A stretch of 64,000 bases of DNA. Source: Luteimonas rhizosphaerae (GTDB taxonomy: Bacteria; Pseudomonadota; Gammaproteobacteria; Xanthomonadales; Xanthomonadaceae). Shown in pieces: positions 1 through 64,000 of this stretch. A program made the position numbers and the translations under genes. The stretch covers positions 1 through 64,000 of the forward strand of contig NZ_NRQR01000022.1 in NCBI RefSeq assembly GCF_002849595.1, written 5' to 3'. The number at the start of each line of letters is the position of its first letter. The first letter of the stretch is position 1. The notes beneath the pieces were generated by a model. The model ran no database searches, was not told where the DNA came from, and was given only the letters and a program-made list of their open reading frames with translations.

Positions 1-108
1 GGCCGCGCCGGCCTGACGCCGGTCACGGCGACGCCCGACCGCGCGACCACGGTCAACCGCGGCGGCTTCGGCGCCTCGGGCCGCAGCCGCGCCAGCGCCG
101 GCGGCTGA
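1..108 (+). CDS. C-terminal fragment of a YgiB-like (DUF1190) protein
   Basis: The first 35 codons of the window are open from the window edge to a TGA. The tail is rich in Gly, Arg and Ser, with the motif RGGFGASGRS near the end. That motif is typical of the C-terminus of YgiB/DUF1190 proteins, which are usually encoded immediately before a glutathionylspermidine-synthase-like gene (ygiB-ygiC arrangement). The stop overlaps the ATG of the next gene (TGATG), so the two are probably translationally coupled. The 5' part lies outside the window. The family assignment rests on the short tail and the neighbour, so it is tentative. Confidence 0.6.
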   Translation, partial: GRAGLTPVTATPDRATTVNRGGFGASGRSRASAGG

Positions 109-1289
109 TGCGTCGCGTCCCGATCGTCGAGCGCGGCGACTGGCGCGCGCGCGCCGCCGACAGCGGCTTCCGCTTCCACACCATCGAGGGTGAGCGCTAC
201 TGGGACGAACGCGCGTACTACGCGTTCACCCTGCGCCAGATCGAACACGATCTCGAGGACCCGAGCGCCGAGCTGCACCAGATGGCGCTGGCGCTGGTCG
301 ACGAGATCGCCGGCAGCGAGGCGCTGATGCAGCGGCTGGCGATTCCCGAGCCCTTCCGCGACTGGATCGCCGAGAGCTGGCGCCGCCGCGACGGCCATCT
401 CTACGGGCGCCTGGATTTCGCCTACGACGGCCACGGCCCGGCCAAGCTCTACGAACTCAACTACGACACGCCGACCTCGCTGTTCGAGGCCGCGTTCTTC
501 CAGTGGCAGTGGCTGGAAGACCAGCGCGACGCCGGTCGGCTGCCGGCCTCGGCCGACCAGTTCAACGCGATCCACGAAGCGCTGGTCGACCGCTTCGCTG
601 CGCTGTCGCCGCAGCTGCCGCCGCCGCTGGTGTTCGCGGCGATGCGCGAATCGGAGGAAGACCAGGGCACGGTCGAGTACCTGCGCGATTGCGCGGCGCA
701 GGCGCAGCTGCATGGCGCCGCCGTCGCGCTGGAGGACATCGGCCTGTCGGACGACGGCCGCTACACCGATCCCGGCGACATCGTCATCGGCTCGCTGTTC
801 AAGCTGTATCCGCTCGAAGACCTGTTCGAGGACGACTTCGGCCGCGCGCTGCCGGATTCGGGCCTGCGCCTGCTCGAACCGCCGTGGAAGGCGCTGCTCA
901 GCAACAAGGGCGTGCTGCCGCTGCTGTGGGAACGCCACCGCGGGCACCCCAACCTGCTGGCCGCCGAGTTCGACGACGGCGGTGCGCTGCCGCCGGGCTG
1001 GGTGCGCAAGCCGCTGCATTCGCGCGAAGGCGCCAATGTCGCGATGCGCCTGGACGACGGGCGCCTGATCGAGAGCGACGGCCCCTACACCGGCCCCTGC
1101 ATCCGCCAGGCCCTGCATCCGCTGCCGCAGTACGACGGCAACTTCCCGATGGTCGGCAGCTGGATCGTCGGCGACGCCGCCAGCGGCATCGGCATCCGCG
1201 AAGACGCGTCCCCGATCACCCGCGACACCGCGCGCTTCGTGCCGCACGCGATCGTCGAGGACGGCGCGCCGGGCGTGTTCTACGCCTGA
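108..1289 (+). CDS. Glutathionylspermidine synthase family protein (YgiC/YjfC-like)
   Basis: The 393-residue product is close to the usual length of stand-alone GSP_synth proteins such as E. coli YgiC and YjfC. These have the ATP-grasp ligase fold of glutathionylspermidine synthetase but lack the amidase domain. Family-like segments include RLDFAYDGHGPAKLYELNYD (about residues 104-123), the acidic stretch around LEDLFEDDFG (about 237-246), PWKALLSNKG, and the late GSWIVGD and GIGIRED motifs. The ATG overlaps the stop of the preceding YgiB-like gene. The family would join a peptide or polyamine through an acyl-phosphate intermediate, but the true substrate of YgiC/YjfC proteins is unsettled, so I give no specific reaction. 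Confidence 0.88.
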   Translation: MRRVPIVERGDWRARAADSGFRFHTIEGERYWDERAYYAFTLRQIEHDLEDPSAELHQMALALVDEIAGSEALMQRLAIPEPFRDWIAESWRRRDGHLYGRLDFAYDGHGPAKLYELNYDTPTSLFEAAFFQWQWLEDQRDAGRLPASADQFNAIHEALVDRFAALSPQLPPPLVFAAMRESEEDQGTVEYLRDCAAQAQLHGAAVALEDIGLSDDGRYTDPGDIVIGSLFKLYPLEDLFEDDFGRALPDSGLRLLEPPWKALLSNKGVLPLLWERHRGHPNLLAAEFDDGGALPPGWVRKPLHSREGANVAMRLDDGRLIESDGPYTGPCIRQALHPLPQYDGNFPMVGSWIVGDAASGIGIREDASPITRDTARFVPHAIVEDGAPGVFYA

Positions 1290-1331
1290 CGGGGGAGGAT
1301 GCGCCGCGTGCCGCGCGCGTGCGCCGATTCG

Positions 1332-2120
1332 CTAGCCCATGGCTTCCAGCCTGCGCTGCGCCTGCTGCCGGCGCATCGACCGGCCCATCAGATGCAGCGC
1401 CAGATCGGGCGCGAGCCGGCTCAGGAATCTGAGCGTGCTGGCCGAGCCCGGACGGATTTCCAGCCGGTCGCCCTGCATGCCTTCGATCGCATGCGTCGCC
1501 AGCACCGCGACGCTCATCGGGCTGGCGTCGCGCGTCGTCCCGGCGCGCAGGCCGCGATGCAGCGGCGTGTCGGTGGCCGGCGGCGCCAGTTCGAACACCT
1601 GGACGCCGGTGCCCCGCAACTGCAGGCGCAGCGACTGCGTGTAGGAATGGATCGCCGCCTTGGTCGCGCAGTAGACCGGACACGTCGGCAGCGGCAGGAA
1701 GGCCAGCGCCGACGACACGTTGACGATCGCCGCCTGCCTGTGGCGCAGCAGCTGCGGCAGGAACAGGGCGTTCATCCAGATCGTGCCGTTGAGGTTGGTC
1801 TGCACCTCGCGCGTGAGTTCGGGCAGCGACGGCGCGCCCTGCTGCAGGTCGATGGTCCGCAGGATGCCGGCCGAGTTGATCAGCAGGTCGAGGTCCGGAA
1901 ACGTGCGGATCACCCGCTGGTGCAGGGCCTGCACTGCGGCCGGATCGTCGATGTCGACGTGCAGCGCGTGCAGGCCTGCGGCGCGGGCCGCGTCCAGGCG
2001 CGCCGGATCGCGGCCGGTGACGATGACGGTGTTGTCGTATTCGGCCAGTTGTCTGGCGAGCTCGCGCCCGATCCCGGACGTCCCGCCGGTGATCAGGATG
2101 GTGTGGCCTGACATTCTCAT
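1332..2120 (-). CDS. DltE-like short-chain dehydrogenase
   Basis: This is a 262-residue classical SDR. The NAD(P)-binding motif TGGTSGIG lies at residues 11-18. NSAG at 82-85 replaces the usual NNAG, serines are at 136-137, and the catalytic YxxxK is Y150/K154. The composition resembles DltE-type oxidoreductases, and no signal peptide or membrane segment is visible, so it should be cytoplasmic. I chose the upstream ATG because GAGGA lies about 8 bases before it; a second ATG two codons in is possible. It is the last gene of a long minus-strand run and starts 65 bp after the preceding SDR gene stops, so co-transcription is likely. The substrate is unknown. Confidence 0.85.
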   Translation of the reverse strand: MRMSGHTILITGGTSGIGRELARQLAEYDNTVIVTGRDPARLDAARAAGLHALHVDIDDPAAVQALHQRVIRTFPDLDLLINSAGILRTIDLQQGAPSLPELTREVQTNLNGTIWMNALFLPQLLRHRQAAIVNVSSALAFLPLPTCPVYCATKAAIHSYTQSLRLQLRGTGVQVFELAPPATDTPLHRGLRAGTTRDASPMSVAVLATHAIEGMQGDRLEIRPGSASTLRFLSRLAPDLALHLMGRSMRRQQAQRRLEAMG

Positions 2121-2185
2121 TGCGTGTCCTCGTGGAAGGGCCGGGCGCCCGTGGACGCCCGGCCGGTGGGGTCGCCGGACACGGC

Positions 2186-3268
2186 TCAGCGGAAGCGCGT
2201 GCCGGTCAGCTCTTCGGTCAGGGTCCAGAGCCGGCTCGCCGCGGCGGCGTCGCTGGCGCCGGCCGGGATCGTGGCCAGGCCGAGCGGGCCGCTGGTCTCG
2301 TTCTGGGCGGTCGGGCCGTAGTAGGTGCCGCCCCGGGCCTCGGGCGCCGTGGCCGCGTACAGCGTCGGCACCGCGCCCTGCGCCGCGGTCTGCAGGTGCT
2401 CGCGCATGGCCGACCACTGCCGGCCCTGGTCGCTCTCCAGGCCCGGGCCGCGTGCGACCAGTTCGGTGACCGCGACGCCGGGATGGGCGGCCATGCTCTG
2501 GAGGCCCCAGCCCGCCGCGTCGCTGCGACGCTGCAGTTCCAGCGCGAACATCAGGCAGGCGGTCTTCGACTGGGCGTAGGCCGCCATCGGCTCGTAGGCC
2601 TGCGTGGATTGCAGGTCGTCGAAGTTGATGCCGCCGCGGTGGATCGCGATGCTCGACAACGTGACGACGCGCGGCGCATCGCTCCTGCGCAGCAACGGCA
2701 GCAGTTCGGCGGTGAGCACGAAGTGACCGGCGTAGTTGGTCGCAAACTGCAGCTCGAACCCGTCGGCCGACGTGCCGCGCTCGGGCGGCGCCATGATCGC
2801 GGCGTTGTTGATCAGGATGTCGATCCGCGGCAACGCGGCACCGAGCCGCTGGCCCAGGGCGCGGACCGATGCGAGATCGGCCAGGTCCACGGCTTCGAAC
2901 TGCACGCGGGCATCGGGCACGTCGGCGCGGATCCGCGCGATGGCGTCCTGGCCGCGCTGCGGATTGCGCGCCGCGATCACCACCTGCGCGCCGGCCGCGG
3001 CCAGCGCACGGGCATCCTCGAAGCCCATGCCGCTGGTACCGCCGGTGACGACGGCGATGCGCCCGGCCTGGTCGGGAATGTCGCCCTCGTCCCAGTCGGG
3101 CTGCGGCGTGGTCTGCGCCAGTGCCGTGGCAGCCGCGAGGACGCCGCCGAGCAGGATGCCCACGGCGACGAGCTGGCGGGGTTGCGGGCGACGGAGCGAT
3201 GCGTCGGCGACGAGCAAGGCCGGCGGGAACGGGCCGGGGCGTTGGCGGGAAACGGAGATCTCGAACAT
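2186..3268 (-). CDS. SDR family oxidoreductase with N-terminal hydrophobic segment (paralogue 1 of 3)
   Basis: The 360-residue protein resembles retinol-dehydrogenase-like SDRs: TGGTSGMG at 75-82, NNAA at 154-157, serines 205-206 and YAQSK with Y231/K235. Unlike most SDRs it carries about 60 residues before the Rossmann fold, with an Arg-rich stretch (SLRRPQPRQ, about 24-32) followed by a hydrophobic stretch ending in ALAQ. That looks like an export signal or membrane anchor. Two close paralogues lie in the same block with the same layout and the same linker of the PDW-x-x-D-(I/M)-P type. The start is chosen at the ATG just before FEIS, with a weak AGGTG upstream. Its substrate is unknown. 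Confidence 0.82.
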   Translation of the reverse strand: MFEISVSRQRPGPFPPALLVADASLRRPQPRQLVAVGILLGGVLAAATALAQTTPQPDWDEGDIPDQAGRIAVVTGGTSGMGFEDARALAAAGAQVVIAARNPQRGQDAIARIRADVPDARVQFEAVDLADLASVRALGQRLGAALPRIDILINNAAIMAPPERGTSADGFELQFATNYAGHFVLTAELLPLLRRSDAPRVVTLSSIAIHRGGINFDDLQSTQAYEPMAAYAQSKTACLMFALELQRRSDAAGWGLQSMAAHPGVAVTELVARGPGLESDQGRQWSAMREHLQTAAQGAVPTLYAATAPEARGGTYYGPTAQNETSGPLGLATIPAGASDAAAASRLWTLTEELTGTRFR

Positions 3269-3370
3269 GGTCTGCACCTGTCGTGGGGGAGGGAAAACGC
3301 GGGTACCGCAGGGACGCACCCGGAGGTGCGGAGGACGCTGTGCGCAGGCGTGCGCGACGTTGGGGCCGGG

Positions 3371-4363
3371 TCAGTCGCCGGCATCGAGCGGCGGGCCGGG
3401 CGACGCCACCGTGCCGCCGGGTGGCGCGTCGCGGCGACGGTCGCCCAGATGCGCCGCGTAGAACGGCGCCAGCGTCGCGATCGCCGCATCGACGTAGGCG
3501 GGCACGTGGTAGAGGTCGTAATGCCCGGCGCCGTCGACGACGCAGAACCCGTTCGCCGGGTTCGGCGCCAGCTCGAACAGGGTCTGCCCCGCCTCGTACT
3601 GGCCGGTGCTGCCGCGGCGGCCACCGACGACGACCTGCAGCGGCTGGACCAGCAGTTCGGGCACGAGATGGAAACCGTCGAAGCCGAGCACGGCACCGAA
3701 GCTCGTGAACAGCAGACGGTTGTGCGCATTGGGATGGCGGTGCGGCGGCTCGCGATAGAACGCGACCGCGGCGAGGACGTCGGGATCGTCGACACCGGCC
3801 GCATGCGCTTCGGCGAGGCGGTCGGGAATCCACGGGTCGCGACGCGGCGCACGACCGCGCGCTTCGGCCGTGCGCTGCCGGCCGACGTCCGCGAGCGTCT
3901 GCAGCAGCGCCTCGCGCGACTGCATGCGCCGGAACGACCGGCCGATGTCCGAGGCCACCACCGTGCCGACGGCGCGGAAGCGATGCTCGGTCAACGCCGC
4001 GGCGATCGCGTAGCCGCCGCCGGCGCAGATGCCGAGCACGCCCAGGCGCGTCTCGTCGACGTAGGGCAGCGTCACCAGGCAATCGACGGCGCAGCGCAGG
4101 TCTTCGACGCGCAGCGCCGGATCTTCCAGATCGCGCGGTTTGCCGCCGCTTTCGCCCTGGCACGAGGGATCGAAGGTCAGCACGACGAAGCCCTGCGCCG
4201 CGAGTTTCGCCGCGTAGATCGCGCCGATCTGTTCCTTGACGCTGCTGCCCGGCGTCGCAATGACCAGCGCGGCGTACGACGCCGCCGCGTCGAAGCCGTC
4301 GGGCAGGTACAGCAGGCCGGCGATGGGAATGTCGCGGTTGCGGAAGTCGATGGCGTGTTTCAC
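3371..4363 (-). CDS. Dienelactone-hydrolase-like alpha/beta hydrolase
   Basis: The 330-residue product has an alpha/beta-hydrolase layout with a cysteine nucleophile elbow, GICAGGG (C113), as in dienelactone hydrolases. It also has an early FDPSCQGES motif (about 64-72) and a late His in GAGHYDLYH (H281). These fit a Cys-Asp-His type active site, although the acid residue cannot be fixed by eye. No signal peptide is seen, so it should be cytoplasmic. I chose a GTG start because the reading frame before VKHAIDF is not protein-like and CAGGA lies about nine bases upstream; there is no suitable ATG. It lies 62 bp after the DUF2306 gene in the same direction, probably in one operon. Confidence 0.8.
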   Translation of the reverse strand: MKHAIDFRNRDIPIAGLLYLPDGFDAAASYAALVIATPGSSVKEQIGAIYAAKLAAQGFVVLTFDPSCQGESGGKPRDLEDPALRVEDLRCAVDCLVTLPYVDETRLGVLGICAGGGYAIAAALTEHRFRAVGTVVASDIGRSFRRMQSREALLQTLADVGRQRTAEARGRAPRRDPWIPDRLAEAHAAGVDDPDVLAAVAFYREPPHRHPNAHNRLLFTSFGAVLGFDGFHLVPELLVQPLQVVVGGRRGSTGQYEAGQTLFELAPNPANGFCVVDGAGHYDLYHVPAYVDAAIATLAPFYAAHLGDRRRDAPPGGTVASPGPPLDAGD

Positions 4364-4425
4364 GGCGGTGTCCTGGCGAAGAGGGGCGCTGCACGCGTCG
4401 TCGCGTGCGGCATCGGCGGTGGGGC

Positions 4426-5280
4426 TCACGACGTCAGCGCCTGCAGGCCGCTGCTGACGCGGTGTCCCCAGGCGCCGCGGGCGAAGGCGGCCGTCACGAC
4501 GACGACGATGCCGCTCGCGACGACCAGGGTCGCCGTCGACGCCAGCGCCGCGAACGCGCCGCGCACGCGCTGGCGCGCGCGGATGCACAGTTCGGCGATG
4601 ACGAGGTTGGGCAGATAGAAGAAGAACGCCATGACCTGGTCGAACCCCCCGGTGAACGCCGGGCCGACGCCGAGTCCGCCGGTCAGCAGGAACCACGCGC
4701 CGTACTCCATGCGGTAGAGCCAGGACCCGACGGTCAGCGCGAACAGGCGGATTGCCCACGCGCGATGCCGCTCGAAACGCCCGGCGCGCGCATGCACGAA
4801 CGCCAGCGACGCGCACAGCACCATCAGCACGCCGTAGAGACCGAAGCCGATGTCCATCACCGCGCCGCCGATCGTGCCGCGGGCGACGATGAACCCCAGC
4901 CCGCCCACACCGGCGAGACCGGCGGCGACCACGTAGACCCGCCCGAGCCCGCGATGCAGCGCCGGCATCCGGCGGCGCACCCGGCCGATCAGCTGCACCG
5001 GACCGAGCAGCAGCAGCACGGCGCCGGCAAGGAAATGCGCGCCGATCGCGAGCGCCGCCAGCGGCGTGGCCGCATCGAAGAGCCCGGGCAGCGACGCGTT
5101 CCAGCGTTGTGCATCGCCGCCCAGCGCCGCGCCGCCGAAGAACACCACGATGTAGGCCGCGAACACCGCGCCGCCGATCCAGCTCGTCGCGACGAGCAGC
5201 CGCGCACTCCAGCGCAGGCCGGTGTCGAGCCGGCGCTCGGGCACGACCGGTGCGAAGGCGCTGCTTGCCGGCGCGTCCAT
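4426..5280 (-). CDS. DUF2306-type multi-pass membrane protein
   Basis: The 284-residue protein has about seven hydrophobic segments, beginning with one near residues 26-50, and the family-like motifs PALHRGLGRVYV (about 106-117) and FERHRAWAIRLFALTVGSWL in the middle. These are typical of DUF2306 inner-membrane proteins, whose function is not established; the conserved histidines suggest a haem or metal site. The ATG overlaps the stop of the upstream oxidoreductase gene (TGATG on the coding strand), which argues for coupled translation. A GTG one codon upstream is an alternative start. The neighbours are all redox or hydrolytic enzymes. Confidence 0.78.
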   Translation of the reverse strand: MDAPASSAFAPVVPERRLDTGLRWSARLLVATSWIGGAVFAAYIVVFFGGAALGGDAQRWNASLPGLFDAATPLAALAIGAHFLAGAVLLLLGPVQLIGRVRRRMPALHRGLGRVYVVAAGLAGVGGLGFIVARGTIGGAVMDIGFGLYGVLMVLCASLAFVHARAGRFERHRAWAIRLFALTVGSWLYRMEYGAWFLLTGGLGVGPAFTGGFDQVMAFFFYLPNLVIAELCIRARQRVRGAFAALASTATLVVASGIVVVVTAAFARGAWGHRVSSGLQALTS

Positions 5281-6236
5281 CACGCGGCGCGGGCCGTCGG
5301 CGCCAGCAGATAGCGGACATCGCCCGGTCCGGCCCAGGCCTCGGCGACGGCCGACAGCGGCAGCGTGGCCACCGGCATGTGGAAGCCGGCGTGCGGCGCC
5401 TCGGCCAGCAGCTCACGTGCACCCGCCAGCAGCTCGGCCATCGCGACGCTGCCGATGCCGCTGCCCAGCAGTTCCAGGCCCGAGCCGCGCAGCGCATCGC
5501 CGCGCAGCGGGACCTCCTCGCCGGCCGCGGTGCCCAGCTGCACGTAGCGCACGCGCGGTTCGCCGCCGCGTCCACCGCGCGTCTGGGCGGCGGCGGCGAT
5601 GACCCGGCGGCCCGGCGCGCCCCACAGGAAATCCAGCACGACATCGACGCCGCGATCGAATTCCGCGCGCAACGCGGCGTCGGCCGCGGTGTCGAGCGCG
5701 ATCGCCGACGCCACGTCGAGTTCGCCCAGGCGCTCGACGTTGCGGCCGACCGCGACGATCCGGTCCGCGCCGAAATGCGGCGCGATCTGGATCGCCATGC
5801 GACCCGCGGCGCCGGTCGCACCGTTGACGAGCACGGTCGCGCCCGGCTGGATCGGCGCACGCCGCGTCAGTGCGACCCACGACGCCAGGCCGCCGGTCGC
5901 GACCGCCGCGGCGCGCGCGTCCGACAGCGCGTCGGGCACGTCGACCAGCATCGCGTTCGCCACCAGCGTGCGTTCGGCCATGCTGCCGAACGGCGCGCGG
6001 GGAAACAGGAAATAGACCCGCCGGCCATCGGGAGCGGTGCCGACGCCGTCCACGCCGGCAATGAAGCCGGTGCTGGCCTGGCTCGTGTAATGCCGGCCCG
6101 CGGCGAGCGCGCGGACGATCGGACTCAGCGGTGCGGCATGGACCTGCACCACCGTCTCGCCGGCGCCCGCGACGGGGTCGTCGAAGTCGGCATAGACCGG
6201 CGGGGCATCGAAACGTTGGACGACGGCGGCTTTCAT
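5280..6236 (-). CDS. Quinone-oxidoreductase-like MDR enzyme (zinc-independent alcohol dehydrogenase superfamily)
   Basis: The 318-residue product has the GroES-like N-terminus and the Rossmann motif NGATGAAGRMAIQIA (about residues 137-151) of medium-chain dehydrogenases/reductases. The zinc-binding cysteines and the GHE signature of true alcohol dehydrogenases are not visible, which points to the quinone-reductase branch that uses NADPH. Cytoplasmic location is likely. It lies 44 bp after the methyltransferase stop and overlaps the DUF2306 start by one base, so it is an internal operon gene. The start is the ATG before KAAVVQRF, the usual beginning of such proteins; the ribosome-binding site is weak (CCGGAAA). 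Confidence 0.85.
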   Translation of the reverse strand: MKAAVVQRFDAPPVYADFDDPVAGAGETVVQVHAAPLSPIVRALAAGRHYTSQASTGFIAGVDGVGTAPDGRRVYFLFPRAPFGSMAERTLVANAMLVDVPDALSDARAAAVATGGLASWVALTRRAPIQPGATVLVNGATGAAGRMAIQIAPHFGADRIVAVGRNVERLGELDVASAIALDTAADAALRAEFDRGVDVVLDFLWGAPGRRVIAAAAQTRGGRGGEPRVRYVQLGTAAGEEVPLRGDALRGSGLELLGSGIGSVAMAELLAGARELLAEAPHAGFHMPVATLPLSAVAEAWAGPGDVRYLLAPTARAA

Positions 6237-6280
6237 GGCATTTCCGGGAGAAGGGTCGGACGGCGGGGCCGGCGGTGCGC

Positions 6281-7777
6281 TCAGGCGGCCTGCAGGGCGC
6301 GCAGCATCGGCAGCGTCGAGGTGAGGAAGCGCACGGCCATCGGCTCGAACGCGGTGCGGGCGTCGCCCGGCAGGCGGTCGCGTCGCACCGTGTCGCCGGG
6401 CTGCAGGAAGGTGCGCAGGTAACGGGTCAGGCCCTGCACGGTGTCGCGGCCCTGGTGGACGGCATCGAGGAACAGCAGGCCGATGCGCGAGACGTGGATC
6501 GCGCCGCCGGTCACCGGCGAGGCGAGGTATTCGACGGCGTCGTCGACGCGCGCGCGTTCGCAGACGTGGCGGTTGAGGCGATCGCAGCGGGCCACGACCT
6601 CGGTCGACGGCGTCTGCGCGAGGCTGGCGTGGCCGGTGCCGGCGAGCAGCAGCAACGCCGCGATGACCTCGTCGACGCTCGCGGTGCCGAGCCGCGGATG
6701 CGCGCACAGCGCGGCAATGGTCCGCGGCGCGTATCCGTCTTCCGCCAGCGCGGCGACGACCTCGCCGGGCACACGGTCGTCGAGGCGGATCGTGCCGGGC
6801 GGCAGCACCACGTGTCGCGGCAGTTCGCTGACGTGCGTGGTCAGCACGAAGCGCTGGCCGGCCCAGTGCGCGCTGAGTTCCTCGTCCGCCATCGGCCGCC
6901 CGCCCTTGACGTAGACGTCGCTGCGGCCACGCGCATTGGTCAGGAAATCCTTGGCGGTCTCGCGCAGCAGGCGGTCGTCGATGCGGTCCAGCAGACGGCG
7001 CTTGTCCGGCGTGAGGCGGAAGGACTCGACGTTGTCGAGCAGCCGCGTCGAGCCGGCGAAGGTCAGCCGCGCGCCGCCGAGCCGGGCCGCGGTCTCGGAG
7101 AACGTGGCCATCGTCCAGTCGGCGCTGCCGGAGGCCTGCACGCGGTCGCGGCCATCGAGCGCACCGAGTGCGTCGAGATGCCGCGACATCGCCGCATGGC
7201 CGTCGCCGTCGCCGTCGCGGGCCTGCAGCACGTCGGACGCGCACTGCAGGGCGTCGGCATCGGCGCCGCGTCCGGTGAACAGCGACAGCAGCTGGCGCAC
7301 CGGCACATCCGGTGCGCAGCCGGGCGAGGTGTCGTAGCTGAGGTAGGCGATGCCCCCGGGCGCCAGCTTGCGGCGGATCAGATCGACGATGACGTCGCGG
7401 TTCTCGTCGGAGATCCAGCTCCACACGCCGTGCAGCGCGATGTAATCGAACTCCGGCAGATCGCGGCGGACGGCGAATTCCCAGAACGAATCGTCGGACA
7501 GATGGGTGCGCGCGCCCGATGCCGCGGCCAGCGACCGCGCACGCGCCGCATGCGCGGGATTGGCGTCCGTGCCCCAGTAGGTGCCGTCGGTCGCCGCCGC
7601 GTGGAACCCGACCGAAACGCCGTGGCCGAAACCGAGTTCGAGGTAGCGGAAATCCTCGCGCGGCGCCGGTGCGAAACCGGCGGTCAGCGCGGCCAGGCGC
7701 AGCTCGGACGGCGCGAGGTGCTTGCAGTAACCGTGCGTCCTGTCGACGCCGGCGTCATCGCGATGGGAAACGTGCAT
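6281..7777 (-). CDS. Class I methyltransferase with methyltransferase regulatory domain
   Basis: The 498-residue product begins with a SAM-binding fold: LELGFGHGVSV (about residues 46-56), then the acidic DAN/SDDSFWEF region and YIALHGVWSWI. The middle and C-terminal parts match the arrangement of the methyltransferase regulatory domain (PF10119), including SEAxxRLG-like and DFLTNARGRSDVYVKG segments. Proteins of this type occur in Xanthomonas and other proteobacteria; the substrate is not known. I chose the ATG before HVSHRDD because the 16 upstream in-frame codons lack family character. The gene sits 65 bp after the MipA-like gene and 44 bp before the quinone-oxidoreductase-like gene, all in one direction. 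Confidence 0.82.
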   Translation of the reverse strand: MHVSHRDDAGVDRTHGYCKHLAPSELRLAALTAGFAPAPREDFRYLELGFGHGVSVGFHAAATDGTYWGTDANPAHAARARSLAAASGARTHLSDDSFWEFAVRRDLPEFDYIALHGVWSWISDENRDVIVDLIRRKLAPGGIAYLSYDTSPGCAPDVPVRQLLSLFTGRGADADALQCASDVLQARDGDGDGHAAMSRHLDALGALDGRDRVQASGSADWTMATFSETAARLGGARLTFAGSTRLLDNVESFRLTPDKRRLLDRIDDRLLRETAKDFLTNARGRSDVYVKGGRPMADEELSAHWAGQRFVLTTHVSELPRHVVLPPGTIRLDDRVPGEVVAALAEDGYAPRTIAALCAHPRLGTASVDEVIAALLLLAGTGHASLAQTPSTEVVARCDRLNRHVCERARVDDAVEYLASPVTGGAIHVSRIGLLFLDAVHQGRDTVQGLTRYLRTFLQPGDTVRRDRLPGDARTAFEPMAVRFLTSTLPMLRALQAA

Positions 7778-7842
7778 GGAAGCCTGCCCTCGGGAAGCGG
7801 GAGATGAAAACGGATGCGCGTGCATCGCGGTGATCGGCCGGT

Positions 7843-8628
7843 TCAGAAGCGCCGGCTCAGGCCCAGCACGACGCGCGCGGCGCCGTTGCGGTCCGGATCC
7901 AGCAGCGGGCTGTCGCGCAGTTCGCTCGACAGGAACTGGTACTCGACCGCGCCGAGCAGCACCCAGCGCGTCGCGCCGATCGGGCGCGACAGCGTCAGGC
8001 CGGTGCGCGGCAGCACCGTCGAGCCGGGCGCATACGCCACGACGCCGCGCGCGACTTCCTCGTCGAGCGTGCCGAAGTAGTAGCCCGCGAGATCGGCCGA
8101 CAGCCAGCTCGCACCGGCGCTAGCGGTCAGCGCCGCGCCCTGGAACTGCCAGGTGTAGCGGTAGTCGAGGGCGATCTCGTAGCCCTCGCTCGCACCCGAG
8201 ATGTCGTGCAGGCCTTCCAGCGAGACCGCGCCCCAGTCCGCGCCGAAACTCGCGCGCAGGCCGGCGTCGAGACCGTCGTCGCGATCGCGCAGCAGGTCCG
8301 CGTCCACGCCGTTGGCCAGCAGTTCGGCGCGGCCGAGGTCGTCGATGTCGAAGCCGTCGAGGCGCGCCGACAACAGCGCATCGAGCGAGAAGCCGCCCGA
8401 CTCGACCAGGTGCACGCCACCCGACGCACCCTCGAAGAACAGGCGCTCGCCTTCGTAGCGCAGCAGCGGCACGGGCCGGACGCGGGTGCCTTCGCCGGCA
8501 TACGGACTGTCGATCGCGACGGCGGCGACGCCGACGGACCAGACGTCGGACGGCGGCGCGGCCGCCTGGGCGAAGGCGAGGGCCGGGCAGGCCAGGAGGG
8601 CGAGCGTTGCGAGCGGGCGCAGGATCAT
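7843..8628 (-). CDS. MipA/OmpV family outer-membrane protein
   Basis: This 261-residue protein has a clear Sec signal (hydrophobic residues about 5-18, cleavage after ALAFAQ). It then alternates aromatic and polar residues as in outer-membrane beta-barrels. Family features are DSPYAGEGTRVRPVPLLRYE (about 40-59), the ASxGVHLV segment and the C-terminal VVLGLSRRF, which ends in Phe as expected for a Bam substrate. MipA/OmpV genes often accompany two-component systems of the QseB/PmrA kind, and one lies about 4.6 kb away here. No strong ribosome-binding site precedes the ATG. The role in this organism (scaffold, adhesin or stress barrel) is unknown. Confidence 0.85.
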   Translation of the reverse strand: MILRPLATLALLACPALAFAQAAAPPSDVWSVGVAAVAIDSPYAGEGTRVRPVPLLRYEGERLFFEGASGGVHLVESGGFSLDALLSARLDGFDIDDLGRAELLANGVDADLLRDRDDGLDAGLRASFGADWGAVSLEGLHDISGASEGYEIALDYRYTWQFQGAALTASAGASWLSADLAGYYFGTLDEEVARGVVAYAPGSTVLPRTGLTLSRPIGATRWVLLGAVEYQFLSSELRDSPLLDPDRNGAARVVLGLSRRF

Positions 8629-8701
8629 GGGAACGGTCTCGAGAGAAGGAATCGGAGGAAAGGCAGGACGCAGCCGCGCCTGCCGCATGCGGCGCGGGCG
8701 G

Positions 8702-10023
8702 TCAGGGGCGCACGGCCACGTCGTGGCGCGCGGTCGGCGACGCGGCCGGGCGTTGCGTGTGCGGCGTGCGGCGGGCCTGCTCGCGGCCGAGCCACAGTCC
8801 CAGCGCGGCCCACACCAGCGCGAGCGGCAGCACCACGCCGACCAGCCCGCCCATCGCCATGCCGAGCCGGCCGAGCACGCCTTCGGCCTGGGCGCCGACG
8901 ACATCGCCGGCGCGGTACATGAAGGTGTCGACGAAGGCCTTGGCCTTGTATTTGTCTTCGCGGCTGACGACGGTGAACAGCACTTCGCGCGCGGGCCGGG
9001 TGATGCCGCGCTGCACGGCGCGGTTGGTGGCTTCCAGCAGGATCAGCACCACGAACGAGCCGTAGATCGCCAGTCCGATGAAACCGAGCGCCGTGGCCAC
9101 GGGCAGGATCGCCAGGGCGACGCCGAGGCCGAAACGCTGGATGAGCTTGCCGGTCAGCGTCAGCTGCAGCACCAGCACCGCGATCTGGGTCCACATGTCG
9201 ATGCTGCCGAGCAACGCGGCGCGCGCGTCCATGTCGTCGGCGATGCCGGCGACCATCTGCAGGCGGGTGAAATAGATCAGCGTCGCGACCACGGTCATCA
9301 GCACGATGTAGCCGGCGATGCCCGCCAGGTACGGCGAGCGGAACACCGCGCGCAGGCCGGCCCACGCGCTGCCGCCGATGCGCGCGGTCTCCGGCGGCAC
9401 GCCGGTCGCGTTGGCCGGTGCGGTGGCGCCGTTGCGATCCGGCGCCACGCGCACCAGCAGCCAGGCCATCGCCAGCGCCAGCAGCAGGAAGCCGCCCGCG
9501 ACCAGCAGCAGGCTGGGCGTGCCCAGCGGACGCGCCAGCTGCGAGGTCAGCCACGGCCCGAAGATCGCGCCGAGCGTGCCGCCGATCGAGATCAGCGCGA
9601 ACACGCGCCCGGCCTGCTCGCGGGTAAAGCGGTCGGCCAGCAGCGCCCAGAACACCATCGTCACGAACAGGTTGAAGACGCTGAACCACACGTAGAACAC
9701 CTGGCCGCTCGCCTGCCCGACCACCGGCTCAGCACGAAGAAGCCGTAGGTCGCGCCGATGAACTGCAGGCGCCGCAGGCGGCTGACCAGCCAGCCGAACA
9801 GCGGATTGACCGCGAGCGTCGCGACCGCGGTGCCGATGAACAGCCAGCGGATGCTCTCGATGCCGCGCTCCATGCCGAGCGCATCGCGCGCCGGCCGCAG
9901 CAGCATCAACGCGGTCAGCACGAAGAAGAAGAACACGGCCGCGATCAGCACCGGCCGCACTTCCTCGCGGCGGAGGTTGAGCAGGGTCTGCAGGGCACGC
10001 GGTCGACGGGGGGCTGAAGTCAT
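8702..10023 (-). pseudogene. MFS/NTP-NDP-exchanger-like transporter interrupted by a one-base frameshift
   Basis: The first 99 codons from the ATG at 10023 encode two or three membrane segments and RPARDALGMERG, then end in GATYGFFVLS. Continuing in that frame gives an Arg/Cys-rich non-protein. The next frame continues the membrane protein with PVVGQASGQVFYVWFSVFN and runs to the stop at 8702. A single extra G in the GG at 9726-9727 (plus strand) would restore one reading frame of about 440 residues with roughly 11-12 membrane segments, resembling MFS or ATP/ADP-carrier-like transporters. The rest of the frame is intact, so the lesion is recent or a sequencing error at a short G run. Neighbours on both sides are co-oriented. 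Confidence 0.8.
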
Positions 10024-10126
10024 GGTCCGGCTCGCAGGGGGCTGACGACGGGCACGCAGGCGCCCGCAACGGGAATGGAGGACAGCGGGTGTCGCGGCGG
10101 CGCGCCCGACGGCGCGACCGCAGGCG

Positions 10127-11209
10127 TCAGGGACCGATGTCCGGGAACTGCGCGCCGGTCAGCGTTTCGCTGATTTCCCACAGGCGGGTCGACGCGTCGG
10201 CGTCCGCCGCGGCATCGGGCAGCGCGGCGAAGCCGAGCGGGCCGCGCATTTCCATGAAGCCGGTCGGGCCGTAATAGGCGCCGCCCTGCGCGTCCGGCGC
10301 GGTCGCGGCATACAGCGTCGGCAAGGCGCCACGCGACGCGTCCTGCAGGATCACGCGTCCCAGCGCGCGCCGCACCGGGCCGTTGTTCGCCTGCAGGTTG
10401 GTGCGCGACACGCCGGGGTGCGAGGCGATGCTGGTCAGACCCCAGCCGGCGGCATCGCTGTTGCGCTGCAGTTCGCGCGCGAACATCAGGCAGGCCAGCT
10501 TCGATTGCTGGTAGGCGTCGCCGGGATCGTAGGCGCGCGCGAATTGCAGATCGTCGAAGTGCAGCGCGCCGAGCCGGGCGGCGATGCTGGACTGGGTGAC
10601 CACGCGCGGCGCGTCCGATTGCTGCAGCAGCGGCAGCAGAGCTTCGGTCAGCGCGAAATGTCCGAGGTAGTTGACCGCGAACTGCATCTCGAACCCGTCC
10701 GGCGACACGCCGCGCTGCGGCGGTTCCATGATGCCGGCGTTGTTGATCAGCGTATCGAGTCGCGGCAGCGTCGCATTGAGGCGATCGCCCAGTGCGCGCA
10801 CCGACGCGAGCTCGGCGAGATCCAGCGGTTCGAACCGCACGTCGGCGCCCGGCGTCGCCTCGCGGATGCTCGCGATCGCCTCGGCGCCGCGCTTGGCGTC
10901 GCGCGACGCGATGATGACCTGCGCGCCCGACGCCGCCAGCGCCTTCGCGCTCTCGTAGCCGATGCCGCTGCTGCCGCCGGTGACGAGCACCACGCGGCCG
11001 CTCTGCGACGGCATGTCGCCGAGGCTCCAGTCCGGATCGGGCTGTCCCGCCGTCGCCGGATTGCCGATCGCGCAGGCCGACAGCACCAGCAGCGAAGCGG
11101 CGGCGGTGCAGGCCTTCCAGATCGCGTGCAGCGGCCGGCGTGCCGGGGCGGCCTCCACGAGGCTGCCGCGTTCGCGTCGGGGAGAGAGAAGTGTCGTCGC
11201 GTTATCCAT
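10127..11209 (-). CDS. SDR family oxidoreductase with N-terminal lipobox-like segment (paralogue 2 of 3)
   Basis: The 360-residue protein has a complete classical SDR core: TGGSSGIG at 77-84, NNAG at 156-159, serines 207-208 and Y233/K237. Before the core lies an Arg-containing start (SPRRERG), a hydrophobic stretch and LVLSAC (Cys46), which fits a lipoprotein signal. The n-region is unusually long (about 35 residues), so membrane anchoring is an inference. A conserved box lies 85 bp upstream of the ATG. AGGG about 10 bases before the ATG supports this start. The gene heads a run of nine same-strand genes with gaps no longer than about 105 bp, and may be the first gene of that operon. Confidence 0.82.
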   Translation of the reverse strand: MDNATTLLSPRRERGSLVEAAPARRPLHAIWKACTAAASLLVLSACAIGNPATAGQPDPDWSLGDMPSQSGRVVLVTGGSSGIGYESAKALAASGAQVIIASRDAKRGAEAIASIREATPGADVRFEPLDLAELASVRALGDRLNATLPRLDTLINNAGIMEPPQRGVSPDGFEMQFAVNYLGHFALTEALLPLLQQSDAPRVVTQSSIAARLGALHFDDLQFARAYDPGDAYQQSKLACLMFARELQRNSDAAGWGLTSIASHPGVSRTNLQANNGPVRRALGRVILQDASRGALPTLYAATAPDAQGGAYYGPTGFMEMRGPLGFAALPDAAADADASTRLWEISETLTGAQFPDIGP

Positions 11210-11293
11210 GATCGATAGCCCTGGGGAGTAGGACGTGGCGCGTCGCATCGGCGGCGCGTGGTTGCGGGTGTAGATGCCACGTTGCGACAGCGC

Positions 11294-11311
11294 GATTAAT
11301 CGATGTTTAAG
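11294..11311 (-). promoter_or_regulatory. TTAA-N5-TTAA box before SDR paralogue 2
   Basis: The plus-strand sequence GATTAATCGATGTTTAAG contains two TTAA half-sites whose centres are 11 bp apart (ATTAAT, five bases, TTTAAG). The spacing is the one used by OmpR-family response regulators, and the half-sites resemble the PmrA/BasR box (YTTAAK-N5-YTTAAK). A near-identical box (17 of 18 bases) precedes SDR paralogue 3, at a similar distance from its start. On the coding strand a run of nine A residues (complement of T 11322-11330) lies just upstream and could act as an UP-like element. Binding by the nearby response regulator is inferred. Confidence 0.6.
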
Positions 11312-11733
11312 GCGATGCCTATTTTTTTTTCTGATGTGATTCGCGCGGCGTCATCGCACGAGGCGATGCATGCCGGTGTCGGGCGACGGGGAAAGCACTG
11401 CGTCATCGCAACGCGTCCTGCATCGCGCGCGACGTCGCCCATCAGAAAGTCGGCTTCATCAGAGGCATCACCAGCGCGGTGCCACACAGAGTCAGAGGAT
11501 TCTTGAACGACGCGCAATGCCAATGCGTCGCGCGTGGATCGCAGCTCGCCGCGCGGCGGGTACGCAGGACAGCAAGACGCAATGCAAGCTGCGCCAGGTC
11601 TGCAGTGGATGCGATCCGCAGAGCTGGCGTCAGCGCGGTGCGCGCAGAAACGAGCCCGGACGCAGGCGTGCCCGCGAGGCGAGCTGCATGGCGAAGACGC
11701 CGGCAGCAGCGCTGCCGGCGCAGCGGGTCGCGG
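11312..11733. other. Intergenic region without a supported gene
   Basis: This stretch lies between the promoter of SDR paralogue 2 and the stop of SDR paralogue 3. It holds the T9 run at 11322-11330 and otherwise only short open frames with shadow composition (very Arg-, Ser- and Cys-rich). I see no ribosome-binding site, hairpin with T-run or repeat here. It may contain the 3' untranslated region of paralogue 3. Confidence 0.5.
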
Positions 11734-12828
11734 TCAGCGCGCCGCGGTCGCGAACCGGACCCGGGCGAGCGACTCGCTGATCGTCCACAGATGGGCCGCG
11801 TCGTCGGTATCGCGTGCGGCGTCCGGCACTTTGGCGATGCCCACGGCGCCACGCGTCTCCATCAGACGGGTCGGTCCGTAGTACGCGCCGCCCTGGGCCG
11901 CCTCTGCGGTGGCGGCGTACAGCGGCGACAACGCGCCCTGCATCGCCGGCTGGAACAGGAACGCGAACTGGCGGCGCGCGAAGCCGTTTGCCCCTCCGTG
12001 ATGGACCAGCAGATCGGTGCGCGACACGCCCGGATGCGACGCCATGCTTTGAATGCCCCAGCCCGCGGCATCGCTGCGACGCTGCAGTTCGAAGGCGAAC
12101 ATCAGGCACGCCAGCTTGGACTGGCTGTAGGCCTTGCGGGCGTCGTAACGCGTCTTGAACTGCAGATCGTCGAAGTGCAGCGACCCGCCGCGTGCGGCGA
12201 TGCTCGACAGGGTGACGACACGCGGCGCATCGGCCTGACGCAGCAACGGCAGCAACGCCGACGTCAGGGCGAAATGCCCCAGATAGTTGACTGCGAACTG
12301 GATCTCGAAGCCATCGGCCGAGACGCCGCGCGTCGGCGGCTCCATCAGGCCGGCATTGTTGATCAACACGTCGAGACGCGGCAGCGTGCGCTGGATGCGT
12401 TGACCGAATGCACGCACCGATGCGAGGTCTGCGAGGTCGAGGGCTTCGAACCGCACGTCCGCGGTCGGCGTGACCTGTCGGATCTCCGCGATCGCCGCCG
12501 CGCCGCGTTTCGGATCGCGTGCTGCGATGACGACCTGGGCACCGGCAGCCGCCAGCGCCTTGGCGCTTTCGTAACCGATGCCACTGGTGCCGCCGGTGAC
12601 CAGCACGATGCGACCCCGCTGCGATGGCATGTCGGCAAGCGTCCAGTCGCGTTTGGGCTGCACTTGCGAAGGTGAAGCATTGGTGGCGCTCGTCGACATC
12701 ACGAATAGGGACGCGACACCAAGGGCGGCCTTCCACGCCTTGTCCATCGACCCTGGCCCTGGACCGGTCGAGACGGCGACCCGCGTGGTGCGTTGACGCC
12801 GGGGAATTGCAATTGTCGAGGTCTGCAT
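11734..12828 (-). CDS. SDR family oxidoreductase with N-terminal hydrophobic segment (paralogue 3 of 3)
   Basis: The 364-residue product is the closest relative of paralogue 2. It has the same order of motifs: TGGTSGIG at 78-85, NNAG, a TLSSIA serine motif and YSQSK as the catalytic YxxxK. The N-terminus contains PRRQR followed by a hydrophobic segment ending SATNA, so it is probably exported or anchored. An internal ATG at codon 28, directly before the hydrophobic segment, would give a more normal signal peptide and is a serious alternative start. The gene stands alone, with a TTAA-N5-TTAA box 75 bp upstream of the chosen ATG. The substrate is unknown. Confidence 0.82.
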   Translation of the reverse strand: MQTSTIAIPRRQRTTRVAVSTGPGPGSMDKAWKAALGVASLFVMSTSATNASPSQVQPKRDWTLADMPSQRGRIVLVTGGTSGIGYESAKALAAAGAQVVIAARDPKRGAAAIAEIRQVTPTADVRFEALDLADLASVRAFGQRIQRTLPRLDVLINNAGLMEPPTRGVSADGFEIQFAVNYLGHFALTSALLPLLRQADAPRVVTLSSIAARGGSLHFDDLQFKTRYDARKAYSQSKLACLMFAFELQRRSDAAGWGIQSMASHPGVSRTDLLVHHGGANGFARRQFAFLFQPAMQGALSPLYAATAEAAQGGAYYGPTRLMETRGAVGIAKVPDAARDTDDAAHLWTISESLARVRFATAAR

Positions 12829-12902
12829 GGTCGCTGCCTTGGAGAGTGTGGCGCCGCGAAGCACGACGCCGTTGGGGGAGTGTTGCCAACTTGCGGCCGC
12901 GT

Positions 12903-12920
12903 GATTAATCGATCTTTAAG
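12903..12920 (-). promoter_or_regulatory. TTAA-N5-TTAA box before SDR paralogue 3
   Basis: The sequence GATTAATCGATCTTTAAG differs from the box before SDR paralogue 2 in one base of 18 and keeps both half-sites and their spacing. It lies 75 bp from the chosen ATG. The matching position in front of two paralogous genes, with unrelated sequence around it, suggests an operator rather than chance. The remaining roughly 300 bp up to the response-regulator gene show no coding sequence. Confidence 0.6.
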
Positions 12921-13169
12921 CCATGGCGGTCGCGGCACCCACCCTGCGTGCGGTCACACACGCCGGATGCGGATCCCCGCGCCATGTCTGCTTGGTCCGC
13001 TCGCGTCAGGCGTCCGCCGCGGTAGCGCGGTGCCTTGTCGACGGGGCGACGCGAACGCGCACAGGGCACCCGGCTTGGCGCAGTCGGTCCGCGAGCCGAT
13101 GTGCCACCGGCGGCGTCGCATTTCCGTCGCCTGGCTTGGGCGCGGGACCCGGTCGACATGCTTGTACGG

Positions 13170-13186
13170 TTTAATCCGTTATTAAT
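13170..13186 (+). promoter_or_regulatory. TTAA-N5-TTAA box before the response-regulator gene
   Basis: TTTAAT, five bases, ATTAAT lies 43 bp before the response-regulator ATG. The half-sites and the 11-bp repeat are the same as in the two SDR boxes, although the spacer differs. This suggests that the response regulator binds its own promoter and the two SDR promoters. A clear -10 element could not be assigned. Confidence 0.55.
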
Positions 13187-13228
13187 GCGATGGGCGCACG
13201 CTCGCGCACCGAACGCTGCTGACTGTTT

Positions 13229-13894
13229 ATGGATTCCATCCTGCTCGTCGAAGACGACCACATGCTCGGCCAGGCGCTCACGTCGGCGCTCGGCCAGGAA
13301 GGCTGGCGCGTGGTGCACTGCAAGGACGTGGCGACGGCGCGTGCGGCGCTGGTCGATCACGGCTTCTCCGCGGTGCTGCTCGACCTCGGCCTGCCACAGG
13401 GCTCGGGCCTCGACGTGCTGGAGACGATGCGCGGCCGCTACGACGCGACACCGGTCGTCATCATCACCGCGCGCGACCAGCTGAGCGACCGCGTGCGCGG
13501 CCTCGATGCCGGCGCCGACGACTACATCGTCAAGCCGTTCCAGCGCGACGAGATGCTGGCGCGGCTGCGCGCGGTGCTGCGCCGCAGCCGCGGCGGCGTG
13601 ACGCCGCTGCTGCGCTGGCGCGATGTCGAGATCGATCCGGGCGCGGGCTCCGTGACCCGCGGCGGCACGCGCGTCGGCCTCAGCGGCAGCGCGTTCCGCA
13701 TCCTGGTGGCGCTGTTCGAGGCGCGCGGCCGCGTGCTCAGCCGCGACCAGCTGCAGGACCGCCTGTACGGCGACGACGGCGAGATCGGCAGCAACACCGT
13801 CGCCGTCTATGTGCACCAGCTGCGGCGCAAGCTCGGCGACGGCATCGTGCTGACCGAGCACGGTTTCGGCTACCGCGCCGGGGACGAAACCTGA
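13229..13894 (+). CDS. OmpR/PhoB-family response regulator (QseB/PmrA-like)
   Basis: The 221-residue product has a receiver domain with the acidic pocket E8/D9/D10, phospho-acceptor D52, T80 and K102 (VKPF). A winged-helix DNA-binding domain follows, ending in VYVHQLRRKL and HGFGYRAG. Length and motif order match the QseB/PmrA/TctD group. It would be phosphorylated by the histidine kinase encoded immediately downstream, whose ATG overlaps its stop (TGATG). The start has no good ribosome-binding site but is where family proteins begin. A TTAA-N5-TTAA box upstream suggests autoregulation. Confidence 0.92.
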   Translation: MDSILLVEDDHMLGQALTSALGQEGWRVVHCKDVATARAALVDHGFSAVLLDLGLPQGSGLDVLETMRGRYDATPVVIITARDQLSDRVRGLDAGADDYIVKPFQRDEMLARLRAVLRRSRGGVTPLLRWRDVEIDPGAGSVTRGGTRVGLSGSAFRILVALFEARGRVLSRDQLQDRLYGDDGEIGSNTVAVYVHQLRRKLGDGIVLTEHGFGYRAGDET

Positions 13895-15285
13895 TGGGCG
13901 CGTTACGCACCCGCCTGCTGGCCGCGCTGGCCGCCGTGCTGCTGGCCACCTGGGCCATCAGCTTTGCCGTCGTCTATCTCGACGTCCTGCAGCGCCAGGG
14001 CGGCGAAGTGGACAACATGCTGCGCAGCGTCGCCGAGACGATGCTGCAGTCGCTGCCGGCCGACATCGCGACCGCGGGACGCCAGCAGCAGTTCGTGCTC
14101 GGCAGCGAAACCGCACCGTCGGAAGGCAAGTTCGCCGCGCTCGGTTTCCAGGTCTGGGAACGCGGGGCAAAACGACGCCTGATGGCGTCGCGGCCGGCGC
14201 CCGCGCATGCGATGGCGCCCGCGTTCGCGGACGGATTCTCCGATGTCATGGTCGACGGCGAGCCCTGGCGCGTGTTCGCGCTCAGCGACGCCGACTCGCG
14301 CGTGCAGGTGCAGGTCGGCCTGCCGCAATCGGCGATGCGCACGGAAATGCTGCGCTGGCTGGGCGGTCCCACCCTGCTCGCCGCGCTGTCGTTGATGGTC
14401 GGCATCGGCGTGGCGATCTGGCTGGTCATCCACTGGTCGCTGCGGCCGGTGGTACGGCTGAGCGAATCGCTGACCGCGCGCACGCCGCTGGATCTCGCGC
14501 CGCTGCCCGAGCGCGGACTTCCGTCCGAGGTCACGCCGCTGGTCACGTCGTTCAACCGCGTGCTCGCGCGGCTGGACTCGGCGCTGCAGCACGAACGCGA
14601 GTTCCTCGGCGAAGCGGCGCACGAACTGCGCACGCCGCTGGCCGCGCTGCTCGCCCAGGCCCAGGTGCTGCAGCACGCCGGTGATGGCGAAGAAGCGCGC
14701 GAAGCGCTCGACCGCCTGGTCGCAGGCATCGAACGCACCTCGCGCCTGGCCCAGCAGCTGCTCGACGCAGCGCGCGTGGACGCCGGCGGCAGCGCCGCGC
14801 GTGCGACGGATGTCGACCTGGCGATGGTCGCCGGCATGGTCGCCGACGAGTTCGAGCTGGTCGCGCTGCGCGGCGGCCAGTCGATCGAACTCGAAGGCGG
14901 GCCCGCGCCGGTGCACGGCGACATCGACGACCTCGGCATCCTCGTGCGCAACCTGATCGACAACGCGCTGCGCCACGGCGGCGCGGGCACGCGCGTGCGG
15001 GTGCGCACCGGCGTCGAAGGCGTCGGTCCCGACCGGGTGACCACGTTGCGCGTCGAAGACGATGGCGCCGGCATCCCCGAAGCCGAGCAGGCGCACGTGT
15101 TCGAGCGCTTCTACCGCGCCGGCGACGGGCATCGCGCCCAGGGCATCGGCATGGGCCTGTCGCTGGTCGAACGCGTCGTCGCCTCGCATGGCGGCCAGCT
15201 GCGCTGCGGCGTGGGTCTCGACGCCCGCGGCTTCGGCGTCGAGATCCGTTTGCCGGTCCACCGCCGCCGGGCGGCCGACACCTAG
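13894..15285 (+). CDS. Sensor histidine kinase (QseC/PmrB-like)
   Basis: The 463-residue protein has a first membrane segment at about residues 8-29, a periplasmic sensor region to about 155, a second membrane segment at about 157-182, then a HAMP linker. The HisKA motif is AAHELRTPLA with phosphorylated H243. The ATPase domain shows the N-box around N353/N357, DDGAGIP (about 387-393), FERFYRA and the GIGMGLSL lid. It phosphorylates the response regulator encoded one base upstream. The sensed signal is not evident. In related systems it can be metal, low pH or membrane damage, but nothing here shows which. Confidence 0.92.
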   Translation: MGALRTRLLAALAAVLLATWAISFAVVYLDVLQRQGGEVDNMLRSVAETMLQSLPADIATAGRQQQFVLGSETAPSEGKFAALGFQVWERGAKRRLMASRPAPAHAMAPAFADGFSDVMVDGEPWRVFALSDADSRVQVQVGLPQSAMRTEMLRWLGGPTLLAALSLMVGIGVAIWLVIHWSLRPVVRLSESLTARTPLDLAPLPERGLPSEVTPLVTSFNRVLARLDSALQHEREFLGEAAHELRTPLAALLAQAQVLQHAGDGEEAREALDRLVAGIERTSRLAQQLLDAARVDAGGSAARATDVDLAMVAGMVADEFELVALRGGQSIELEGGPAPVHGDIDDLGILVRNLIDNALRHGGAGTRVRVRTGVEGVGPDRVTTLRVEDDGAGIPEAEQAHVFERFYRAGDGHRAQGIGMGLSLVERVVASHGGQLRCGVGLDARGFGVEIRLPVHRRRAADT

Positions 15286-15613
15286 GCGCCACACCGACGC
15301 GCCCCGTGGCAGCGAACGCGTCGGCGCGCGGCGCGACATGCTGGCCAGACGCACGACGCGCGCCGTGGTCCTGCGCCGGATCCGCTCGAGCCGCGTTGAC
15401 CGGATCACCGATGTTACGCGGCCGTCATGCGCGGCGCGCGTGCATGCATCGCCCGTTGCGGCGTACCCCGCGTGACAGCCGTTTCTCGACGCGTGCGAGC
15501 CTTCGACACTAGGGCCGACCCTAGCTGTCGCGCGCGCGGCCGCGCATTAAGGTCGGGCCACACGCAGGCGCTCCGGCGCCGGCGCGTTCCCCCACCGATC
15601 TGGAGTTCGACCG
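15286..15613. other. Intergenic region with a CTAG-containing inverted repeat
   Basis: No gene is supported here. A perfect inverted repeat, CTAGGG-CCGA-CCCTAG, lies at 15509-15524, about 90 bp before the next ATG. It could be an operator or part of the promoter of the alanine-rich gene downstream; it has no T-run, so it is not a typical terminator. CATTAAGG follows at about 15545. No terminator for the two-component operon could be identified. Confidence 0.45.
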
Positions 15614-16096
15614 ATGACCGACAGCAGCTCGGGCGTGTCCGGCAGCGATTCTGCCGGCAGCGCCAGCGACGCACGCGGCACCGCAGCGGAAGCCGCCGCG
15701 CAGCACGATCTCGATACCGCAGGCGATGCCGCCAGCGACGCCACCGCCGCCTCGAAGACCGCGACCGACGCGGCCGCCAGCGGTGATGTCTGCACTGCCG
15801 AAGCCGCGACCACGCGCGCCGAAGCCGCCGCCGCCGAGGCCCAGGCCGCGGCCGCCGCGCTCGCCGACATCGCCGAGCAGACACCGACGGCCGGCACCCA
15901 GGCCATGGCGGGTTTCGCCGCCGGCTATGCGGAGCAGGCCCAGGCTGCCGCGGATGCCGCGCGCGCGGCGCTCGACGGCTTGCAGGCGGACCAGGGCGTC
16001 GGCGCCTGCATCTCCGAAGCGCCGTCGACCCCGGCCACGCCCACCCAGGGCCTGGCCCTCGGCACGATCAACCAGCTCGGCGCGATCTGGTCGTAA
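15614..16096 (+). CDS. Alanine-rich hypothetical protein
   Basis: I do not recognise this 160-residue protein. It is dominated by Ala, Thr, Asp and Glu, with long helix-forming stretches (about residues 22-90 and 100-125) and a Pro/Thr-rich tail. Two cysteines are visible, one near residue 60 in GDVCTAEAA and one near the C-terminus in GACISEA, and could form a disulfide. There is no signal peptide or membrane segment. GGAG ten bases before the ATG, and the absence of a competing frame with normal composition, support it as a real gene. It stands between a two-component system and an aldo/keto reductase with no obvious operon partner. Confidence 0.6.
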   Translation: MTDSSSGVSGSDSAGSASDARGTAAEAAAQHDLDTAGDAASDATAASKTATDAAASGDVCTAEAATTRAEAAAAEAQAAAAALADIAEQTPTAGTQAMAGFAAGYAEQAQAAADAARAALDGLQADQGVGACISEAPSTPATPTQGLALGTINQLGAIWS

Positions 16097-16390
16097 GGCA
16101 CGCGTTCGCGTCGCATCCGCCTGACCCTAGGCCTGTTCGCCGTCGCCGCTCGCGGCGCAGGCTGCGATTCGGGCGTGTCCCAGCCGCGTGGCGCGCGCGT
16201 TCGGGCTGTCACGCCTTCCACCGGCGTCACCCACTGGGCGCTGTCCCACGTTCAGCGCGGGTCGGCGCGCCGGAGCCCCCGGTACACGCCGTCCCGGGGG
16301 CGCAGCATCGTGCCGACGCCGCAGCAGCCAGAATGGTCGGCCCGCGCGCCTGGTCGGCCTTCTGCGCGCGCCCCACACGAGGACGTCCCG

Positions 16391-17404
16391 ATGGCAGTGC
16401 ACGATCTCTTTTCCAGCCCGCTCGGCTTCGGCAGCGCGCCGCTGGGCAACATGTTCCGCGACATCCCCGATGCCGAAGCGCAGGCGACGGTGGATGCCGC
16501 CTGGCGCGACGGCATCCGCTATTTCGACACGGCGCCGTTCTACGGCGCCGGCCTGGCCGAACTGCGGCTCGGTGAGGCGCTCGCCGGCAAGCCGCGCGGC
16601 GACTACGTCATCAGCACCAAGGTCGGCCGTCTGGTGCTCGACGAGGTCGAAGACGTGGACGCGCGCGACCAGGGCGAGAAGGGCGAGGTGTTCAAGCACG
16701 GCCGTCCCAACAAGGTCGTCAACGACTACTCCCACGACGCCACGCTGCGCTCGATCGACGACAGCCTGAAACGGCTGCGGACCGATCGCATCGAGATCGC
16801 CTTCGTCCACGACGTGGCCCAGGATTTCTACGGCGACGACTGGCTGCGGCAGTTCGAGAGCGCGCGCACCGGCGCGTTCCGCGCGCTCGACCGGCTGCGC
16901 GACGAAGGCGTGATCCAGGCCTGGGGCCTGGGCGTGAACCGGGTGGAACCCATCGAGCTGCTGCTGGCGCTCGACGAACCGCGTCCGGACGTCTTCCTGC
17001 TCGCCGGCCGCTACACCCTGCTCGACCACGCCATTGCGCTGCAGCGGGTGATGCCGCAGGTCGCCGCGCAGGGCCTGGGCATCGTCGTCGGCGGGCCGTA
17101 TAGCTCCGGCGCACTGGTCGGCGGGCCGAACTTCGAATACGCGCCGGCCACGCCGCAGATTCTCGACAAGGTCGCGCGGATCAAGGCCATCGCCGAGCGC
17201 CACGGTGTCGGCATGAAGGCGGCCGGCCTGCAGTTCGCGCTCGCGGACCCCGCGGTCGCCGCGGTGATCCCCGGCGCCAGCCGGCCGGAGCGCATCGCCG
17301 AAGACACCGCCGCGCTCGCCGAGACCGTGCCGATCGATTTCTGGCGCGAGCTGCGCGAGGCCACGCTCGTGCATCCGGACGCGCCGCTGCCCGGCAACGC
17401 CTGA
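16391..17404 (+). CDS. Aldo/keto reductase (D-threo-aldose 1-dehydrogenase-like)
   Basis: The 337-residue product carries the aldo/keto-reductase tetrad: D46 and Y51 in FDTAPFYG, K77 in STKVG and H140 in FVHD. The C-terminal NADP-binding part includes VIPGASRPERI. The long insertion after the lysine (VLDEVEDVDARDQGEKGEVF) and the YSHDATLRSIDDSLKRL helix are typical of the D-threo-aldose/L-fucose 1-dehydrogenase branch, so oxidation of a sugar hemiacetal is the best guess. GAGGA about 12 bases before the ATG supports the start. It appears to be a single gene; 294 bp without features separate it from the gene before. Confidence 0.87.
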   Translation: MAVHDLFSSPLGFGSAPLGNMFRDIPDAEAQATVDAAWRDGIRYFDTAPFYGAGLAELRLGEALAGKPRGDYVISTKVGRLVLDEVEDVDARDQGEKGEVFKHGRPNKVVNDYSHDATLRSIDDSLKRLRTDRIEIAFVHDVAQDFYGDDWLRQFESARTGAFRALDRLRDEGVIQAWGLGVNRVEPIELLLALDEPRPDVFLLAGRYTLLDHAIALQRVMPQVAAQGLGIVVGGPYSSGALVGGPNFEYAPATPQILDKVARIKAIAERHGVGMKAAGLQFALADPAVAAVIPGASRPERIAEDTAALAETVPIDFWRELREATLVHPDAPLPGNA

Positions 17405-17510
17405 GCCGCCAGGATCGGCCCACGGGTCGTTCCACTGTGTTGCACGCGGCGCGATGCGCCGCGCATGCGCCGGGTCTACGCTCGGGGTCACACCACCCCA
17501 GGCCCGTCGC

Positions 17511-18518
17511 ATGCGCATCCCCGCCCTGCTCGCCACCGCCGCCCTGCTGCTGGGGCTGACCGCTCCGGCGCTCGCGGCGCCGCCGAAGATCACCGTGCTC
17601 TACGACGCCTTCGGCAACGACGCCACGATGGACAAGGACTGGGGCTTCGCCGCACTGATCGAAGTCGACGGCCGCCGCATCCTGTTCGACACCGGCAACG
17701 ATGCCGGGGTGTTCGCGCGCAACGTCGCCGCCAAGGGCGTCGACCTCGCGACGGTCGATTCGGTCGTGCTGTCGCATCGCCATGCCGACCACATGGCCGG
17801 CCTGGCGACGGTGCTGGCCGCCAATCCCGACGTCACCATCCACGCGCCGCAGGAAGGCTTCGGCATCTACGGCTCGTCGCTGCCGTCGACGTTCTACCGC
17901 AAGGACCCGTCGTTGCCCGCGCGCATGCGCTACTACGACGGCGCGCCGCCGGAGACGATGACCTTCGGCAGCGCCTGGCCGGGCGCCGACTTCAAGCCGC
18001 TGGCGCAGACCACCGAAATCGCACCGGGCGTGTGGGCGATCGCCGCGGTGTCCGACGCGCCGGGCACGCGCGAACTGCGCGAACTCTCGCTGGCCATCCG
18101 CACCGACCAGGGCCTGCTGCTGGTCGTCGGCTGTTCGCATCCGGGGCTGCCGGCGATCGTCGCCGAAGCGGCGAAGATCGATCCCCACCTGCACCTGGTC
18201 ATCGGCGGCTTCCATTACGTCAACGCCGACGATGCCGCGATCCAGTCGCTGGTCACCGCGCTGGCGCCCTACACCATCGACTACATCGCACCCGGCCACT
18301 GCACCGGCGAGGCCACCTTCGCCGCGCTGCAGGCCGCGTACGGCGCGCGCTATCTGTACGCCGGCGTCGGCGCCGAACTGGTGCTCGACGGCACGGCGCC
18401 ACGCGAGCGCCAGGGCGACGCCGCCGCGTTCGACGCCTCCGAGCGCGTCGCCTATCGCGCCCTCGCGCTGCGCGGCGCCCACGTGCACGACCACAGCGCG
18501 GCGCACGCGCATCCCTGA
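17511..18518 (+). CDS. Exported metallo-beta-lactamase-fold hydrolase
   Basis: The 335-residue protein starts with a Sec signal peptide (cleavage near ALAAPP, about residues 20-24), so it should be periplasmic. The metal site motif HRHADH is at 89-94, followed by GCSHPG, GGFH and a late GHCTGEATF. This pattern matches the branch annotated as dihydropterin/ribofuranosylaminobenzene-phosphate-synthase-like hydrolases, not true beta-lactamases; the real substrate is unknown. The C-terminal tail is His-rich (HVHDHSAAHAH), which may bind metal. The ATG is chosen because it gives the signal peptide directly. The convergent lipase gene ends about 58 bp downstream. Confidence 0.85.
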   Translation: MRIPALLATAALLLGLTAPALAAPPKITVLYDAFGNDATMDKDWGFAALIEVDGRRILFDTGNDAGVFARNVAAKGVDLATVDSVVLSHRHADHMAGLATVLAANPDVTIHAPQEGFGIYGSSLPSTFYRKDPSLPARMRYYDGAPPETMTFGSAWPGADFKPLAQTTEIAPGVWAIAAVSDAPGTRELRELSLAIRTDQGLLLVVGCSHPGLPAIVAEAAKIDPHLHLVIGGFHYVNADDAAIQSLVTALAPYTIDYIAPGHCTGEATFAALQAAYGARYLYAGVGAELVLDGTAPRERQGDAAAFDASERVAYRALALRGAHVHDHSAAHAHP

Positions 18519-18576
18519 GCGTGGCGCGCGGGCGACGAGTTGGCGTCGCGTGATTCAGGCAGGCAACCTGCTCGCG

Positions 18577-19963
18577 TCAGCGCACCAGTTCCTGCGGCGC
18601 GGAATGCGACGCGGGCGCTGGCGGCAGTGATATTGCCGCTTCGTGCTCCATCGATTCCTGCAGCTGCGCCTGCCCGCGCCGCAGCCAAGCCTGGCCGTCA
18701 TCGCTCTGCAACTGCTCGCGCACTAGGCGCGCCACGTCGGCCCCATCGTTATCGCGTGCCGCTTCCAGCAGGCGCTGCACCATCGGGTTGCCGGCCTTTG
18801 CCGATGGCTGGGCGCGCGCATCGTCGGGCCCGTTGGGCACTTGGCCGATCTGCACCGGGCGCCATGACAGCGCGGCGGCCATCGCCTCATTGCGCGGTTC
18901 GGCGTCGCGGCAGTCGATGCGGCACAGCGCTTCCGGCGCCAGCAGATCCTGGTGCGCGCGGATGCCCGCGCGGTCGTAGATCGACGTGCGATAAAAAGGC
19001 CTGGTGGTCCTCCGAGCGGTGGATCATGTTGCGCGCCGGATCATCGGGCTCCGGGCGCTTGTCTAGGTACGGACGGTCACTGAGCGCGTTGAGGTAGTCG
19101 ACCATCAGGTTGCCGCTGCGTACCGACAGCCCGTCCAGCGAATAGCTGCCGCCGATGTTGCTGTGCGCGCCGGCAACGGTGACGTTCAGGAAGCGCCCGT
19201 CCGCGGTGGCCCCGGCGTCGAGCACGCGCGTGCCCTGGAACAGGTTGCGACGCTCGTCGGCGGCGGTGATCTGGAACCCGGAGACGACCGAGGCCGCCAG
19301 CCGCCGGTCGTGGTCGCGCGGCGTGCCGGTGCCGACCGGGTCGAACAGGCCCGCCGCCTGCACCACGGTGCCCGGTTCGCGCAGCGGCGCGCCCTGGTAG
19401 TCAACGCGGTCGATCAACCCGTCGCGACCTCGATGGACCCCTGCACCCTCGGGATCACGGATCCCGCGCTCCTCCACCATGCGCGTAAACCCCGCGGCCT
19501 GCTCGGCACCGCGGCTGAAGCCCACCACGGCGACGCGGATGTCGACATCGGGGTTCTCGCGGATCCAGCGGGCAGACTGCGTCGCGAACTGCAGGTACAT
19601 GTCCTCCAGGCGAGATTCGTAGGTACGGCCTGAAATCTGGTCGCGCAAGCCATCGATCCCCCCTTGCGTCCCGACGCCTTCGACGTACCCGCTGCGGATG
19701 TTCTCGACGCCCTTCTCACGCAGCGCCTGTACCTGCGCGTGGAGATGCGCAACGTTGGTGTGGTTCTCGGGGGCGTCGCGCAGCATGCTGTTGCCAGTGC
19801 CATCGAACGCGGCGATGAACAGCCGGTCGCCGGGACGCGACCCTTCGACCAGGACAGGCGTGGCGAATGCCGCAAGCTGCTCGCCGGCATGCGCATACGT
19901 GGCAAGTTGCTCCGCCGTCGCAGATCGTGTCCCGACGCCGTCGGGATGCCGTCCACCACCCAT
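18577..19963 (-). pseudogene. Tle1-like (DUF2235) phospholipase effector with a one-base frameshift
   Basis: The first 323 codons encode a DUF2235/Tle1-like lipase. They include AAFDGTGNSM (about 51-60), nucleophile S150 in GFSRG, D208 in LFDPVG and H267 in GAHSNIGG, the Ser-Asp-His triad of the family. In the A5 run at 18993-18997 the frame slips. Removing one A joins F323 to YRTSIYDRAGIRAHQD and a further 138 residues, giving about 461 in total. Such enzymes are toxins delivered by type VI secretion that cleave membrane phospholipids. No VgrG, PAAR or secretion genes lie in the window. GGAGG six bases before the ATG supports the start. The lipoprotein gene just upstream is a likely partner. 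Confidence 0.8.
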
Positions 19964-19987
19964 GCTGCACCTCCGTGTCGTGCGGAA

Positions 19988-20629
19988 TCAGTACGTCCTG
20001 CTCCAGACCCGCACCACGTCATCGCGATGACCGCTATGCGGGTTATCCGCGTCCTGCAGCGCCTTCGTCGGAATGAACGAGCGCATGTAGACGTTGACCG
20101 TACGGTAATTCACCTCCAGCACGATCTCCGGGTTGCCGATCGAGACACCCTCGCGGATATCTTCACGTGGCACCTCGTGGCGGATCCGGCCGTCATCGAA
20201 GATGCCGCCGATGTCCACCTCGGCGACGTGCGCGGCGCCGTCCTTCGAACGCCACCGCACCCGCGCGGGTCCAGGGAAGTTAGCGATGCCCAGCCATCCT
20301 GCACCCAGATTGCGCGGGTAGCGGTCACCCAGGGAGTCCGACGACAGCTTGAGTTCGTCGTCAGGATCCGATCGGACCAGCCGCCCGCCGTATTCCACCT
20401 GGCAGCCATACGCCGAATAGCAGAAGGCGCCAAAACTATGCTGCACGAACTTCAGCGGCCAGTCGGCCACCGTATTGTCCGGGCGCGAAGCGCGTTCGCT
20501 TCCCGTGTCCTGTGTCGTTGCCGCCATGCCTTGGCACCCCGTTGTTGCGATCGTCGCCGCCACCATGGCCACCACCAGGGGGCGGACCTGACGACGGGCC
20601 TGTGGTCGCGCGTCGGGTCGATCATCCAT
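19988..20629 (-). CDS. Lipoprotein, candidate immunity partner of the Tle1-like lipase
   Basis: The 213-residue protein has a positively charged start (PQARRQVRP), a hydrophobic segment and TTGC (about Cys31), a plausible lipobox. This would place it in the periplasm attached to a membrane. The mature part includes HSFGAFCYSAYGCQVEYGG and an acidic, beta-rich body. GGAGG six bases before the ATG fixes the start. Its stop lies only 24 bp before the lipase ATG, so the two are co-transcribed. Tle phospholipases are usually encoded with lipoprotein immunity proteins, so this role is inferred from context. I do not firmly recognise the family. Confidence 0.7.
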   Translation of the reverse strand: MDDRPDARPQARRQVRPLVVAMVAATIATTGCQGMAATTQDTGSERASRPDNTVADWPLKFVQHSFGAFCYSAYGCQVEYGGRLVRSDPDDELKLSSDSLGDRYPRNLGAGWLGIANFPGPARVRWRSKDGAAHVAEVDIGGIFDDGRIRHEVPREDIREGVSIGNPEIVLEVNYRTVNVYMRSFIPTKALQDADNPHSGHRDDVVRVWSRTY

Positions 20630-20800
20630 GACAGCCTCCGGATCCCGCGCTGTGGCGGGTTGCCCCCGACGACCGTACTCCCGGGGCGGGTCATCGACAA
20701 GGCGGGGACCCGGCAGGCGGGCGCCTGCATGTCCGCTCTTCATACCGCTTTACCGTCCACCCGCCCAGAATCGCGGCTCCCTTCCACCGGAGTGTCCCGC

Positions 20801-21238
20801 ATGGGCCTGTTCTCCAAGATCGCCGACCGTATCTTCGGTCGTAAACCCGCCGCCGCCCCGGCGCCCACGCCGGCCGCCAGCACGCCCGCGCCCGTCATCT
20901 TCGAGGGCAAGGCCAGCGACCCGAAGGTGTCTCCGCCCGCATTGAACCCGGCGCCCGCCGCGCCGGCCACGCCCGCCGAACCCGTCGATGTCGAAGCCGT
21001 GCTGCGCGAGATGGCCGAGGCCAAGGGCGGTTCGAGCGACTGGCGCCGTTCGATCGTCGATCTGCTGAAGCTGCTCGACCTCGACTCCAGCCTCGACGCG
21101 CGCAAGGAACTCGCCGCCGAACTCGATGTCGACGCCGGCGCGCACGGCAGCGCCGAGCAGAACATCGCCCTGCACAAGGCGGTGATGCGCAAGCTCGCCG
21201 AGAACGGCGGCAAGGTGCCGGACGACCTGAAGGACTGA
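20801..21238 (+). CDS. DUF3597-type small protein
   Basis: The 145-residue product starts with MGLFSKIADRIFGRK. It then has a Pro/Ala-rich linker (about residues 16-60) and a compact helical domain with DVEAVLREMAE, WRRSIVDLLKLLDLDSSL and HKAVMRKLAENGG. This arrangement is typical of DUF3597 proteins, of unknown function, in which a short amphipathic N-terminus joins a LysM-like or helical C-terminal domain. No signal peptide is present. GGAG eleven bases before the ATG supports the start. A strong hairpin terminator follows. It is divergent from the lipoprotein/lipase pair. Confidence 0.8.
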   Translation: MGLFSKIADRIFGRKPAAAPAPTPAASTPAPVIFEGKASDPKVSPPALNPAPAAPATPAEPVDVEAVLREMAEAKGGSSDWRRSIVDLLKLLDLDSSLDARKELAAELDVDAGAHGSAEQNIALHKAVMRKLAENGGKVPDDLKD

Positions 21239-21294
21239 TCCGCGCGCGAGCGCCGCGTCATCGCGTGGCGGTCGCGAACGACAATGCACGGACG

Positions 21295-21322
21295 AACGCC
21301 CCGGCTCTCAGGCCGGGGCGTT
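21295..21322 (+). terminator. Hairpin terminator after the DUF3597 gene
   Basis: An 11-bp perfect stem (AACGCCCCGGC / GCCGGGGCGTT) with a six-base loop lies about 57 bp after the stop, followed by TTCTGCGTTC. The stem is GC-rich and stable, but the T tract is short. It separates the DUF3597 gene from the convergent cytochrome gene and may serve both. Confidence 0.75.
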
Positions 21323-21363
21323 CTGCGTTCGGAGCCCTGCGTTCCGTACGACGCGGCGACGCG

Positions 21364-21825
21364 TCACTCGTGATGCCCGGTCGGCGGCGGCAGCGAGGCG
21401 AGTTTCGCTTCTTCCGCTGCTGCGCGCGCCGCGGTCCAGTCGTCGCGCAGAAAGCCGTGGATCGCCGCGATCTCCGCGTCCGTCAGGTGGGAGAACTGCA
21501 GCCGCGCGACCGCGCCCATCAGGCTGCCCTGCGCGTACATGTCGCGGCCGTCTCGGGTCACGCCGCTGCGCATCAGCGTCGCGAATTCGGGCAACGAGTA
21601 GGTCTTGGCGATGACCAGCGGCGGCGCATCGATGATCGTCTTCGGCGTCTGGTGGTGGCAGTTCACGCAGCCGGCGATGTAGACGAGATGCTCGCCCGAT
21701 GGCAACGCGACCGCAGGCGCCGGCGCAGGTCGCGCGCTCGTCGAGGGGACCGACGTCTCGGCAGTACACGACGCCAGCCACGGCAGCAGACACAGCGTGA
21801 CGGCGCAGAACAGTGTGCGAAGCAT
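21364..21825 (-). CDS. Lipoprotein c-type cytochrome
   Basis: The 153-residue product has a lipoprotein signal (LPWLASC, Cys about residue 20), a Pro/Ala/Ser linker and one haem-binding motif CVNCHH (CxxCH). A later methionine in YAQGSLMGAV is a probable distal haem ligand. It should be a membrane-anchored periplasmic monohaem cytochrome c that carries electrons. The ATG directly before the signal is chosen, with GGGGA upstream; longer in-frame extensions are not signal-like. No oxidase or dehydrogenase partner lies beside it, so its electron donor and acceptor are unknown. The C-terminus ends in a short His/Glu tail. Confidence 0.82.
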   Translation of the reverse strand: MLRTLFCAVTLCLLPWLASCTAETSVPSTSARPAPAPAVALPSGEHLVYIAGCVNCHHQTPKTIIDAPPLVIAKTYSLPEFATLMRSGVTRDGRDMYAQGSLMGAVARLQFSHLTDAEIAAIHGFLRDDWTAARAAAEEAKLASLPPPTGHHE

Positions 21826-22140
21826 CGTGGCGTCCCCGGTTTCGATTGCTGCCATGGAAAGCAGACGCGGCGCGCGGCGCGAAGCGGCCAATGCGGATGA
21901 CGCGCGCAGCCGGTGACCGCAAATGCCACACGCATCGCGCGATGCCGCAACCGCCGCGCTCACGACCACGCGCCGGTGACCCGCCGCGTGCGCGTCTTCG
22001 CGAACCGCACCTGACCCGCGCCCCGCTCACGCTGCGCGCCCGCCACGAACCCGTCCCCGGCCGCGTTACGATGCCGCGTCCCCACGTCACCCACTGCCGA
22101 TCCGCATGAAGGCCCACCCCTCCGACGCCCCGCCGTCGGC

Positions 22141-23061
22141 ATGAGCGCGACCCAGCGCCGCGCGGCGCCCCAGAGCGGATCCCGGATCGAACGCCTGCAG
22201 CCGTGGATCGCCGGCAGCCTCTGCGTGCTGCTGCATCTGCTGCTGCTGTGGCTCGTGCTGTCGCGACCGCCGGTGACCGTCACCACGCCGCAGGGCGGCG
22301 ACGCCGGCAGCCGCACGGAAGTCACCTTCATCGACGACGACACCGGATCGCCGCCGCCGACCGATGTCCCACCGGCGCGCAGCACCGCGCCGCGCACGCC
22401 GCGCCCTCCCCGCCCCGACGCGCCCGCACCGGCACCTGCCGCCTCGCGCCTGCAGGCGACGACGGTCGACCGCGCCGACGAACCCGTCGCGCCCGACGTC
22501 GCCGATCCGGCCGACCCCGTCGCCGCGATCCCGCCGCCGCCAGCGCCGCAACCCGACGAACCCGAGCCCGAGCCGCCATCGTCGCCGCCGGAGGTCACCG
22601 CGCAGGCGTCGGTGCCGACTCCGCCGCCGCCGTCGACGCCGCGTCCCGCGCGCACCTGGGGCCAGCCCCCGGGCATGCAGGCCGAACCGCGCGCACCGGT
22701 CAACGCCGGCATGGCCAACAGTTCGGCTGTCGTACGCGGCCGCGGGCGCGACGGCACCACGTCCGAGCTGTCGATGGACATCGGCGGCTACCAGGTCTAC
22801 TACGAGGTGCGCAGCGAAGACCGCCTGCGCGCCTGGCGCGACGAGGGCATCACCGAGCTCTACCTGCCGCTGCCGGGCATCCGCGAATACATGATCTGTC
22901 CGCTGGAAGTCGCGCTGCGCCGCGGCTCCGGCAAGTGCCGCCTGCTCGACCCGTATTCGCCGGAGATGGAAAAGATCGGCGACGCGCGCGAGGTCATCAA
23001 CATGCAGGAGGTCTACCGGCGCGGCCAACCGATGTGGCGTGGGCCGGGGCCGTACCGCTGA
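22141..23061 (+). CDS. TonB-like proline-rich inner-membrane protein of unknown function
   Basis: The 306-residue protein has one membrane segment near the N-terminus (about residues 23-41). A periplasmic region very rich in Pro, Ala and acidic residues follows (about 50-180), then a globular C-terminal domain with GGYQVYYEVRSEDRLRAW and LPLPGIREYMICPLEVALRR. The layout is that of TonB-type proteins that span the periplasm, but I do not recognise a TonB C-terminal fold. There are cysteines in MICPL and GKCRLL that could pair. It is alone on its strand. The overlapping upstream ATG at about 22107 is in another frame and is not used here. Confidence 0.7.
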   Translation: MSATQRRAAPQSGSRIERLQPWIAGSLCVLLHLLLLWLVLSRPPVTVTTPQGGDAGSRTEVTFIDDDTGSPPPTDVPPARSTAPRTPRPPRPDAPAPAPAASRLQATTVDRADEPVAPDVADPADPVAAIPPPPAPQPDEPEPEPPSSPPEVTAQASVPTPPPPSTPRPARTWGQPPGMQAEPRAPVNAGMANSSAVVRGRGRDGTTSELSMDIGGYQVYYEVRSEDRLRAWRDEGITELYLPLPGIREYMICPLEVALRRGSGKCRLLDPYSPEMEKIGDAREVINMQEVYRRGQPMWRGPGPYR

Positions 23062-23377
23062 GGCCGGACACCGGGCATCTGCACCTGATCGCACGATCGC
23101 GCCACCGACGATGCCAGCTACCTGCATCCCGGACGACGCCGCGCACGATTCCGGTTGCGAGGCTGGCTACGCCGATTGACTCGCGCAGCACGCAGCTCGC
23201 GGCGACGAAGACCGGAATTGAGACGTTGGGTCAGCGCGAATCATGGATCGCACTCGTCCTTGCGTCATGCCGCCTGCACCTTGAGTGGCCGCTCCTCCAC
23301 GACCTGCGCGTTTCCTGCCTGCGGGGCCAGTGACCGGGCCCGACTGCGTGCACAGCGGTTTCGTGAAGGAGCATGAC
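23062..23377. other. Intergenic region before the repeat-bearing hydrolase gene
   Basis: I see no gene in this stretch. It ends with AAGGAG at 23366-23371, the ribosome-binding site for the next gene. No clear promoter or terminator could be assigned. Confidence 0.5.
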
Positions 23378-25039
23378 ATGGCGTTGTTCGAAGAATGCAG
23401 GGGCCGCTGGTGGTTGCACACGCGCATCGATGCGCATTCACTCGGGACGGCCCTGCAAGCCGACGGCGCGCACATCGCCGATCTGGAAGTCCATCCCGGC
23501 GCTGACGCGCTCCGCTTCAGCGCGGTGGCATTGCCGAACCGGCCGGGCGGCGCCTACTGGTGGTATTTCGGACTCGATGGCGCCGCTGTCGGCGCCCGTC
23601 TCACGGAACACGGCGCCGTCCCTGTGTCGTTGACCTGTTATCGAAGCGCGGGCGGGATGCGGATGGCCGTCGCGATGCGTCGCGCGCCGGGCCAGGGCTA
23701 CTGGTGGTACTTCGGGCTGTCCGCGTCGGACCTGGGGCAGCGACTCGCCGCCCACGACGCGCTGCCAGTCGACATCTGCGCCTACGAAGAAGGCGGACAG
23801 CTCTGGTTCGCGGCCGTCATGGTGCCGGCCCGAGGCAAACGGCATGCGTGGTACTTCGGACAGCATCCGCACGATGTCACCCGGCTGCTGCGGGAGACCG
23901 GCGGCCAGCTGCACATGCTCAGGGGCTACGCCACGACCGCGGGCACGCGCTACGTGGTGGTGATCCATCTTCCGAACCAGGACCGCAGCTGGTGGTACTG
24001 GGGCCAGACGCCTGACGACATCCGGCGCAACGCGCTGTTCAACGGCGCGTTCCCGTCGGATATCACGGTCTACCGCGAGGGCGGCGGCGACCGCTATGCG
24101 TGCGTGATGCGCGAGCGCACCGGGCTGACGACGGATTCCACGCGGCACCGCCGCGTGCGCGCCATGATCGAAGCCAGCCAGCAGGGCGGCTACTTCGGCT
24201 TCTATCTGCGAAAAACCGGTGGCAGCGTCATCGAGGCCTTCAACGAGGACGTGGTGTTCGATCCGTGCAGCTGTCTCAAAGCGCTGGTGCATGCCCATGC
24301 GCTCAGGGCCGTACAGGACGGAGCGCAGTTCGATGGCGCGCCCCTGACGCTGGCCACGACGGTCGCGGTCCCGGACCACACGACGGGCTCATGCCCGTTC
24401 GATGATCCCGGGGACCCGGCTTCCGGCTGGCAGTCGGGGACCCTGCGTGACGCCCTGCAACGCGCGATGCGGGATTCCAGCAACATCACGCCGGAGGCCG
24501 TCCGGCAGGCCCTCGGGCCTGCCAACGTGGCCGCGTCCGCGCAGCAGCTCGGGATGCCCCACACGCGTCACCTGGGTCCGACGGGCTGCAAGAGCAACGA
24601 AGCGACCCTGCTCGACTTTGCCAATCTCTACGAACGCTGCGCATCGATATTCTTGGACGCGACACATTGGGATCTGTTTCGGAACCTGGCACGAAGTGGG
24701 GAAATCCTCGCCGCCGTCGAGCGCCGTTGCGGCGCGCTCATGCAGGCGCACCCGTTACCGGCCGATTTCCCACGCCGCTTTCGTGCGCACTGCGTCGGCG
24801 TGCTCAAGCGCGGCAACGGCAGCGACGGCGACAACCACAAGAAGGCCACCGCCGGCTATATCGCGATCCCCTTCTGCACCGACGGGCGCGTGGTACTGCA
24901 GGGCTACGTCTATGGCGTCTTCAGCGAATACAACCGCTCCGGCCCGACGCTGGATTATGAGGATGTCGCCGCCGAGATGCTTTCGGGCGAAATACTCGCT
25001 GCGATACGCAGCTTCGCCGGCGGGAGCTGCTCGCTCTGA
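23378..25039 (+). CDS. Serine hydrolase with beta-lactamase fold and five N-terminal tryptophan repeats (polyglycine-hydrolase-like)
   Basis: The 553-residue protein has two parts. Residues 1 to about 250 hold five units marked by WW/AW-Y-F/W-G motifs near residues 11, 61, 109, 157 and 205, a period of 48-50 residues. They resemble the bacterial tandem repeat domain (BTRD1) and the N-terminal domain of fungal polyglycine hydrolases. The C-terminal half has a penicillin-recognising fold: SCLK (S298/K301), SSN (367-369) and K-x-T near 489-491. It should therefore be an acyl-serine hydrolase or peptidase. There is no signal peptide, so location and delivery are unclear. AAGGAG six bases before the ATG fixes the start. 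Confidence 0.8.
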   Translation: MALFEECRGRWWLHTRIDAHSLGTALQADGAHIADLEVHPGADALRFSAVALPNRPGGAYWWYFGLDGAAVGARLTEHGAVPVSLTCYRSAGGMRMAVAMRRAPGQGYWWYFGLSASDLGQRLAAHDALPVDICAYEEGGQLWFAAVMVPARGKRHAWYFGQHPHDVTRLLRETGGQLHMLRGYATTAGTRYVVVIHLPNQDRSWWYWGQTPDDIRRNALFNGAFPSDITVYREGGGDRYACVMRERTGLTTDSTRHRRVRAMIEASQQGGYFGFYLRKTGGSVIEAFNEDVVFDPCSCLKALVHAHALRAVQDGAQFDGAPLTLATTVAVPDHTTGSCPFDDPGDPASGWQSGTLRDALQRAMRDSSNITPEAVRQALGPANVAASAQQLGMPHTRHLGPTGCKSNEATLLDFANLYERCASIFLDATHWDLFRNLARSGEILAAVERRCGALMQAHPLPADFPRRFRAHCVGVLKRGNGSDGDNHKKATAGYIAIPFCTDGRVVLQGYVYGVFSEYNRSGPTLDYEDVAAEMLSGEILAAIRSFAGGSCSL

Positions 25040-25122
25040 CCCGACATATGCACTGATCCGTGCAGATTGCTGGACGTAGTCGACGCGCGATCCGATGACA
25101 CGTGCCGCAATGCGATCTGCGC

Positions 25123-25995
25123 CTAGCGCGGCTCGTCCGCCGGCTGCGCCGCCGCACCCGTGAAGCGACCCTCGTCGACGTCGTCCGCCTGCCAGCCGCG
25201 ATCGGCGTCCAGTCCCGTCAGCCACCAGGTGTGCGCGTCGATCCGCAGCGGGCCGCGGACGCGTTCGTGGAAGCGCGTCGGCACGCGCACGCCGCCGAGG
25301 TCGCGGTAATCGGTCAGCGTGGTGTCGACGTGCGCGCCCTGGGTGGTGGCGAAACCGTTCAAGGTCAGGTGCACGCGGTACAGCAGCTGCGTCTGCGGGT
25401 CGATCCACGCGACCACCTCGTCGCGCGCGGCCTCGCCGAAGCCCGGCGCGATCTCGACCAGCACGCGCCTGTAGTCCGCGCCGGCCTCGCGCGCATCGGG
25501 CAGCCGGGTCACGCGCGTGGCGCGCGCCGCCAGGAACGAGGGGCCGAAGTGGAAGAGTTCGAACGCATCGGTCGTCATTGCGGACGCCGCCAGGATGTCC
25601 GGATCCGTCACGGGCACGCCGTCGTAGTGCACGGCGATCGCGCCGGGCGTGCGCAGCACGTGCTTCACGCCGTTCGGCCCCTGGTAGCGGATCGCATGGA
25701 TGCCTTGCGACGGCGCATAGCGCGCCTCGGCCGTGACCCGGTAACCGGCGTCGGTGACCACCGGCTGGATGCGCTGGATCAGCGACTGCCAGCGGCCGTC
25801 GCTCGCATAGTTGAGGTCGCCCTGGCGCGTGCGCAGATCGCCGCCGTGCGCCGCCACGCTACCCGCCAGCAGCGCGGCGCCGTCGAGGCCGTCGCTGCCT
25901 GCGTACGGCGCGGACGCGCGGGGAAATCCGGTCGCGCAGCCCGCGAGCCACGCGGCGGCGACGCACACCAGCAGAATCCGGATCACGACGTGCAT
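25123..25995 (-). CDS. Outer-membrane-type lipoprotein of unknown function
   Basis: The 290-residue product has a classical lipoprotein signal with WLAGC (Cys about residue 20). The mature protein shows repeated beta-strand patterns (YRVTAEARYAP, TGAIAVHYDG-like, VAWIDPQTQLLYRVHLTL, TDYRDLGGVRVPTRFHE). These recall LolA/LolB-like or outer-membrane-lipoprotein-sorting folds that bind lipid. This is a fold-level resemblance only, and I assign no specific role. The residue after the lipobox Cys is Ala, so the protein is not retained by an inner-membrane Asp signal. It is a single gene on its strand, 124 bp before the next one. Confidence 0.72.
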   Translation of the reverse strand: MHVVIRILLVCVAAAWLAGCATGFPRASAPYAGSDGLDGAALLAGSVAAHGGDLRTRQGDLNYASDGRWQSLIQRIQPVVTDAGYRVTAEARYAPSQGIHAIRYQGPNGVKHVLRTPGAIAVHYDGVPVTDPDILAASAMTTDAFELFHFGPSFLAARATRVTRLPDAREAGADYRRVLVEIAPGFGEAARDEVVAWIDPQTQLLYRVHLTLNGFATTQGAHVDTTLTDYRDLGGVRVPTRFHERVRGPLRIDAHTWWLTGLDADRGWQADDVDEGRFTGAAAQPADEPR

Positions 25996-26118
25996 CGCAG
26001 GTGCTCCTTCGAAAGTCTGCCCCGCTTACGCGCGACCACGCGCGATGGATGCAGCGATCGCGATGCGGAGATTCGGCCGGACGTCCGACGCCATCGGGCG
26101 ACGCGGAACGGCGAGACC

Positions 26119-26667
26119 CTAGTCGGCCGCCTCCGGCGCCGACATCGATCTGCTGAAAAGACCCGAGCGGTCGAAGCAGCAGGCGCGGCGCTTGCCCGAG
26201 GCCAGCATGTCGCAGGCCGTCGCCAGGCGTTTGGTGCGCGTGTCGGCCTTCTTGCCGGACACGATCCAGTGGATCCAGTCGCGTCGCTGCACCGGCGTCA
26301 GCGTCGTCCACTGCGCGTGAGCGTCCGCATGGGCCGACAGCGCCGCGCGCACGTCGTCCGGGACCACGGGCTCGGGTTCCTCGGCAACCGGCGCGAACAC
26401 GAGCGCGACCGCGTCGCCGACCGCCACGTCCGCGGCATCGGACAGCGCGCGCGGCACCCGCAGCCAATGGCCGCCCTGTCCGTCGGGTTGCAGCGTCGCG
26501 ACGAAGGCCTGGCCAGCGAAGGTGCCGTCGACGGTGACCAGGCCGCGCGACGGCAGCCTGGCGCTGGCAACGGCCGGCACCAGGAGAAAGCGCCAATCCG
26601 CATCCGCCGGCGCAGCGGGGCGCTGGAGTCGGGCGGTGCAGCGGATGCGCGCGGGCGTCGAAGGCAT
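26119..26667 (-). CDS. DUF1905/YdeI-like protein (bacteriocin-protection type)
   Basis: The 182-residue product has an N-terminal DUF1905-like beta-barrel part (WRFLLVP, ARLPSRGLVTVDGTFAGQAF, GGHWLRVPRAL). The C-terminal part has LTPVQRRDWIHWIVSGKKADTR and KRLATACDMLASGKR, the signature of the YdeI/OmpD-associated family. The function is not established; some members are annotated as bacteriocin-protection proteins. It is cytoplasmic with no signal. It starts 120 bp away from the divergent DUF1615 lipoprotein gene. The start is the ATG before PSTPARIRC; no strong ribosome-binding site is visible. Confidence 0.82.
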   Translation of the reverse strand: MPSTPARIRCTARLQRPAAPADADWRFLLVPAVASARLPSRGLVTVDGTFAGQAFVATLQPDGQGGHWLRVPRALSDAADVAVGDAVALVFAPVAEEPEPVVPDDVRAALSAHADAHAQWTTLTPVQRRDWIHWIVSGKKADTRTKRLATACDMLASGKRRACCFDRSGLFSRSMSAPEAAD

Positions 26668-26786
26668 GGCGAGCGGTCAGGTGAGCGAAGCCAGCACCGA
26701 GCATGCGACGCGCCGTCGTGGAAGTGAACCTGCCGCCATGACCCGACATGGCACGATGCCGCACCGTTCCCCGCGTTGCGCCTGCC

Positions 26787-27869
26787 ATGACCCGTTCCCT
26801 TGCGTCCTTGTTGCTGCTGTCGCTGCTCACCGGTTGCGCCACCCAGGCGCCGCTGCAGATGCAGCGCAGCCCGGACGACGTGCGTGCGGAGATCGTGCGC
26901 AAGCTGCCGGCCGGCGTGGACGACCGCCAGGGCTGGGCGAACGACGTCTACGTCGCGCTCACCGCGCAGGACATCGCGCCCAGCAGCGAGCACATCTGCG
27001 CGGTGCTGGCCGTCACCGAGCAGGAGAGCACCTACACCGCCGATCCCGCGGTGTCCGGGCTGTCGACGATCGCGCGCGCCGAGATCGAACGCCGCGCCGA
27101 TGCGCTGCACGTGCCGGGCTTTCTGCTCAATGCGGCGCTGCGGCTGGATTCGCCCGACGGCCGCACCTACGCGCAACGGCTCGAGCGCGTGCGCACCGAG
27201 CGCGACCTCAGCGAACTCTACGAAGACTTCATCGACATCGTGCCGCTGGGCGGCCGGCTGTTCGCGGGTCTCAATCCGGTGCGCACCGGCGGACCGATGC
27301 AGGTCCGCATCGACTTCGCGGAAACGCATGCGCGCGGCTATCCGTATCCGGTCGAGCGCGGCATCCGCCAGGAAGTGTTCACCCGGCGCGGCGGCCTGTA
27401 CTTCGGCACGACCCATCTGCTGGGGTATCCCGCGACTTACGACACGCCGCTGTACCGCTTCGGCGATTTCAACGCCGGCTGGTACGCCAGCCGCAATGCG
27501 GCCTTCCAGAACGCCGTGACCGAAGCCTCCGGCATCGAGCTCGCGCTCGACGGCGACCTGCTGCTACCGGGCGCGAACCTCGACAATCCCGGCGCCACCG
27601 AACGCGCCGTGCGCGCACTCGGCGGCCGCATCGGCATGGACGACGCACAGATCCGCCGCGCACTGGAACAGGGCGGCGAACTCGACTTCGAAGAGACCCG
27701 GCTCTACGCGCGCGTGTTCGAACTCGCCGATGCCGCCGCCGGCACGCCGCTGCCGCGCGCCGTGCTGCCGGGCATCGTGCTGGACAGCCCCAAGATCACC
27801 CGCACCCTGACGACCGCGTGGTTCGCGAACCGGGTGCAGGAACGCTGGGAGCGGTGCATGCGGCGGTGA
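26787..27869 (+). CDS. DUF1615 family lipoprotein
   Basis: The 360-residue protein begins with a lipoprotein signal (SLLTGC, Cys about residue 17). The body contains ICAVLAVTEQESTY (about 71-84), a segment that resembles the catalytic Glu region of lytic-transglycosylase-like folds, then GYPYPVERGIRQEVFTRRGG and FGDFNAGWYASRNAAFQ. These are typical of DUF1615 proteins; a role in the cell wall is plausible but unproven. The ATG is chosen because it gives the signal directly. The last 63 bp, encoding LTTAWFANR onward, have a diverged duplicate about 2 kb downstream, which is reported separately. Confidence 0.83.
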   Translation: MTRSLASLLLLSLLTGCATQAPLQMQRSPDDVRAEIVRKLPAGVDDRQGWANDVYVALTAQDIAPSSEHICAVLAVTEQESTYTADPAVSGLSTIARAEIERRADALHVPGFLLNAALRLDSPDGRTYAQRLERVRTERDLSELYEDFIDIVPLGGRLFAGLNPVRTGGPMQVRIDFAETHARGYPYPVERGIRQEVFTRRGGLYFGTTHLLGYPATYDTPLYRFGDFNAGWYASRNAAFQNAVTEASGIELALDGDLLLPGANLDNPGATERAVRALGGRIGMDDAQIRRALEQGGELDFEETRLYARVFELADAAAGTPLPRAVLPGIVLDSPKITRTLTTAWFANRVQERWERCMRR

Positions 27870-27951
27870 CGCCGCGTGCGCCGTCGCTGGCACGCGACTC
27901 GGCGGTACGCGTCCTGCCCCCGAGCGCTGATGCGCCGGTGCGGTCGAACGG

Positions 27952-28863
27952 TCAGGACGCGTCGGCGCGCGGCGTGAAATAGCCGGGTGCCGCGAGGTCG
28001 GTCAGCAGATCGGGCTCGACGGGAGCCCAGCCGAGTATGTCGCGCGTGTGCGCGCTCGACGCGGGCTGATCGATCGCGGCGAACCCGGACATCCAGCCGA
28101 AATGCGCGCACGCCTCGTCCGCGGACAGCGACACGCACGGCACATCGAGACCGGTCGCGATGGCCTCGGCGATCTTCCGGAAGGCGACGCCCTGCTCGGC
28201 GACCGCGTGCCAGGTTCCGGCATACGGGCCACGTTCCACGGCAAGCCGGAACGCACGCGCGGCATCGCGCACGTGCACGGTGGGCCAGACGTTGTCGCCG
28301 GCGCCGATGTAAGCGGAGCAGCCCGTGCGCCGGGCGATGTCGATCAGCGTCGGCACGAAGCCGTGATCGCCCATGCCGTGCACGGTCGGCGGCAGCCGCA
28401 TCACGCCCGTCGCGATGCCGCGCGCCGACAGCGCAGCGGCGGCGGCCTCGGACGCCCGTGGATAGTCGTCCGTCGGCGGGAAGGCGGCGTCGGCTTCGGT
28501 CGCAACAGGACCCGCCGCATCGAGAGAGGCGACGCCAGCGGTCACGATCAGCGGCTTACCGGTGCTGCCGATCGCCGCGCCCAGGGCGTCGATCGCGCGC
28601 CGATCGATCGCGCAGGCCTCGCCGAAGCGCGCGAAATCGTGCACGAAGCCCAGATGCAGCACCGCGTCGGCGCGTTCCGCACCAAGCTGCAACGTGTCGA
28701 GCGCTTCGAGGTCGCCGCGCAGCGCCTCGGCGCCCAGTGCGGCGAGTGCACGTTCGCTGTGGTCGGAGCGCGCGAGGCCGAGGACCCGGTGCCCGTGCGC
28801 AGCGAGTTCGCGGACGACGGCCGAGCCCACGAATCCGGTGGCGCCAGTGACGAATACCTGCAT
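27952..28863 (-). CDS. NAD-dependent epimerase/dehydratase-type (extended SDR) protein
   Basis: The 303-residue product starts with the Rossmann motif VTGATGFVGSAV (residues 5-16), as in extended and atypical SDRs. It keeps an MRLPPTVHGMGDHGFVP segment that contacts substrate and a C-terminal GWMSGFAAIDQPASS region. The catalytic YxxxK is not clear: YPRASEAAA (about 139-147) lacks the lysine, so it may be an atypical SDR of the NmrA/NADH-binding kind or have altered chemistry. AGGGAG nine bases before the ATG supports the start. An XRE-type regulator gene starts 79 bp away in the opposite direction and probably controls it. Confidence 0.82.
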   Translation of the reverse strand: MQVFVTGATGFVGSAVVRELAAHGHRVLGLARSDHSERALAALGAEALRGDLEALDTLQLGAERADAVLHLGFVHDFARFGEACAIDRRAIDALGAAIGSTGKPLIVTAGVASLDAAGPVATEADAAFPPTDDYPRASEAAAAALSARGIATGVMRLPPTVHGMGDHGFVPTLIDIARRTGCSAYIGAGDNVWPTVHVRDAARAFRLAVERGPYAGTWHAVAEQGVAFRKIAEAIATGLDVPCVSLSADEACAHFGWMSGFAAIDQPASSAHTRDILGWAPVEPDLLTDLAAPGYFTPRADAS

Positions 28864-28883
28864 GACGATCGCTCCCTCTGTGG

Positions 28884-28910
28884 TTGACGGGCGAAGCGTG
28901 TCGCTACACT
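28884..28910 (+). promoter_or_regulatory. Probable promoter of the XRE-type regulator gene
   Basis: TTGACG (28884-28889) and TACACT (28905-28910), 15 bp apart, resemble -35 and -10 elements. They lie in the 79-bp gap between two divergent genes and would start RNA about 25 bases before the regulator ATG. The spacer is shorter than ideal. The regulator could repress both genes from here. Confidence 0.45.
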
Positions 28911-28942
28911 CCATGGTGGTAAAGACGTGGGCTTATCCTGGT

Positions 28943-29776
28943 ATGGACGCTACTCCCCTCGCGACCGCGCACGGCGCAAACCGCCTCGGTACCTTTCTGC
29001 GGGACCGTCGCCAGCGGCTGGATCCCGCCGCCTTCGGGCTCGGCGGGCGCCGCCTCACGCCGGGCCTCCGGCGCGAGGAAGTCGCCCAGCGCGCCCACAT
29101 CAGCACCACCTGGTACACCTGGCTCGAACAGGGCCGCGGCGGCGCACCGTCGCCGCGCGTGCTCGACCGTCTCGCGGACGCGCTGCTGCTGACCGAAGCC
29201 GAGCGCGAGCATCTGTTCCTGGTCGCGATCGGAAGTGCGCCCCGGGCCCAGGCCCGGACGCACGACGGCATCTCGCACCGGTTGCAGCGCCTGCTCGATG
29301 CGATGCCGATGATTCCGGCCACCGTCGCGACCGCGACCTGGGACATCGTCGGCTGGAATCGCGCGGCCCGGCTCGCACTCACGGATTACGAGACCCTGCC
29401 ACCCGGCGAGCGCAATGTCCTGCGGCGGATGTTCCTGGACCCCGCCGCGCGCGCGGCGCAGCGCGACTGGGCGGCGGTGGCGCGCTTCCTCGTGGCGACG
29501 TTCCGCGCCGAGACCGCACGCGCGGGCCAGGATGCGCGTGCCGGGGCGCTCGTGGCCGAGTTGTCCGGCAAGAGCGACGACTTCGCCCGCATGTGGATCG
29601 AGAACGACGTGCACACCACCGGCGAAGGCGCGAAGACGATCCGCCATGCCGCGGTGGGCGACATCACGTTCGAGTTCTCGTCCTTCGCGATCGACGGCCG
29701 TCCGGACCTCAAGCTGATGATCTACAACCCGGCGGGCGACGCCGACCTGGCGAAGATGCGGCGGCTCTGCGGCTGA
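28943..29776 (+). CDS. XRE-family regulator with MmyB-like ligand-binding domain
   Basis: The 277-residue product has an N-terminal helix-turn-helix (GGRRLTPGLRREEVAQRAHISTTWYTWLEQG in two halves, about residues 28-60). It is followed by RVLDRLADALLLTEAEREHL, the usual second part in the MmyB-like family. The C-terminal domain starts near IPATVATATWDIVGWNRAA and ends DLKLMIYNPAGD. It resembles the MmyB fold, which binds small lipids or other ligands in studied members. Such regulators are commonly divergent from an oxidoreductase gene that they control, as here. An ATG at 28912 would add ten residues; I prefer 28943 because the extension is not family-like. Confidence 0.85.
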   Translation: MDATPLATAHGANRLGTFLRDRRQRLDPAAFGLGGRRLTPGLRREEVAQRAHISTTWYTWLEQGRGGAPSPRVLDRLADALLLTEAEREHLFLVAIGSAPRAQARTHDGISHRLQRLLDAMPMIPATVATATWDIVGWNRAARLALTDYETLPPGERNVLRRMFLDPAARAAQRDWAAVARFLVATFRAETARAGQDARAGALVAELSGKSDDFARMWIENDVHTTGEGAKTIRHAAVGDITFEFSSFAIDGRPDLKLMIYNPAGDADLAKMRRLCG

Positions 29777-29817
29777 AGTCGAGCGAAGATCTGAGGCGCT
29801 CGCCCGAGCGCTTGAAC

Positions 29818-29879
29818 CTGACGACCGCGTGGTTGGCCGACCGGTTCTGGAGCGATGGGAGTGGTGCGTGCGGCGTTAA
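29818..29879 (+). repeat. Diverged duplicate of the 3' end of the DUF1615 gene
   Basis: This 62-bp stretch aligns with the last 63 bp of the DUF1615 gene (27807-27869). The first 17 bases are identical (CTGACGACCGCGTGGTT), and later blocks such as GGGAG-GGTGCG-GCGGCG also match; both end at a stop codon. The copy lost its frame through small gaps, so it is a remnant and not a gene. The two copies are direct repeats on either side of the SDR/XRE pair. The rest of the gap from 29777 to 30129 shows no gene; TTAAT- and TTTAAC-like AT-rich words near 30052-30081 may belong to the promoter of the next gene. Confidence 0.7.
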
Positions 29880-30129
29880 TTCGTCATGTGCGGCGAGCTT
29901 GGCGGCGCTCGCCGCTGACAGCGCCGCCACAACCTAACCAGCGGGCATCCTGCTCGGCAATCCGTGACGTGGACCAAGCGCAGCGGTGGTGCGTTGGCAA
30001 CATCCGGGATCCGGTCGACTCAATCCTGCGAGAGCACGACAAATGCCGTAGCGATTTAACACGTCATCGATGCAGACTTAATGTTCTGTCCGTGACGCTC
30101 CTAGGTCATATATCCATGGGGTCGTCGTA

Positions 30130-30585
30130 ATGCATCGATATCTGGCTGCAGTCCTCTTTATCGTCGGCGCTTGCGTCGTTCCGACCGACGCCCGTGCAGA
30201 GACCTGCCCGGGCAATTTGATTGGGGTCAAACCATTGCTGTGGGGCGATGGGGCACGTCTCGGCGAGTTGCAGCTCTACTACAACCCGGGGAATGGCAGA
30301 AACTGCGCCCGTGTTGTGCACGGCGGCGAGACATGGGGCAAACGGCGCACCACCAGCGTCCAGATCGAGACCTGCACGCAGGCGGTGTTCCGCGCCAACG
30401 GCAGGACCTGTCCCGGAGCTGCCTCTATTCCGAGACGTCAATGGAGCGGTGTCACGCAATACTCGACCAATGCAGTGTCGCTACCCGGACAAGGGCGTTG
30501 CGTAGACGCAACGGGAAGTATCGAGCGACGGCTGAATGCAGGCGGGGTGACTGCATCGCGGCTTGCAGGTTTCTGCGGCGGCTGA
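30130..30585 (+). CDS. Secreted SapA-like cysteine-containing small protein
   Basis: The 151-residue product has a Sec signal peptide (cleavage after DARA, about residue 23). The mature part has six cysteines (in ETCPGN, GRNCARV, IETCTQ, RTCPGA, GRCVDA and GFCGG) that could form disulfides. The pattern YYNPGNGRNCARVV followed later by PGQGRCVDATGSI recalls the spore-associated protein A (SapA)-like family of actinobacteria; this resemblance is weak and by eye. It would be periplasmic or extracellular. Base composition is a little more AT-rich than the neighbours upstream. The next gene starts four bases after its stop, so the two form an operon. Confidence 0.68.
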   Translation: MHRYLAAVLFIVGACVVPTDARAETCPGNLIGVKPLLWGDGARLGELQLYYNPGNGRNCARVVHGGETWGKRRTTSVQIETCTQAVFRANGRTCPGAASIPRRQWSGVTQYSTNAVSLPGQGRCVDATGSIERRLNAGGVTASRLAGFCGG

Positions 30586-30589
30586 CTCT

Positions 30590-31453
30590 ATGGATGCGGA
30601 ACTCACCCTTCACGAACATCGCCACGTCGAGAGGTCGCCCGCGACGCGTTCCGCTTCTTGGCCGACAGTTTTCTTGGCCTGTGCAGGCGCCGCCATCGTT
30701 GGAACAACGATCGGCTGGTTTGCCGGGTCCATAGATTCTGGCGCCGAAACTCCCGCACAGGCTCCTGCAGCATCGGATAGTCCGCAGCGTCGCCAAAACC
30801 CATCCGATTCCCGGAGCGCAACGTACGCGTCACGGAGCGGCGAGGCTGTTGCTCTAACTGATGCGCGTCCCTCGGTAGAAACGGTGGACTCGGCGTGTCC
30901 CGGCAGCCGCACCGCCACACCCGATGCAGGGTGTGTCACGGCCTTGACCTCCGCCAACCTGCGTGATGCGTCGGTCCGATATGCGCTGGTCGCGGCGCTC
31001 AAGTCGGAGCAGTCACCCGCTGCCAAGGCGGCGATCTTCGGCGCACTGCAACCGACGCCGTTGGCAACCGAGGACCTGGCGCCCCTGTTGGAAGAGCTGC
31101 GGGTGATTTATGACACGGGGCAGCCTGAACTGCGTGCAGCCGCGCTGGTGCATTGGGCGCAGTGGGATCGCGGCGATGGCATTGCTCCGTTGCTGCGCGA
31201 CGGCCTGTACGACGACAGTCCCCAGGTCGTCCTTGGTGCGGTGACCGCGGTCGCGCTGTCGAACGTGCGCACTCAGGAAATGAAGGAAGCGCTGCTGCTG
31301 CTCGCGAACGATGCAGCGCCGGACTCCGAGGCCCGCGTCGCCGCGCTGGACGCGCTGCGCGATTTCAGTCTCTCTCGCACCGAAGACGCGATTTTCCGTG
31401 AAAGCGAAGCCGCATTGGCTGACGGCATAGACGACTCGTCCGGATTCACTTGA
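30590..31453 (+). CDS. Membrane-anchored HEAT-repeat-like protein
   Basis: The 287-residue protein has one membrane segment at about residues 28-46 (FLACAGAAIVGTTIGWFAG) and then a Ser/Ala/Pro-rich linker to about 100. The C-terminal half is made of paired helices: LRDASVRYALVAALK, AAKAAIFGALQ, PELRAAALVHWAQWDRG, DSPQVVLGAVTAVAL and SEARVAALDALRDFSL. The regular helix pairs suggest HEAT-like repeats in the periplasm that bind a partner. It follows the SapA-like gene by four bases, so it may act on or export that secreted protein. I do not recognise a named family. The chosen ATG follows the upstream stop closely and gives a plausible N-terminus. Confidence 0.68.
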   Translation: MDAELTLHEHRHVERSPATRSASWPTVFLACAGAAIVGTTIGWFAGSIDSGAETPAQAPAASDSPQRRQNPSDSRSATYASRSGEAVALTDARPSVETVDSACPGSRTATPDAGCVTALTSANLRDASVRYALVAALKSEQSPAAKAAIFGALQPTPLATEDLAPLLEELRVIYDTGQPELRAAALVHWAQWDRGDGIAPLLRDGLYDDSPQVVLGAVTAVALSNVRTQEMKEALLLLANDAAPDSEARVAALDALRDFSLSRTEDAIFRESEAALADGIDDSSGFT

Positions 31454-31518
31454 GCGAGCGGCCCATCTGGAACCACTAGCCCCCGGCAGGGATGCCGTTT
31501 GAAAGAAGCCCGCTGCAC

Positions 31519-31887
31519 TCAGCGCCTGACCGACTCCGCATCCGACGGTGCGTCCGCCGGCAAGGTCGCGCGCTGCGTCGACCAGTGCAGCATGGCGTCC
31601 AGCGCGGGGCACAACGCCTGGCCCCAGGGCGTGAGGCGGTAGTCGACCTTCGGCGGCACCTGCGGATACACCGTGCGCGTGACCAGGCCGTCGGCTTCCA
31701 GCTGGCGCAGCTGCTGGGCAAGCATCTTCTGCGAGATGCCGGGCACCCGGCGTTCGAGATCGGAATAGCGTTGCACCTGCCCACCGAACAGGTGGAACAG
31801 CAGCTCGAGTTTCCAGCGTCCCTCGAGCAGGCGCAGCACCGTCTCCACGTCGCGCGCAGCGGTTTCAGGCGTGTGGTCCTGACCCAT
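31519..31887 (-). CDS. HxlR-family transcriptional regulator
   Basis: The 122-residue product is a winged-helix protein of the HxlR family. It has LEGRWKLELLFHLFGG (about residues 21-36), RYSDLERRVPGISQKMLAQQLRQLEADGLV across the recognition helix, and the wing VYPQVPPKVDYRLTPWG. The initial conserved CxxxxxL motif of many HxlR proteins is not present, since the N-terminus has no cysteine, so redox sensing through that residue is unlikely. It is divergent from the SnoaL-like gene, with 87 bp between the starts, and probably controls it and itself; no operator could be fixed by eye. Confidence 0.87.
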   Translation of the reverse strand: MGQDHTPETAARDVETVLRLLEGRWKLELLFHLFGGQVQRYSDLERRVPGISQKMLAQQLRQLEADGLVTRTVYPQVPPKVDYRLTPWGQALCPALDAMLHWSTQRATLPADAPSDAESVRR

Positions 31888-31974
31888 GGGTGAGGTCCTT
31901 ACCTTGCGGTGCGTTCTTGATGCGGCCCGAGTCTATGACCACCATCCCGGGCAGACAAACGCAAGGACACGGAC

Positions 31975-32301
31975 ATGCCCCCTTCCCTGCCCGCCGTGGT
32001 GGCCGACTACTTCCGCATCAGCAACGGCGGCGACGATGCCGCGCTCGGCGCCTGCTTCACCGACGACGCCGTCGTGCACGACGAAGGCGGCACGCACCGC
32101 GGCCATGCCGACATCCAGGCGTGGAAGCGCGCGGCGCGGCGCAAGTACGACTATTCGGTCACGCCGGTGGAACACCAGCGCGACGGCGACCGCCTGACCG
32201 TCGCCGCCGAGCTCGTCGGCAATTTCCCCGGCAGCCCGGTGACGGTCGATCACGTGTTCGAACTGGCGGGCGATCGCATCCGCACGCTGCGGATCGGCTG
32301 A
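31975..32301 (+). CDS. SnoaL-like (NTF2-fold) protein
   Basis: The 108-residue product has the NTF2-like pattern: an N-terminal helix with VVADYFRISNGGDDAALGACF, then DDAVVHDEGGTHRGHADI, YDYSVTPVEH and FELAGDRIRTLRIG. Stand-alone proteins of this kind act as small isomerases, hydrolases or ligand-binding proteins, and the active residues cannot be assigned here. AAGGA eight bases before the ATG supports the start. The divergent HxlR gene is probably its regulator. The AraC-type gene starts 50 bp after the stop, possibly in the same transcript. Confidence 0.85.
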   Translation: MPPSLPAVVADYFRISNGGDDAALGACFTDDAVVHDEGGTHRGHADIQAWKRAARRKYDYSVTPVEHQRDGDRLTVAAELVGNFPGSPVTVDHVFELAGDRIRTLRIG

Positions 32302-32351
32302 GCGCGGCGTCCCGCGTTGCGGGGCGCACGCCGGAAGCGGATGCTCGCGCG

Positions 32352-33266
32352 ATGGAACGTTCCGCCACCGGCCACGAGACCGCCGCGCACCCGCCCGGTG
32401 TGCTCGGGCTGACCCGCGCGATGGACCTGCCGCAGGCGCCGGTGCTGGCGACGCGCGACGCCGGCGTCACCGGCATGGCCTTCCTCGAACTGGGCAGCGG
32501 CGAGGCCGCATCGGGCGTGGCCGCGCCGGTCCGCGACGATGCCTTCCTGATCGCACTGCAGCTGCGCGACTGCACCGATTTCGACCTCTACGCCGACGGT
32601 CGCCTGGTCCGCCCGCGCGACTTCGCCGCCGGCAACGTCGCCATTTTCGACCTGCGCGAGAACCTGGCCACGGAGCGCCGCGCGGCCTTCCACGCCGTCG
32701 ATCTCTACCTGCCGCAGGCCTCGCTCGCGGCGATCGCCGAAGACGCCGGCGCGGCGCGCATCGACGACCTGCGCCACGACACCGGCGCGGCGTTCCGCGA
32801 TGCCGTCGCGCGCGATCTGCTCTCCTCGATCCGCCCAGCCCTGGCCTTGCCGGCGCAGGCCAACCAGTTGTTTCTCGACCACGTCGCCCTGGCGCTGGCC
32901 TCGCACGTGGCCCACACCTACGGCGGCCTGCGGGCGCGCCCCGCCACGCAGCCCGGCGCGCTGGCGCCGTGGCAGGCGCGGCGCGCGCAGGACCTGCTGG
33001 CGTCCCATCTTGGCGGCCGCGTGAGCCTGGCCGAACTGGCCGGCGCCTGCGAGCTGTCGATCCGACACTTCACGCGGGCGTTCCGCGCGACCAGGCTGCT
33101 GCGCCTGCGTGTCGAACGGGCGAAGGCGCTGCTGGCCGACGCACGGCGGTCGCTGGGCGAGGTCGCACTCGACTGCGGCTTCGCCGACCAGAGCCATTTC
33201 ACCCGCGTGTTCCAGCAGCGCGTGGGCCTCAGCCCGGGCGCGTGGCGGCGCCTGCAGCGGCGCTAG
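32352..33266 (+). CDS. AraC-family regulator with a shortened DNA-binding domain
   Basis: The 304-residue product has an N-terminal sensor region (about residues 1-205) and a C-terminal AraC-type domain. The first helix-turn-helix (LAELAGACELSIRHFTRAFRAT, read in two halves) is directly followed by RLLRLRVERAKALL. In AraC proteins a stretch of about nine residues with a TGxxPxxW pattern lies between these parts, and it is absent here. The second motif (LGEVALDCGFADQSHFTRVFQQRVGLSP in two halves) is complete. The missing linker, near 33092, may impair DNA binding. The frame is otherwise intact. It precedes the GMC oxidoreductase gene by 160 bp. Confidence 0.82.
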   Translation: MERSATGHETAAHPPGVLGLTRAMDLPQAPVLATRDAGVTGMAFLELGSGEAASGVAAPVRDDAFLIALQLRDCTDFDLYADGRLVRPRDFAAGNVAIFDLRENLATERRAAFHAVDLYLPQASLAAIAEDAGAARIDDLRHDTGAAFRDAVARDLLSSIRPALALPAQANQLFLDHVALALASHVAHTYGGLRARPATQPGALAPWQARRAQDLLASHLGGRVSLAELAGACELSIRHFTRAFRATRLLRLRVERAKALLADARRSLGEVALDCGFADQSHFTRVFQQRVGLSPGAWRRLQRR

Positions 33267-33426
33267 GCACCCGCACGAACGCGCATCGACGCATCGCGTG
33301 ATCCGCACCCGACGGCCCGCCGCACGCGCGCGGCCCGATCGTTCAACGCACGGCCCGCGCGTGCAGGATCGTCGGCCGCCGCTGCATCAGCCTATGGGCT
33401 CCCCCAAGGTGCGAGGCACGCAGCAC

Positions 33427-35040
33427 ATGCACAGCAACAGCGACCGCCCGCCGGCGGCCGGCCCCACGTCCACAGCGCGCGCACGCGACAGCCGCGAACG
33501 CGACGCGGCGCATTACGACTTCATCGTCTGCGGCGCCGGCCCCGCCGGCTGCGCGCTGGCCGGCCGTCTCGCCGAGAACCCCGATGTCCGCGTGCTGCTG
33601 CTCGAGGCCGGCGGTACCGACGACGTGCCCGAGGTGCAGGTCCCCGGCCAGTGGCCGGCCAACCTCGGCTCCGAACGCGACTGGGGGTTCGTCGCCGAAC
33701 CCAACCCGCACCTCAACGGCCGCGCCATCCCGCTCAACATGGGCAAGGTGCTCGGCGGCGGTTCCAGCATCAACGTCATGGTGTGGGCGCGCGGCCACCA
33801 GGAGGACTGGGACCAGATCGCCGAAGCGGTGGACGACGACGCCTGGGGCTACCGCGCCGTGCTCGACGTCTACCGCCGCATCGAGGACTGGCGCGGCCTG
33901 CCCGATCCCGAGCGCCGCGGCAGCGGCGGGCCGGTGCATGTCGAGCCCGCGCGCGATCCGCAGCCCGCGGCGGTGGCGATGGTGGCCGCCGCGGAGTCGA
34001 TCGGCCTGCCGGTCTTCGCCAGTCCCAACGGCGCGATGATGGAAGGCCGCGGCGGCGTCGCCCTCGAAGACCTGATCATCCGGGCCGGGCAGCGCACGTC
34101 GATGTACCGCGCCTACATCTGGCCCCGGCGCCACCAGGCCAACCTCACCGTGCTGACCCGTGCGCACGTCGCGCGGCTGCTGTTCGCAGGCCGCGCCGTG
34201 GTCGGCGTGGAGGCCATCGTCGGCGACCGCCGCGAGACGTTCATGGCCGACCGCGAAGTCGTGCTGTCGATGGGCGCGATCAACACGCCGCGCGTGCTGC
34301 TGCAGTCCGGCATCGGCCCGGAAGAGGAACTGCGGCCGCACGGCATCCCGGTCGTGCATCACCTGCCGGGCGTGGGCCGCAACCACCAGGACCACGTCGC
34401 CTTCGGCTGCCTGTTCGAATCCACCCGGCCGCTGGTCGTCGGCCATGGCGGCTCGGAATCCACGCTGTACTGGAAGACCGATCCCGCGCTGCGCCTGCCC
34501 GACATCTTCCAGTGCCAGCTCGAGTTCCCGGTGCCGACGCCGGAAACCGCGCATCGCGGCGTCCCCGAGCACGGCTGGATGACGTTCGCCGGCCTGTCGC
34601 ATCCCAAGAGCCGCGGCACGCTGCACCTGACCGGCGCGGATCCGCACGACCGCATCCGCATCCAGGCCAACACGCTGTCGCACCCGGACGACCTGCGCGC
34701 GGCGAAGGCGACGGTGGCGATCGCCCGGGAGATCGCCCATGCGCCGGCCTTCAAATCGCTGCTGAAACGCGAAGCCATGCCGGGCCCGCTCGCCGGCGTC
34801 GAGCTGGAGCGCTACATCCGCGATGCGGCGATCACGTTCTGGCACCAGGCCTGCACCGCGAAGATGGGCCGCGATGCGATGTCGGTCGTCGACGGCCGGC
34901 TGCGCGTGCACGGCATCGACCGCCTGCGCATCGCCGACGCCTCGGTGCTGCCCAACATGCCGAGCGGCAACACCATGGCCCCGTGCGTCGTCATCGGCGA
35001 ACGCGCGGCCGATCTCATCAAGGCGGCGCACGGCATCTGA
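33427..35040 (+). CDS. GMC-family oxidoreductase (choline/glucose dehydrogenase-like)
   Basis: The 537-residue flavoprotein has the FAD-binding motif GAGPAG at 36-41 with E60, then GKVLGGGSSINVMVW and the second GMC signature around SMGAINTPRVLLQSGIG. The C-terminal active site has the His of FWHQACTAKMG and the Asn of MPSGNTMAP. The family oxidises alcohols or sugars with FAD and passes electrons to oxygen or quinone; the substrate is not evident. No signal peptide is seen. I chose the ATG before HSNSDRPP; one 33 bp upstream is possible. An exported alpha/beta hydrolase gene follows 50 bp downstream, so the two may be co-transcribed. Confidence 0.88.
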   Translation: MHSNSDRPPAAGPTSTARARDSRERDAAHYDFIVCGAGPAGCALAGRLAENPDVRVLLLEAGGTDDVPEVQVPGQWPANLGSERDWGFVAEPNPHLNGRAIPLNMGKVLGGGSSINVMVWARGHQEDWDQIAEAVDDDAWGYRAVLDVYRRIEDWRGLPDPERRGSGGPVHVEPARDPQPAAVAMVAAAESIGLPVFASPNGAMMEGRGGVALEDLIIRAGQRTSMYRAYIWPRRHQANLTVLTRAHVARLLFAGRAVVGVEAIVGDRRETFMADREVVLSMGAINTPRVLLQSGIGPEEELRPHGIPVVHHLPGVGRNHQDHVAFGCLFESTRPLVVGHGGSESTLYWKTDPALRLPDIFQCQLEFPVPTPETAHRGVPEHGWMTFAGLSHPKSRGTLHLTGADPHDRIRIQANTLSHPDDLRAAKATVAIAREIAHAPAFKSLLKREAMPGPLAGVELERYIRDAAITFWHQACTAKMGRDAMSVVDGRLRVHGIDRLRIADASVLPNMPSGNTMAPCVVIGERAADLIKAAHGI

Positions 35041-35090
35041 TGCCGGCGCCCGCTCCCGTCCCTGTCCCACGTCGATCGGAGGAACACCCC

Positions 35091-35879
35091 ATGCGCTTCG
35101 CACTCCCCACGCTGCTCGCCGGCGCCCTGAGTCTCGCCGCCGCCACCGCCACGGCTGAAACCCGCACCGCCGCGCCATTGCCCGCAGACGCGGCACGCAA
35201 CGTCGTGCTGGTGCACGGCGCCTTCGTCGACGGCGCCGGCTGGCGCGGCGTCTACGATTTGCTGGTCGAGCGCGGCTACCGCGTCAGCATCGTGCAGAAC
35301 CCGCTGACGTCGCTGGCCGACGACGTGGCCGCGACCCGGCGTGTCCTCGACCGCCAGGACGGCCCCACCGTGCTCGTCGGCCATTCCTGGGGCGGCACCG
35401 TGATCACCGAGGCCGGCCTGCACGACCAGGTGGTCGGCCTGGTCTACGTCTCCGCGCTGTCGCCGGATGCCGGGGAGACCACCGCGCAGCAGTACGAGGG
35501 CTTCGAGCCGCAGCCCGAATTCGTCATCGACACCCGGCCCGACGGCTACGGATTCCTCGACCGCGCGGGATTCAAGGCCGGCTTCGCCCACGATGCCAGC
35601 GACGCGGATGCCGCGTTCATGGCCGACGCGCAGGTGCCGATCCACATGAGCGCCTTCGCCACGCCGCTGCAGCATGCCGCCTGGCGCAGCAAGCCGAGCT
35701 GGGCGGTGATCGCGACCGAGGACAAGGCGTTCGACCAGGCCATGCTGCAGCACATGGCCAGGCGCATCGGTGCCGAGGTCACCAACGTGTCGGCCAGCCA
35801 CGCGCTGTATGCCACCCAGCCAGGCGTGGTAGCCGACGTCATCGACCGCGCGGCACGCCAGGCGGCCCAGGCGCGCTGA
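35091..35879 (+). CDS. Exported alpha/beta hydrolase
   Basis: The 262-residue product has a Sec signal peptide (cleavage near ATATAE, about residue 22) and an alpha/beta-hydrolase core. The oxyanion motif is VLVHGAFVDGAGW (about 39-51), the nucleophile is S99 in VGHSWGG, and a late His lies in VSASHALYATQP. The closest named groups are plant-type esterase/hydroxynitrile-lyase-like and salicylate-esterase-like hydrolases. It should act in the periplasm, probably on small esters. GGAGGA eight bases before the ATG fixes the start. It follows the GMC oxidoreductase gene in the same direction. Confidence 0.87.
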   Translation: MRFALPTLLAGALSLAAATATAETRTAAPLPADAARNVVLVHGAFVDGAGWRGVYDLLVERGYRVSIVQNPLTSLADDVAATRRVLDRQDGPTVLVGHSWGGTVITEAGLHDQVVGLVYVSALSPDAGETTAQQYEGFEPQPEFVIDTRPDGYGFLDRAGFKAGFAHDASDADAAFMADAQVPIHMSAFATPLQHAAWRSKPSWAVIATEDKAFDQAMLQHMARRIGAEVTNVSASHALYATQPGVVADVIDRAARQAAQAR

Positions 35880-36033
35880 CGCCCACGCATCGCCGCGCGT
35901 CGCTGCGCGGCCGTGCGGTAGGCGCGGTTGTCCGGGCCCCACCTTTACGGGATAGTCGACCGCGTTGTCAGCGCAGGGCGCCGCCGCCCTGCGAACGCCA
36001 CGCATCCGCCTGGCGACAGGACGCGGAGGGCGC

Positions 36034-37410
36034 ATGCAGATTCGACATCCCGGCGGCACGGGGCCGCGGACACGCCTGCGCCTGCGCGAGCAGGTGGGCT
36101 ACGGCATCGGCGATTTCGGCTTCAATCTCTACTGGGCCAACATCGCCGCGTTCCTGCTGATCTTCTACACCGACGTGATGGGCCTGGCGGCCGCGGCGGT
36201 GGGCACGATGATCCTCGTCACGCGGGTGCTCGACGCGGTCACCGATCCGCTGATGGGCGCCATCGCCGACCGCACCCGCACGCGCTTCGGCCGCTTCCGG
36301 CCCTACCTGCTGTGGGGTGCGTTGCCGCTGGCGTTCACCGGGGTGCTGACCTGGACCGTACCCGACCTCGGCGACACCGGCCGGCTGGTGTGGGCCTACC
36401 TGACCTTCAGCCTGATGATGCTGGCCTACACCGTGCTCAGCACGCCGTACTCGGCGCTGTCGGCGGTGATGACCAACGACAGCCAGCAACGCACCACGCT
36501 GATCAGCTTCCGCTTCATCGCCGCGTTCGCCGGTACCACGGTCGTCAATGCGTGCACGCTCGACCTGGTGCGCTGGTTCGGTGGCGGCGACGAGGCCCTG
36601 GGCTGGCAGCTCACGCTGGGGTTGTACGGGGTGGTGGCGTCGCTGCTGTTCGCGACGGTGTTCTTCAGCACGCGCGAGCGCATCGCGCCGCCGCCGCAGC
36701 AGCGCAGCGACGTGCGCCAGGACCTGCGCGACCTGCTCGACAACCGGCCGTGGATGGTGCTGTTCGTGCTGGCGCTGGTGATCATGGTCACCATCGTCAT
36801 GCGCAGCGGCGCCACCGTGTACTACCTCAAGTACTACCTCGAGCGACCCGACCTGACCGGCTGGTTCCTCGGCAGCTATTCGCTGGCGCTGGCGGCGGGC
36901 GCCGCGCTCACGCCGGTGATGACGCGTTTCGTCGACAAGAAACGGCTGATGGTGTGGCTGATGGCGGCCGTGGGCGTGCTCAGCTGCGCGATGTTCCTGG
37001 TGCCGCGCGATGCGATCTGGCTGCTGTTCCTGCTCAACACGCTGGTCGGCCTGGCGCTGGGGCCGAAATCGCCATTGGCGTTCTCGATGTATGCCGACTG
37101 CGCCGACTACACCGAATGGAAGACCGGGCGCCGCGCCACCGCGCTGACGTTCTCGGCCGCCACGTTCTCGCAGAAGCTCGGCGGCGCGCTGGCGGCGGCG
37201 GTGATCGGCTGGATGCTCGCGGCGATGGGCTACGTCGCCAACGAGGCGCAGTCCGATGCCTCGCAGCTCGGCATCGCGCTGCTGCTGACCGTGATCCCCG
37301 GAGTCGTCGCGTTCTTCGCGGCCGTGGTGATGCGGGCCTACCCGGTCGATGCGTCGACGATGGCCGACGTGCAGGATGCGCTGGATGCGCGCAGGGCGGC
37401 ACGCGCATGA
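36034..37410 (+). CDS. GPH-type sugar:cation symporter, probable cellobionate importer
   Basis: The 458-residue product has about twelve membrane segments and the signatures of the glycoside-pentoside-hexuronide family: [13 protein letters not shown] (about 25-37), [21 protein letters not shown] with [11 protein letters not shown], and the later [18 protein letters not shown]. Family members import glycosides with protons or sodium. Its stop overlaps the start of the phosphorylase gene (ATGA), and that gene in turn overlaps the gluconokinase gene, so the most likely substrate is cellobionic acid. GGAGGG just before the ATG supports this start. Confidence 0.88.
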
Positions 37411-39779
37411 GCACGCTGCAGTACGGCTTCAGCGACGACGGCCGCAGGTTCACCATCGACAGTCCGACCGCGATGCCGCACGCCTCGTCGTTCCTGTGGA
37501 ACCGGCGGATGATGGTGCAGGCCACCTGCCGCGGTTTCGCCACCGCGCAGTTCATGCAACCCGAACCGGCGAAGTACGCGCATGCGCCGACGCTCGAGGC
37601 GCGCAGTTTCATGCAGCCCGAGCAGCCGGTCTACGCGCACCATCCGGGCCGCTTCTGCTACGTCAAGGACGAGGACGACGGCACGCTGTTTTCGCTGCCG
37701 CATGAACCCGCGCGTGCACCCGCGGATGCCTTCGCGTTCGAGGCGGCGCCGGACACGCTCATCTGGCGCATCGAACGCGATGGCCTCGCCTTCGAGTGGC
37801 AGCTGACGCTGCCGGTCGACGATGTCGCCGAGCTGTGGAGGCTGCGCGTGCGCAACAACTCGGGCAGGACGCGACGACTCAGCCTGTATCCCTATTTCCC
37901 GGTCGGCTACATGTCGTGGATGAACCAGTCCGCGACCTGGCGCGAGGATCTGGGTGGCATCGTCTGCAACAGCGTCACGCCCTACCAGAAGGTGGCCGAC
38001 TACTTCGTCCAGCGCGACTTCATGGACCGCACGGTGCTGCTGCATGCCAACGCGCCCGACGCCTGGGACGCGCGCCAGGCCGCGTTCGAAGGCGAGGGTG
38101 GGCTGCATGCGCCGTCGGCGATCACGGATGCACCACTGCTGGGCGGCCGCGATGCCGATTACGAAATGCCCACCGCGGCGCTGCAGTACCGCTTGGTGCT
38201 GGCCGATGACGACGCACATGAAGAGCGCTTCGTGTTCGGCCCCGCGCGCGACGACGCGCAGATCCACGCGCTGCGTGCGACCTATCTCGTCCCCGGTGGC
38301 TTCGAAGCGGCCGCGGCGGCGTATGCGGATTACCTGGCCGGCGGGCGCGGCTGCGTCGACATCCGCACCCCCGATGCATGGCTCGACGCCTTCGCCAACC
38401 ACTGGCTGCCGCGGCAGGTGTACTACCACGGCGACGTCAACCGCCTGACCACCGACCCGCAGACGCGCAACCTGCTGCAGGACCACATGGGCATGGCCTA
38501 CCTGCAGCCGGCGACCGCGCGCACCGCGTTCCTGCGCGCGCTGTCGCAGCAGGCGCCCAGCGGCGCGATGCCCGACGGCATCCTGCTCGTTGACGGCGCG
38601 CAGCTGAAATACATCAACCAGGTGCCGCACACCGACCACTGCGTCTGGCTGCCGGTATTCCTGCAGGCCTACCTCGACGAGACCGGCGACGACGCCCTGC
38701 TCGACGTGCCGGTCACCGATGCCGACGGCCAGGTCGCCAGCGTGGCCGCGCGCGTGGACAAGGCGATGCACTGGCTGCTGGCGGCGCGCGATGCGCGCGG
38801 GCTGGGCTACATCGCCCAGGGCGACTGGTGCGATCCGATGAACATGGTCGGCTACAAGGGCCGCGGCGTATCGGGCTGGCTGACCCTGGCGACCGCGCAT
38901 GCCCTGCGGCTGTGGGCCGGCATGCGCACGCGCCATGCCGGCAGTGCTGCGGCCGCGGTCTTCGTGCAGGGCGCGCAGGCCTGCAACGACGCCGCGAACC
39001 TACACCTGTGGGATGGCGACTGGTACGCGCGCGGCATCACCGACGACGACGTGACCTTCGGCGTGCAGCGCGACACCGAGGGCCGCATCTACCTCAACCC
39101 GCAGAGCTGGGCGATGCTCTCGGGCGCGGCCGATGCCACGCGTCGCGAACAACTACTGGCAGCGGTGGAAGCGCAGCTGGTCTCCCCGTACGGCGTGGCG
39201 ATGCTCGATCCGCCCTACACCGGCATGCGCGACGACGTGGGCCGCCTCACCCAGAAATTCCCGGGCTCGGCCGAAAACGGCTCGGTCTACAACCACGCCG
39301 CCGCGTTCTACCTGCACGCGCTGTATGAAGTGGGCGACGCCGACCGCGCCTGGCGCGTGCTGCGCGCCATGCTGCCCGGGCCCGATGCCGACGATCTGCT
39401 GCAGCGCGGCCAGCTGCCGGTGTTCGTGCCCAACTACTACCGCGGCGACTGGCGCGGCCATCCGCGCACCGCGGGGCGTTCCAGCCAGCTGTTCAATACC
39501 GGCACCGCGGCGTGGCTGTATCGCTGCCTGATCGAAGGCCTGTTCGGCTTGCGCGGCGAAGGCGACGCGCTGCGCATCGCGCCGCAGCTGCCGTCGCACT
39601 GGTCCGGGGCTTCCGTGGTGCGCCGCTTCCGCGGCGCCGAGATCACACTGCAGGTGCGGCGCGTGCCCGGCCTGACGGCCATGCGCGTGCGCGCCGACGG
39701 GCACGTGCTCGACGCGCCGCTGCTGCGCGGCATCGTCGCCGGTGGCCGGCATCGCATCGACGTGGAGTTGCCGGAATGA
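37407..39779 (+). CDS. GH94 phosphorylase, probable cellobionic acid phosphorylase
   Basis: The 790-residue protein has the GH94 layout: an N-terminal beta-sandwich starting [17 protein letters not shown], an (alpha/alpha)6 barrel and a C-terminal beta domain. The catalytic region is [10 protein letters not shown] (471-480), with the acid Asp in the GDWxD motif, and [13 protein letters not shown] lies in the barrel. The WCDP variant, the length and the NdvB-like sequence fit the 4-O-beta-D-glucosyl-gluconate phosphorylase group described in Xanthomonas and fungi. The reaction would convert cellobionate and phosphate to glucose 1-phosphate and gluconate. Start and stop overlap the flanking transporter and gluconokinase genes, which matches this pathway. 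No signal peptide, hence cytoplasmic. Confidence 0.82.
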
Positions 39780-40282
39780 CGGCCACGCCGCAGGTGGTGA
39801 TCGTCATGGGCGTCTCGGGCAGCGGCAAGACCACGCTGGCACGCCTGCTGGCGGAGGCCTGGCACGCGACCTTCCTCGATGCCGACGACATCCACGACGA
39901 TGCCGCCCGGGCCCGCATGGCCGCGGGCCTGCCGCTCACCGACGCCATGCGCGACCCCTGGGTGGCGCGCATCGCGACCGAGCTGATGACGCGGGTGGCG
40001 GCCGGCGAGCGCGTGGTGCTCGCGTTCTCCGGCCTGCGCCGTCGCCATCGCGACCGGCTGCGTGATGCCGGCCTGTCGCTGCGCTTCCTCTTCCTGCAGG
40101 GGGACAAGCCCCTGATCGCGACGCGCATGCAGGCCCGCAGCGGGCACTACATGCCGGCGTCGCTGCTCGACAGCCAGTTCGAGGCGCTGGAGATGCCGGC
40201 CGGCGAAGACGACGTCGTGACGCTGGCGATCGATCGACCGCCGGCCGAGGTGCTGCGCGATGCGCTCGCGGTTTGCGTGTGA
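39776..40282 (+). CDS. gntK: Gluconokinase (GntK/IdnK type)
   Basis: The 168-residue product is a small P-loop kinase. The Walker A motif is GVSGSGKTT at 12-20, followed by [39 protein letters not shown] and [18 protein letters not shown]. All of these are typical of thermoresistant gluconokinases, which turn gluconate and ATP into 6-phosphogluconate. The usual LPLTDxDRxPWL motif is present as [11 protein letters not shown]. Its ATG overlaps the stop of the phosphorylase gene, so it takes the gluconate released by that enzyme into the pentose-phosphate or Entner-Doudoroff route. Confidence 0.9.
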
Positions 40283-40452
40283 GCTTCCAGCTGCGGGCTG
40301 GAGGAAGTACCGGTCCGTTGCGGGGGAACGGTCAACCTCATGGGCTGGGCAGTGAATCTGCAACCGGTATCGCTGAGGTCACGACCCGGATGCGCCTGGC
40401 ACCGCTGCATGCGGGCGCCTGGGCGACCTGCAGGCGAAAGCGCCCATCCAGG

Positions 40453-40974
40453 TCAGCGGCCGTTGTAGCGGGCCGAGAACCGACCGTTGGTCACATGCAA
40501 GCGCGGCGCATCATCAGCGGCGCCATGCTCCTTGAGCACGCCGGAGAACGTGCCCGCCACGCCGTCTGCATCCAGCCGGGTCAGCGTCATCCCGAAGCGC
40601 GTGCCTGGGGCGCCGGCCGCCATGTAGGTGGTCGTCTGCCCGCGCCCGTTGCTGGCGTAATACGTGCCGTGCAGCTCATCGCGTTCGCCGTCATAGGTGC
40701 CCAGCTCGACACCCGGCGAGACAAGCTGGAAGGAAAAGCTCGACCCGCTCCAGTCGGGCGTCTGGCTGCCGCCGACCGTCACGAAGTGCACGGTGGGCTC
40801 GGACGGCGGATCGTTCGCACTCACGGCGGCGTTGAACGTCATTGGCGTTCCATCGATCTCCAGCGTCAGGTACTGCGCCTCCGCCTCTTTCGATGGTCCG
40901 CCGCCGCAGGCGACAAGCGCCGCCATCGCCAGGACGCCCACGGTGCTGCGAATCGGGTGCTTCAAATAATTCAT
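40453..40974 (-). CDS. Small lipoprotein of unknown function
   Basis: The 173-residue product has a lipoprotein signal (MAALVACGGG, Cys23) and a mature domain of beta-strand character: YLTLEIDGTPMTFNA, VHFVTVGGS, FSFQLVSPGVELGTY, GTYYAS and RFGMTLTRLDADGVAGTFSG. This resembles small jelly-roll-like lipoproteins with an LDA/GTFSG ending, as in proteins that describe a calculated field on the cell surface; no function is known. AAGGAG seven bases before the ATG fixes the start. It is alone, between the cellobionate operon and the repeat array. The convergent arrangement leaves about 170 bp without a clear terminator. Confidence 0.78.
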   Translation of the reverse strand: MNYLKHPIRSTVGVLAMAALVACGGGPSKEAEAQYLTLEIDGTPMTFNAAVSANDPPSEPTVHFVTVGGSQTPDWSGSSFSFQLVSPGVELGTYDGERDELHGTYYASNGRGQTTTYMAAGAPGTRFGMTLTRLDADGVAGTFSGVLKEHGAADDAPRLHVTNGRFSARYNGR

Positions 40975-41237
40975 CGATCGCTCCTTGATCGTCGTGTAGC
41001 CGTCATGGCCGATGTATCCGGGTCCAGCCGTCGCACCGAGCAGCTGTTCGCCTCGGAACCTACCTCGGGACGTGATCGCGTTCTATCGGGATGTCGGCCA
41101 AGGGGCTTCAGTTGAAGCTGGAAGCGAGCGCCAACCTGATGTCCGCCATAAGAAACTGAAGCCGTAGGCTGTCAATCGGAACGCGGTTCTGCAGTCTGAG
41201 TTCAGAAAAATTTGGCCTACAGCGCGACGCAGCATGG

Positions 41238-41502
41238 GAAGTGAACCTGACACCGTTAGTTCACGCCGCGTTAGTTCACGCCGTGTGCGCACGGTTGACC
41301 TGATGGTCTGGGAAGTGAACTTGGCACCGTTATCCTGCGGCCGCTAGAAGTGAACCTGACCCCGTTACCCTGCTGTAAGTGAACCTGGCACCATTATCTC
41401 GCGCCTGTTCTCTCCTATAGCCTGGGCGGCTTGTCAGTCATCGGTCCAAGCCGACTAACGTGGCGGAAACTGTTAGCTCCAGAAGTGAATCCGACACCGT
41501 TA
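41238..41502 (+). repeat. Five direct copies of a 21-bp repeat (left array of the island)
   Basis: Copies of GAAGTGAACCTGACACCGTTA and close variants start at 41238, 41312, 41347, 41376 and 41482. Each differs at a few positions, mostly in the middle. Between the first and second copies there is a tandem GTTAGTTCACGCC unit. The repeat recurs in inverted orientation at the other end of the neighbouring two-gene segment. This resembles REP-like intergenic elements mobilised by Y1 (RAYT) transposases, although no transposase gene is present here. The gap from 40975 to 41237 before the array shows no gene. Confidence 0.8.
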
Positions 41503-41512
41503 TCGACGAAAA

Positions 41513-43042
41513 TTGAGCGAGGATGCCGCTTTGCCCGCCAACTATGGTGTCGTTCGCTCCGTCCTACGGCAGTTCTCGCTAGAAGAGTCGCTTCCTCACA
41601 TCTGGCATTATTCACGGCTTGTATCGCAGAATGTGCCGCTACCGAGTAGCTATACCTACGGTAGACCGGGCTACTGGGACCGCCTCCCGCAGACCTTGTT
41701 CCCTCACAAGGTTGATCTGCTTGTACGCGAACTATTGCTGCATGCCGATCATTGGGACACAAAGCAGATCAAATCGCTTTCCCGTTGGGACGATTTGGCG
41801 GACGCAGTCAACGCCTTGAGGGACTTCGGCGATAAGTCGTTTGATCCGCATGCCGGGGGTGGAGTCCGGTTGACCCTTCATCGGTTGGCTCAGCAACAGT
41901 TCCCACGTTTTAGCTTGTTGACGAGCCCGAAGATGGGCCGTCATCTGGCGCTGTACCGCACACCGGCAATCCGCGAGGTGTTTGAGAGAAACCTAGGCAT
42001 CGGCGTGGATGCGTACTTCCTCATGGCGTTCGCTGTCATTGCCGGTTCGCTTTCCCGTCCGCACAACAACCTAAGAACGGATTACACAATCGTTGGGCTG
42101 GATCCAGAGCAGACCAAACGCTTCTTTGATCTGATCGTGGGTCAACGCAAGGAAATGCGAAACAAAGCGATTGAGGTACAGCGGTTGGACGATCAATGGG
42201 AGTACGCGTTCAACGTCTTCCATTACAAGCCAATGATCTCGCTGGATCCCAACCACCCTGAGCGCGCGTTCTGCCCTGTTCCGGCCGCATTGGAAAAGCG
42301 CGTGGTGGAAGGCCTGTATTACGATCTGGTCAACGCACAAGGCTTCGATAACGCCTTTGGTGAAGCCGTAGATGGTCTCATCGGTCGCATGCTCAGAAGC
42401 CTGGCGCCTGAGTGCGAAGTCTTCAAGCCGGAAGCTCTGATCATCGGCAAGTACCGGTACGACGGGTCTGACTGGATCATTCGCAAGGGCAACTACGATG
42501 CCCATGTCGAGTGCAAAGCCAAACGAATGTCGATGTCAGGACGTGTCGCAGACAACGTCCAAGCCCTGAGGAAAGAGCTTGCCAAGTTGGCCGAGGCCAT
42601 CGTTCAGAACTACGGAAACATCCAGCGATCTCGACAGCATGGCAGCCAACCCGGCATCACTGAGCGTCAGCATTTCAACTTGGTCATCACGCTCGAAGAC
42701 TGGCTCATTTTTAGTGATCTGACGTTCGATCTGCTGTACGAATTGGTTGTTGAGCAACTTGGCGCTGCGCGCCTATCCTTAGACCTCCTGGATGAGGTCC
42801 CATATCGAGTGATGAGCTTCGAGACGGCCCAGCACTTTTGCGGTGCTGTAAAGACCCATCCCATGGAAGAGGTGATTGGAGCGTCCAATGACGCCAAGTA
42901 CGGTGGCATGGCGTTTACACACGAGCTGCAGGATCGGTTCCCAGACGTGGATTACCACGGTGTGGGCGGCTTCGATGCAGATTTCGATGCGCTAGTAGCT
43001 CCAATCGTTGAAGCCAGCGGCTTTCGTAAGACTGCAGAGTAG
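41513..43042 (+). CDS. Hypothetical protein with a possible PD-(D/E)xK nuclease-like core
   Basis: I do not recognise this protein of about 509 residues. Its base composition is visibly more AT-rich than the rest of the window, with codon use to match, which suggests transfer. The frame opens at a stop just inside repeat copy 5. The only early start codons are TTG at 41513 and another four codons later; no ATG or ribosome-binding site is seen, so the 5' end may be truncated or unusual. A possible nuclease core lies near residues 320-340 (DWIIRKGNYDAHVECKAKR, with E-C-K). The C-terminal half is helical and rich in acidic residues. Confidence 0.65.
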   Translation: MSEDAALPANYGVVRSVLRQFSLEESLPHIWHYSRLVSQNVPLPSSYTYGRPGYWDRLPQTLFPHKVDLLVRELLLHADHWDTKQIKSLSRWDDLADAVNALRDFGDKSFDPHAGGGVRLTLHRLAQQQFPRFSLLTSPKMGRHLALYRTPAIREVFERNLGIGVDAYFLMAFAVIAGSLSRPHNNLRTDYTIVGLDPEQTKRFFDLIVGQRKEMRNKAIEVQRLDDQWEYAFNVFHYKPMISLDPNHPERAFCPVPAALEKRVVEGLYYDLVNAQGFDNAFGEAVDGLIGRMLRSLAPECEVFKPEALIIGKYRYDGSDWIIRKGNYDAHVECKAKRMSMSGRVADNVQALRKELAKLAEAIVQNYGNIQRSRQHGSQPGITERQHFNLVITLEDWLIFSDLTFDLLYELVVEQLGAARLSLDLLDEVPYRVMSFETAQHFCGAVKTHPMEEVIGASNDAKYGGMAFTHELQDRFPDVDYHGVGGFDADFDALVAPIVEASGFRKTAE

Positions 43043-43127
43043 AAGAGGCGCGTCGACCCTCAAGGCCGGGGGCAGCCGTGATTGCGGCATGCCCCCAGAC
43101 CAAACACAGCGTCAACCGACGCGGTGC

Positions 43128-43991
43128 TTACTTTTTGATGCCAGCAATCTTCTCGTACTGAGCTTGGACGACATCCTTGCCGTACTTTTCTTCCAGACGC
43201 AGGACGGTGAAATGGCCTCGCGCCATGTCCTGGTAGAAGTCAGTGAAAAGCGTGTTGATCGCAGCGCCAGACACTGCGCCAATGATTGGCACCGCCTGAG
43301 CCGCAAACTTCTGTGAGATCACTATCCCGAAGCGTGCTGCGACCTTTTCGATGAGCTTTGCGAGCATGGTGCTCGCTTGCTTCTCCGCGGCCTTGGACAA
43401 CGCGCGGGTACCAGCCTTCTTGCCCGACTTGACAGCAATGTCAGCCAGGCTCTTGCCTACCGCGCCTGTAAAGCTGTTCAAGAAGCTACGGGTCATGTAA
43501 TAGCCCGTCTCCGCGGCATCATCCGTTGAAGAGCCTCCGCCCATCGAGAAGACCTCGATACATGCGCGTTTGGTCTCGAAGTCATCCAGGTCGAAGTTCT
43601 CGCTGCGGGCAATGTCCACCACAGCTCGCATCATGATTGTTGTGGAAACTGGCAGATCTACCAGCAAGCCCGGCAGGCCGAAAGCGCCTCCAATACCGCC
43701 GGAGGTCGCCGCCAACAGCTTGTTGAAGCCTGTCGAGGCCTCAGTGCCAGGCTCGTTCTTGATCGTCAAAAGTGCGCCTTCAACAGCCTTGTTGAACGCA
43801 GCTTTGACAGCCAAGTCCAAAGGCCTCTTCATCATCTTAGGCAGCATCTTGATAGCGCCTTCAACAGGCGTGCCTATGAGATTGGAAATCTGGGCAGTGA
43901 GAGATGGCGACTCAAGCAGATCAACTGCCTTCTGCAAATCTTTGTAGTCCTGCGAACCCTTGGTGATCATTTCTTGCTCTCGGACGTCCAT
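43128..43991 (-). CDS. EcsC family protein
   Basis: The 287-residue product has the layout of EcsC-family proteins: an early helical region, a Gly-rich hydrophobic hairpin (GGIGGAFGLPGLLVDLPVST, about 98-117), the FETKRACIEVFSMG segment, and a second hydrophobic stretch near AVPIIGAVSGAAINTLF. It should associate with the inner membrane. The function of the family is not established. Its base composition is as AT-rich as the convergent gene beside it. An ATG seven codons downstream (before ITKGSQ) is an alternative start. It lies within the segment bounded by the inverted repeat arrays. Confidence 0.8.
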   Translation of the reverse strand: MDVREQEMITKGSQDYKDLQKAVDLLESPSLTAQISNLIGTPVEGAIKMLPKMMKRPLDLAVKAAFNKAVEGALLTIKNEPGTEASTGFNKLLAATSGGIGGAFGLPGLLVDLPVSTTIMMRAVVDIARSENFDLDDFETKRACIEVFSMGGGSSTDDAAETGYYMTRSFLNSFTGAVGKSLADIAVKSGKKAGTRALSKAAEKQASTMLAKLIEKVAARFGIVISQKFAAQAVPIIGAVSGAAINTLFTDFYQDMARGHFTVLRLEEKYGKDVVQAQYEKIAGIKK

Positions 43992-44051
43992 GCCGACGTA
44001 GGCGCCAAGCCCCCTGACCTGACCTGGTCAGTTTACAAGTTGGCTGCGGAG

Positions 44052-44222
44052 TAGCGGTTCCAGGTTAACTTCCAGCGCAGTTATAGCGCCCATCATCGCC
44101 CCCCCACTCCCCCGATACGCCGCAATCGTCTGCTCCGTAATCGGATTCGACATCGCCAAGCCGTTGACGTACACCGCCGACGCAGCTAACGGTTCCGCAG
44201 CTAACGGTTCCAGGTTCACTTC
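44052..44222 (-). repeat. Inverted copies of the 21-bp repeat (right end of the island)
   Basis: On the minus strand, GAAGTGAACCTGGAACCGTTA occupies 44202-44222 and a diverged copy, GAAGTTAACCTGGAACCGCTA, occupies 44052-44072. Both belong to the same family as the left array but point the other way. A tandem CAGCTAACGGTTCCG lies just before the first. The stop codon of the excalibur gene falls inside the outer copy. The 130 bp between the two copies encode on the minus strand a short frame with a protein-like middle, which is unexplained. Confidence 0.78.
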
Positions 44223-44518
44223 TACCCGCACCACTGCGCCTCACACGGCACCCCATCGTGATTGCCATCCATCTTCGTATCCGGGCAATTGCGGATGAAG
44301 AACGTCGCCTCCTCGCACGACCGCATCTGCGAGCAATGCTGGCGGCCATCGCAGCTGAAGGTCTGGGCCGGCCTGGGCAGCACCCGTTCCGGTGTCGATG
44401 GCCGAACTGTCGAGGTGGCGGCAACTGGCGCCGCCATCGTGGGTTCCGACGGATTGAAGTAGCGATAGCCGGCCCAGACGGCGAGACCCAGGATCAACAG
44501 CATGACCAGGCGTGTCAT
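44222..44518 (-). CDS. Small excalibur-domain protein
   Basis: The 98-residue product has an N-terminal hydrophobic segment (about residues 3-19), a Pro/Ser/Thr linker and a C-terminal excalibur domain. The key motif is DGNHDGVPCE, with the aspartates that bind calcium in this family, and cysteines in FSCDG, QHCSQ, RSCEEA and RNCPDT that may pair. It would be anchored in the inner membrane facing the periplasm or secreted. Its TAG stop lies in the outer copy of the 21-bp repeat, so the 3' end may have been altered by insertion. It starts 55 bp after the nuclease gene stop and is probably co-transcribed with it. Confidence 0.8.
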   Translation of the reverse strand: MTRLVMLLILGLAVWAGYRYFNPSEPTMAAPVAATSTVRPSTPERVLPRPAQTFSCDGRQHCSQMRSCEEATFFIRNCPDTKMDGNHDGVPCEAQWCG

Positions 44519-44573
44519 GGCGCGGCCTCCGAATTGACGGGATGACGGACGTGGACTGCGCCTGCCGCCGCGC

Positions 44574-45404
44574 TCATCGCGTGCCGCGGCAGACGGGGAA
44601 TGCGGTGCAGCCCCAGAAGGTGCTGGCGGTGCGGCGGTTGGTGCGTTCGACCATCGTGGTGCCGCAGCGTGGGCAGTCCGGGGTGGGGGTCGCGAGAGAT
44701 GCGGGCACGACGACGGGGTCGCGTGGTGGGGCGGGCGTCTGCGCCGGCAGCGGCTGGGCCGCGTGCGTGGCGGCCTGCGCGCTGCGGATCATCGCCAGCA
44801 GCGCGGTGCCGTCGAGCAGGGTGATGGGCTTGCCCTGGGCGAAGCGCGCGGCGTCGCGGGTGAAGCCGTGCAGCGCGGCGATCTGCACCGCGTGCGCGCC
44901 GTGGTGGGCGAGCAGGCCGTACATCTCGCGGACCACGCTGACGGGCACCTGCCGCCGGCGCCACTGCTTGCACTGCACCAGCGTGCGCTGGCCGTCCCTG
45001 CGCAGCACGAGGTCGATGCCGCCATCGGCGCCGCCGAGCCCGGTTTCCTCGATGGCGTAGCCCTGGCGCCGGAAGGCCTCGCCAACCAGGCGTTCGAACT
45101 CGCGCCAGTCGAGCGTGGCGATGCTGTCGAGCCCGGTGCGGGTCTCGAGCAGGCGACGCCGCCGGCGCGCGCGCACGAACGACACCAGCGAGGCGATGGT
45201 GCAGAGGGCCAGCACCGCCCATGCGATGGGCGCGAGGGTATCGGCCTGCGCGGCCAGTGCCTGGGCGAACGGCCCGTCCTGGTGCGCGAAGAATGCGGGA
45301 ATGCCATGGCGGATGCCGGCGTAGCCGACGAGGCCCACGACCAGACCGACCGGCCACGGCGATGCAGCCAGATCTTCGAGCGTGCTGCGTCGTGCGCGTC
45401 CCAT
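44574..45404 (-). CDS. Membrane-anchored Mrr-like restriction endonuclease with a topoisomerase zinc finger
   Basis: The 276-residue protein has two membrane segments (about residues 18-34 and 58-77). An Mrr_cat nuclease domain follows, starting at DWREFERLVGEAFRRQGY, with G-G-I-D and VQCKQW as the D-QxK active-site pair. It ends in a C4 zinc ribbon (CPRCGTTMVE and WGCTAFPVC) like those of topoisomerase I. This is the common layout of the DUF2034/Mrr-type restriction-endonuclease group, whose biological target is unclear. GGGGA seven bases before the ATG supports the start. The excalibur gene follows in the same direction. Confidence 0.85.
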   Translation of the reverse strand: MGRARRSTLEDLAASPWPVGLVVGLVGYAGIRHGIPAFFAHQDGPFAQALAAQADTLAPIAWAVLALCTIASLVSFVRARRRRRLLETRTGLDSIATLDWREFERLVGEAFRRQGYAIEETGLGGADGGIDLVLRRDGQRTLVQCKQWRRRQVPVSVVREMYGLLAHHGAHAVQIAALHGFTRDAARFAQGKPITLLDGTALLAMIRSAQAATHAAQPLPAQTPAPPRDPVVVPASLATPTPDCPRCGTTMVERTNRRTASTFWGCTAFPVCRGTR

Positions 45405-45726
45405 GCGACTTCCCCGTTCCCCTGGGCCGACGATAACGCGAAAGTCGCGCACTGCGGTTTGCAGGGTCGGAGAAAAGGCCTGCGTGCTGCGCGATCCACG
45501 CGTGCGTCGCCGGCGGGATGCGGGCGCGACCGCTGCCCTGCCCCACTCGCGGCACGTGCGTCACGGTCGTGCCTGGACAGCGTGGCGATCAGGCGATGGC
45601 ACATCCGGGCGGCATGGTCGCGGCGGCGAGTCAGGTCACGGCTTCTGGCCCGGGAGCCATGCCGGTTTGCCTGCAGAGCGGGGCATTGCAGGCCGCGGCC
45701 CGGGTGCGGGATCCGGACGGCCTGCG
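45405..45726. other. Intergenic region without a supported gene
   Basis: This 322-bp stretch contains only short open frames of shadow composition. I see no repeat, palindrome or T-run terminator. Its left end includes the ribosome-binding site of the nuclease gene. Confidence 0.5.
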
Positions 45727-46536
45727 CTATCGCCCGGCCTGGCGGCGCATGTCGCGGGCGAGCATGCGGGCCTGTCCGGCGCGCGATGTGAACGGGCTGA
45801 GCCACGCCAGCAGGCGGTTCAACCGGCCGGACACCACGCTGGACCGTCCTGCGAACAGGGCGTCCAGGCCGATCTCCACCGCCGCCTCCGGGGTGATGAC
45901 CGTGGCCCTGGCCCAACGCGGGCCCGCGTAGCCGCCAGCCGCGTCGCCGAACCCCGTGTCCATCAACCCGGGGATGAGGGTCGTGACGCGCACGTCCGGC
46001 GCCAGCTCGGCGTGGAGCGCCTCCCCGAACGAGCGCACGAAGGCCTTCGATGCGCCGTAGGCGGCCAGCCCCGGGGTGGGGCCCAGCGACGCCATGCTGG
46101 CCACCTGCAGGATGTAGCCCTCGCCCTGCCGGGCCATGGCGCGCGCCGCCAGGCGGCTGAGCTCCATCACCGACAGCACGTTGAGCTCGATCATCGCGCG
46201 CAAGGCGGCACCGGACTGTTCGGCCAGCGGCCCCGACAGGCCGCGGCCCGCGTTGTTGATCAGCACGGTCGGCGTGACGCCCAGCGCCGACACCGCGTCC
46301 ATCAGCGTCGACGCCGCGCCCGGGCGGGCCAGGTCCATCGGGCGGACGTGGACCCGGCGTCCGGGATGCGCGGCGAGGATCGTCGCGGCCAACGCGGTCA
46401 TGGGCGCCTCCCGGCGCGCGACCAGCACGAGCGAGTACCCGCGCCTGGCGAGCGACCACGCGAACGGCAGGCCCAGGCCGCTGGACGCGCCGGTGACGAC
46501 GGCCCAGCGTTCGGGCGTGCGGGAACTGGCGGGCAT
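45727..46536 (-). CDS. Short-chain dehydrogenase (fatty-acyl/ketoreductase-like)
   Basis: The 269-residue classical SDR has TGASSGLG (about residues 14-21), NNAG (about 94-97), a VASMAS serine motif and YGASK as YxxxK (about 157-161). It is more distant from the three N-terminally extended SDRs than those are from each other, and has no signal. The YxAxK variant with SLVLVARRE after the first strand fits the group of general SDRs that reduce keto groups on lipids. GAGGA nine bases before the ATG supports the start. A TTAAT word lies about 57 bp upstream but no second half-site is present. The substrate is unknown. Confidence 0.85.
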   Translation of the reverse strand: MPASSRTPERWAVVTGASSGLGLPFAWSLARRGYSLVLVARREAPMTALAATILAAHPGRRVHVRPMDLARPGAASTLMDAVSALGVTPTVLINNAGRGLSGPLAEQSGAALRAMIELNVLSVMELSRLAARAMARQGEGYILQVASMASLGPTPGLAAYGASKAFVRSFGEALHAELAPDVRVTTLIPGLMDTGFGDAAGGYAGPRWARATVITPEAAVEIGLDALFAGRSSVVSGRLNRLLAWLSPFTSRAGQARMLARDMRRQAGR

Positions 46537-46704
46537 CGTGGTGTCCTCATCGAGCGCCCGGGACCGGGCGATGGAGGCAGCAGACCTGCGCCGGATTAAT
46601 TTCCGATTGCGGGCGGCATCCGCTGCCGGCGGCTGGCGACGACACGACGCGTGCGGCCCCGCGGCCGCCGGGCTATGGTGCCGCCCTGTTGAGGAAGATG
46701 TCCG

Positions 46705-46959
46705 ATGAAGAAGATCTACGACCCACCGCTGACGCAGAACTCGAATGCGCCGCTGTTCCGGTTCGACAGGGCGATCGAGAAAGCGCAGCAGCGCGTGACC
46801 GACGCGATCGACATGAAGCGCCACCACACCAGCCACAGCCTGGCGCAGGAAGTGATCCGCGAAGCGCGTGACGCGCTGCGGAAAGCGGAGCACGCACGCG
46901 AGGCCAAAGTGCGCGAACTCGCGCAGAAAGACGCCGAGCGCAAGGCGTCACGCCCCTAG
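46705..46959 (+). CDS. Small helical protein of unknown function
   Basis: The 84-residue product is charged and mostly helical after residue 20, with a heptad-like stretch (REARDALRKAEHAREAKVR, about 52-70) that may form a coiled coil. No signal or membrane segment is seen. GAGGA eight bases before the ATG and a composition unlike a shadow frame (Lys, Asn, Tyr, Ile at the start) support a real gene. I do not recognise a family. It is alone, with about 265 bp of featureless sequence before the convergent recD stop. Confidence 0.65.
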   Translation: MKKIYDPPLTQNSNAPLFRFDRAIEKAQQRVTDAIDMKRHHTSHSLAQEVIREARDALRKAEHAREAKVRELAQKDAERKASRP

Positions 46960-47224
46960 TCGATGGGCGCGGTGCGCGTCGGGCACACAGCGGTGCTAGT
47001 CACGAGAGCGGCGTTGTCGGCAGCCCGTCGTCCTGACGCGGACGGAGAGCGCATCACCTTCGCGCGTCCTGCCGGAGGCGGCGCCGGACACGTGAGGTCG
47101 CACGTGCCACGCGTGGACATCCGCGCTCGACGGCACCGCCAGGGGCAGCGCCCCTTTCCGTGACCGGATCAGCCGCCGACGTGCTGGGCTTCGATGCGCA
47201 GGCGGAGGCCTGCGTCATGCCGGA

Positions 47225-49285
47225 TCAGAACAGGGCGCCCTGCGTCGGCGTTGCGTCGGGGGCACGCGGGCCGGGCGGCAGCGCCGGTGTGTCCGGCGCG
47301 CCCAGGCGCCAGCCCAGCCCGGACCAGCGACTGGCGTGGCGGGCGAGCGCATCGGTGAGGACATCGGCGCGCGCGGCGAGGTGCAGCGCGCTGCGCGCGC
47401 GGGTCATGCCGGTATAGACGAGTTCGCGCGACAGCACGCGATTGAAGCGCTCGGGCAGGACCAGCCAGACGGTGTCGAACTCCGAGCCCTGCGCCTTGTG
47501 CACGGTCATCGCGAACGCGCTGTCGTGCGCGGGCAACGCAGAGGGATGGAAGGGGCGCGGGTGCAGCGGATCGTCGCCGGGGAACCAGGCCATGACGGGG
47601 CCGGTGTCGTCGCCCCGGAGACAGATGCCGATGTCACCGTTGAACAGGCGGTGGCGGTAGCTGTTCTCGGTGACCAGCAGCAGGCGGCCGTGGAAGTAGC
47701 CGGGGCCGGCGCCGCGACGCGTGCTGCCGCCGAGCAGCTCTTCGATGCGGGTGTTCAGGCCACGTGCGCCCTGCGGGCCTTCGCGCACGGCGGTGAGGAT
47801 GCGCAGTCGACCGGCGCGGACGAGTGCCTCGGCGGGATCGGTGGTGTCGGCGAGCGCGGCCCAGTGCGCGAGCAACGCATCGCGGTGTGCGGCGAGCGGA
47901 TCGGACGGGTTCTCGTGGAAGTGCACACCGGACAGATCGCCCGCGCGCAACAGCGACAGCGCGGTGCCGGCATCGCCATCGCGCACGGCGGTCGCCAGCG
48001 GTACGAGATCGAGCGCGGCGCTCTGGCGATAGCCGCGCTGCAGGTGGATGCGGCGGCCGGGGAAGCTCTCATCGTCGTTCCCGCGCAGGCGCAACGTGCT
48101 TCCCGACGGCGCGTTGCGCTGGTCATCCATGGACGTTGCCTGTGCTGCATCCGCAGTCCCTGGAGTCCCGCCCGCAGGAGATGTGACGGCACCTGCGTCA
48201 GTGACGCGTGTCGCGCTCATGGTCCACGCAGGTTCGCCGAAAAGAAGCTTCGACACTGCGGCATCGCCAATGGGGAAGTCCGTGCCGTCACCGGCCGCAC
48301 GCAGGATGCCGCTGAGCACGTCGCCGGCTTCGACCGACGGCAGCTGGTCGGGATCGCCGAGCAGCACGAGCCGCGCGCCGTCGGCGACGGCGTCGACCAG
48401 CTTGGCCATCAGCGGCAGATCGATCATCGAGGCTTCGTCGACGACGACGACATCGAACGGCAGCGGGTTGTCGGCGTGGTGTCGGAAGCGCGGGCTGTCG
48501 GGAATCGTGCCGAGCAGGCGATGCAGCGTGGTGCCGGCGGTGGGCAGGGCGTCGAGCAGCGCGCCGTCGACACCGGAGGCCGTCAGCGTCTGCACGGCCT
48601 TGCGCACGCTTTCGGCCATGCGCTCGGCGGCGCGGCCGGTCGGCGCGGCCAGCGCGATACGCGGCGCGGGCTGGCCGGCCTGCTGCGCCTGTGCGGTGAG
48701 CAGGGCGAGCAGGCGGGTGATGGTCGTGGTCTTGCCGGTGCCGGGTCCGCCGGTGACGAGGACCAGGTTATGGCGCAGCGCCACCGCGGCGGCCAGCGCC
48801 TGCAGATCGTCGCCGTTGCGGGCATGGGGAAACAGCTGCGCGAACAGCGGAGCGAGTGCGTCCAGAGCGAGTGCGTCCAGATCGCCGCCTTCGGGCCTGT
48901 ACGCGCCGATGCGTCGCAAGCCGAGCGCGAGGCGGCGTTCGTACTCGCGATAACGGCGCAGGTAGAGCAGGCCGTGTTCGAACACCAGCGGGGTGTCGGC
49001 GACGGATTCGGTGTCGCCGTCGTCGGGTTGCGAGATCCAGGGCGAGGCGTCGAGCGCCGCGCGCCAGGTGTCGGGGGACGGCCAGTCGATGTCGGCGTCG
49101 ACGAGGCGCTGCGGCGCGGCGGGATCGAAGCCCGCGTGACCGTTGGCGACGGCGAGCGAGGCGAGCGCGGCGGCCGCGAGCACGGCGTCGGGCGTCGTGG
49201 GATCGAGCCGACGCAGCGACTGCGCGAGCGCGTGGTCGAGCGTGCGCAGTGCGCCGGTCTCGCGCAGGGTCTGCAGCAGCGTCAC
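47225..49285 (-). CDS. recD: Exodeoxyribonuclease V subunit alpha (RecD) with a repeat-like insertion
   Basis: The 686-residue helicase subunit has Walker A GGPGTGKTTT at 179-188, Walker B VVVDEASM at 280-287 and the C-terminal VHKAQGSEFD and YTGMTRAR motifs of superfamily 1 helicases. It would work with RecB and RecC in double-strand-break repair. Residues about 352-410 are a low-complexity insertion between conserved motifs; its DNA contains a match to a dispersed repeat. It begins with GTG, whose first bases overlap the recB stop (GTGA), so it depends on recB translation. It is the last gene of recC-recB-recD. Confidence 0.93.
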   Translation of the reverse strand: MTLLQTLRETGALRTLDHALAQSLRRLDPTTPDAVLAAAALASLAVANGHAGFDPAAPQRLVDADIDWPSPDTWRAALDASPWISQPDDGDTESVADTPLVFEHGLLYLRRYREYERRLALGLRRIGAYRPEGGDLDALALDALAPLFAQLFPHARNGDDLQALAAAVALRHNLVLVTGGPGTGKTTTITRLLALLTAQAQQAGQPAPRIALAAPTGRAAERMAESVRKAVQTLTASGVDGALLDALPTAGTTLHRLLGTIPDSPRFRHHADNPLPFDVVVVDEASMIDLPLMAKLVDAVADGARLVLLGDPDQLPSVEAGDVLSGILRAAGDGTDFPIGDAAVSKLLFGEPAWTMSATRVTDAGAVTSPAGGTPGTADAAQATSMDDQRNAPSGSTLRLRGNDDESFPGRRIHLQRGYRQSAALDLVPLATAVRDGDAGTALSLLRAGDLSGVHFHENPSDPLAAHRDALLAHWAALADTTDPAEALVRAGRLRILTAVREGPQGARGLNTRIEELLGGSTRRGAGPGYFHGRLLLVTENSYRHRLFNGDIGICLRGDDTGPVMAWFPGDDPLHPRPFHPSALPAHDSAFAMTVHKAQGSEFDTVWLVLPERFNRVLSRELVYTGMTRARSALHLAARADVLTDALARHASRWSGLGWRLGAPDTPALPPGPRAPDATPTQGALF

Positions 49286-52200
49286 GCGGCGATCTCCTGG
49301 TCGCGTCCGGCGAACAGCCCGTCCAGCGCATCGACCAGCTCCGGCGCGAACCGCCAGGCCTGCACGCCCGGCGCGTCGTCGCGGCGCGCATCGAGCCCGC
49401 GGCAGAACAGGTAGCGCACGCCGCCGAAGTCACGTGCGTAGTCGTAACCATCACCCAGACGGAATCGCAGCCAGCGGTGCAGCGCGACGGTGTAGATCAG
49501 CGCCTGCAGGTCGTACTCGCTGTGCGCCATCGCGGCCTCGAGCTGCGCGGGGCCGTAGCCGGGCAGGCGGTTGGTCTTGTAGTCGAGCACGTACCAGCGG
49601 CCGTCGTGCACGTAGGTCAGATCGATCAGGCCGGTCATCAGGCCTTCGAGCTGGCGACGCGTGCCGAAACCGCTGCGCGCGGACAGCACGCCGTGGCGGT
49701 GCAGCAACGCGAGCAGGGCGTCGATGCGCGTCGGCGCGAGGGCGAACTGGAACTCGATTTCCGGACGACGCGCATCCGCCGGCACGTCGGCGAGGCGCAC
49801 GCCTTCGGGCAGGGTGACGGTCAGCGTCTGGCCGACGAGCGGGGTCAGCACGTCGATGCCGTCGTCGAGATCGGCGTCCGCATAACCGGCCGCGCGCAGG
49901 CGCTCGACGATGACATCCGCGTCGGCTTCGGGCGCAGGCGCATCGGGCGTCCAGCCGGACCACTGCGTGAAGTCGCTGCGTTCGAGCACGTCGTGCAGCA
50001 CCACGCCGAACCGCGCGCCGGCGAAGCGTGGATCGTAGGCGTCTGTATCGGCGGCGGTGTCGGGCGCGGCGTCGGGATCGACGGCCGGCTCGTCCAGGCC
50101 GCCGGGCGCGGCCAGGGTCGACGCGCTCGATGCATCGTTGCCGGAATCCGCATTCGCCAGCTGGGTGAAGCTGTAGACCCACCAGTCGCTGAGCAGCGAG
50201 CGCGTCGCGATGCGCGCGGCCGGCACGGCGTCTTCGGATTCGGGCGGCAGCCACGGCAGCGATGCGGGCGGCGCCTGCGTGTCGATGCGGATGGCAGTGC
50301 CCAAGGTTTCGGCCAGCGCGTCCGGCGTGGCGATCATGTGTGCGATCGCGGCCTTCTCAAAGCCGTAGAACGTGCCGCCCGCGATCCACAGCGCATGCCG
50401 CGCGCGGGTCAGGCCGACGTAGAGCAGGCGGGCGTCTTCGGCGCGCTGGCCGTCCTGCCAACGCTGCTTCGCGTCGTTCCAGCCCGACCGCGACGGCAGC
50501 AGTTTCCAGTGCAGGGCGCGGCCAGCGTCATCGGCCACGGTGACGTGACGCCCGGCGTCGCGCGGCTTGCCGCCGATGCCGGCGAACGGCAGGAACACCA
50601 GCGGATATTCCAGACCCTTGCTCTTGTGCAGCGTGACTACCTGCACCCGGCGTGCGTCGGATTCGAGGCGCAGCAGCTGGCTGTCGTCGTCACTGCTGGC
50701 GGACGCGATCGCGCGCGACAGCCAGTCGACCAGACCGTGCAGGCCCAGCGCGTGCGCCTGCGCTTCCTGCAGCAGCTCGGCGAGCTGCAGATAGTTCGTC
50801 AGGCGACGCTCGCCATCGAGCAGGCCGAGCAGGCGGCCTGCGTGCTCCGCGCAAAGGTCGGTGATCAAGGCAAGCGGGCCGCCGCGTTGCAGACGATCGC
50901 GCCAGCCGAGTGCGGCGAGCTGCCAGGTGCGCAGCGCGTCGCCGTCTTCGTCGAGCGCGGCGACGTGTCTCGCGTCCTCGCCGATCAGCACCGTCGACAG
51001 CACCATGCGCAGGCGGCCGTCGTCGGCGCCGTGCAGCAACGCGAGCAGCAGGGCATGCACATCGCACGCCTCGGCCGTCGCGAACAGGCTCTGCTTGCCC
51101 GCGGCGACCGCGGGAATGCCGACCATCGCCAGCGCGGCGCGGATGCGCGTGGCCTCACTGTGCGAGCGCACCAGCACCGCGATGTCGGCGGGCTGCACCG
51201 GGCGGCCCTCAATCAACGCGCGGCCTTCGCGCGCATCGGACAGCACGCGATGGATCTCGGCCACACAGGCCTGCGTCGCGAGTTCGCGCGAACGGCCGGC
51301 GCTCCACGGTTTGACCTTGCCCTTGTGGTCGGGCGGCGGATCGGGCGCCTGCCACAAGGTCAGCGCAGGCGCAGGTGCGCCATCGCGCAGATAGTCGTCA
51401 TCGCGACGCACGCCGCCGGGTTCGACTTCGCGAAACGCGATGCGGTCGTCGACAAACGGCGGATGGCCTGCGCCTTGCGCCTGCGCGTACAGCGCCGCCA
51501 CCGCGCGCAGCACGCCGGGGCGCGAACGGAAGTTCAATGCCAGCGGCGGCGCGAGTTCGGCAGAGGCCTGCGCGGCGAGATAGGTTTCGACATCGCCACC
51601 GCGGAAGCCGTAGATCGCCTGCTTGGGATCGCCGATGACGAACAGCGCCGGCGCACCACTGGCGGCGCCGAACACGCGTTCGAAGATGCGCCACTGGCGC
51701 GGATCGGTGTCCTGGAACTCGTCCACCAGCGCGACCTTGTACTGCGTGCGCAGCTGCGCGACCAGCGCATCGGCCTGCGGCCCGTCGACGGCATCGGCCA
51801 CGCGGTCGATCAGATCGTCATAGGTCTGCACGCGTTGCTGCTGCTTGAAGCGGCCGACGCGAGCGCGCGCGTCATCGCGCAGGCGATGCAGCAGTTCGAC
51901 GCGGCGCGCGTCCTGCCATTCGGCGATCTCATCAAGCGCGTCGAGATACGCGGGGATCGCATCGCACACCGGCGAGTCCGGCGTCGGTCCCTTCGCGGTC
52001 TTGTTGGTCTTCTCGATCAGGCGCTCGCGACGCAGATTCGCTAGCTTCGCGTGATGGAACGGCGCGTCGTGATTGCCGGCCGCGCACCAGGTGCGCAGAT
52101 CGGCGAACAGCGCGGTGATCCAGTCGGCCTTGTAGCTGGCGCCATGCAGGATCTTGCTGTCGACGGCCGCGACCAGTGATGCGCGGAAATCGTCGCCGTG

Positions 52201-52899
52201 CGCGTGGAACGCCTGGGCAAGCGCGGCACCCGCGGCACGCAGGCGCGGCGCCGGATCGTCGGGTAATTCCGCCAGAGCAGGACGCAGCACGCGCTCGCGC
52301 ACCAGCGGCGACAGATCGCCGGCGAGCGCGAGCGGACCGCCGGACCACAGGCTGAGCAGATCGTCGGCGGCATCGGGTTCGACGCCTTGCGAGCGCCACA
52401 GATCGGCGGCGATGGCTTCGCGCAGCGCGGTATCGCTGGCCATCAGTTCTGGCGCGTCGAAACCCTGCCCGGCTTCCAGCGCGTGTTCGCGCAGCACGCG
52501 CGCGCAAAAGCCGTGGATGGTGAAGATCGCCGCGAGATCGATCTCGTCGGCCGCCGTGCGCAGGCGGCGACGCAAGGCATCGGCGCTTTCCTCGCCACGC
52601 GCGAGATGCTGCGCGAGCACGGTGTGGGTGAGCGCAGCTTCCGGCGAGGCGTCGTCGCCGATGTCGGCCTCGACCAGCGCTTCGGCCATCTTCAGGCGCG
52701 TGTGGATGCGGCTACGCAGTTCCTGGGTCGCGGCCTCGGTGAAGGTCACGGCCAGAATTTCGCCGACGCGCAGGCCACCTTCGACGACGAGCCGCACGAC
52801 CAGCGTCGCCAGCGTGAAGGTCTTGCCGGTGCCGGCCGAGGCCTCGATGGCGCGCACGCCGTCGAGCGGCAACAGCAGATAGGGATCGGTGCCGCTCAA
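49282..52899 (-). CDS. recB: Exodeoxyribonuclease V subunit beta (RecB)
   Basis: The 1205-residue protein has the UvrD-like helicase motifs EASAGTGKTFTL (19-30), VDEFQDTDPRQWRIFE (Walker B region), RVLSDAREGRALI and VVTLHKSKGLEYP. The C-terminal nuclease domain has LHDVLER, GLIDLTYVHDG and VLDYKTNRL, the D-x-K pair that cuts DNA. It forms the RecBCD enzyme that unwinds and trims broken ends and loads RecA. The start is a TTG overlapping the recC stop (TTGA). There is no better ATG near the family N-terminus. Length is close to the usual 1180-1230 residues. Confidence 0.93.
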   Translation of the reverse strand: MSGTDPYLLLPLDGVRAIEASAGTGKTFTLATLVVRLVVEGGLRVGEILAVTFTEAATQELRSRIHTRLKMAEALVEADIGDDASPEAALTHTVLAQHLARGEESADALRRRLRTAADEIDLAAIFTIHGFCARVLREHALEAGQGFDAPELMASDTALREAIAADLWRSQGVEPDAADDLLSLWSGGPLALAGDLSPLVRERVLRPALAELPDDPAPRLRAAGAALAQAFHAHGDDFRASLVAAVDSKILHGASYKADWITALFADLRTWCAAGNHDAPFHHAKLANLRRERLIEKTNKTAKGPTPDSPVCDAIPAYLDALDEIAEWQDARRVELLHRLRDDARARVGRFKQQQRVQTYDDLIDRVADAVDGPQADALVAQLRTQYKVALVDEFQDTDPRQWRIFERVFGAASGAPALFVIGDPKQAIYGFRGGDVETYLAAQASAELAPPLALNFRSRPGVLRAVAALYAQAQGAGHPPFVDDRIAFREVEPGGVRRDDDYLRDGAPAPALTLWQAPDPPPDHKGKVKPWSAGRSRELATQACVAEIHRVLSDAREGRALIEGRPVQPADIAVLVRSHSEATRIRAALAMVGIPAVAAGKQSLFATAEACDVHALLLALLHGADDGRLRMVLSTVLIGEDARHVAALDEDGDALRTWQLAALGWRDRLQRGGPLALITDLCAEHAGRLLGLLDGERRLTNYLQLAELLQEAQAHALGLHGLVDWLSRAIASASSDDDSQLLRLESDARRVQVVTLHKSKGLEYPLVFLPFAGIGGKPRDAGRHVTVADDAGRALHWKLLPSRSGWNDAKQRWQDGQRAEDARLLYVGLTRARHALWIAGGTFYGFEKAAIAHMIATPDALAETLGTAIRIDTQAPPASLPWLPPESEDAVPAARIATRSLLSDWWVYSFTQLANADSGNDASSASTLAAPGGLDEPAVDPDAAPDTAADTDAYDPRFAGARFGVVLHDVLERSDFTQWSGWTPDAPAPEADADVIVERLRAAGYADADLDDGIDVLTPLVGQTLTVTLPEGVRLADVPADARRPEIEFQFALAPTRIDALLALLHRHGVLSARSGFGTRRQLEGLMTGLIDLTYVHDGRWYVLDYKTNRLPGYGPAQLEAAMAHSEYDLQALIYTVALHRWLRFRLGDGYDYARDFGGVRYLFCRGLDARRDDAPGVQAWRFAPELVDALDGLFAGRDQEIAA

Positions 52900-55800
52900 T
52901 CCGATTCCTCCACATCGAGGTCCGCGGCGATCGCGCGCAGCGCATCCAGATCGGTGCCGCCGTAGACCATGCCGGAGACGACCGCGTTGAACACCGTCAG
53001 CGCCTGATCGACGAATGCGACCTGCGTGGCGGCGTCAGTAAACGGATCGCGCCCGCGCAGCGCGAGCCGCAGCGCTTCGGTACTGCCTTCGCCCCAACTG
53101 CGGTCGCTGCCGTGCCATTTCTTCGCCGCGTTCTGAAGACCACGTTCGAGTGTCGGCGCGTTGAACAGTTCCCAGCCGCTGTAGGGCGCAAAGGGAAACG
53201 GCGCGCGCAGGCCCTGGGTGCGCAGCGCGATCAACTGCGCGAGCAGGGCGCGGGCGTCGTGCGGTGCGAGCGTGGCGCGCGTGTGCGGACCGAGGCCGGA
53301 ATCGTCGCCATCGTGGAACTGCACCAGCGGCGTGTCGAGTCCGGCTGCGCTGGCGAGCAGCCAGTCGAGGCCGTCGCGGATCGCGGAATTGCCGTTCGGC
53401 GCGTCGAACCGGATGCGCGCGATGCCGTGCGGATACACGTCGCCGAGCCGCCCGTGCAGGCGCACAGCCTGTCCCGGACCCGATCCGGGGACGTCGATGT
53501 CGGCCTCGATCCGCGGTGATTCGGCTACCGCATCGCCACGCCAGGCAAGGAAGGCCTCGGCATAGCCGTCGACCTCGCGTCGCACCGCATCGAGCGTGCG
53601 ACGCCCCAGCGGCCCGGACGGCAGCAGGCCGCGTGCGCGCAGCAGGGCCTGCGTGGTCGCATCATCGTCGCCGCGCAGACGCGCCTCGAACACCGCGCGC
53701 TGCAGCTGCTGCTTCGCGAGGCCGCGGCCGGGCGCGAGCAGCGGTTCGACATCGCCTTCGAGCGTGTCGACGTCGGCCAGTCGCATGCCGAGCCGCTGGC
53801 GCAGGAAGGTCTCGGCCGGTGCCTGCAGGAAGCGGCGCAGCGCATCGAGCGACAGCGACGCGTCTTCGTCTTCGGTCGGCGGCAGCGCGGTGCCGTCGAA
53901 CCATGCCGGCAAGGCGATGCGCCGCTGCGCCGGCTGCGAGGCGGCCTGCCACCACTGCTGCCGGTACGAGAACCGGCGCGGCTCGTCGCCGGCGCCGAAG
54001 GCCGCGGGCGCGAACGGCTGCAGCGGGTGATGCACGACGAGGTCGTCCGCCGCGTGCGCGTCGGGTGCGTGCTGCACATCGGCGGCGGCCAGCAGTTCGG
54101 TCACCAGCACCGAGGGCTCGCGCACGCTGCCGTCGCGCGGGTCCGCGCCCTGGTAGCTGACGTAGAACACGTCCTGCGCGGCGGCGAACAGTTGCAGGAA
54201 CAGGAAGCGGTCGTCGTCGCGCGTGCTGCGGTCGCCGACCTGGCGTCGATCGGTGCCGAGTTCGGCGGTCAAGCGGTTGAGGCCGGCGGCCGAATCGCGA
54301 CGCGGGAAGTCGCCGTCGTCCATGCCCAGCAGGCAGATCGCGCGGAACGGCAGCAGGCGCATCGGCACCATGCGACCGACGCTGACGCCGCCGGTCAGCA
54401 GCGGCGCGCGCGTGTCGGCTTCACCGAGCACGGCGGCGAAATGCGCGCGTACGGCCTCCGACGGCACCGGCGTATCGAAGCCGGCGCGCGTGGCATCGGC
54501 GGCGAACGCGTCGATCAGGCTGCGCAGGCGATCGAGTGCGCGCTGGGTCGCGGGCGCGGACGGCGGCTTCGGCAGCAGCGCGTCGAGCAGGCGCAGCAGG
54601 CGGTCGCGCCAGGCTTCGGGCGGCATCGCCTCGCCGAGCAGGTCGGCATGCCGCGCGAGCACGCGCAGCAGGCGGACCAGCGTGTCGAGCGCATCGAGCG
54701 CGCTGCCTTCGAGTTCGGGCAATGGTGCGATCAGTTGACCGGATGCCGTCGCGATCGGCACATCGCTGCCGCTGGCGTGGCCGAGCAGCAGGCGGTCGAG
54801 CGCGAACGCCCAGGTGTAGGCGTCGTCGGCCGGCGCATCCAGGCGCGCACGATGGGCGGAGTCGATGCCCCAGCGCGCGCCGGCCGCGAACAGCCAGGCA
54901 TGCAGCCGCGCGAACGCACCGGCATCGAGCCCGGCGGAGTCGGCGAGAGGCGGGCTCGCCAGCAGGTCCAGTGTTTCCTCCAGACCGAAGCGCGCGACCG
55001 GCAGGGCGAGCAGGCGGAGGAAGACGTCGGCCAGTGGTTCGCCGGCGAGCGGGCTGGCATCGGCCAGCGCGTAGGGAATGTGCTCGTGCGCGCCCTGCCC
55101 CTCACGCCCGCGCCCGCCGAACACCGCATCCAGATACGGGATATAGGGATCGATGTCCGGCGCCAGTACCGCGACGTCGCGCGGCTGCAGCGGCGGATCG
55201 AAACGCGGATCCTCGAACAATGCGCGCAGCTGGTCGTGCAGGACCTGCAGTTCGCGCAGGCGCGTGTGGCAGGCGTGCACCTGCAGGCTGGGATCGTCGC
55301 GGCGCAACGCGGGCAGACGTGTGCGCGGATCCATCGCGGTCGGCGTCAGCGGCGGCGATGGCAGCCGCTGGAACAGATCCGACTGCAGACGCCGCAGCAG
55401 GCTGCCGTGAAACGCGCCGCCGCCCTCGGCGGGATCGGCATCGCTGCGCAGTTCGACATCGGGATGCACGACTTCGTAGCTGCCGAGCACGGCCATGAAA
55501 TCGCGGCCGGCATGGCCCCAGGCCTGCAGCAATGGATTCTCGGTACGTGCGGCGTCGGCGCCGCCGGCGCGCACGCGCTGGAGGTCACCCCAGTAATCGC
55601 GGCTGGGCGAGGGCACGTAGAAATGCAGCGTGCCCACGCGCGCCTGCGTGGCCAGCACGCGCAGCACGTCGGGCGACACATTGAGCGTGGCGAATGCGAA
55701 CAGCCGCGGCGGCAGGCCGACGGGCAGCGGCGCGTCTGTGCTTTCGAAGCGGTCGAGATACTGCTGGATGCGCCGCGCGCGATGCTGGCGGCCGCGCGCG

Positions 55801-56318
55801 ATGCGCCGCCACAGGATCGCCTGCGGATCGTCGGCATCCGCGCCCGCTTCCCAGCGCAGCAGCCAGTCGCGGCGCCAGGCCTGGTACTTCTCGAACACCG
55901 AGGCGAGTTCGCCGGCCAGCGCCCACGGCCGCAGCGGATCATTGCTGTCGACATGCGCGCGCAATGCGGCGAGCGCGGGCTGGGCGAGGAAGGCCGGATC
56001 GGTCAGCGCGGCATACAGATGCCAGCGCAGCGCGGCGGCATCGGGTTCGTCGGTCGGCGGGCCGAGATTGGCCGACAGCGCCTTGCCGACGAATTCGCCC
56101 GGCGTCACGAACTCCAGGTTTGCGGCGACGCCATGTTCGGCAGCGAGTGTCGCCTGCAGCCAGCGCCGCATCGCGACCTGCGGAATCAGGACCACGTCCG
56201 GCGCCAGCAGCGATTGCCCCGGTGCCGGCGTGCGCAGCGCATGCGCCATCAGGCCCGCCAGCACCTCCAGTGCGTTGGAATGGTAGAGGCGGAAGTCGGG
56301 CGTGGGCGCTGCGGGCAT
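52896..56318 (-). CDS. recC: Exodeoxyribonuclease V subunit gamma (RecC)
   Basis: The 1140-residue product begins with DFRLYHSNALEVLAGLM, the usual RecC start. It also has MRRWLQATLAAEHGVAANLEF, LFAFATLNVSPDVLRVL, AVLAPDIDPYIPYLDAVFGG and FRAICLLGMDDGDFPR. RecC is an inactive helicase-like scaffold that recognises Chi and holds RecB and RecD. A longer frame starts 20 codons upstream, but those residues do not belong to the family; the ATG before PAAPTPD is chosen. It is the first gene of the operon, 94 bp from the stop of the large unknown gene upstream. Confidence 0.92.
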   Translation of the reverse strand: MPAAPTPDFRLYHSNALEVLAGLMAHALRTPAPGQSLLAPDVVLIPQVAMRRWLQATLAAEHGVAANLEFVTPGEFVGKALSANLGPPTDEPDAAALRWHLYAALTDPAFLAQPALAALRAHVDSNDPLRPWALAGELASVFEKYQAWRRDWLLRWEAGADADDPQAILWRRIARGRQHRARRIQQYLDRFESTDAPLPVGLPPRLFAFATLNVSPDVLRVLATQARVGTLHFYVPSPSRDYWGDLQRVRAGGADAARTENPLLQAWGHAGRDFMAVLGSYEVVHPDVELRSDADPAEGGGAFHGSLLRRLQSDLFQRLPSPPLTPTAMDPRTRLPALRRDDPSLQVHACHTRLRELQVLHDQLRALFEDPRFDPPLQPRDVAVLAPDIDPYIPYLDAVFGGRGREGQGAHEHIPYALADASPLAGEPLADVFLRLLALPVARFGLEETLDLLASPPLADSAGLDAGAFARLHAWLFAAGARWGIDSAHRARLDAPADDAYTWAFALDRLLLGHASGSDVPIATASGQLIAPLPELEGSALDALDTLVRLLRVLARHADLLGEAMPPEAWRDRLLRLLDALLPKPPSAPATQRALDRLRSLIDAFAADATRAGFDTPVPSEAVRAHFAAVLGEADTRAPLLTGGVSVGRMVPMRLLPFRAICLLGMDDGDFPRRDSAAGLNRLTAELGTDRRQVGDRSTRDDDRFLFLQLFAAAQDVFYVSYQGADPRDGSVREPSVLVTELLAAADVQHAPDAHAADDLVVHHPLQPFAPAAFGAGDEPRRFSYRQQWWQAASQPAQRRIALPAWFDGTALPPTEDEDASLSLDALRRFLQAPAETFLRQRLGMRLADVDTLEGDVEPLLAPGRGLAKQQLQRAVFEARLRGDDDATTQALLRARGLLPSGPLGRRTLDAVRREVDGYAEAFLAWRGDAVAESPRIEADIDVPGSGPGQAVRLHGRLGDVYPHGIARIRFDAPNGNSAIRDGLDWLLASAAGLDTPLVQFHDGDDSGLGPHTRATLAPHDARALLAQLIALRTQGLRAPFPFAPYSGWELFNAPTLERGLQNAAKKWHGSDRSWGEGSTEALRLALRGRDPFTDAATQVAFVDQALTVFNAVVSGMVYGGTDLDALRAIAADLDVEESD

Positions 56319-56413
56319 CGCACCATGATGCCGGAGCAGGCTCTCGCCGCGTGAGACCGCACGGGTCGACGCCGTCAACGTCGCCCGCCGTCACACCATC
56401 ATGCGCGCCGCAA

Positions 56414-59005
56414 TCAGAAGTAACCGAGCACCATGTCGGCCTGCGACCCGCTCAGCGTGCCCGCCTCGATCGCATCGGCAACCGACTCGCGTACCGCGCC
56501 GGACCACGTGTCGCCGTAGCCGCTGGTCATCTGCGCGAACATCTCCAGTCGCTGGTCGCCGTCCTCGGCGAGCAGGCGCAGGACTTCGGCGCGATAGGCC
56601 GGGTCGTCGTTGTTCTTCAGCAGGTTGCCGATGTCCATTTCCCAGGTGGAAGAGCTGCCACTGCGGTTGTAGTCGGCCAGCGCGAGTTCGCGCGCCTGCG
56701 CGGCATCGCCGAACAGATCCGGCGACAGCGTCTCGGCCAGCGACGCGGCATCCGGATAGGTGTTGCCGATGTAGTCGCGGTAGAAGGTCGCGGCCTCGCC
56801 GGGATCCGTCGGCGCGTACGAGGAGATGCCCATCAGGTCCCAGGCGAAATTCGGATTGTCGGCGGCGAGCGCGGCTGCGAAGTCCGCGACGTCGTCGCCA
56901 CTGATGCCGCAGGCCGCGGCGATGTCGGTGAACTTGCCGGCCAGGCCGGGCGCGCCGCCGATGTCGGGATAGGTCACCAGCAGCGACTGCAGCTGCTCGG
57001 GCGTGAGGTCGAGGGTCTCGGCCATCTCGAACAGCTGCGACGAGGAACTGATCATCTCGTCGATGATCGCCGCGTCCACGCCCGCGGCGGTCAGATATTT
57101 CTCCAGCGTTTCGCGGCGCTCGTGGCCGTTGATGACTTCGCCGGCGAACGACCCCGCCGCCGAGATCACCGCGCCGATGCCCGAGAGGAGGAAACCGGCG
57201 GGCGCGACCGGGGTGAATTCCAGCGCGCTGCCCATCACGCCGAGCACGTCGCCGACCATCGCGATCGCATAGCCGGGATTGCCGTCGGCGGCGTGGTTGA
57301 AGCTGTTGGCCAGCGAGGCGGAGTTGGCGATCAGGCCCAGGCCCGGCGCGAGCTTGGCGGCGAATCCGGCGGCGCCGGCGAAGCGTCCGGCGGCCTGTGC
57401 GGCCTCGCCGACCGCGGCCGTGCCGCCCATCGTGCCGGCGACCAGACGCGCCGCGTTCTCGCCCGACTGGGCGAAGCCCGCGACCATGTTGACGTAGTCC
57501 TCGTTGGTGCCGGCGTTGACCGCGCCGACGGCGCCCAGCAGGACGCCCGCACCGGCCACGGCGCGCATCATCGGCGAGACGGACTCGTACTGGTTGAGGT
57601 AGCCCTGCAGGGCCCGGACGTCGCCGGCGGCGGCCGCATCGAGCAGTTGCGAGCCGATGCGGAAATCGTCGACGCCGGCCTTCGCCGGCCACGCCTGGAG
57701 GAGGCTCTGGAACGCGGTCTGGAACTGCGCCGAGGCCGCCGACACGTCGCCGTTGTTGCGTTCGAGCAGCTGCGCCATCGCCGAGGACGCCGCGTCCTCG
57801 AGCACCGGACCCGAGAGTTCGTCGAAACCGGCGAAGGCTTCGGCCAGCGCCGAGGTCGGGCCGCCGGCGTTGATCTCGGTCAGCAGCGCGAGCACTTCCT
57901 CGCCGCGGCCGTCCTTCGCCAGCCCGGTCATCGCCTCGGCCACCTGTTCGGCCACGGCGGGATCGCGCACGGCCGCATCGAGCACGGCGTCGCGGTTCCC
58001 GGTGACGTGGTCGGCCAGCGCGGCCGTCGCCTCGGTCAGGCGTTCGTAGGTGCCGGCGTTCTCGGGGTCGGTGCGGAAGGCGGTGACGAAGGCCGCCTGC
58101 TGCTCGGGCGTCATCGGGCCGGCCTGTGCCAGCAGCCCGCCGAGCGTTTCGTCGAGCCTGGTGACGTCGTCGGCGGCGGCGGTGTAATCGCCGAGCACGC
58201 TGTCGAGATCGGCGGCGGTGGCGCGGGTGGCCTCCGTCGCGCCGACCTGGCCGATGCCGGCCCGTCCGGCGACGTCGGCCCAGCCGGCCGCCTGGTTGCC
58301 GAGCGTGCGCACGTCGGTCTCCGACAGCACGCCGCGGTCGACGGCCGCGCCGATCGCCAGCGCGAAGGCCTCGCGGCGGCCGTCGGCATCGAAGGAGGCG
58401 TTGGCATTGGTGACGACGTAACCGCCGTTGCCGTCCTGCTCGTAGAGCCCGCCGTACACCGGGCTGACCACCTGTTCGAGCACGCCGTCTTCCTTCGCCA
58501 GACGCACCAGTTCGGCGAGATACGCGGGATCGCCGGCGTTGGCGACCATCAGGTCGCCCAGCGCGTGCTGGGACAGGATCGCCTGGCCCTGGACGCGCTC
58601 GGCGTAGTCGCCGGCGGCGGCGTCGACCTGCTCGGTGGTGCTGCGGCCCGACGGTTCCGCGGTCGTGGTCGCCGGGCCGGCGCCCGCCTGCTGCTCGTAG
58701 GCCTCGCGCACGGTGGCGGGGCTGCGGGTCTGCACCGCCGCCAGCACCTCGTCGGCGCCGAACACCGGATCGAGCCGCTGCAGCTGCTCGGCATCGAGCC
58801 CGGCGGCCAGCGTGTTGAGCAGATCGCTGCGCGCGCCGACGCCCAGATCGGCGACCTCCGCCGTCAGCGTCGCCTGCTGCTCGGGCGTCATCGCGTCGAT
58901 GCTGCGGCCCGCGGTGTAGGCGTCGGCCTGGGCCAGGCTGCTCGGCGTCGGCACGGGCGGAGGCGGCAGGGTGTAGGGATTGGTGGATTCGACCGGCATG
59001 CTCAT
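56414..59005 (-). CDS. Large protein of unknown function with duplicated modules and a hydrophobic centre
   Basis: I do not recognise this 863-residue protein. It starts with a Pro-rich segment (PPPPVPTP, about 14-21). A module at about 159-235 (DPAYLAELVRLAKEDG, then REAFALAIGAAVDRGVLS) recurs near the C-terminus at about 801-860 (DPAYRAEVLRLLAEDG, then RESVADAIEAGTLSG). TPEQ words occur at about 40, 299 and in LTPEQLQSLL further on. The centre has several Gly/Ala-rich hydrophobic segments. There is no signal peptide. The layout recalls secreted or contact-delivered toxins. TGGAG seven bases before the ATG supports the start. Neither the recC side nor the mla side shares its direction in an obvious operon. 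Confidence 0.72.
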   Translation of the reverse strand: MSMPVESTNPYTLPPPPVPTPSSLAQADAYTAGRSIDAMTPEQQATLTAEVADLGVGARSDLLNTLAAGLDAEQLQRLDPVFGADEVLAAVQTRSPATVREAYEQQAGAGPATTTAEPSGRSTTEQVDAAAGDYAERVQGQAILSQHALGDLMVANAGDPAYLAELVRLAKEDGVLEQVVSPVYGGLYEQDGNGGYVVTNANASFDADGRREAFALAIGAAVDRGVLSETDVRTLGNQAAGWADVAGRAGIGQVGATEATRATAADLDSVLGDYTAAADDVTRLDETLGGLLAQAGPMTPEQQAAFVTAFRTDPENAGTYERLTEATAALADHVTGNRDAVLDAAVRDPAVAEQVAEAMTGLAKDGRGEEVLALLTEINAGGPTSALAEAFAGFDELSGPVLEDAASSAMAQLLERNNGDVSAASAQFQTAFQSLLQAWPAKAGVDDFRIGSQLLDAAAAGDVRALQGYLNQYESVSPMMRAVAGAGVLLGAVGAVNAGTNEDYVNMVAGFAQSGENAARLVAGTMGGTAAVGEAAQAAGRFAGAAGFAAKLAPGLGLIANSASLANSFNHAADGNPGYAIAMVGDVLGVMGSALEFTPVAPAGFLLSGIGAVISAAGSFAGEVINGHERRETLEKYLTAAGVDAAIIDEMISSSSQLFEMAETLDLTPEQLQSLLVTYPDIGGAPGLAGKFTDIAAACGISGDDVADFAAALAADNPNFAWDLMGISSYAPTDPGEAATFYRDYIGNTYPDAASLAETLSPDLFGDAAQARELALADYNRSGSSSTWEMDIGNLLKNNDDPAYRAEVLRLLAEDGDQRLEMFAQMTSGYGDTWSGAVRESVADAIEAGTLSGSQADMVLGYF

Positions 59006-59168
59006 CGCGGACTCCAGGGCGCGTCCGCGACACGCGGCGGCAATGGCGCTATCTAATGCGATGTCGCGGGCCGGCACAGCTGGGGCGCGCCCTAGCCGTG
59101 CCGGCCTCGGCGCCTCGCGCTCGCCCCGATCCGCCCGGCATGCAGCATCCCGACCCCGGGACAATTTC

Positions 59169-59200
59169 TGTACTGACCAGTACACCGTATGAGGTAGGAT
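59169..59200 (+). promoter_or_regulatory. mla promoter with a 16-bp palindromic operator
   Basis: The perfect palindrome TGTACTGACCAGTACA occupies 59169-59184. CTGACC inside it (59173-59178) could serve as -35 and TAGGAT (59195-59200) as -10, with 16 bp between. The operator would cover the -35 element, so a bound protein would repress. The shape fits a TetR-type dimer site. The mlaF start is about 57 bp further on. The regulator is not encoded in the window. Confidence 0.6.
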
Positions 59201-59256
59201 TCAGCGTGCGCCCGCCATGCTCGGCGGGTTTTCGCGCCTACCGACCTGCGTTGTCC

Positions 59257-60081
59257 ATGACCGACTCCCTCGCCCCCGCCGTGCAGTTGCGCGATGTCCG
59301 CCTCGACCGTGGCGGCCGCACGATCGTGTCCGGCATCGATCTGTCGGTGCCGCGCGGCAGCGTGACCGCGGTGCTCGGTCCGTCGGGCAGCGGCAAGTCG
59401 ACGCTGCTCTCGGCGCTGACCGGCGAACTGGTGCCGGCCACCGGCACGGTGGAGGTCTTCGGCGAGCGCGTGCCGCAACGCCAGCGCGCGCTGCTGACGC
59501 TGCGCAAGCGCATCGGCGTGCTCCTGCAGGGCAATGGCCTGCTGACCGACCTGACCGCGGCCGAGAACGTCGCGCTGCCGCTGCGCACGCATACCGACCT
59601 GCCGCGTCCGGTCATAGACCGGCTGGTGGCGATGAAGCTGCACGCCGTCGGCCTGCGCACGGCCGGCGACCTGTATCCGCGCGAGCTGTCGGGCGGCATG
59701 GCGCGTCGCGTCGCGCTGGCCCGCGCGCTGGCGCTGGATCCGCCGCTGATGATCTACGACGAGCCGCTGACGGGACTGGACCCGATCGCCTCGGGCGTGA
59801 TCATGAGCCTGATCGGCCGGCTCAATGCGTCGCTCGGGCTGACCAGCATCATCGTCACCCACCATGTCCATGAGACGCTGCCGATCGCCGACCACGCGAT
59901 CGTCATCGCCAATGGCGGGATCGTGTTCTCCGGCACGCCGGCCGCGCTCGAGGCCAGCACCGATCCCCTGGTGCAGCAGTTCCTGCGCGGCGAGCCGGAC
60001 GGTCCGATCGCGTTCGACCGCGGCACCTACGACAGCGCCGGCCAGGCCGTCGCCGATCCCGCACTGGAGGCCGCCCGATGA
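59257..60081 (+). CDS. mlaF: Phospholipid ABC transporter ATP-binding protein MlaF
   Basis: The 274-residue ATPase has Walker A GPSGSGKST at 41-49, the LSGGMARR signature and Walker B LMIYDEPLTGLD, followed by the switch His in VTHHVHE. This is the MlaF type, in which the signature is SGGMARR. It drives the MlaFEDB complex that moves phospholipids between the inner membrane and MlaC, keeping the outer leaflet asymmetric. Its stop overlaps the mlaE start (ATGA). The ATG before TDSLAPAV is chosen; the in-frame extension upstream runs through the promoter. Confidence 0.93.
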   Translation: MTDSLAPAVQLRDVRLDRGGRTIVSGIDLSVPRGSVTAVLGPSGSGKSTLLSALTGELVPATGTVEVFGERVPQRQRALLTLRKRIGVLLQGNGLLTDLTAAENVALPLRTHTDLPRPVIDRLVAMKLHAVGLRTAGDLYPRELSGGMARRVALARALALDPPLMIYDEPLTGLDPIASGVIMSLIGRLNASLGLTSIIVTHHVHETLPIADHAIVIANGGIVFSGTPAALEASTDPLVQQFLRGEPDGPIAFDRGTYDSAGQAVADPALEAAR

Positions 60082-60821
60082 GCGCCGCGATCCGTTCCCT
60101 CGGCCGCGCCGGCTTGTTCTCGCTGTCGGTGCTGCGCGCGTCGAAGCCGACCGCCGACCTGTTCTCCGAGCTGGTCCGCGAGATCTACAAGATCGGCGGC
60201 CGCAGCCTGCCGATCATCGCGGTCGGCGGTGCCTTCGTCGGCCTGTCGCTGACCCTGCTCGGCTATCGCGCGCTGGAGACCTACGGCGCCAGCAACCAGG
60301 TCAGCGTGCTGATCGGCCTGGGCCTGTACCGCGAACTGGCGCCGGTGCTGACCGCGCTGCTGTTCGTCGGCCGCGCCGGCAGCTCGATCGCCGCCGAACT
60401 CGGCCTGATGCGCGCGACCGACCAGATCACCGCGCTCGGCCTGATGGCCATCGATCCGGTCGCCAAGACCGTCGCGCCGCGCTTCTGGGCCGCGGTGATC
60501 TGCGTGCCGCTGCTGACCGCGCTGTTCTGCAGCCTGGCGCTGTCGGCGAGCTGGTTCCAGGCGGTGCAGGTGCTCGGCGTCGACAACGGCATGTTCTGGC
60601 AGACGATGCGCGACGCGGTGGATTTCCGCACCGACTTCATCACCGCGTTCCTGAAATCGGCTGTGTTCGGCGGCACCGCGGCGCTGGTCGCCTCGTACGT
60701 CGGGTACCACGCCGAACCGACGATCGAAGGCACCTCGATCGCGACGACCCGCGCGGTGGTCAACGCGTCGCTGCTCGTGCTGATGTTCAATTTCGTGATG
60801 TCCGCGTTCCTGTTCCGATGA
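60078..60821 (+). CDS. mlaE: Phospholipid ABC transporter permease MlaE
   Basis: The 247-residue product has five to six hydrophobic segments and the family motif VGRAGSSIAAELGLMRATDQI (in parts, about residues 97-117), next to ALGLMAIDPVAKTVAPRF. This is the coupling helix region of MlaE permeases. It forms a dimer in the inner membrane with MlaF bound from the cytoplasm and the MlaD ring on the outside. The start overlaps the mlaF stop. An 85-bp gap separates it from mlaD. Confidence 0.93.
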   Translation: MSAAIRSLGRAGLFSLSVLRASKPTADLFSELVREIYKIGGRSLPIIAVGGAFVGLSLTLLGYRALETYGASNQVSVLIGLGLYRELAPVLTALLFVGRAGSSIAAELGLMRATDQITALGLMAIDPVAKTVAPRFWAAVICVPLLTALFCSLALSASWFQAVQVLGVDNGMFWQTMRDAVDFRTDFITAFLKSAVFGGTAALVASYVGYHAEPTIEGTSIATTRAVVNASLLVLMFNFVMSAFLFR

Positions 60822-60906
60822 GCCATCACCGCTGGTTCCGGAACCGGATGCGACGCTTTTCCCTGCAATGCCGCGTCCTGCGCGGTCCGCTCAAAGGTGA
60901 CACCCC

Positions 60907-61455
60907 ATGACAAGCGCCCGTGGTCCCCGTCTCGAGTTCGCCGTCGGCGCGTTCCTGCTGCTGGCGCTCGCGTCGCTGCTGGTGCTGGCGGTCGCGTCGA
61001 CCAACGGCAACTTCAGCTTCACCCGCGCGTCGAGCTACGAGCTGACGGCACGTTTCAGCAACCTCGGCCAGCTGCGCCCCAACGCGCCGGTCAAGGTGGG
61101 CGGCGTGACCATCGGCCGGGTGTCGGACATCGACCTCGACCCGGTGAAGTTCGACTCGATCGTGTCCATGGCGATCGACGAGCGCTACAACGAGATCCCG
61201 GCCGACACCTCGGCGGCGATCCTCACCGGCGGCCTGCTCGGCGAAAGCTACGTCGGCCTGTCGGTCGGCGGCGATCTGGAATCGCTGCAGCCCGGCGAAG
61301 AGATCGCGTTCACCTCGCCCGCGGTCGACCTGATGCAGATGGTCGGTCGTTACATGTTCAGCGGTGCCGGCGATGCGGCCGACACCGATTCCTCGACGGA
61401 TGCAGCCCCCGCGCCCGCCGATGCCCCCGCCCCAGACGAAGGAATGACCCCATGA
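60907..61455 (+). CDS. mlaD: Phospholipid transport MCE protein MlaD
   Basis: The 182-residue product has one N-terminal membrane segment (about residues 12-31) and an MCE domain with YELTARFSNLGQLRPNAPVKVGGVTIGRV (in parts, about 43-71) and LLGESYVGLSVGGD. The C-terminal tail is acidic and Pro/Ala-rich. MlaD forms a hexameric ring in the periplasm that hands phospholipids to or from MlaC. AAAGGTGA six bases before the ATG fixes the start. Its stop overlaps the mlaC start (ATGA). Confidence 0.93.
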   Translation: MTSARGPRLEFAVGAFLLLALASLLVLAVASTNGNFSFTRASSYELTARFSNLGQLRPNAPVKVGGVTIGRVSDIDLDPVKFDSIVSMAIDERYNEIPADTSAAILTGGLLGESYVGLSVGGDLESLQPGEEIAFTSPAVDLMQMVGRYMFSGAGDAADTDSSTDAAPAPADAPAPDEGMTP

Positions 61456-62114
61456 TCCGTACCTCCCTGTTCCGCAGCACCCTGTCGCTGGCGCTCGGCG
61501 CCGCGCTGCTCGTCGGCGTGCCGACCCTCGCCAGTGCCCAGCAGACCGCCGCGCCCGCCGCCCAGGCCGGCCAGCCGAGCCAGCTGGTGCTGGCCAACAC
61601 CGAGCGCGTGCTGCGCACGCTGGAATCGCGCCGCGCCGAGTTCAGCCGCGACCGCGGCGCGCTGCAGACCTTCATCAACAGCGAATTCGACACGATGTTC
61701 GACCGCGACTACGCCGCCCGCCAGGTGCTGGGCCGCCACGGTCGCGGCGCGTCGGACGCCGACGTCAAGCTGTTCGGCGATGCGCTGGCCGAGAACCTGA
61801 TGCGCCGCTACGGTTCGTCGCTGCTCGACTTCAACGCGCAGCTGCGCGTGCGCATCAAGTCCGAAGCACCGCTGCCGCGTGGCCTCGGCGTGCGCGTGTC
61901 GAGCGAGCTGCTGCGCAGCGGTGGCGAGCCGATCCCGGTCGACTACCTGATGCGCCAGAGCGGCGGCACCTGGAAGGTGTTCGACGTGATGGTCGAAGGC
62001 GTGTCGTTCGTGCGCACCTTCCGCGAGCAGTTCGACGGCGAGCTGCAGCGCAAGTCGATCCCCGAGGTCGCGCAGCAGCTGCGCAGCGGCCAGATCCAGG
62101 CGACCGCCGAGTAA
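61452..62114 (+). CDS. mlaC: Periplasmic phospholipid shuttle MlaC
   Basis: The 220-residue product has a Sec signal peptide (cleavage near ASAQQ, about residue 29) and the MlaC/Ttg2 domain: FINSEFDTMFDRDYAARQVLGRH, ALAENLMRRYGSSLLDF, VSSELLRSGGEPIPVDYLMRQSGGTWKVFDVMVEGVSFV (given in parts) and a final VRTFREQF. It carries phospholipids across the periplasm between MlaA and MlaFEDB. Start and stop overlap mlaD and mlaB. Confidence 0.92.
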   Translation: MIRTSLFRSTLSLALGAALLVGVPTLASAQQTAAPAAQAGQPSQLVLANTERVLRTLESRRAEFSRDRGALQTFINSEFDTMFDRDYAARQVLGRHGRGASDADVKLFGDALAENLMRRYGSSLLDFNAQLRVRIKSEAPLPRGLGVRVSSELLRSGGEPIPVDYLMRQSGGTWKVFDVMVEGVSFVRTFREQFDGELQRKSIPEVAQQLRSGQIQATAE

Positions 62115-62401
62115 TGGCGGACGCGGCCGCCACGGTCCGGCGCAGCGGCGACGCCCTGGCGTTCGCCGGCGCCTTGACGCGTGACGCCGTGCGCCGGCTG
62201 TGGGCCGAGGCCGGCCCGCTGCGGGCCGGTGCGACGCGCCTCGACCTGACCGCGATCACCGCGATCGACAGCGCCGGCCTGGCCCTGCTCGGCGCCCTGT
62301 CCGACGACGGTCGCGTGGCCGTCGACGGCACGCCGCCCGGCCTCGCCGACCTGCGCAGCGCCTACCGGCTCGCCCCCTCGCTGGCCTTCGCGGCGGCGTA
62401 A
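62114..62401 (+). CDS. mlaB: STAS-domain protein MlaB
   Basis: The 95-residue product is a single STAS domain with GALTRDAVRRLW, RLDLTAITAIDSAGLALLGAL and DGTPPGLADLRSAY. MlaB binds MlaF in the cytoplasm and is needed for its ATPase activity; the threonine of the MlaB loop is represented by the T/S in TAITAIDSAG. The ATG shares its A with the TAA stop of mlaC (TAATG). It ends 40 bp before mlaA. Confidence 0.88.
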   Translation: MADAAATVRRSGDALAFAGALTRDAVRRLWAEAGPLRAGATRLDLTAITAIDSAGLALLGALSDDGRVAVDGTPPGLADLRSAYRLAPSLAFAAA

Positions 62402-62441
62402 TCCACGTTCAATCGCCCGACCCCTACGGGACACCGCGCCA

Positions 62442-63524
62442 ATGTCGACTCCTCTGCTCCTTCGCGTGACCCTGCCGCTGCTGGTGGCCGTGTTCGCGAC
62501 CGCCTGCGCCGGCAATGGCGCCTCCCGCGACACCGCACCGACGCCGGTCGCGGTGTCGACGCCTGCCGACGTGCCAGCCGACCCGGCGACCGCGCCGGTC
62601 GCCGAGGGCGAGGCTGCCGCGATGACGCCGCCCGGACAGGACGCCGCGGTCGTCGAGGCCTTCGACGATGCGGCCCGGGTCGCCGGCGACGCCGCGCCCG
62701 CCAACGGCACGCCGACCCAGGAAGAAATGGACTACGCGGCCCTGTACGGCACCGACGTCTACGACCCGATCGCCGATCCCACGCTGCCGGACGCCGCGCG
62801 CACGCCACCCAGCTACGACCCGTGGGAGCCGTTGAACCGGCGCGTGTTCGCGTTCAACAGCGCCGTCGACCGCACCATCGCCACCCCACTGGCGCGCGCG
62901 TACGCGGCCGTGGTCCCGCGGCCGGTGCGTCTGGGCGTGGGCAACTTCTTCAGCAACCTCGGCCAGCCGGTCAGCGCGCTGAACGCGCTGCTGCAGGGAC
63001 GGCCGAAGGCGGCGGGCCAGTCGCTCGGCCGCTTCGTCGTCAACAGCACGCTCGGCATCGGGGGCATCTTCGATCCCGCGACCGACGCGAACATTCCCAA
63101 CCGGAGCGCCGATTTCGGCCAGACGCTCGGGGTCTGGGGCTGGCGCAATTCGCGCTATCTCGAGCTGCCGCTGTTCGGCCCGCGCACGCTGCGCGACGGC
63201 TTCGGCCTGGTCGGCGATGCGCCGCTGTCGCCGCTGCGCCAGGTCGGCGACGACGCGTGGCGTTTCGGTCTGCAGGGCCTCCAGCTGGTCGACCTGCGCA
63301 CGCAGCTGTTCGCGCTCGACAGCATGCGCCAGGGCGCGGCCGACGAGTACGCGCTGATCCGCGATGCGTGGATGCAGCGCCGTGCGTACCAGATCGAATC
63401 GGTGCGCCGCCACGACGACGACGACACCGATTCCGATCTGCCGGACTACCTGTTCGAGGACGACGCGATGCCGTCGGTGCCGGTCGACGTGATGCCGATC
63501 GTGCCGCTGTCGCCGACGCCGTAA
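62442..63524 (+). CDS. mlaA: Outer-membrane lipoprotein MlaA (VacJ)
   Basis: The 360-residue product has a lipoprotein signal (FATAC, Cys about residue 22), then an acidic Pro/Ala-rich linker to about 120. The MlaA domain follows with DPWEPLNRRVFAFN, FFSNLGQPVSALNALLQ, FVVNSTLGIGGIFDPA, FGQTLGVWG and LPLFGPRTLRDG. It removes misplaced phospholipids from the outer leaflet and passes them to MlaC. The linker is longer than in E. coli MlaA. It ends the operon and is followed by a strong terminator. Confidence 0.93.
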   Translation: MSTPLLLRVTLPLLVAVFATACAGNGASRDTAPTPVAVSTPADVPADPATAPVAEGEAAAMTPPGQDAAVVEAFDDAARVAGDAAPANGTPTQEEMDYAALYGTDVYDPIADPTLPDAARTPPSYDPWEPLNRRVFAFNSAVDRTIATPLARAYAAVVPRPVRLGVGNFFSNLGQPVSALNALLQGRPKAAGQSLGRFVVNSTLGIGGIFDPATDANIPNRSADFGQTLGVWGWRNSRYLELPLFGPRTLRDGFGLVGDAPLSPLRQVGDDAWRFGLQGLQLVDLRTQLFALDSMRQGAADEYALIRDAWMQRRAYQIESVRRHDDDDTDSDLPDYLFEDDAMPSVPVDVMPIVPLSPTP

Positions 63525-63565
63525 CCTGCCGCGCCTCGCGTCCAGTCACGGCGCGGGATCAGAAG

Positions 63566-63597
63566 AAAAAAAGCCCCGCGGATGCGGGGCTTTTTTT
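63566..63597 (+). terminator. Strong bidirectional terminator after the mla operon
   Basis: A 7-bp GC stem (GCCCCGC / GCGGGGC) with a GGAT loop is flanked by seven A on the left and seven T on the right, so it works in both directions. It separates mlaA from the convergent peroxidase gene. Confidence 0.92.
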
Positions 63598-63663
63598 GCG
63601 CGGGGTGGCGACGCGATCGGGCTTGCGTGCAGGCGCGCCCTGGCCGACGCCGCGACCGCCCAC

Positions 63664-64000
63664 TCAGCCTGCGAGCGCGTCGTCCACCGCCGCGCGCAGC
63701 CGCGGATCGTCGGCGGTGACGTCCGGCGCGAACCGCGCGCGCACCGCGCCGTCGCGGCCGATCAGGAACTTCTCGAAATTCCACAGCACCGCCGGCGGCG
63801 GGTTCGGCGTCATGCCGTAGCCGGCCAGCTTCTCGCGCATGGGGCCGTCGCCGGTCGCCTCGGGCTGCGCGGTCGTCAGCGCCGCGTACAGGGGATGGAT
63901 GTAGGCGCCGGTGACAGCGATCTTCGAGAACATCGGGAAGCTCACGTCGTAGGTCAGGCTGCAGAACTGCTGGATCTCGTCCTCGCTGCCCGGCTCCTGG
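63664..64000 (-). CDS. Glutathione peroxidase, C-terminal part (5' end outside the window)
   Basis: The frame runs from the window edge to a TGA. It begins QEPGSEDEIQQFC, SLTYDVSFPMFSKI and continues with VTGAYIHPLYAAL, PAVLWNFEKFLIGRDG and VRARFAPDV. These are the second half of glutathione peroxidases: the Gln of QEPG is a catalytic residue and WNFEKFL carries the catalytic Trp and Asn. The peroxidatic Cys lies upstream, outside the window. It reduces hydroperoxides with a thiol. There is no signal in the visible part. The stop lies 67 bp beyond the shared terminator. Confidence 0.9.
   Translation of the reverse strand, partial: QEPGSEDEIQQFCSLTYDVSFPMFSKIAVTGAYIHPLYAALTTAQPEATGDGPMREKLAGYGMTPNPPPAVLWNFEKFLIGRDGAVRARFAPDVTADDPRLRAAVDDALAG

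Follow-up and report, generated by a model that had tools for sequence, protein, structure and literature searches.

Genes and boxes at the locus

The window, i.e., the whole stretch of 64,000 nucleotides that was analysed, has a G+C content of 70%. It carries the gene of a response regulator (13229 to 13894, plus strand), directly followed by that of a probable cognate sensor histidine kinase (13894 to 15285, plus strand). The regulator is of the OmpR/PhoB family and PmrA/QseB-like. It has the architecture of this family, a receiver domain (Pfam Response_reg, 1.2e-25) followed by a C-terminal winged helix (Trans_reg_C, 8.3e-19). The kinase is QseC-like and matches Pfam HisKA and HATPase_c; with the NCBIfam QseC model it reaches 192 bits, which is below the cut-off of 475.

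Two paralogous genes for short-chain dehydrogenases (SDRs) are located on the minus strand. SDR1 (10127 to 11209) matches Pfam adh_short (4.2e-31), scores above the cut-off of NCBIfam PRK06197.1, and has a lipoprotein-like N-terminus (LSAC). SDR2 (11734 to 12828) matches adh_short (1.1e-32), scores above the cut-off of PRK05854.1, and has an N-terminal hydrophobic segment. The two proteins (360 and 364 amino acids) share 231 identities. The start codon of SDR2, ATG 12828, is favoured by a similar SDR N-terminus in the closest relative, L115.

On the same strand, SDR1 is followed by the gene of an MFS-type transporter (8702 to 10023) and by that of a MipA/OmpV-family outer-membrane protein (7843 to 8628), assigned by Pfam MipA (3.3e-40). 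The order is thus box 1, SDR1, MFS, MipA/OmpV, and a further box precedes SDR2. As judged by this order, the MipA/OmpV gene probably belongs to the SDR1 operon. The MFS reading frame is interrupted: two pieces in different frames meet near 9727-9733, where about 10 residues have no match, and Pfam MFS_1 is found on the 3' piece. In several relatives, the gene is in one frame; the interruption is either a natural loss or an assembly error.

The three boxes each contain two TTAA cores. Read directly, box 1 is ATTAATCGATGTTTAAG (11295 to 11311), box 2 is ATTAATCGATCTTTAAG (12904 to 12920), and box 3 is TTTAATCCGTTATTAAT (13170 to 13186). Box 1 belongs to the minus strand (gene-oriented CTTAAACATCGATTAAT) and lies 85 bp before the SDR1 start, ATG 11209. 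Box 2, also on the minus strand (gene-oriented CTTAAAGATCGATTAAT), lies 75 bp before ATG 12828, and box 3, on the plus strand, lies 42 bp before the response-regulator start, ATG 13229. A sequence-only reading had described two near-identical SDR boxes and a third one before the regulator gene. All three are present where it had placed them, and its distances to the genes hold with these start codons. It had named the motif TTAA-N5-TTAA. This is correct for the hexamers around the cores; between the four-base cores themselves there are 7 bp in all three boxes (TTAA-N7-TTAA, a period of 11 bp), and an exact TTAA-N5-TTAA does not occur in the whole window.

Boxes 1 and 2 agree in 17 of 18 bases, the preceding G included, while the 160-bp upstream regions of SDR1 and SDR2 agree in 73 of 143 aligned bases. 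As SDR1 and SDR2 are paralogues, their boxes go back to a duplication and are not fully independent of each other.

The box in related genomes

We searched 101 genomes for the regulator and considered matches of at least 54% identity as orthologues (12 besides the window). Nine other genomes of the genus have orthologues of 69-98% identity, and one of 65% was found in another family. Relatives of 61-65% identity occur in Achromobacter and in an uncultured Xanthomonadaceae assembly; the loci used from that search (L035-L037) are the best 3 of 80. Loci with regulators of at most 47% identity (L018-L034) were left out as non-orthologues. The fetched stretches of 6 of these 17 loci contain an N7 box.

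In the window and in 13 loci (L115-L124, L035-L037), the box precedes the regulator gene at 42-50 bp from its start; for L124, L035, and L036, this distance depends on uncertain start codons (TTG or GTG). A test set of 25 new orthologous loci of the order (L135-L159) was then drawn with the motif already fixed: 56 matches were listed and loci taken for 30, of which 25 were new. In 24 of these 25 loci, several of which share a genus and are not independent cases, the N7 box stands before the regulator gene. The other one, L155, has a one-mismatch form only. The box is absent in L125 and L126, whose regulators are 54-56% identical to that of the window.

In sum, 38 of the 41 orthologous loci examined have an operator-like box in front of the regulator operon, conserved together with the gene. 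In L159, it lies 78 bp before the start, and in the other 37 loci 41-57 bp (the start codons of the test set were deduced from the alignment). The first TTAA is followed by A in 17 boxes, G in 16, and T in 5, and the final base is T in 23, A in 13, and C in 2. In L116-L120, all 16 TTAA columns are invariant, compared with 82 of 131 non-box columns. A lack of conservation in relatives, which the sequence-only reading had named as evidence against itself, was not seen at the orthologous loci.

The divergent neighbour of the regulator differs among the loci. It can be an MFS, SDR, or GNAT-like gene or another one, including some that presumably correspond to pcnB or a pseudouridine synthase. The regulator box is constant. 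Hence, the box goes with the regulator gene and not with the changing neighbours, as autoregulation would predict, and the suggestion that the two-component system regulates itself gains from this comparison. Autoregulation by the PmrA/QseB-like response regulator via the predicted operator is well supported.

A second box is present in all eight relatives with an SDR or MFS gene as divergent neighbour (L116-L120, L135-L137). In L116 and L118, the SDR gene comes first after the box, as in the window. In the sister species L117, L119, and L120, the box is located 162-163 bp before the MFS start without an intervening SDR gene, and MipA-, hydrolase-, and SDR-like genes lie downstream of MFS (Pfam checked for L117). 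The divergent gene is MipA/OmpV in L121, L122, and the Achromobacter locus L035. The second box thus marks the MFS and MipA/OmpV operon, in which an SDR gene is first only in some species. The sequence-only reading had taken the adjacent redox genes for the direct targets. This is too narrow, as shown by the MFS genes of L117, L119, and L120, the MipA/OmpV genes of L121, L122, and L035, and the MFS and MipA genes that follow SDR1 in the window.

In L115, the box also precedes the SDR gene. The SDR box is separated there from the regulator gene by a block of several genes (L115 3533-9212), some of which we take to be DoxX and xanthine dehydrogenase genes; both boxes are kept, 6.4 kb apart. Boxes before a GNAT-like gene are found in L121, L122, L123, and L037. 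Pfam scores for this gene are below the cut-off, and the L123 copy has no Pfam match. In L121 and L123, its box has a further gene on the opposite side as well and was assigned by orientation.

The genome G032 has its MFS-MipA-SDR operon on contig C11 and the regulator on C30. The box before the MFS gene, CTTAAACCCGAATTAAT, is common to G032, L117, L119, and L120. Proximity cannot explain a box at this place. Hence, although from one genome, it is the strongest argument that the MFS-MipA-SDR operon is regulated in trans. MipA homologues were found in 27 of 52 genomes of the genus (E 1e-5) and MFS homologues in 52 of 52 (E 1e-30, paralogues included), so neither gene depends on the regulator. 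The genome that carries the locus also encodes another OmpR-type regulator (G000:C9:38886-40292, 41% identical), which adjoins another MipA/OmpV gene; the pairing thus recurs.

The most unusual element of the locus is the hydrophobic leader of the SDRs. SDR1 and SDR2 have N-terminal extensions of 76-77 residues with a hydrophobic segment, and LSAC in SDR1 is lipobox-like. Among 12 cluster SDRs compared, 11 have an extension of 68-82 residues with a hydrophobic segment before TGxxxGxG, with YxxxK kept. In first-gene SDRs, this segment is followed by a Cys, which is part of LSAC in the window, L136, and L137 and of ATAC or AAC forms in L118 and L116. In the last cluster SDR of L116, L117, L118, and L120, the fold begins at the start and the leader is absent. 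The leaders of SDR1 and SDR2 suggest export. To our knowledge, export and work outside the cytoplasm are unusual for SDRs.

Known regulators and the proposed mechanism

The best NCBIfam models for the regulator are PmrA (180.4 bits) and QseB (174.5 bits). With cut-offs of 330 and 345, respectively, it was accepted neither as a PmrA/BasR equivalog nor as QseB. CtrA was likewise rejected (NF045991, 126.7 bits with a cut-off of 350). CtrA of alphaproteobacteria has an operator written TTAA-N7-TTAA and is thus alike in spacing; it differs in protein score, class, and role.

The closest solved structures are those of BasR/PmrA. PmrA is reported to contact bases through Asn188, Asn196, and Arg210 (PMC4660055). 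Asn188 is kept in the regulator (Asn189), whereas Asn196 is replaced by Gln197 and Arg210 by His211, i.e., two of the three residues differ. The recognition helix is nearly constant across the regulator orthologues in an alignment without the rows L018, L022, and L024, which were on the wrong strand.

PmrA binds tandem half-sites head to tail with 5 bp between the hexamers (PMC3973317, PMC4660055). Its consensus is (C/T)TTAA(G/T)-N5-(C/T)TTAA(G/T) (PMC10729948), and verified boxes of Salmonella consist of CTTAAG and XTTAAT with 5 bp between them (PMC3973317). In gene orientation, the SDR boxes read CTTAAA-N5-ATTAAT, with two flank misses each against YTTAAK, and the regulator box reads TTTAAT-N5-ATTAAT, with one. 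None of the three boxes matches YTTAAK-N5-YTTAAK in full; all three match its TTAA cores and spacing. The SDR boxes fit the Salmonella form with one change. The likeness to the PmrA box that had been proposed from the sequence therefore applies to the core and the 11-bp period and fails at the flanks. The QseB consensus, G(C/T)(G/A)ACAAT(A/T)A-N4-TT (PMC10729948), is matched by none of the three boxes, as judged by eye.

Taken together, the system shares with PmrA/BasR of enterobacteria an OmpR/PhoB-type regulator and tandem TTAA half-sites with N5 between the hexamers. It differs in the flanks (YTTAAK versus CTTAAA/ATTAAT in the SDR boxes). Known targets of PmrA are genes for lipid A modification, whereas the candidate targets linked to the box here are SDR, MFS, and MipA genes. 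We suggest that the system works like PmrA, yet it is not classed as PmrA proper.

A second comparison is with BqsR of Pseudomonas aeruginosa, which was likened here by operator and not by protein alignment; among the structure matches listed, there is only a CarR receiver domain. Its operator, TTAAG-N6-TTAAG (PMC4682146), has the same 11-bp period, with a fixed G after TTAA; in the boxes described here, A, G, or T follows the first TTAA.

We consider it highly probable, from box placement and conservation, that the boxes are operators bound by the adjacent OmpR/PhoB-family regulator and under its control. We infer the following course of events. The sensor kinase (13894-15285) would be stimulated, probably by a disturbance of the envelope. 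The phosphorylated regulator would dimerise and bind the two tandem TTAA half-sites, 11 bp apart. Box 3, located 42 bp upstream of the regulator gene, would serve to control the regulator's own operon, box 1 the SDR1-MFS-MipA cluster, and box 2 SDR2 as a separate gene.

An envelope signal for the kinase is plausible because MipA/OmpV genes are part of polymyxin- or envelope-responsive regulons elsewhere, in Pseudomonas (PMC10936184) and Burkholderia (PMC9426598). The two-component systems concerned, both envelope-responsive, are ParRS with mipBA in Pseudomonas aeruginosa (PMC10936184) and BesRS in Burkholderia thailandensis (PMC9426598). Both regulators were likened by regulon and not by protein alignment. 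The proposed repeat of BesR is TGCG/TGCA, in contrast to TTAA here, and the term "short-chain" does not occur in the main text of that paper (PMC9426598).

Activation appears more likely than repression since the gene-proximal half-site could stand where a -35 element would. BqsR is comparable in the arrangement of its operator near the promoter, where one operator pentamer serves both BqsR and RNA polymerase (PMC4682146). In a rival explanation, which shares the binding step and differs in sign, the regulator represses, with the box covering the promoter until the signal arrives. Box 3 is merely 42 bp from the start codon, and no clear -10 element is visible by eye downstream of the boxes, so that an overlap with the core promoter is possible. 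PmrA, on the other hand, is known as an activator. BqsR, with its similar operator, also activates (PMC4682146), and we regard repression as unlikely.

Neither a TTAA half-site operator with an 11-bp period nor autoregulation in an OmpR-family system is new. A regulon of SDR, MFS, and MipA/OmpV genes was not found among the matches listed when open-access literature was searched for the motif, the regulator, and the regulon. A Burkholderia biofilm operon considered as a match is a different operon (PMC5192318). For an uncharacterised regulator subfamily, which is spread over two families of one order and Achromobacter, the box provides a sharp and cheaply testable candidate operator. It would link one regulator to MipA/OmpV proteins, an MFS transporter, and SDRs of unassigned function, and thereby offers a way to both the signal and the function of the SDRs.

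More tentatively, the locus may encode an undescribed envelope-repair circuit, i.e., two-component control of exported (lipoprotein or periplasmic) SDRs together with a MipA/OmpV barrel that possibly feeds the signal back to the kinase. The leaders of 11 of the 12 SDRs compared speak for it. The leaderless last SDR of L116, L117, L118, and L120 counts against this doubtful reading. If it were true, the SDRs would be extracytoplasmic enzymes that presumably keep their cofactor bound.

Rarity of the box and sites elsewhere

TTAA-N7-TTAA occurs three times in the window and never in 100 dinucleotide shuffles of it. The whole genome (3,643,456 bases, 3.64 Mb) contains eight such sites, of which three lie within 1.9 kb here. 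Frequent occurrence in the genome, which would have spoken against the sequence-only reading, was thus not observed. When spacings of 0-25 were scanned in the window, N7 gave three matches, N18 one, and all others none. In 15 related loci (L115-L126, L035-L037), the same scan gave 24 matches for N7 and none for any other spacing. Spacings of 0-20 other than N7 yielded two matches altogether in the 25 test loci.

Over 13 whole genomes, there are 93 N7 sites (5-12 in each genome), 10 N6 sites, and 29 N8 sites; the backward-read control patterns gave 23, 26, and 56. The excess of N7 is genome-wide, which weakens the assignment of every N7 site to the locus regulator. A stricter consensus, YTTAAWN5WTTAAT, has 22 sites in the 52 genomes of the genus: 16 at the regulator locus, three elsewhere in orthologue-bearing genomes, and three in genomes without an orthologue. 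By genome, it is present in 9 of 10 with an orthologue (at least 69% identity) versus 3 of 42 without (Fisher p 5.6e-7). Since these loci also supplied the consensus, independent evidence comes only from the lack of matches in other places. The genome missed, G021, has one box that begins with G (gene-neighbour reading) and two that end in C (gene-oriented).

A large regulon in the window genome was considered and rejected: there are five N7 sites outside the locus, and one of them, before a TonB-receptor-like gene, is not tied to the regulator. This site, TTAACGACACTTTAA (gene-oriented CTTAACGACACTTTAAT; L130 3407-3423, G000:C30:206407), lies about 113 bp before the gene, which we take to be TonB-receptor-like from its resemblance. 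Of the 52 genomes of the genus, 28 have it: 9 of the 10 that carry the regulator and 19 of the 42 that lack it (p 0.014). As it is common in genomes without the regulator, it is perhaps a putative operator of another regulator.

These counts bear on a further rival, in which the boxes are read by another OmpR-family regulator encoded elsewhere in the genome and the local two-component genes are one target among others. It would account for the genome-wide excess of N7 over N6 and N8 sites and for a conserved N7 site in genomes without the locus regulator, and candidates exist, as G000 has at least 29 response-regulator matches (29 of 56 candidates scored). Against it, YTTAAWN5WTTAAT tracks the locus regulator (9/10 versus 3/42 genomes), and the box stays beside the regulator gene in 38/41 loci while the neighbours change. 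We therefore consider another reader of the boxes quite improbable and retain the adjacent regulator as the preferred one.

That the boxes are ordinary A+T-rich promoter elements (-10, UP) without a dedicated regulator is very improbable. At 70% G+C, A+T-rich sequence upstream of a gene is always conspicuous, and TTTAAT looks like a -10 hexamer. However, plain A+T richness does not predict that the 7-bp spacing stands nearly alone near these genes and was rejected on this ground as the origin of the boxes; moreover, there are only 5-12 such sites per genome in the 13 genomes.

Two further genes, presumably for a TesA-like esterase and an ABC-transporter ATPase, have an N7 site at or between their starts (L131 near 3113, L133 near 3371, L134 near 3852). 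This site recurs in G000, G032, and G041, and G021 has the same 15-mer as G000.
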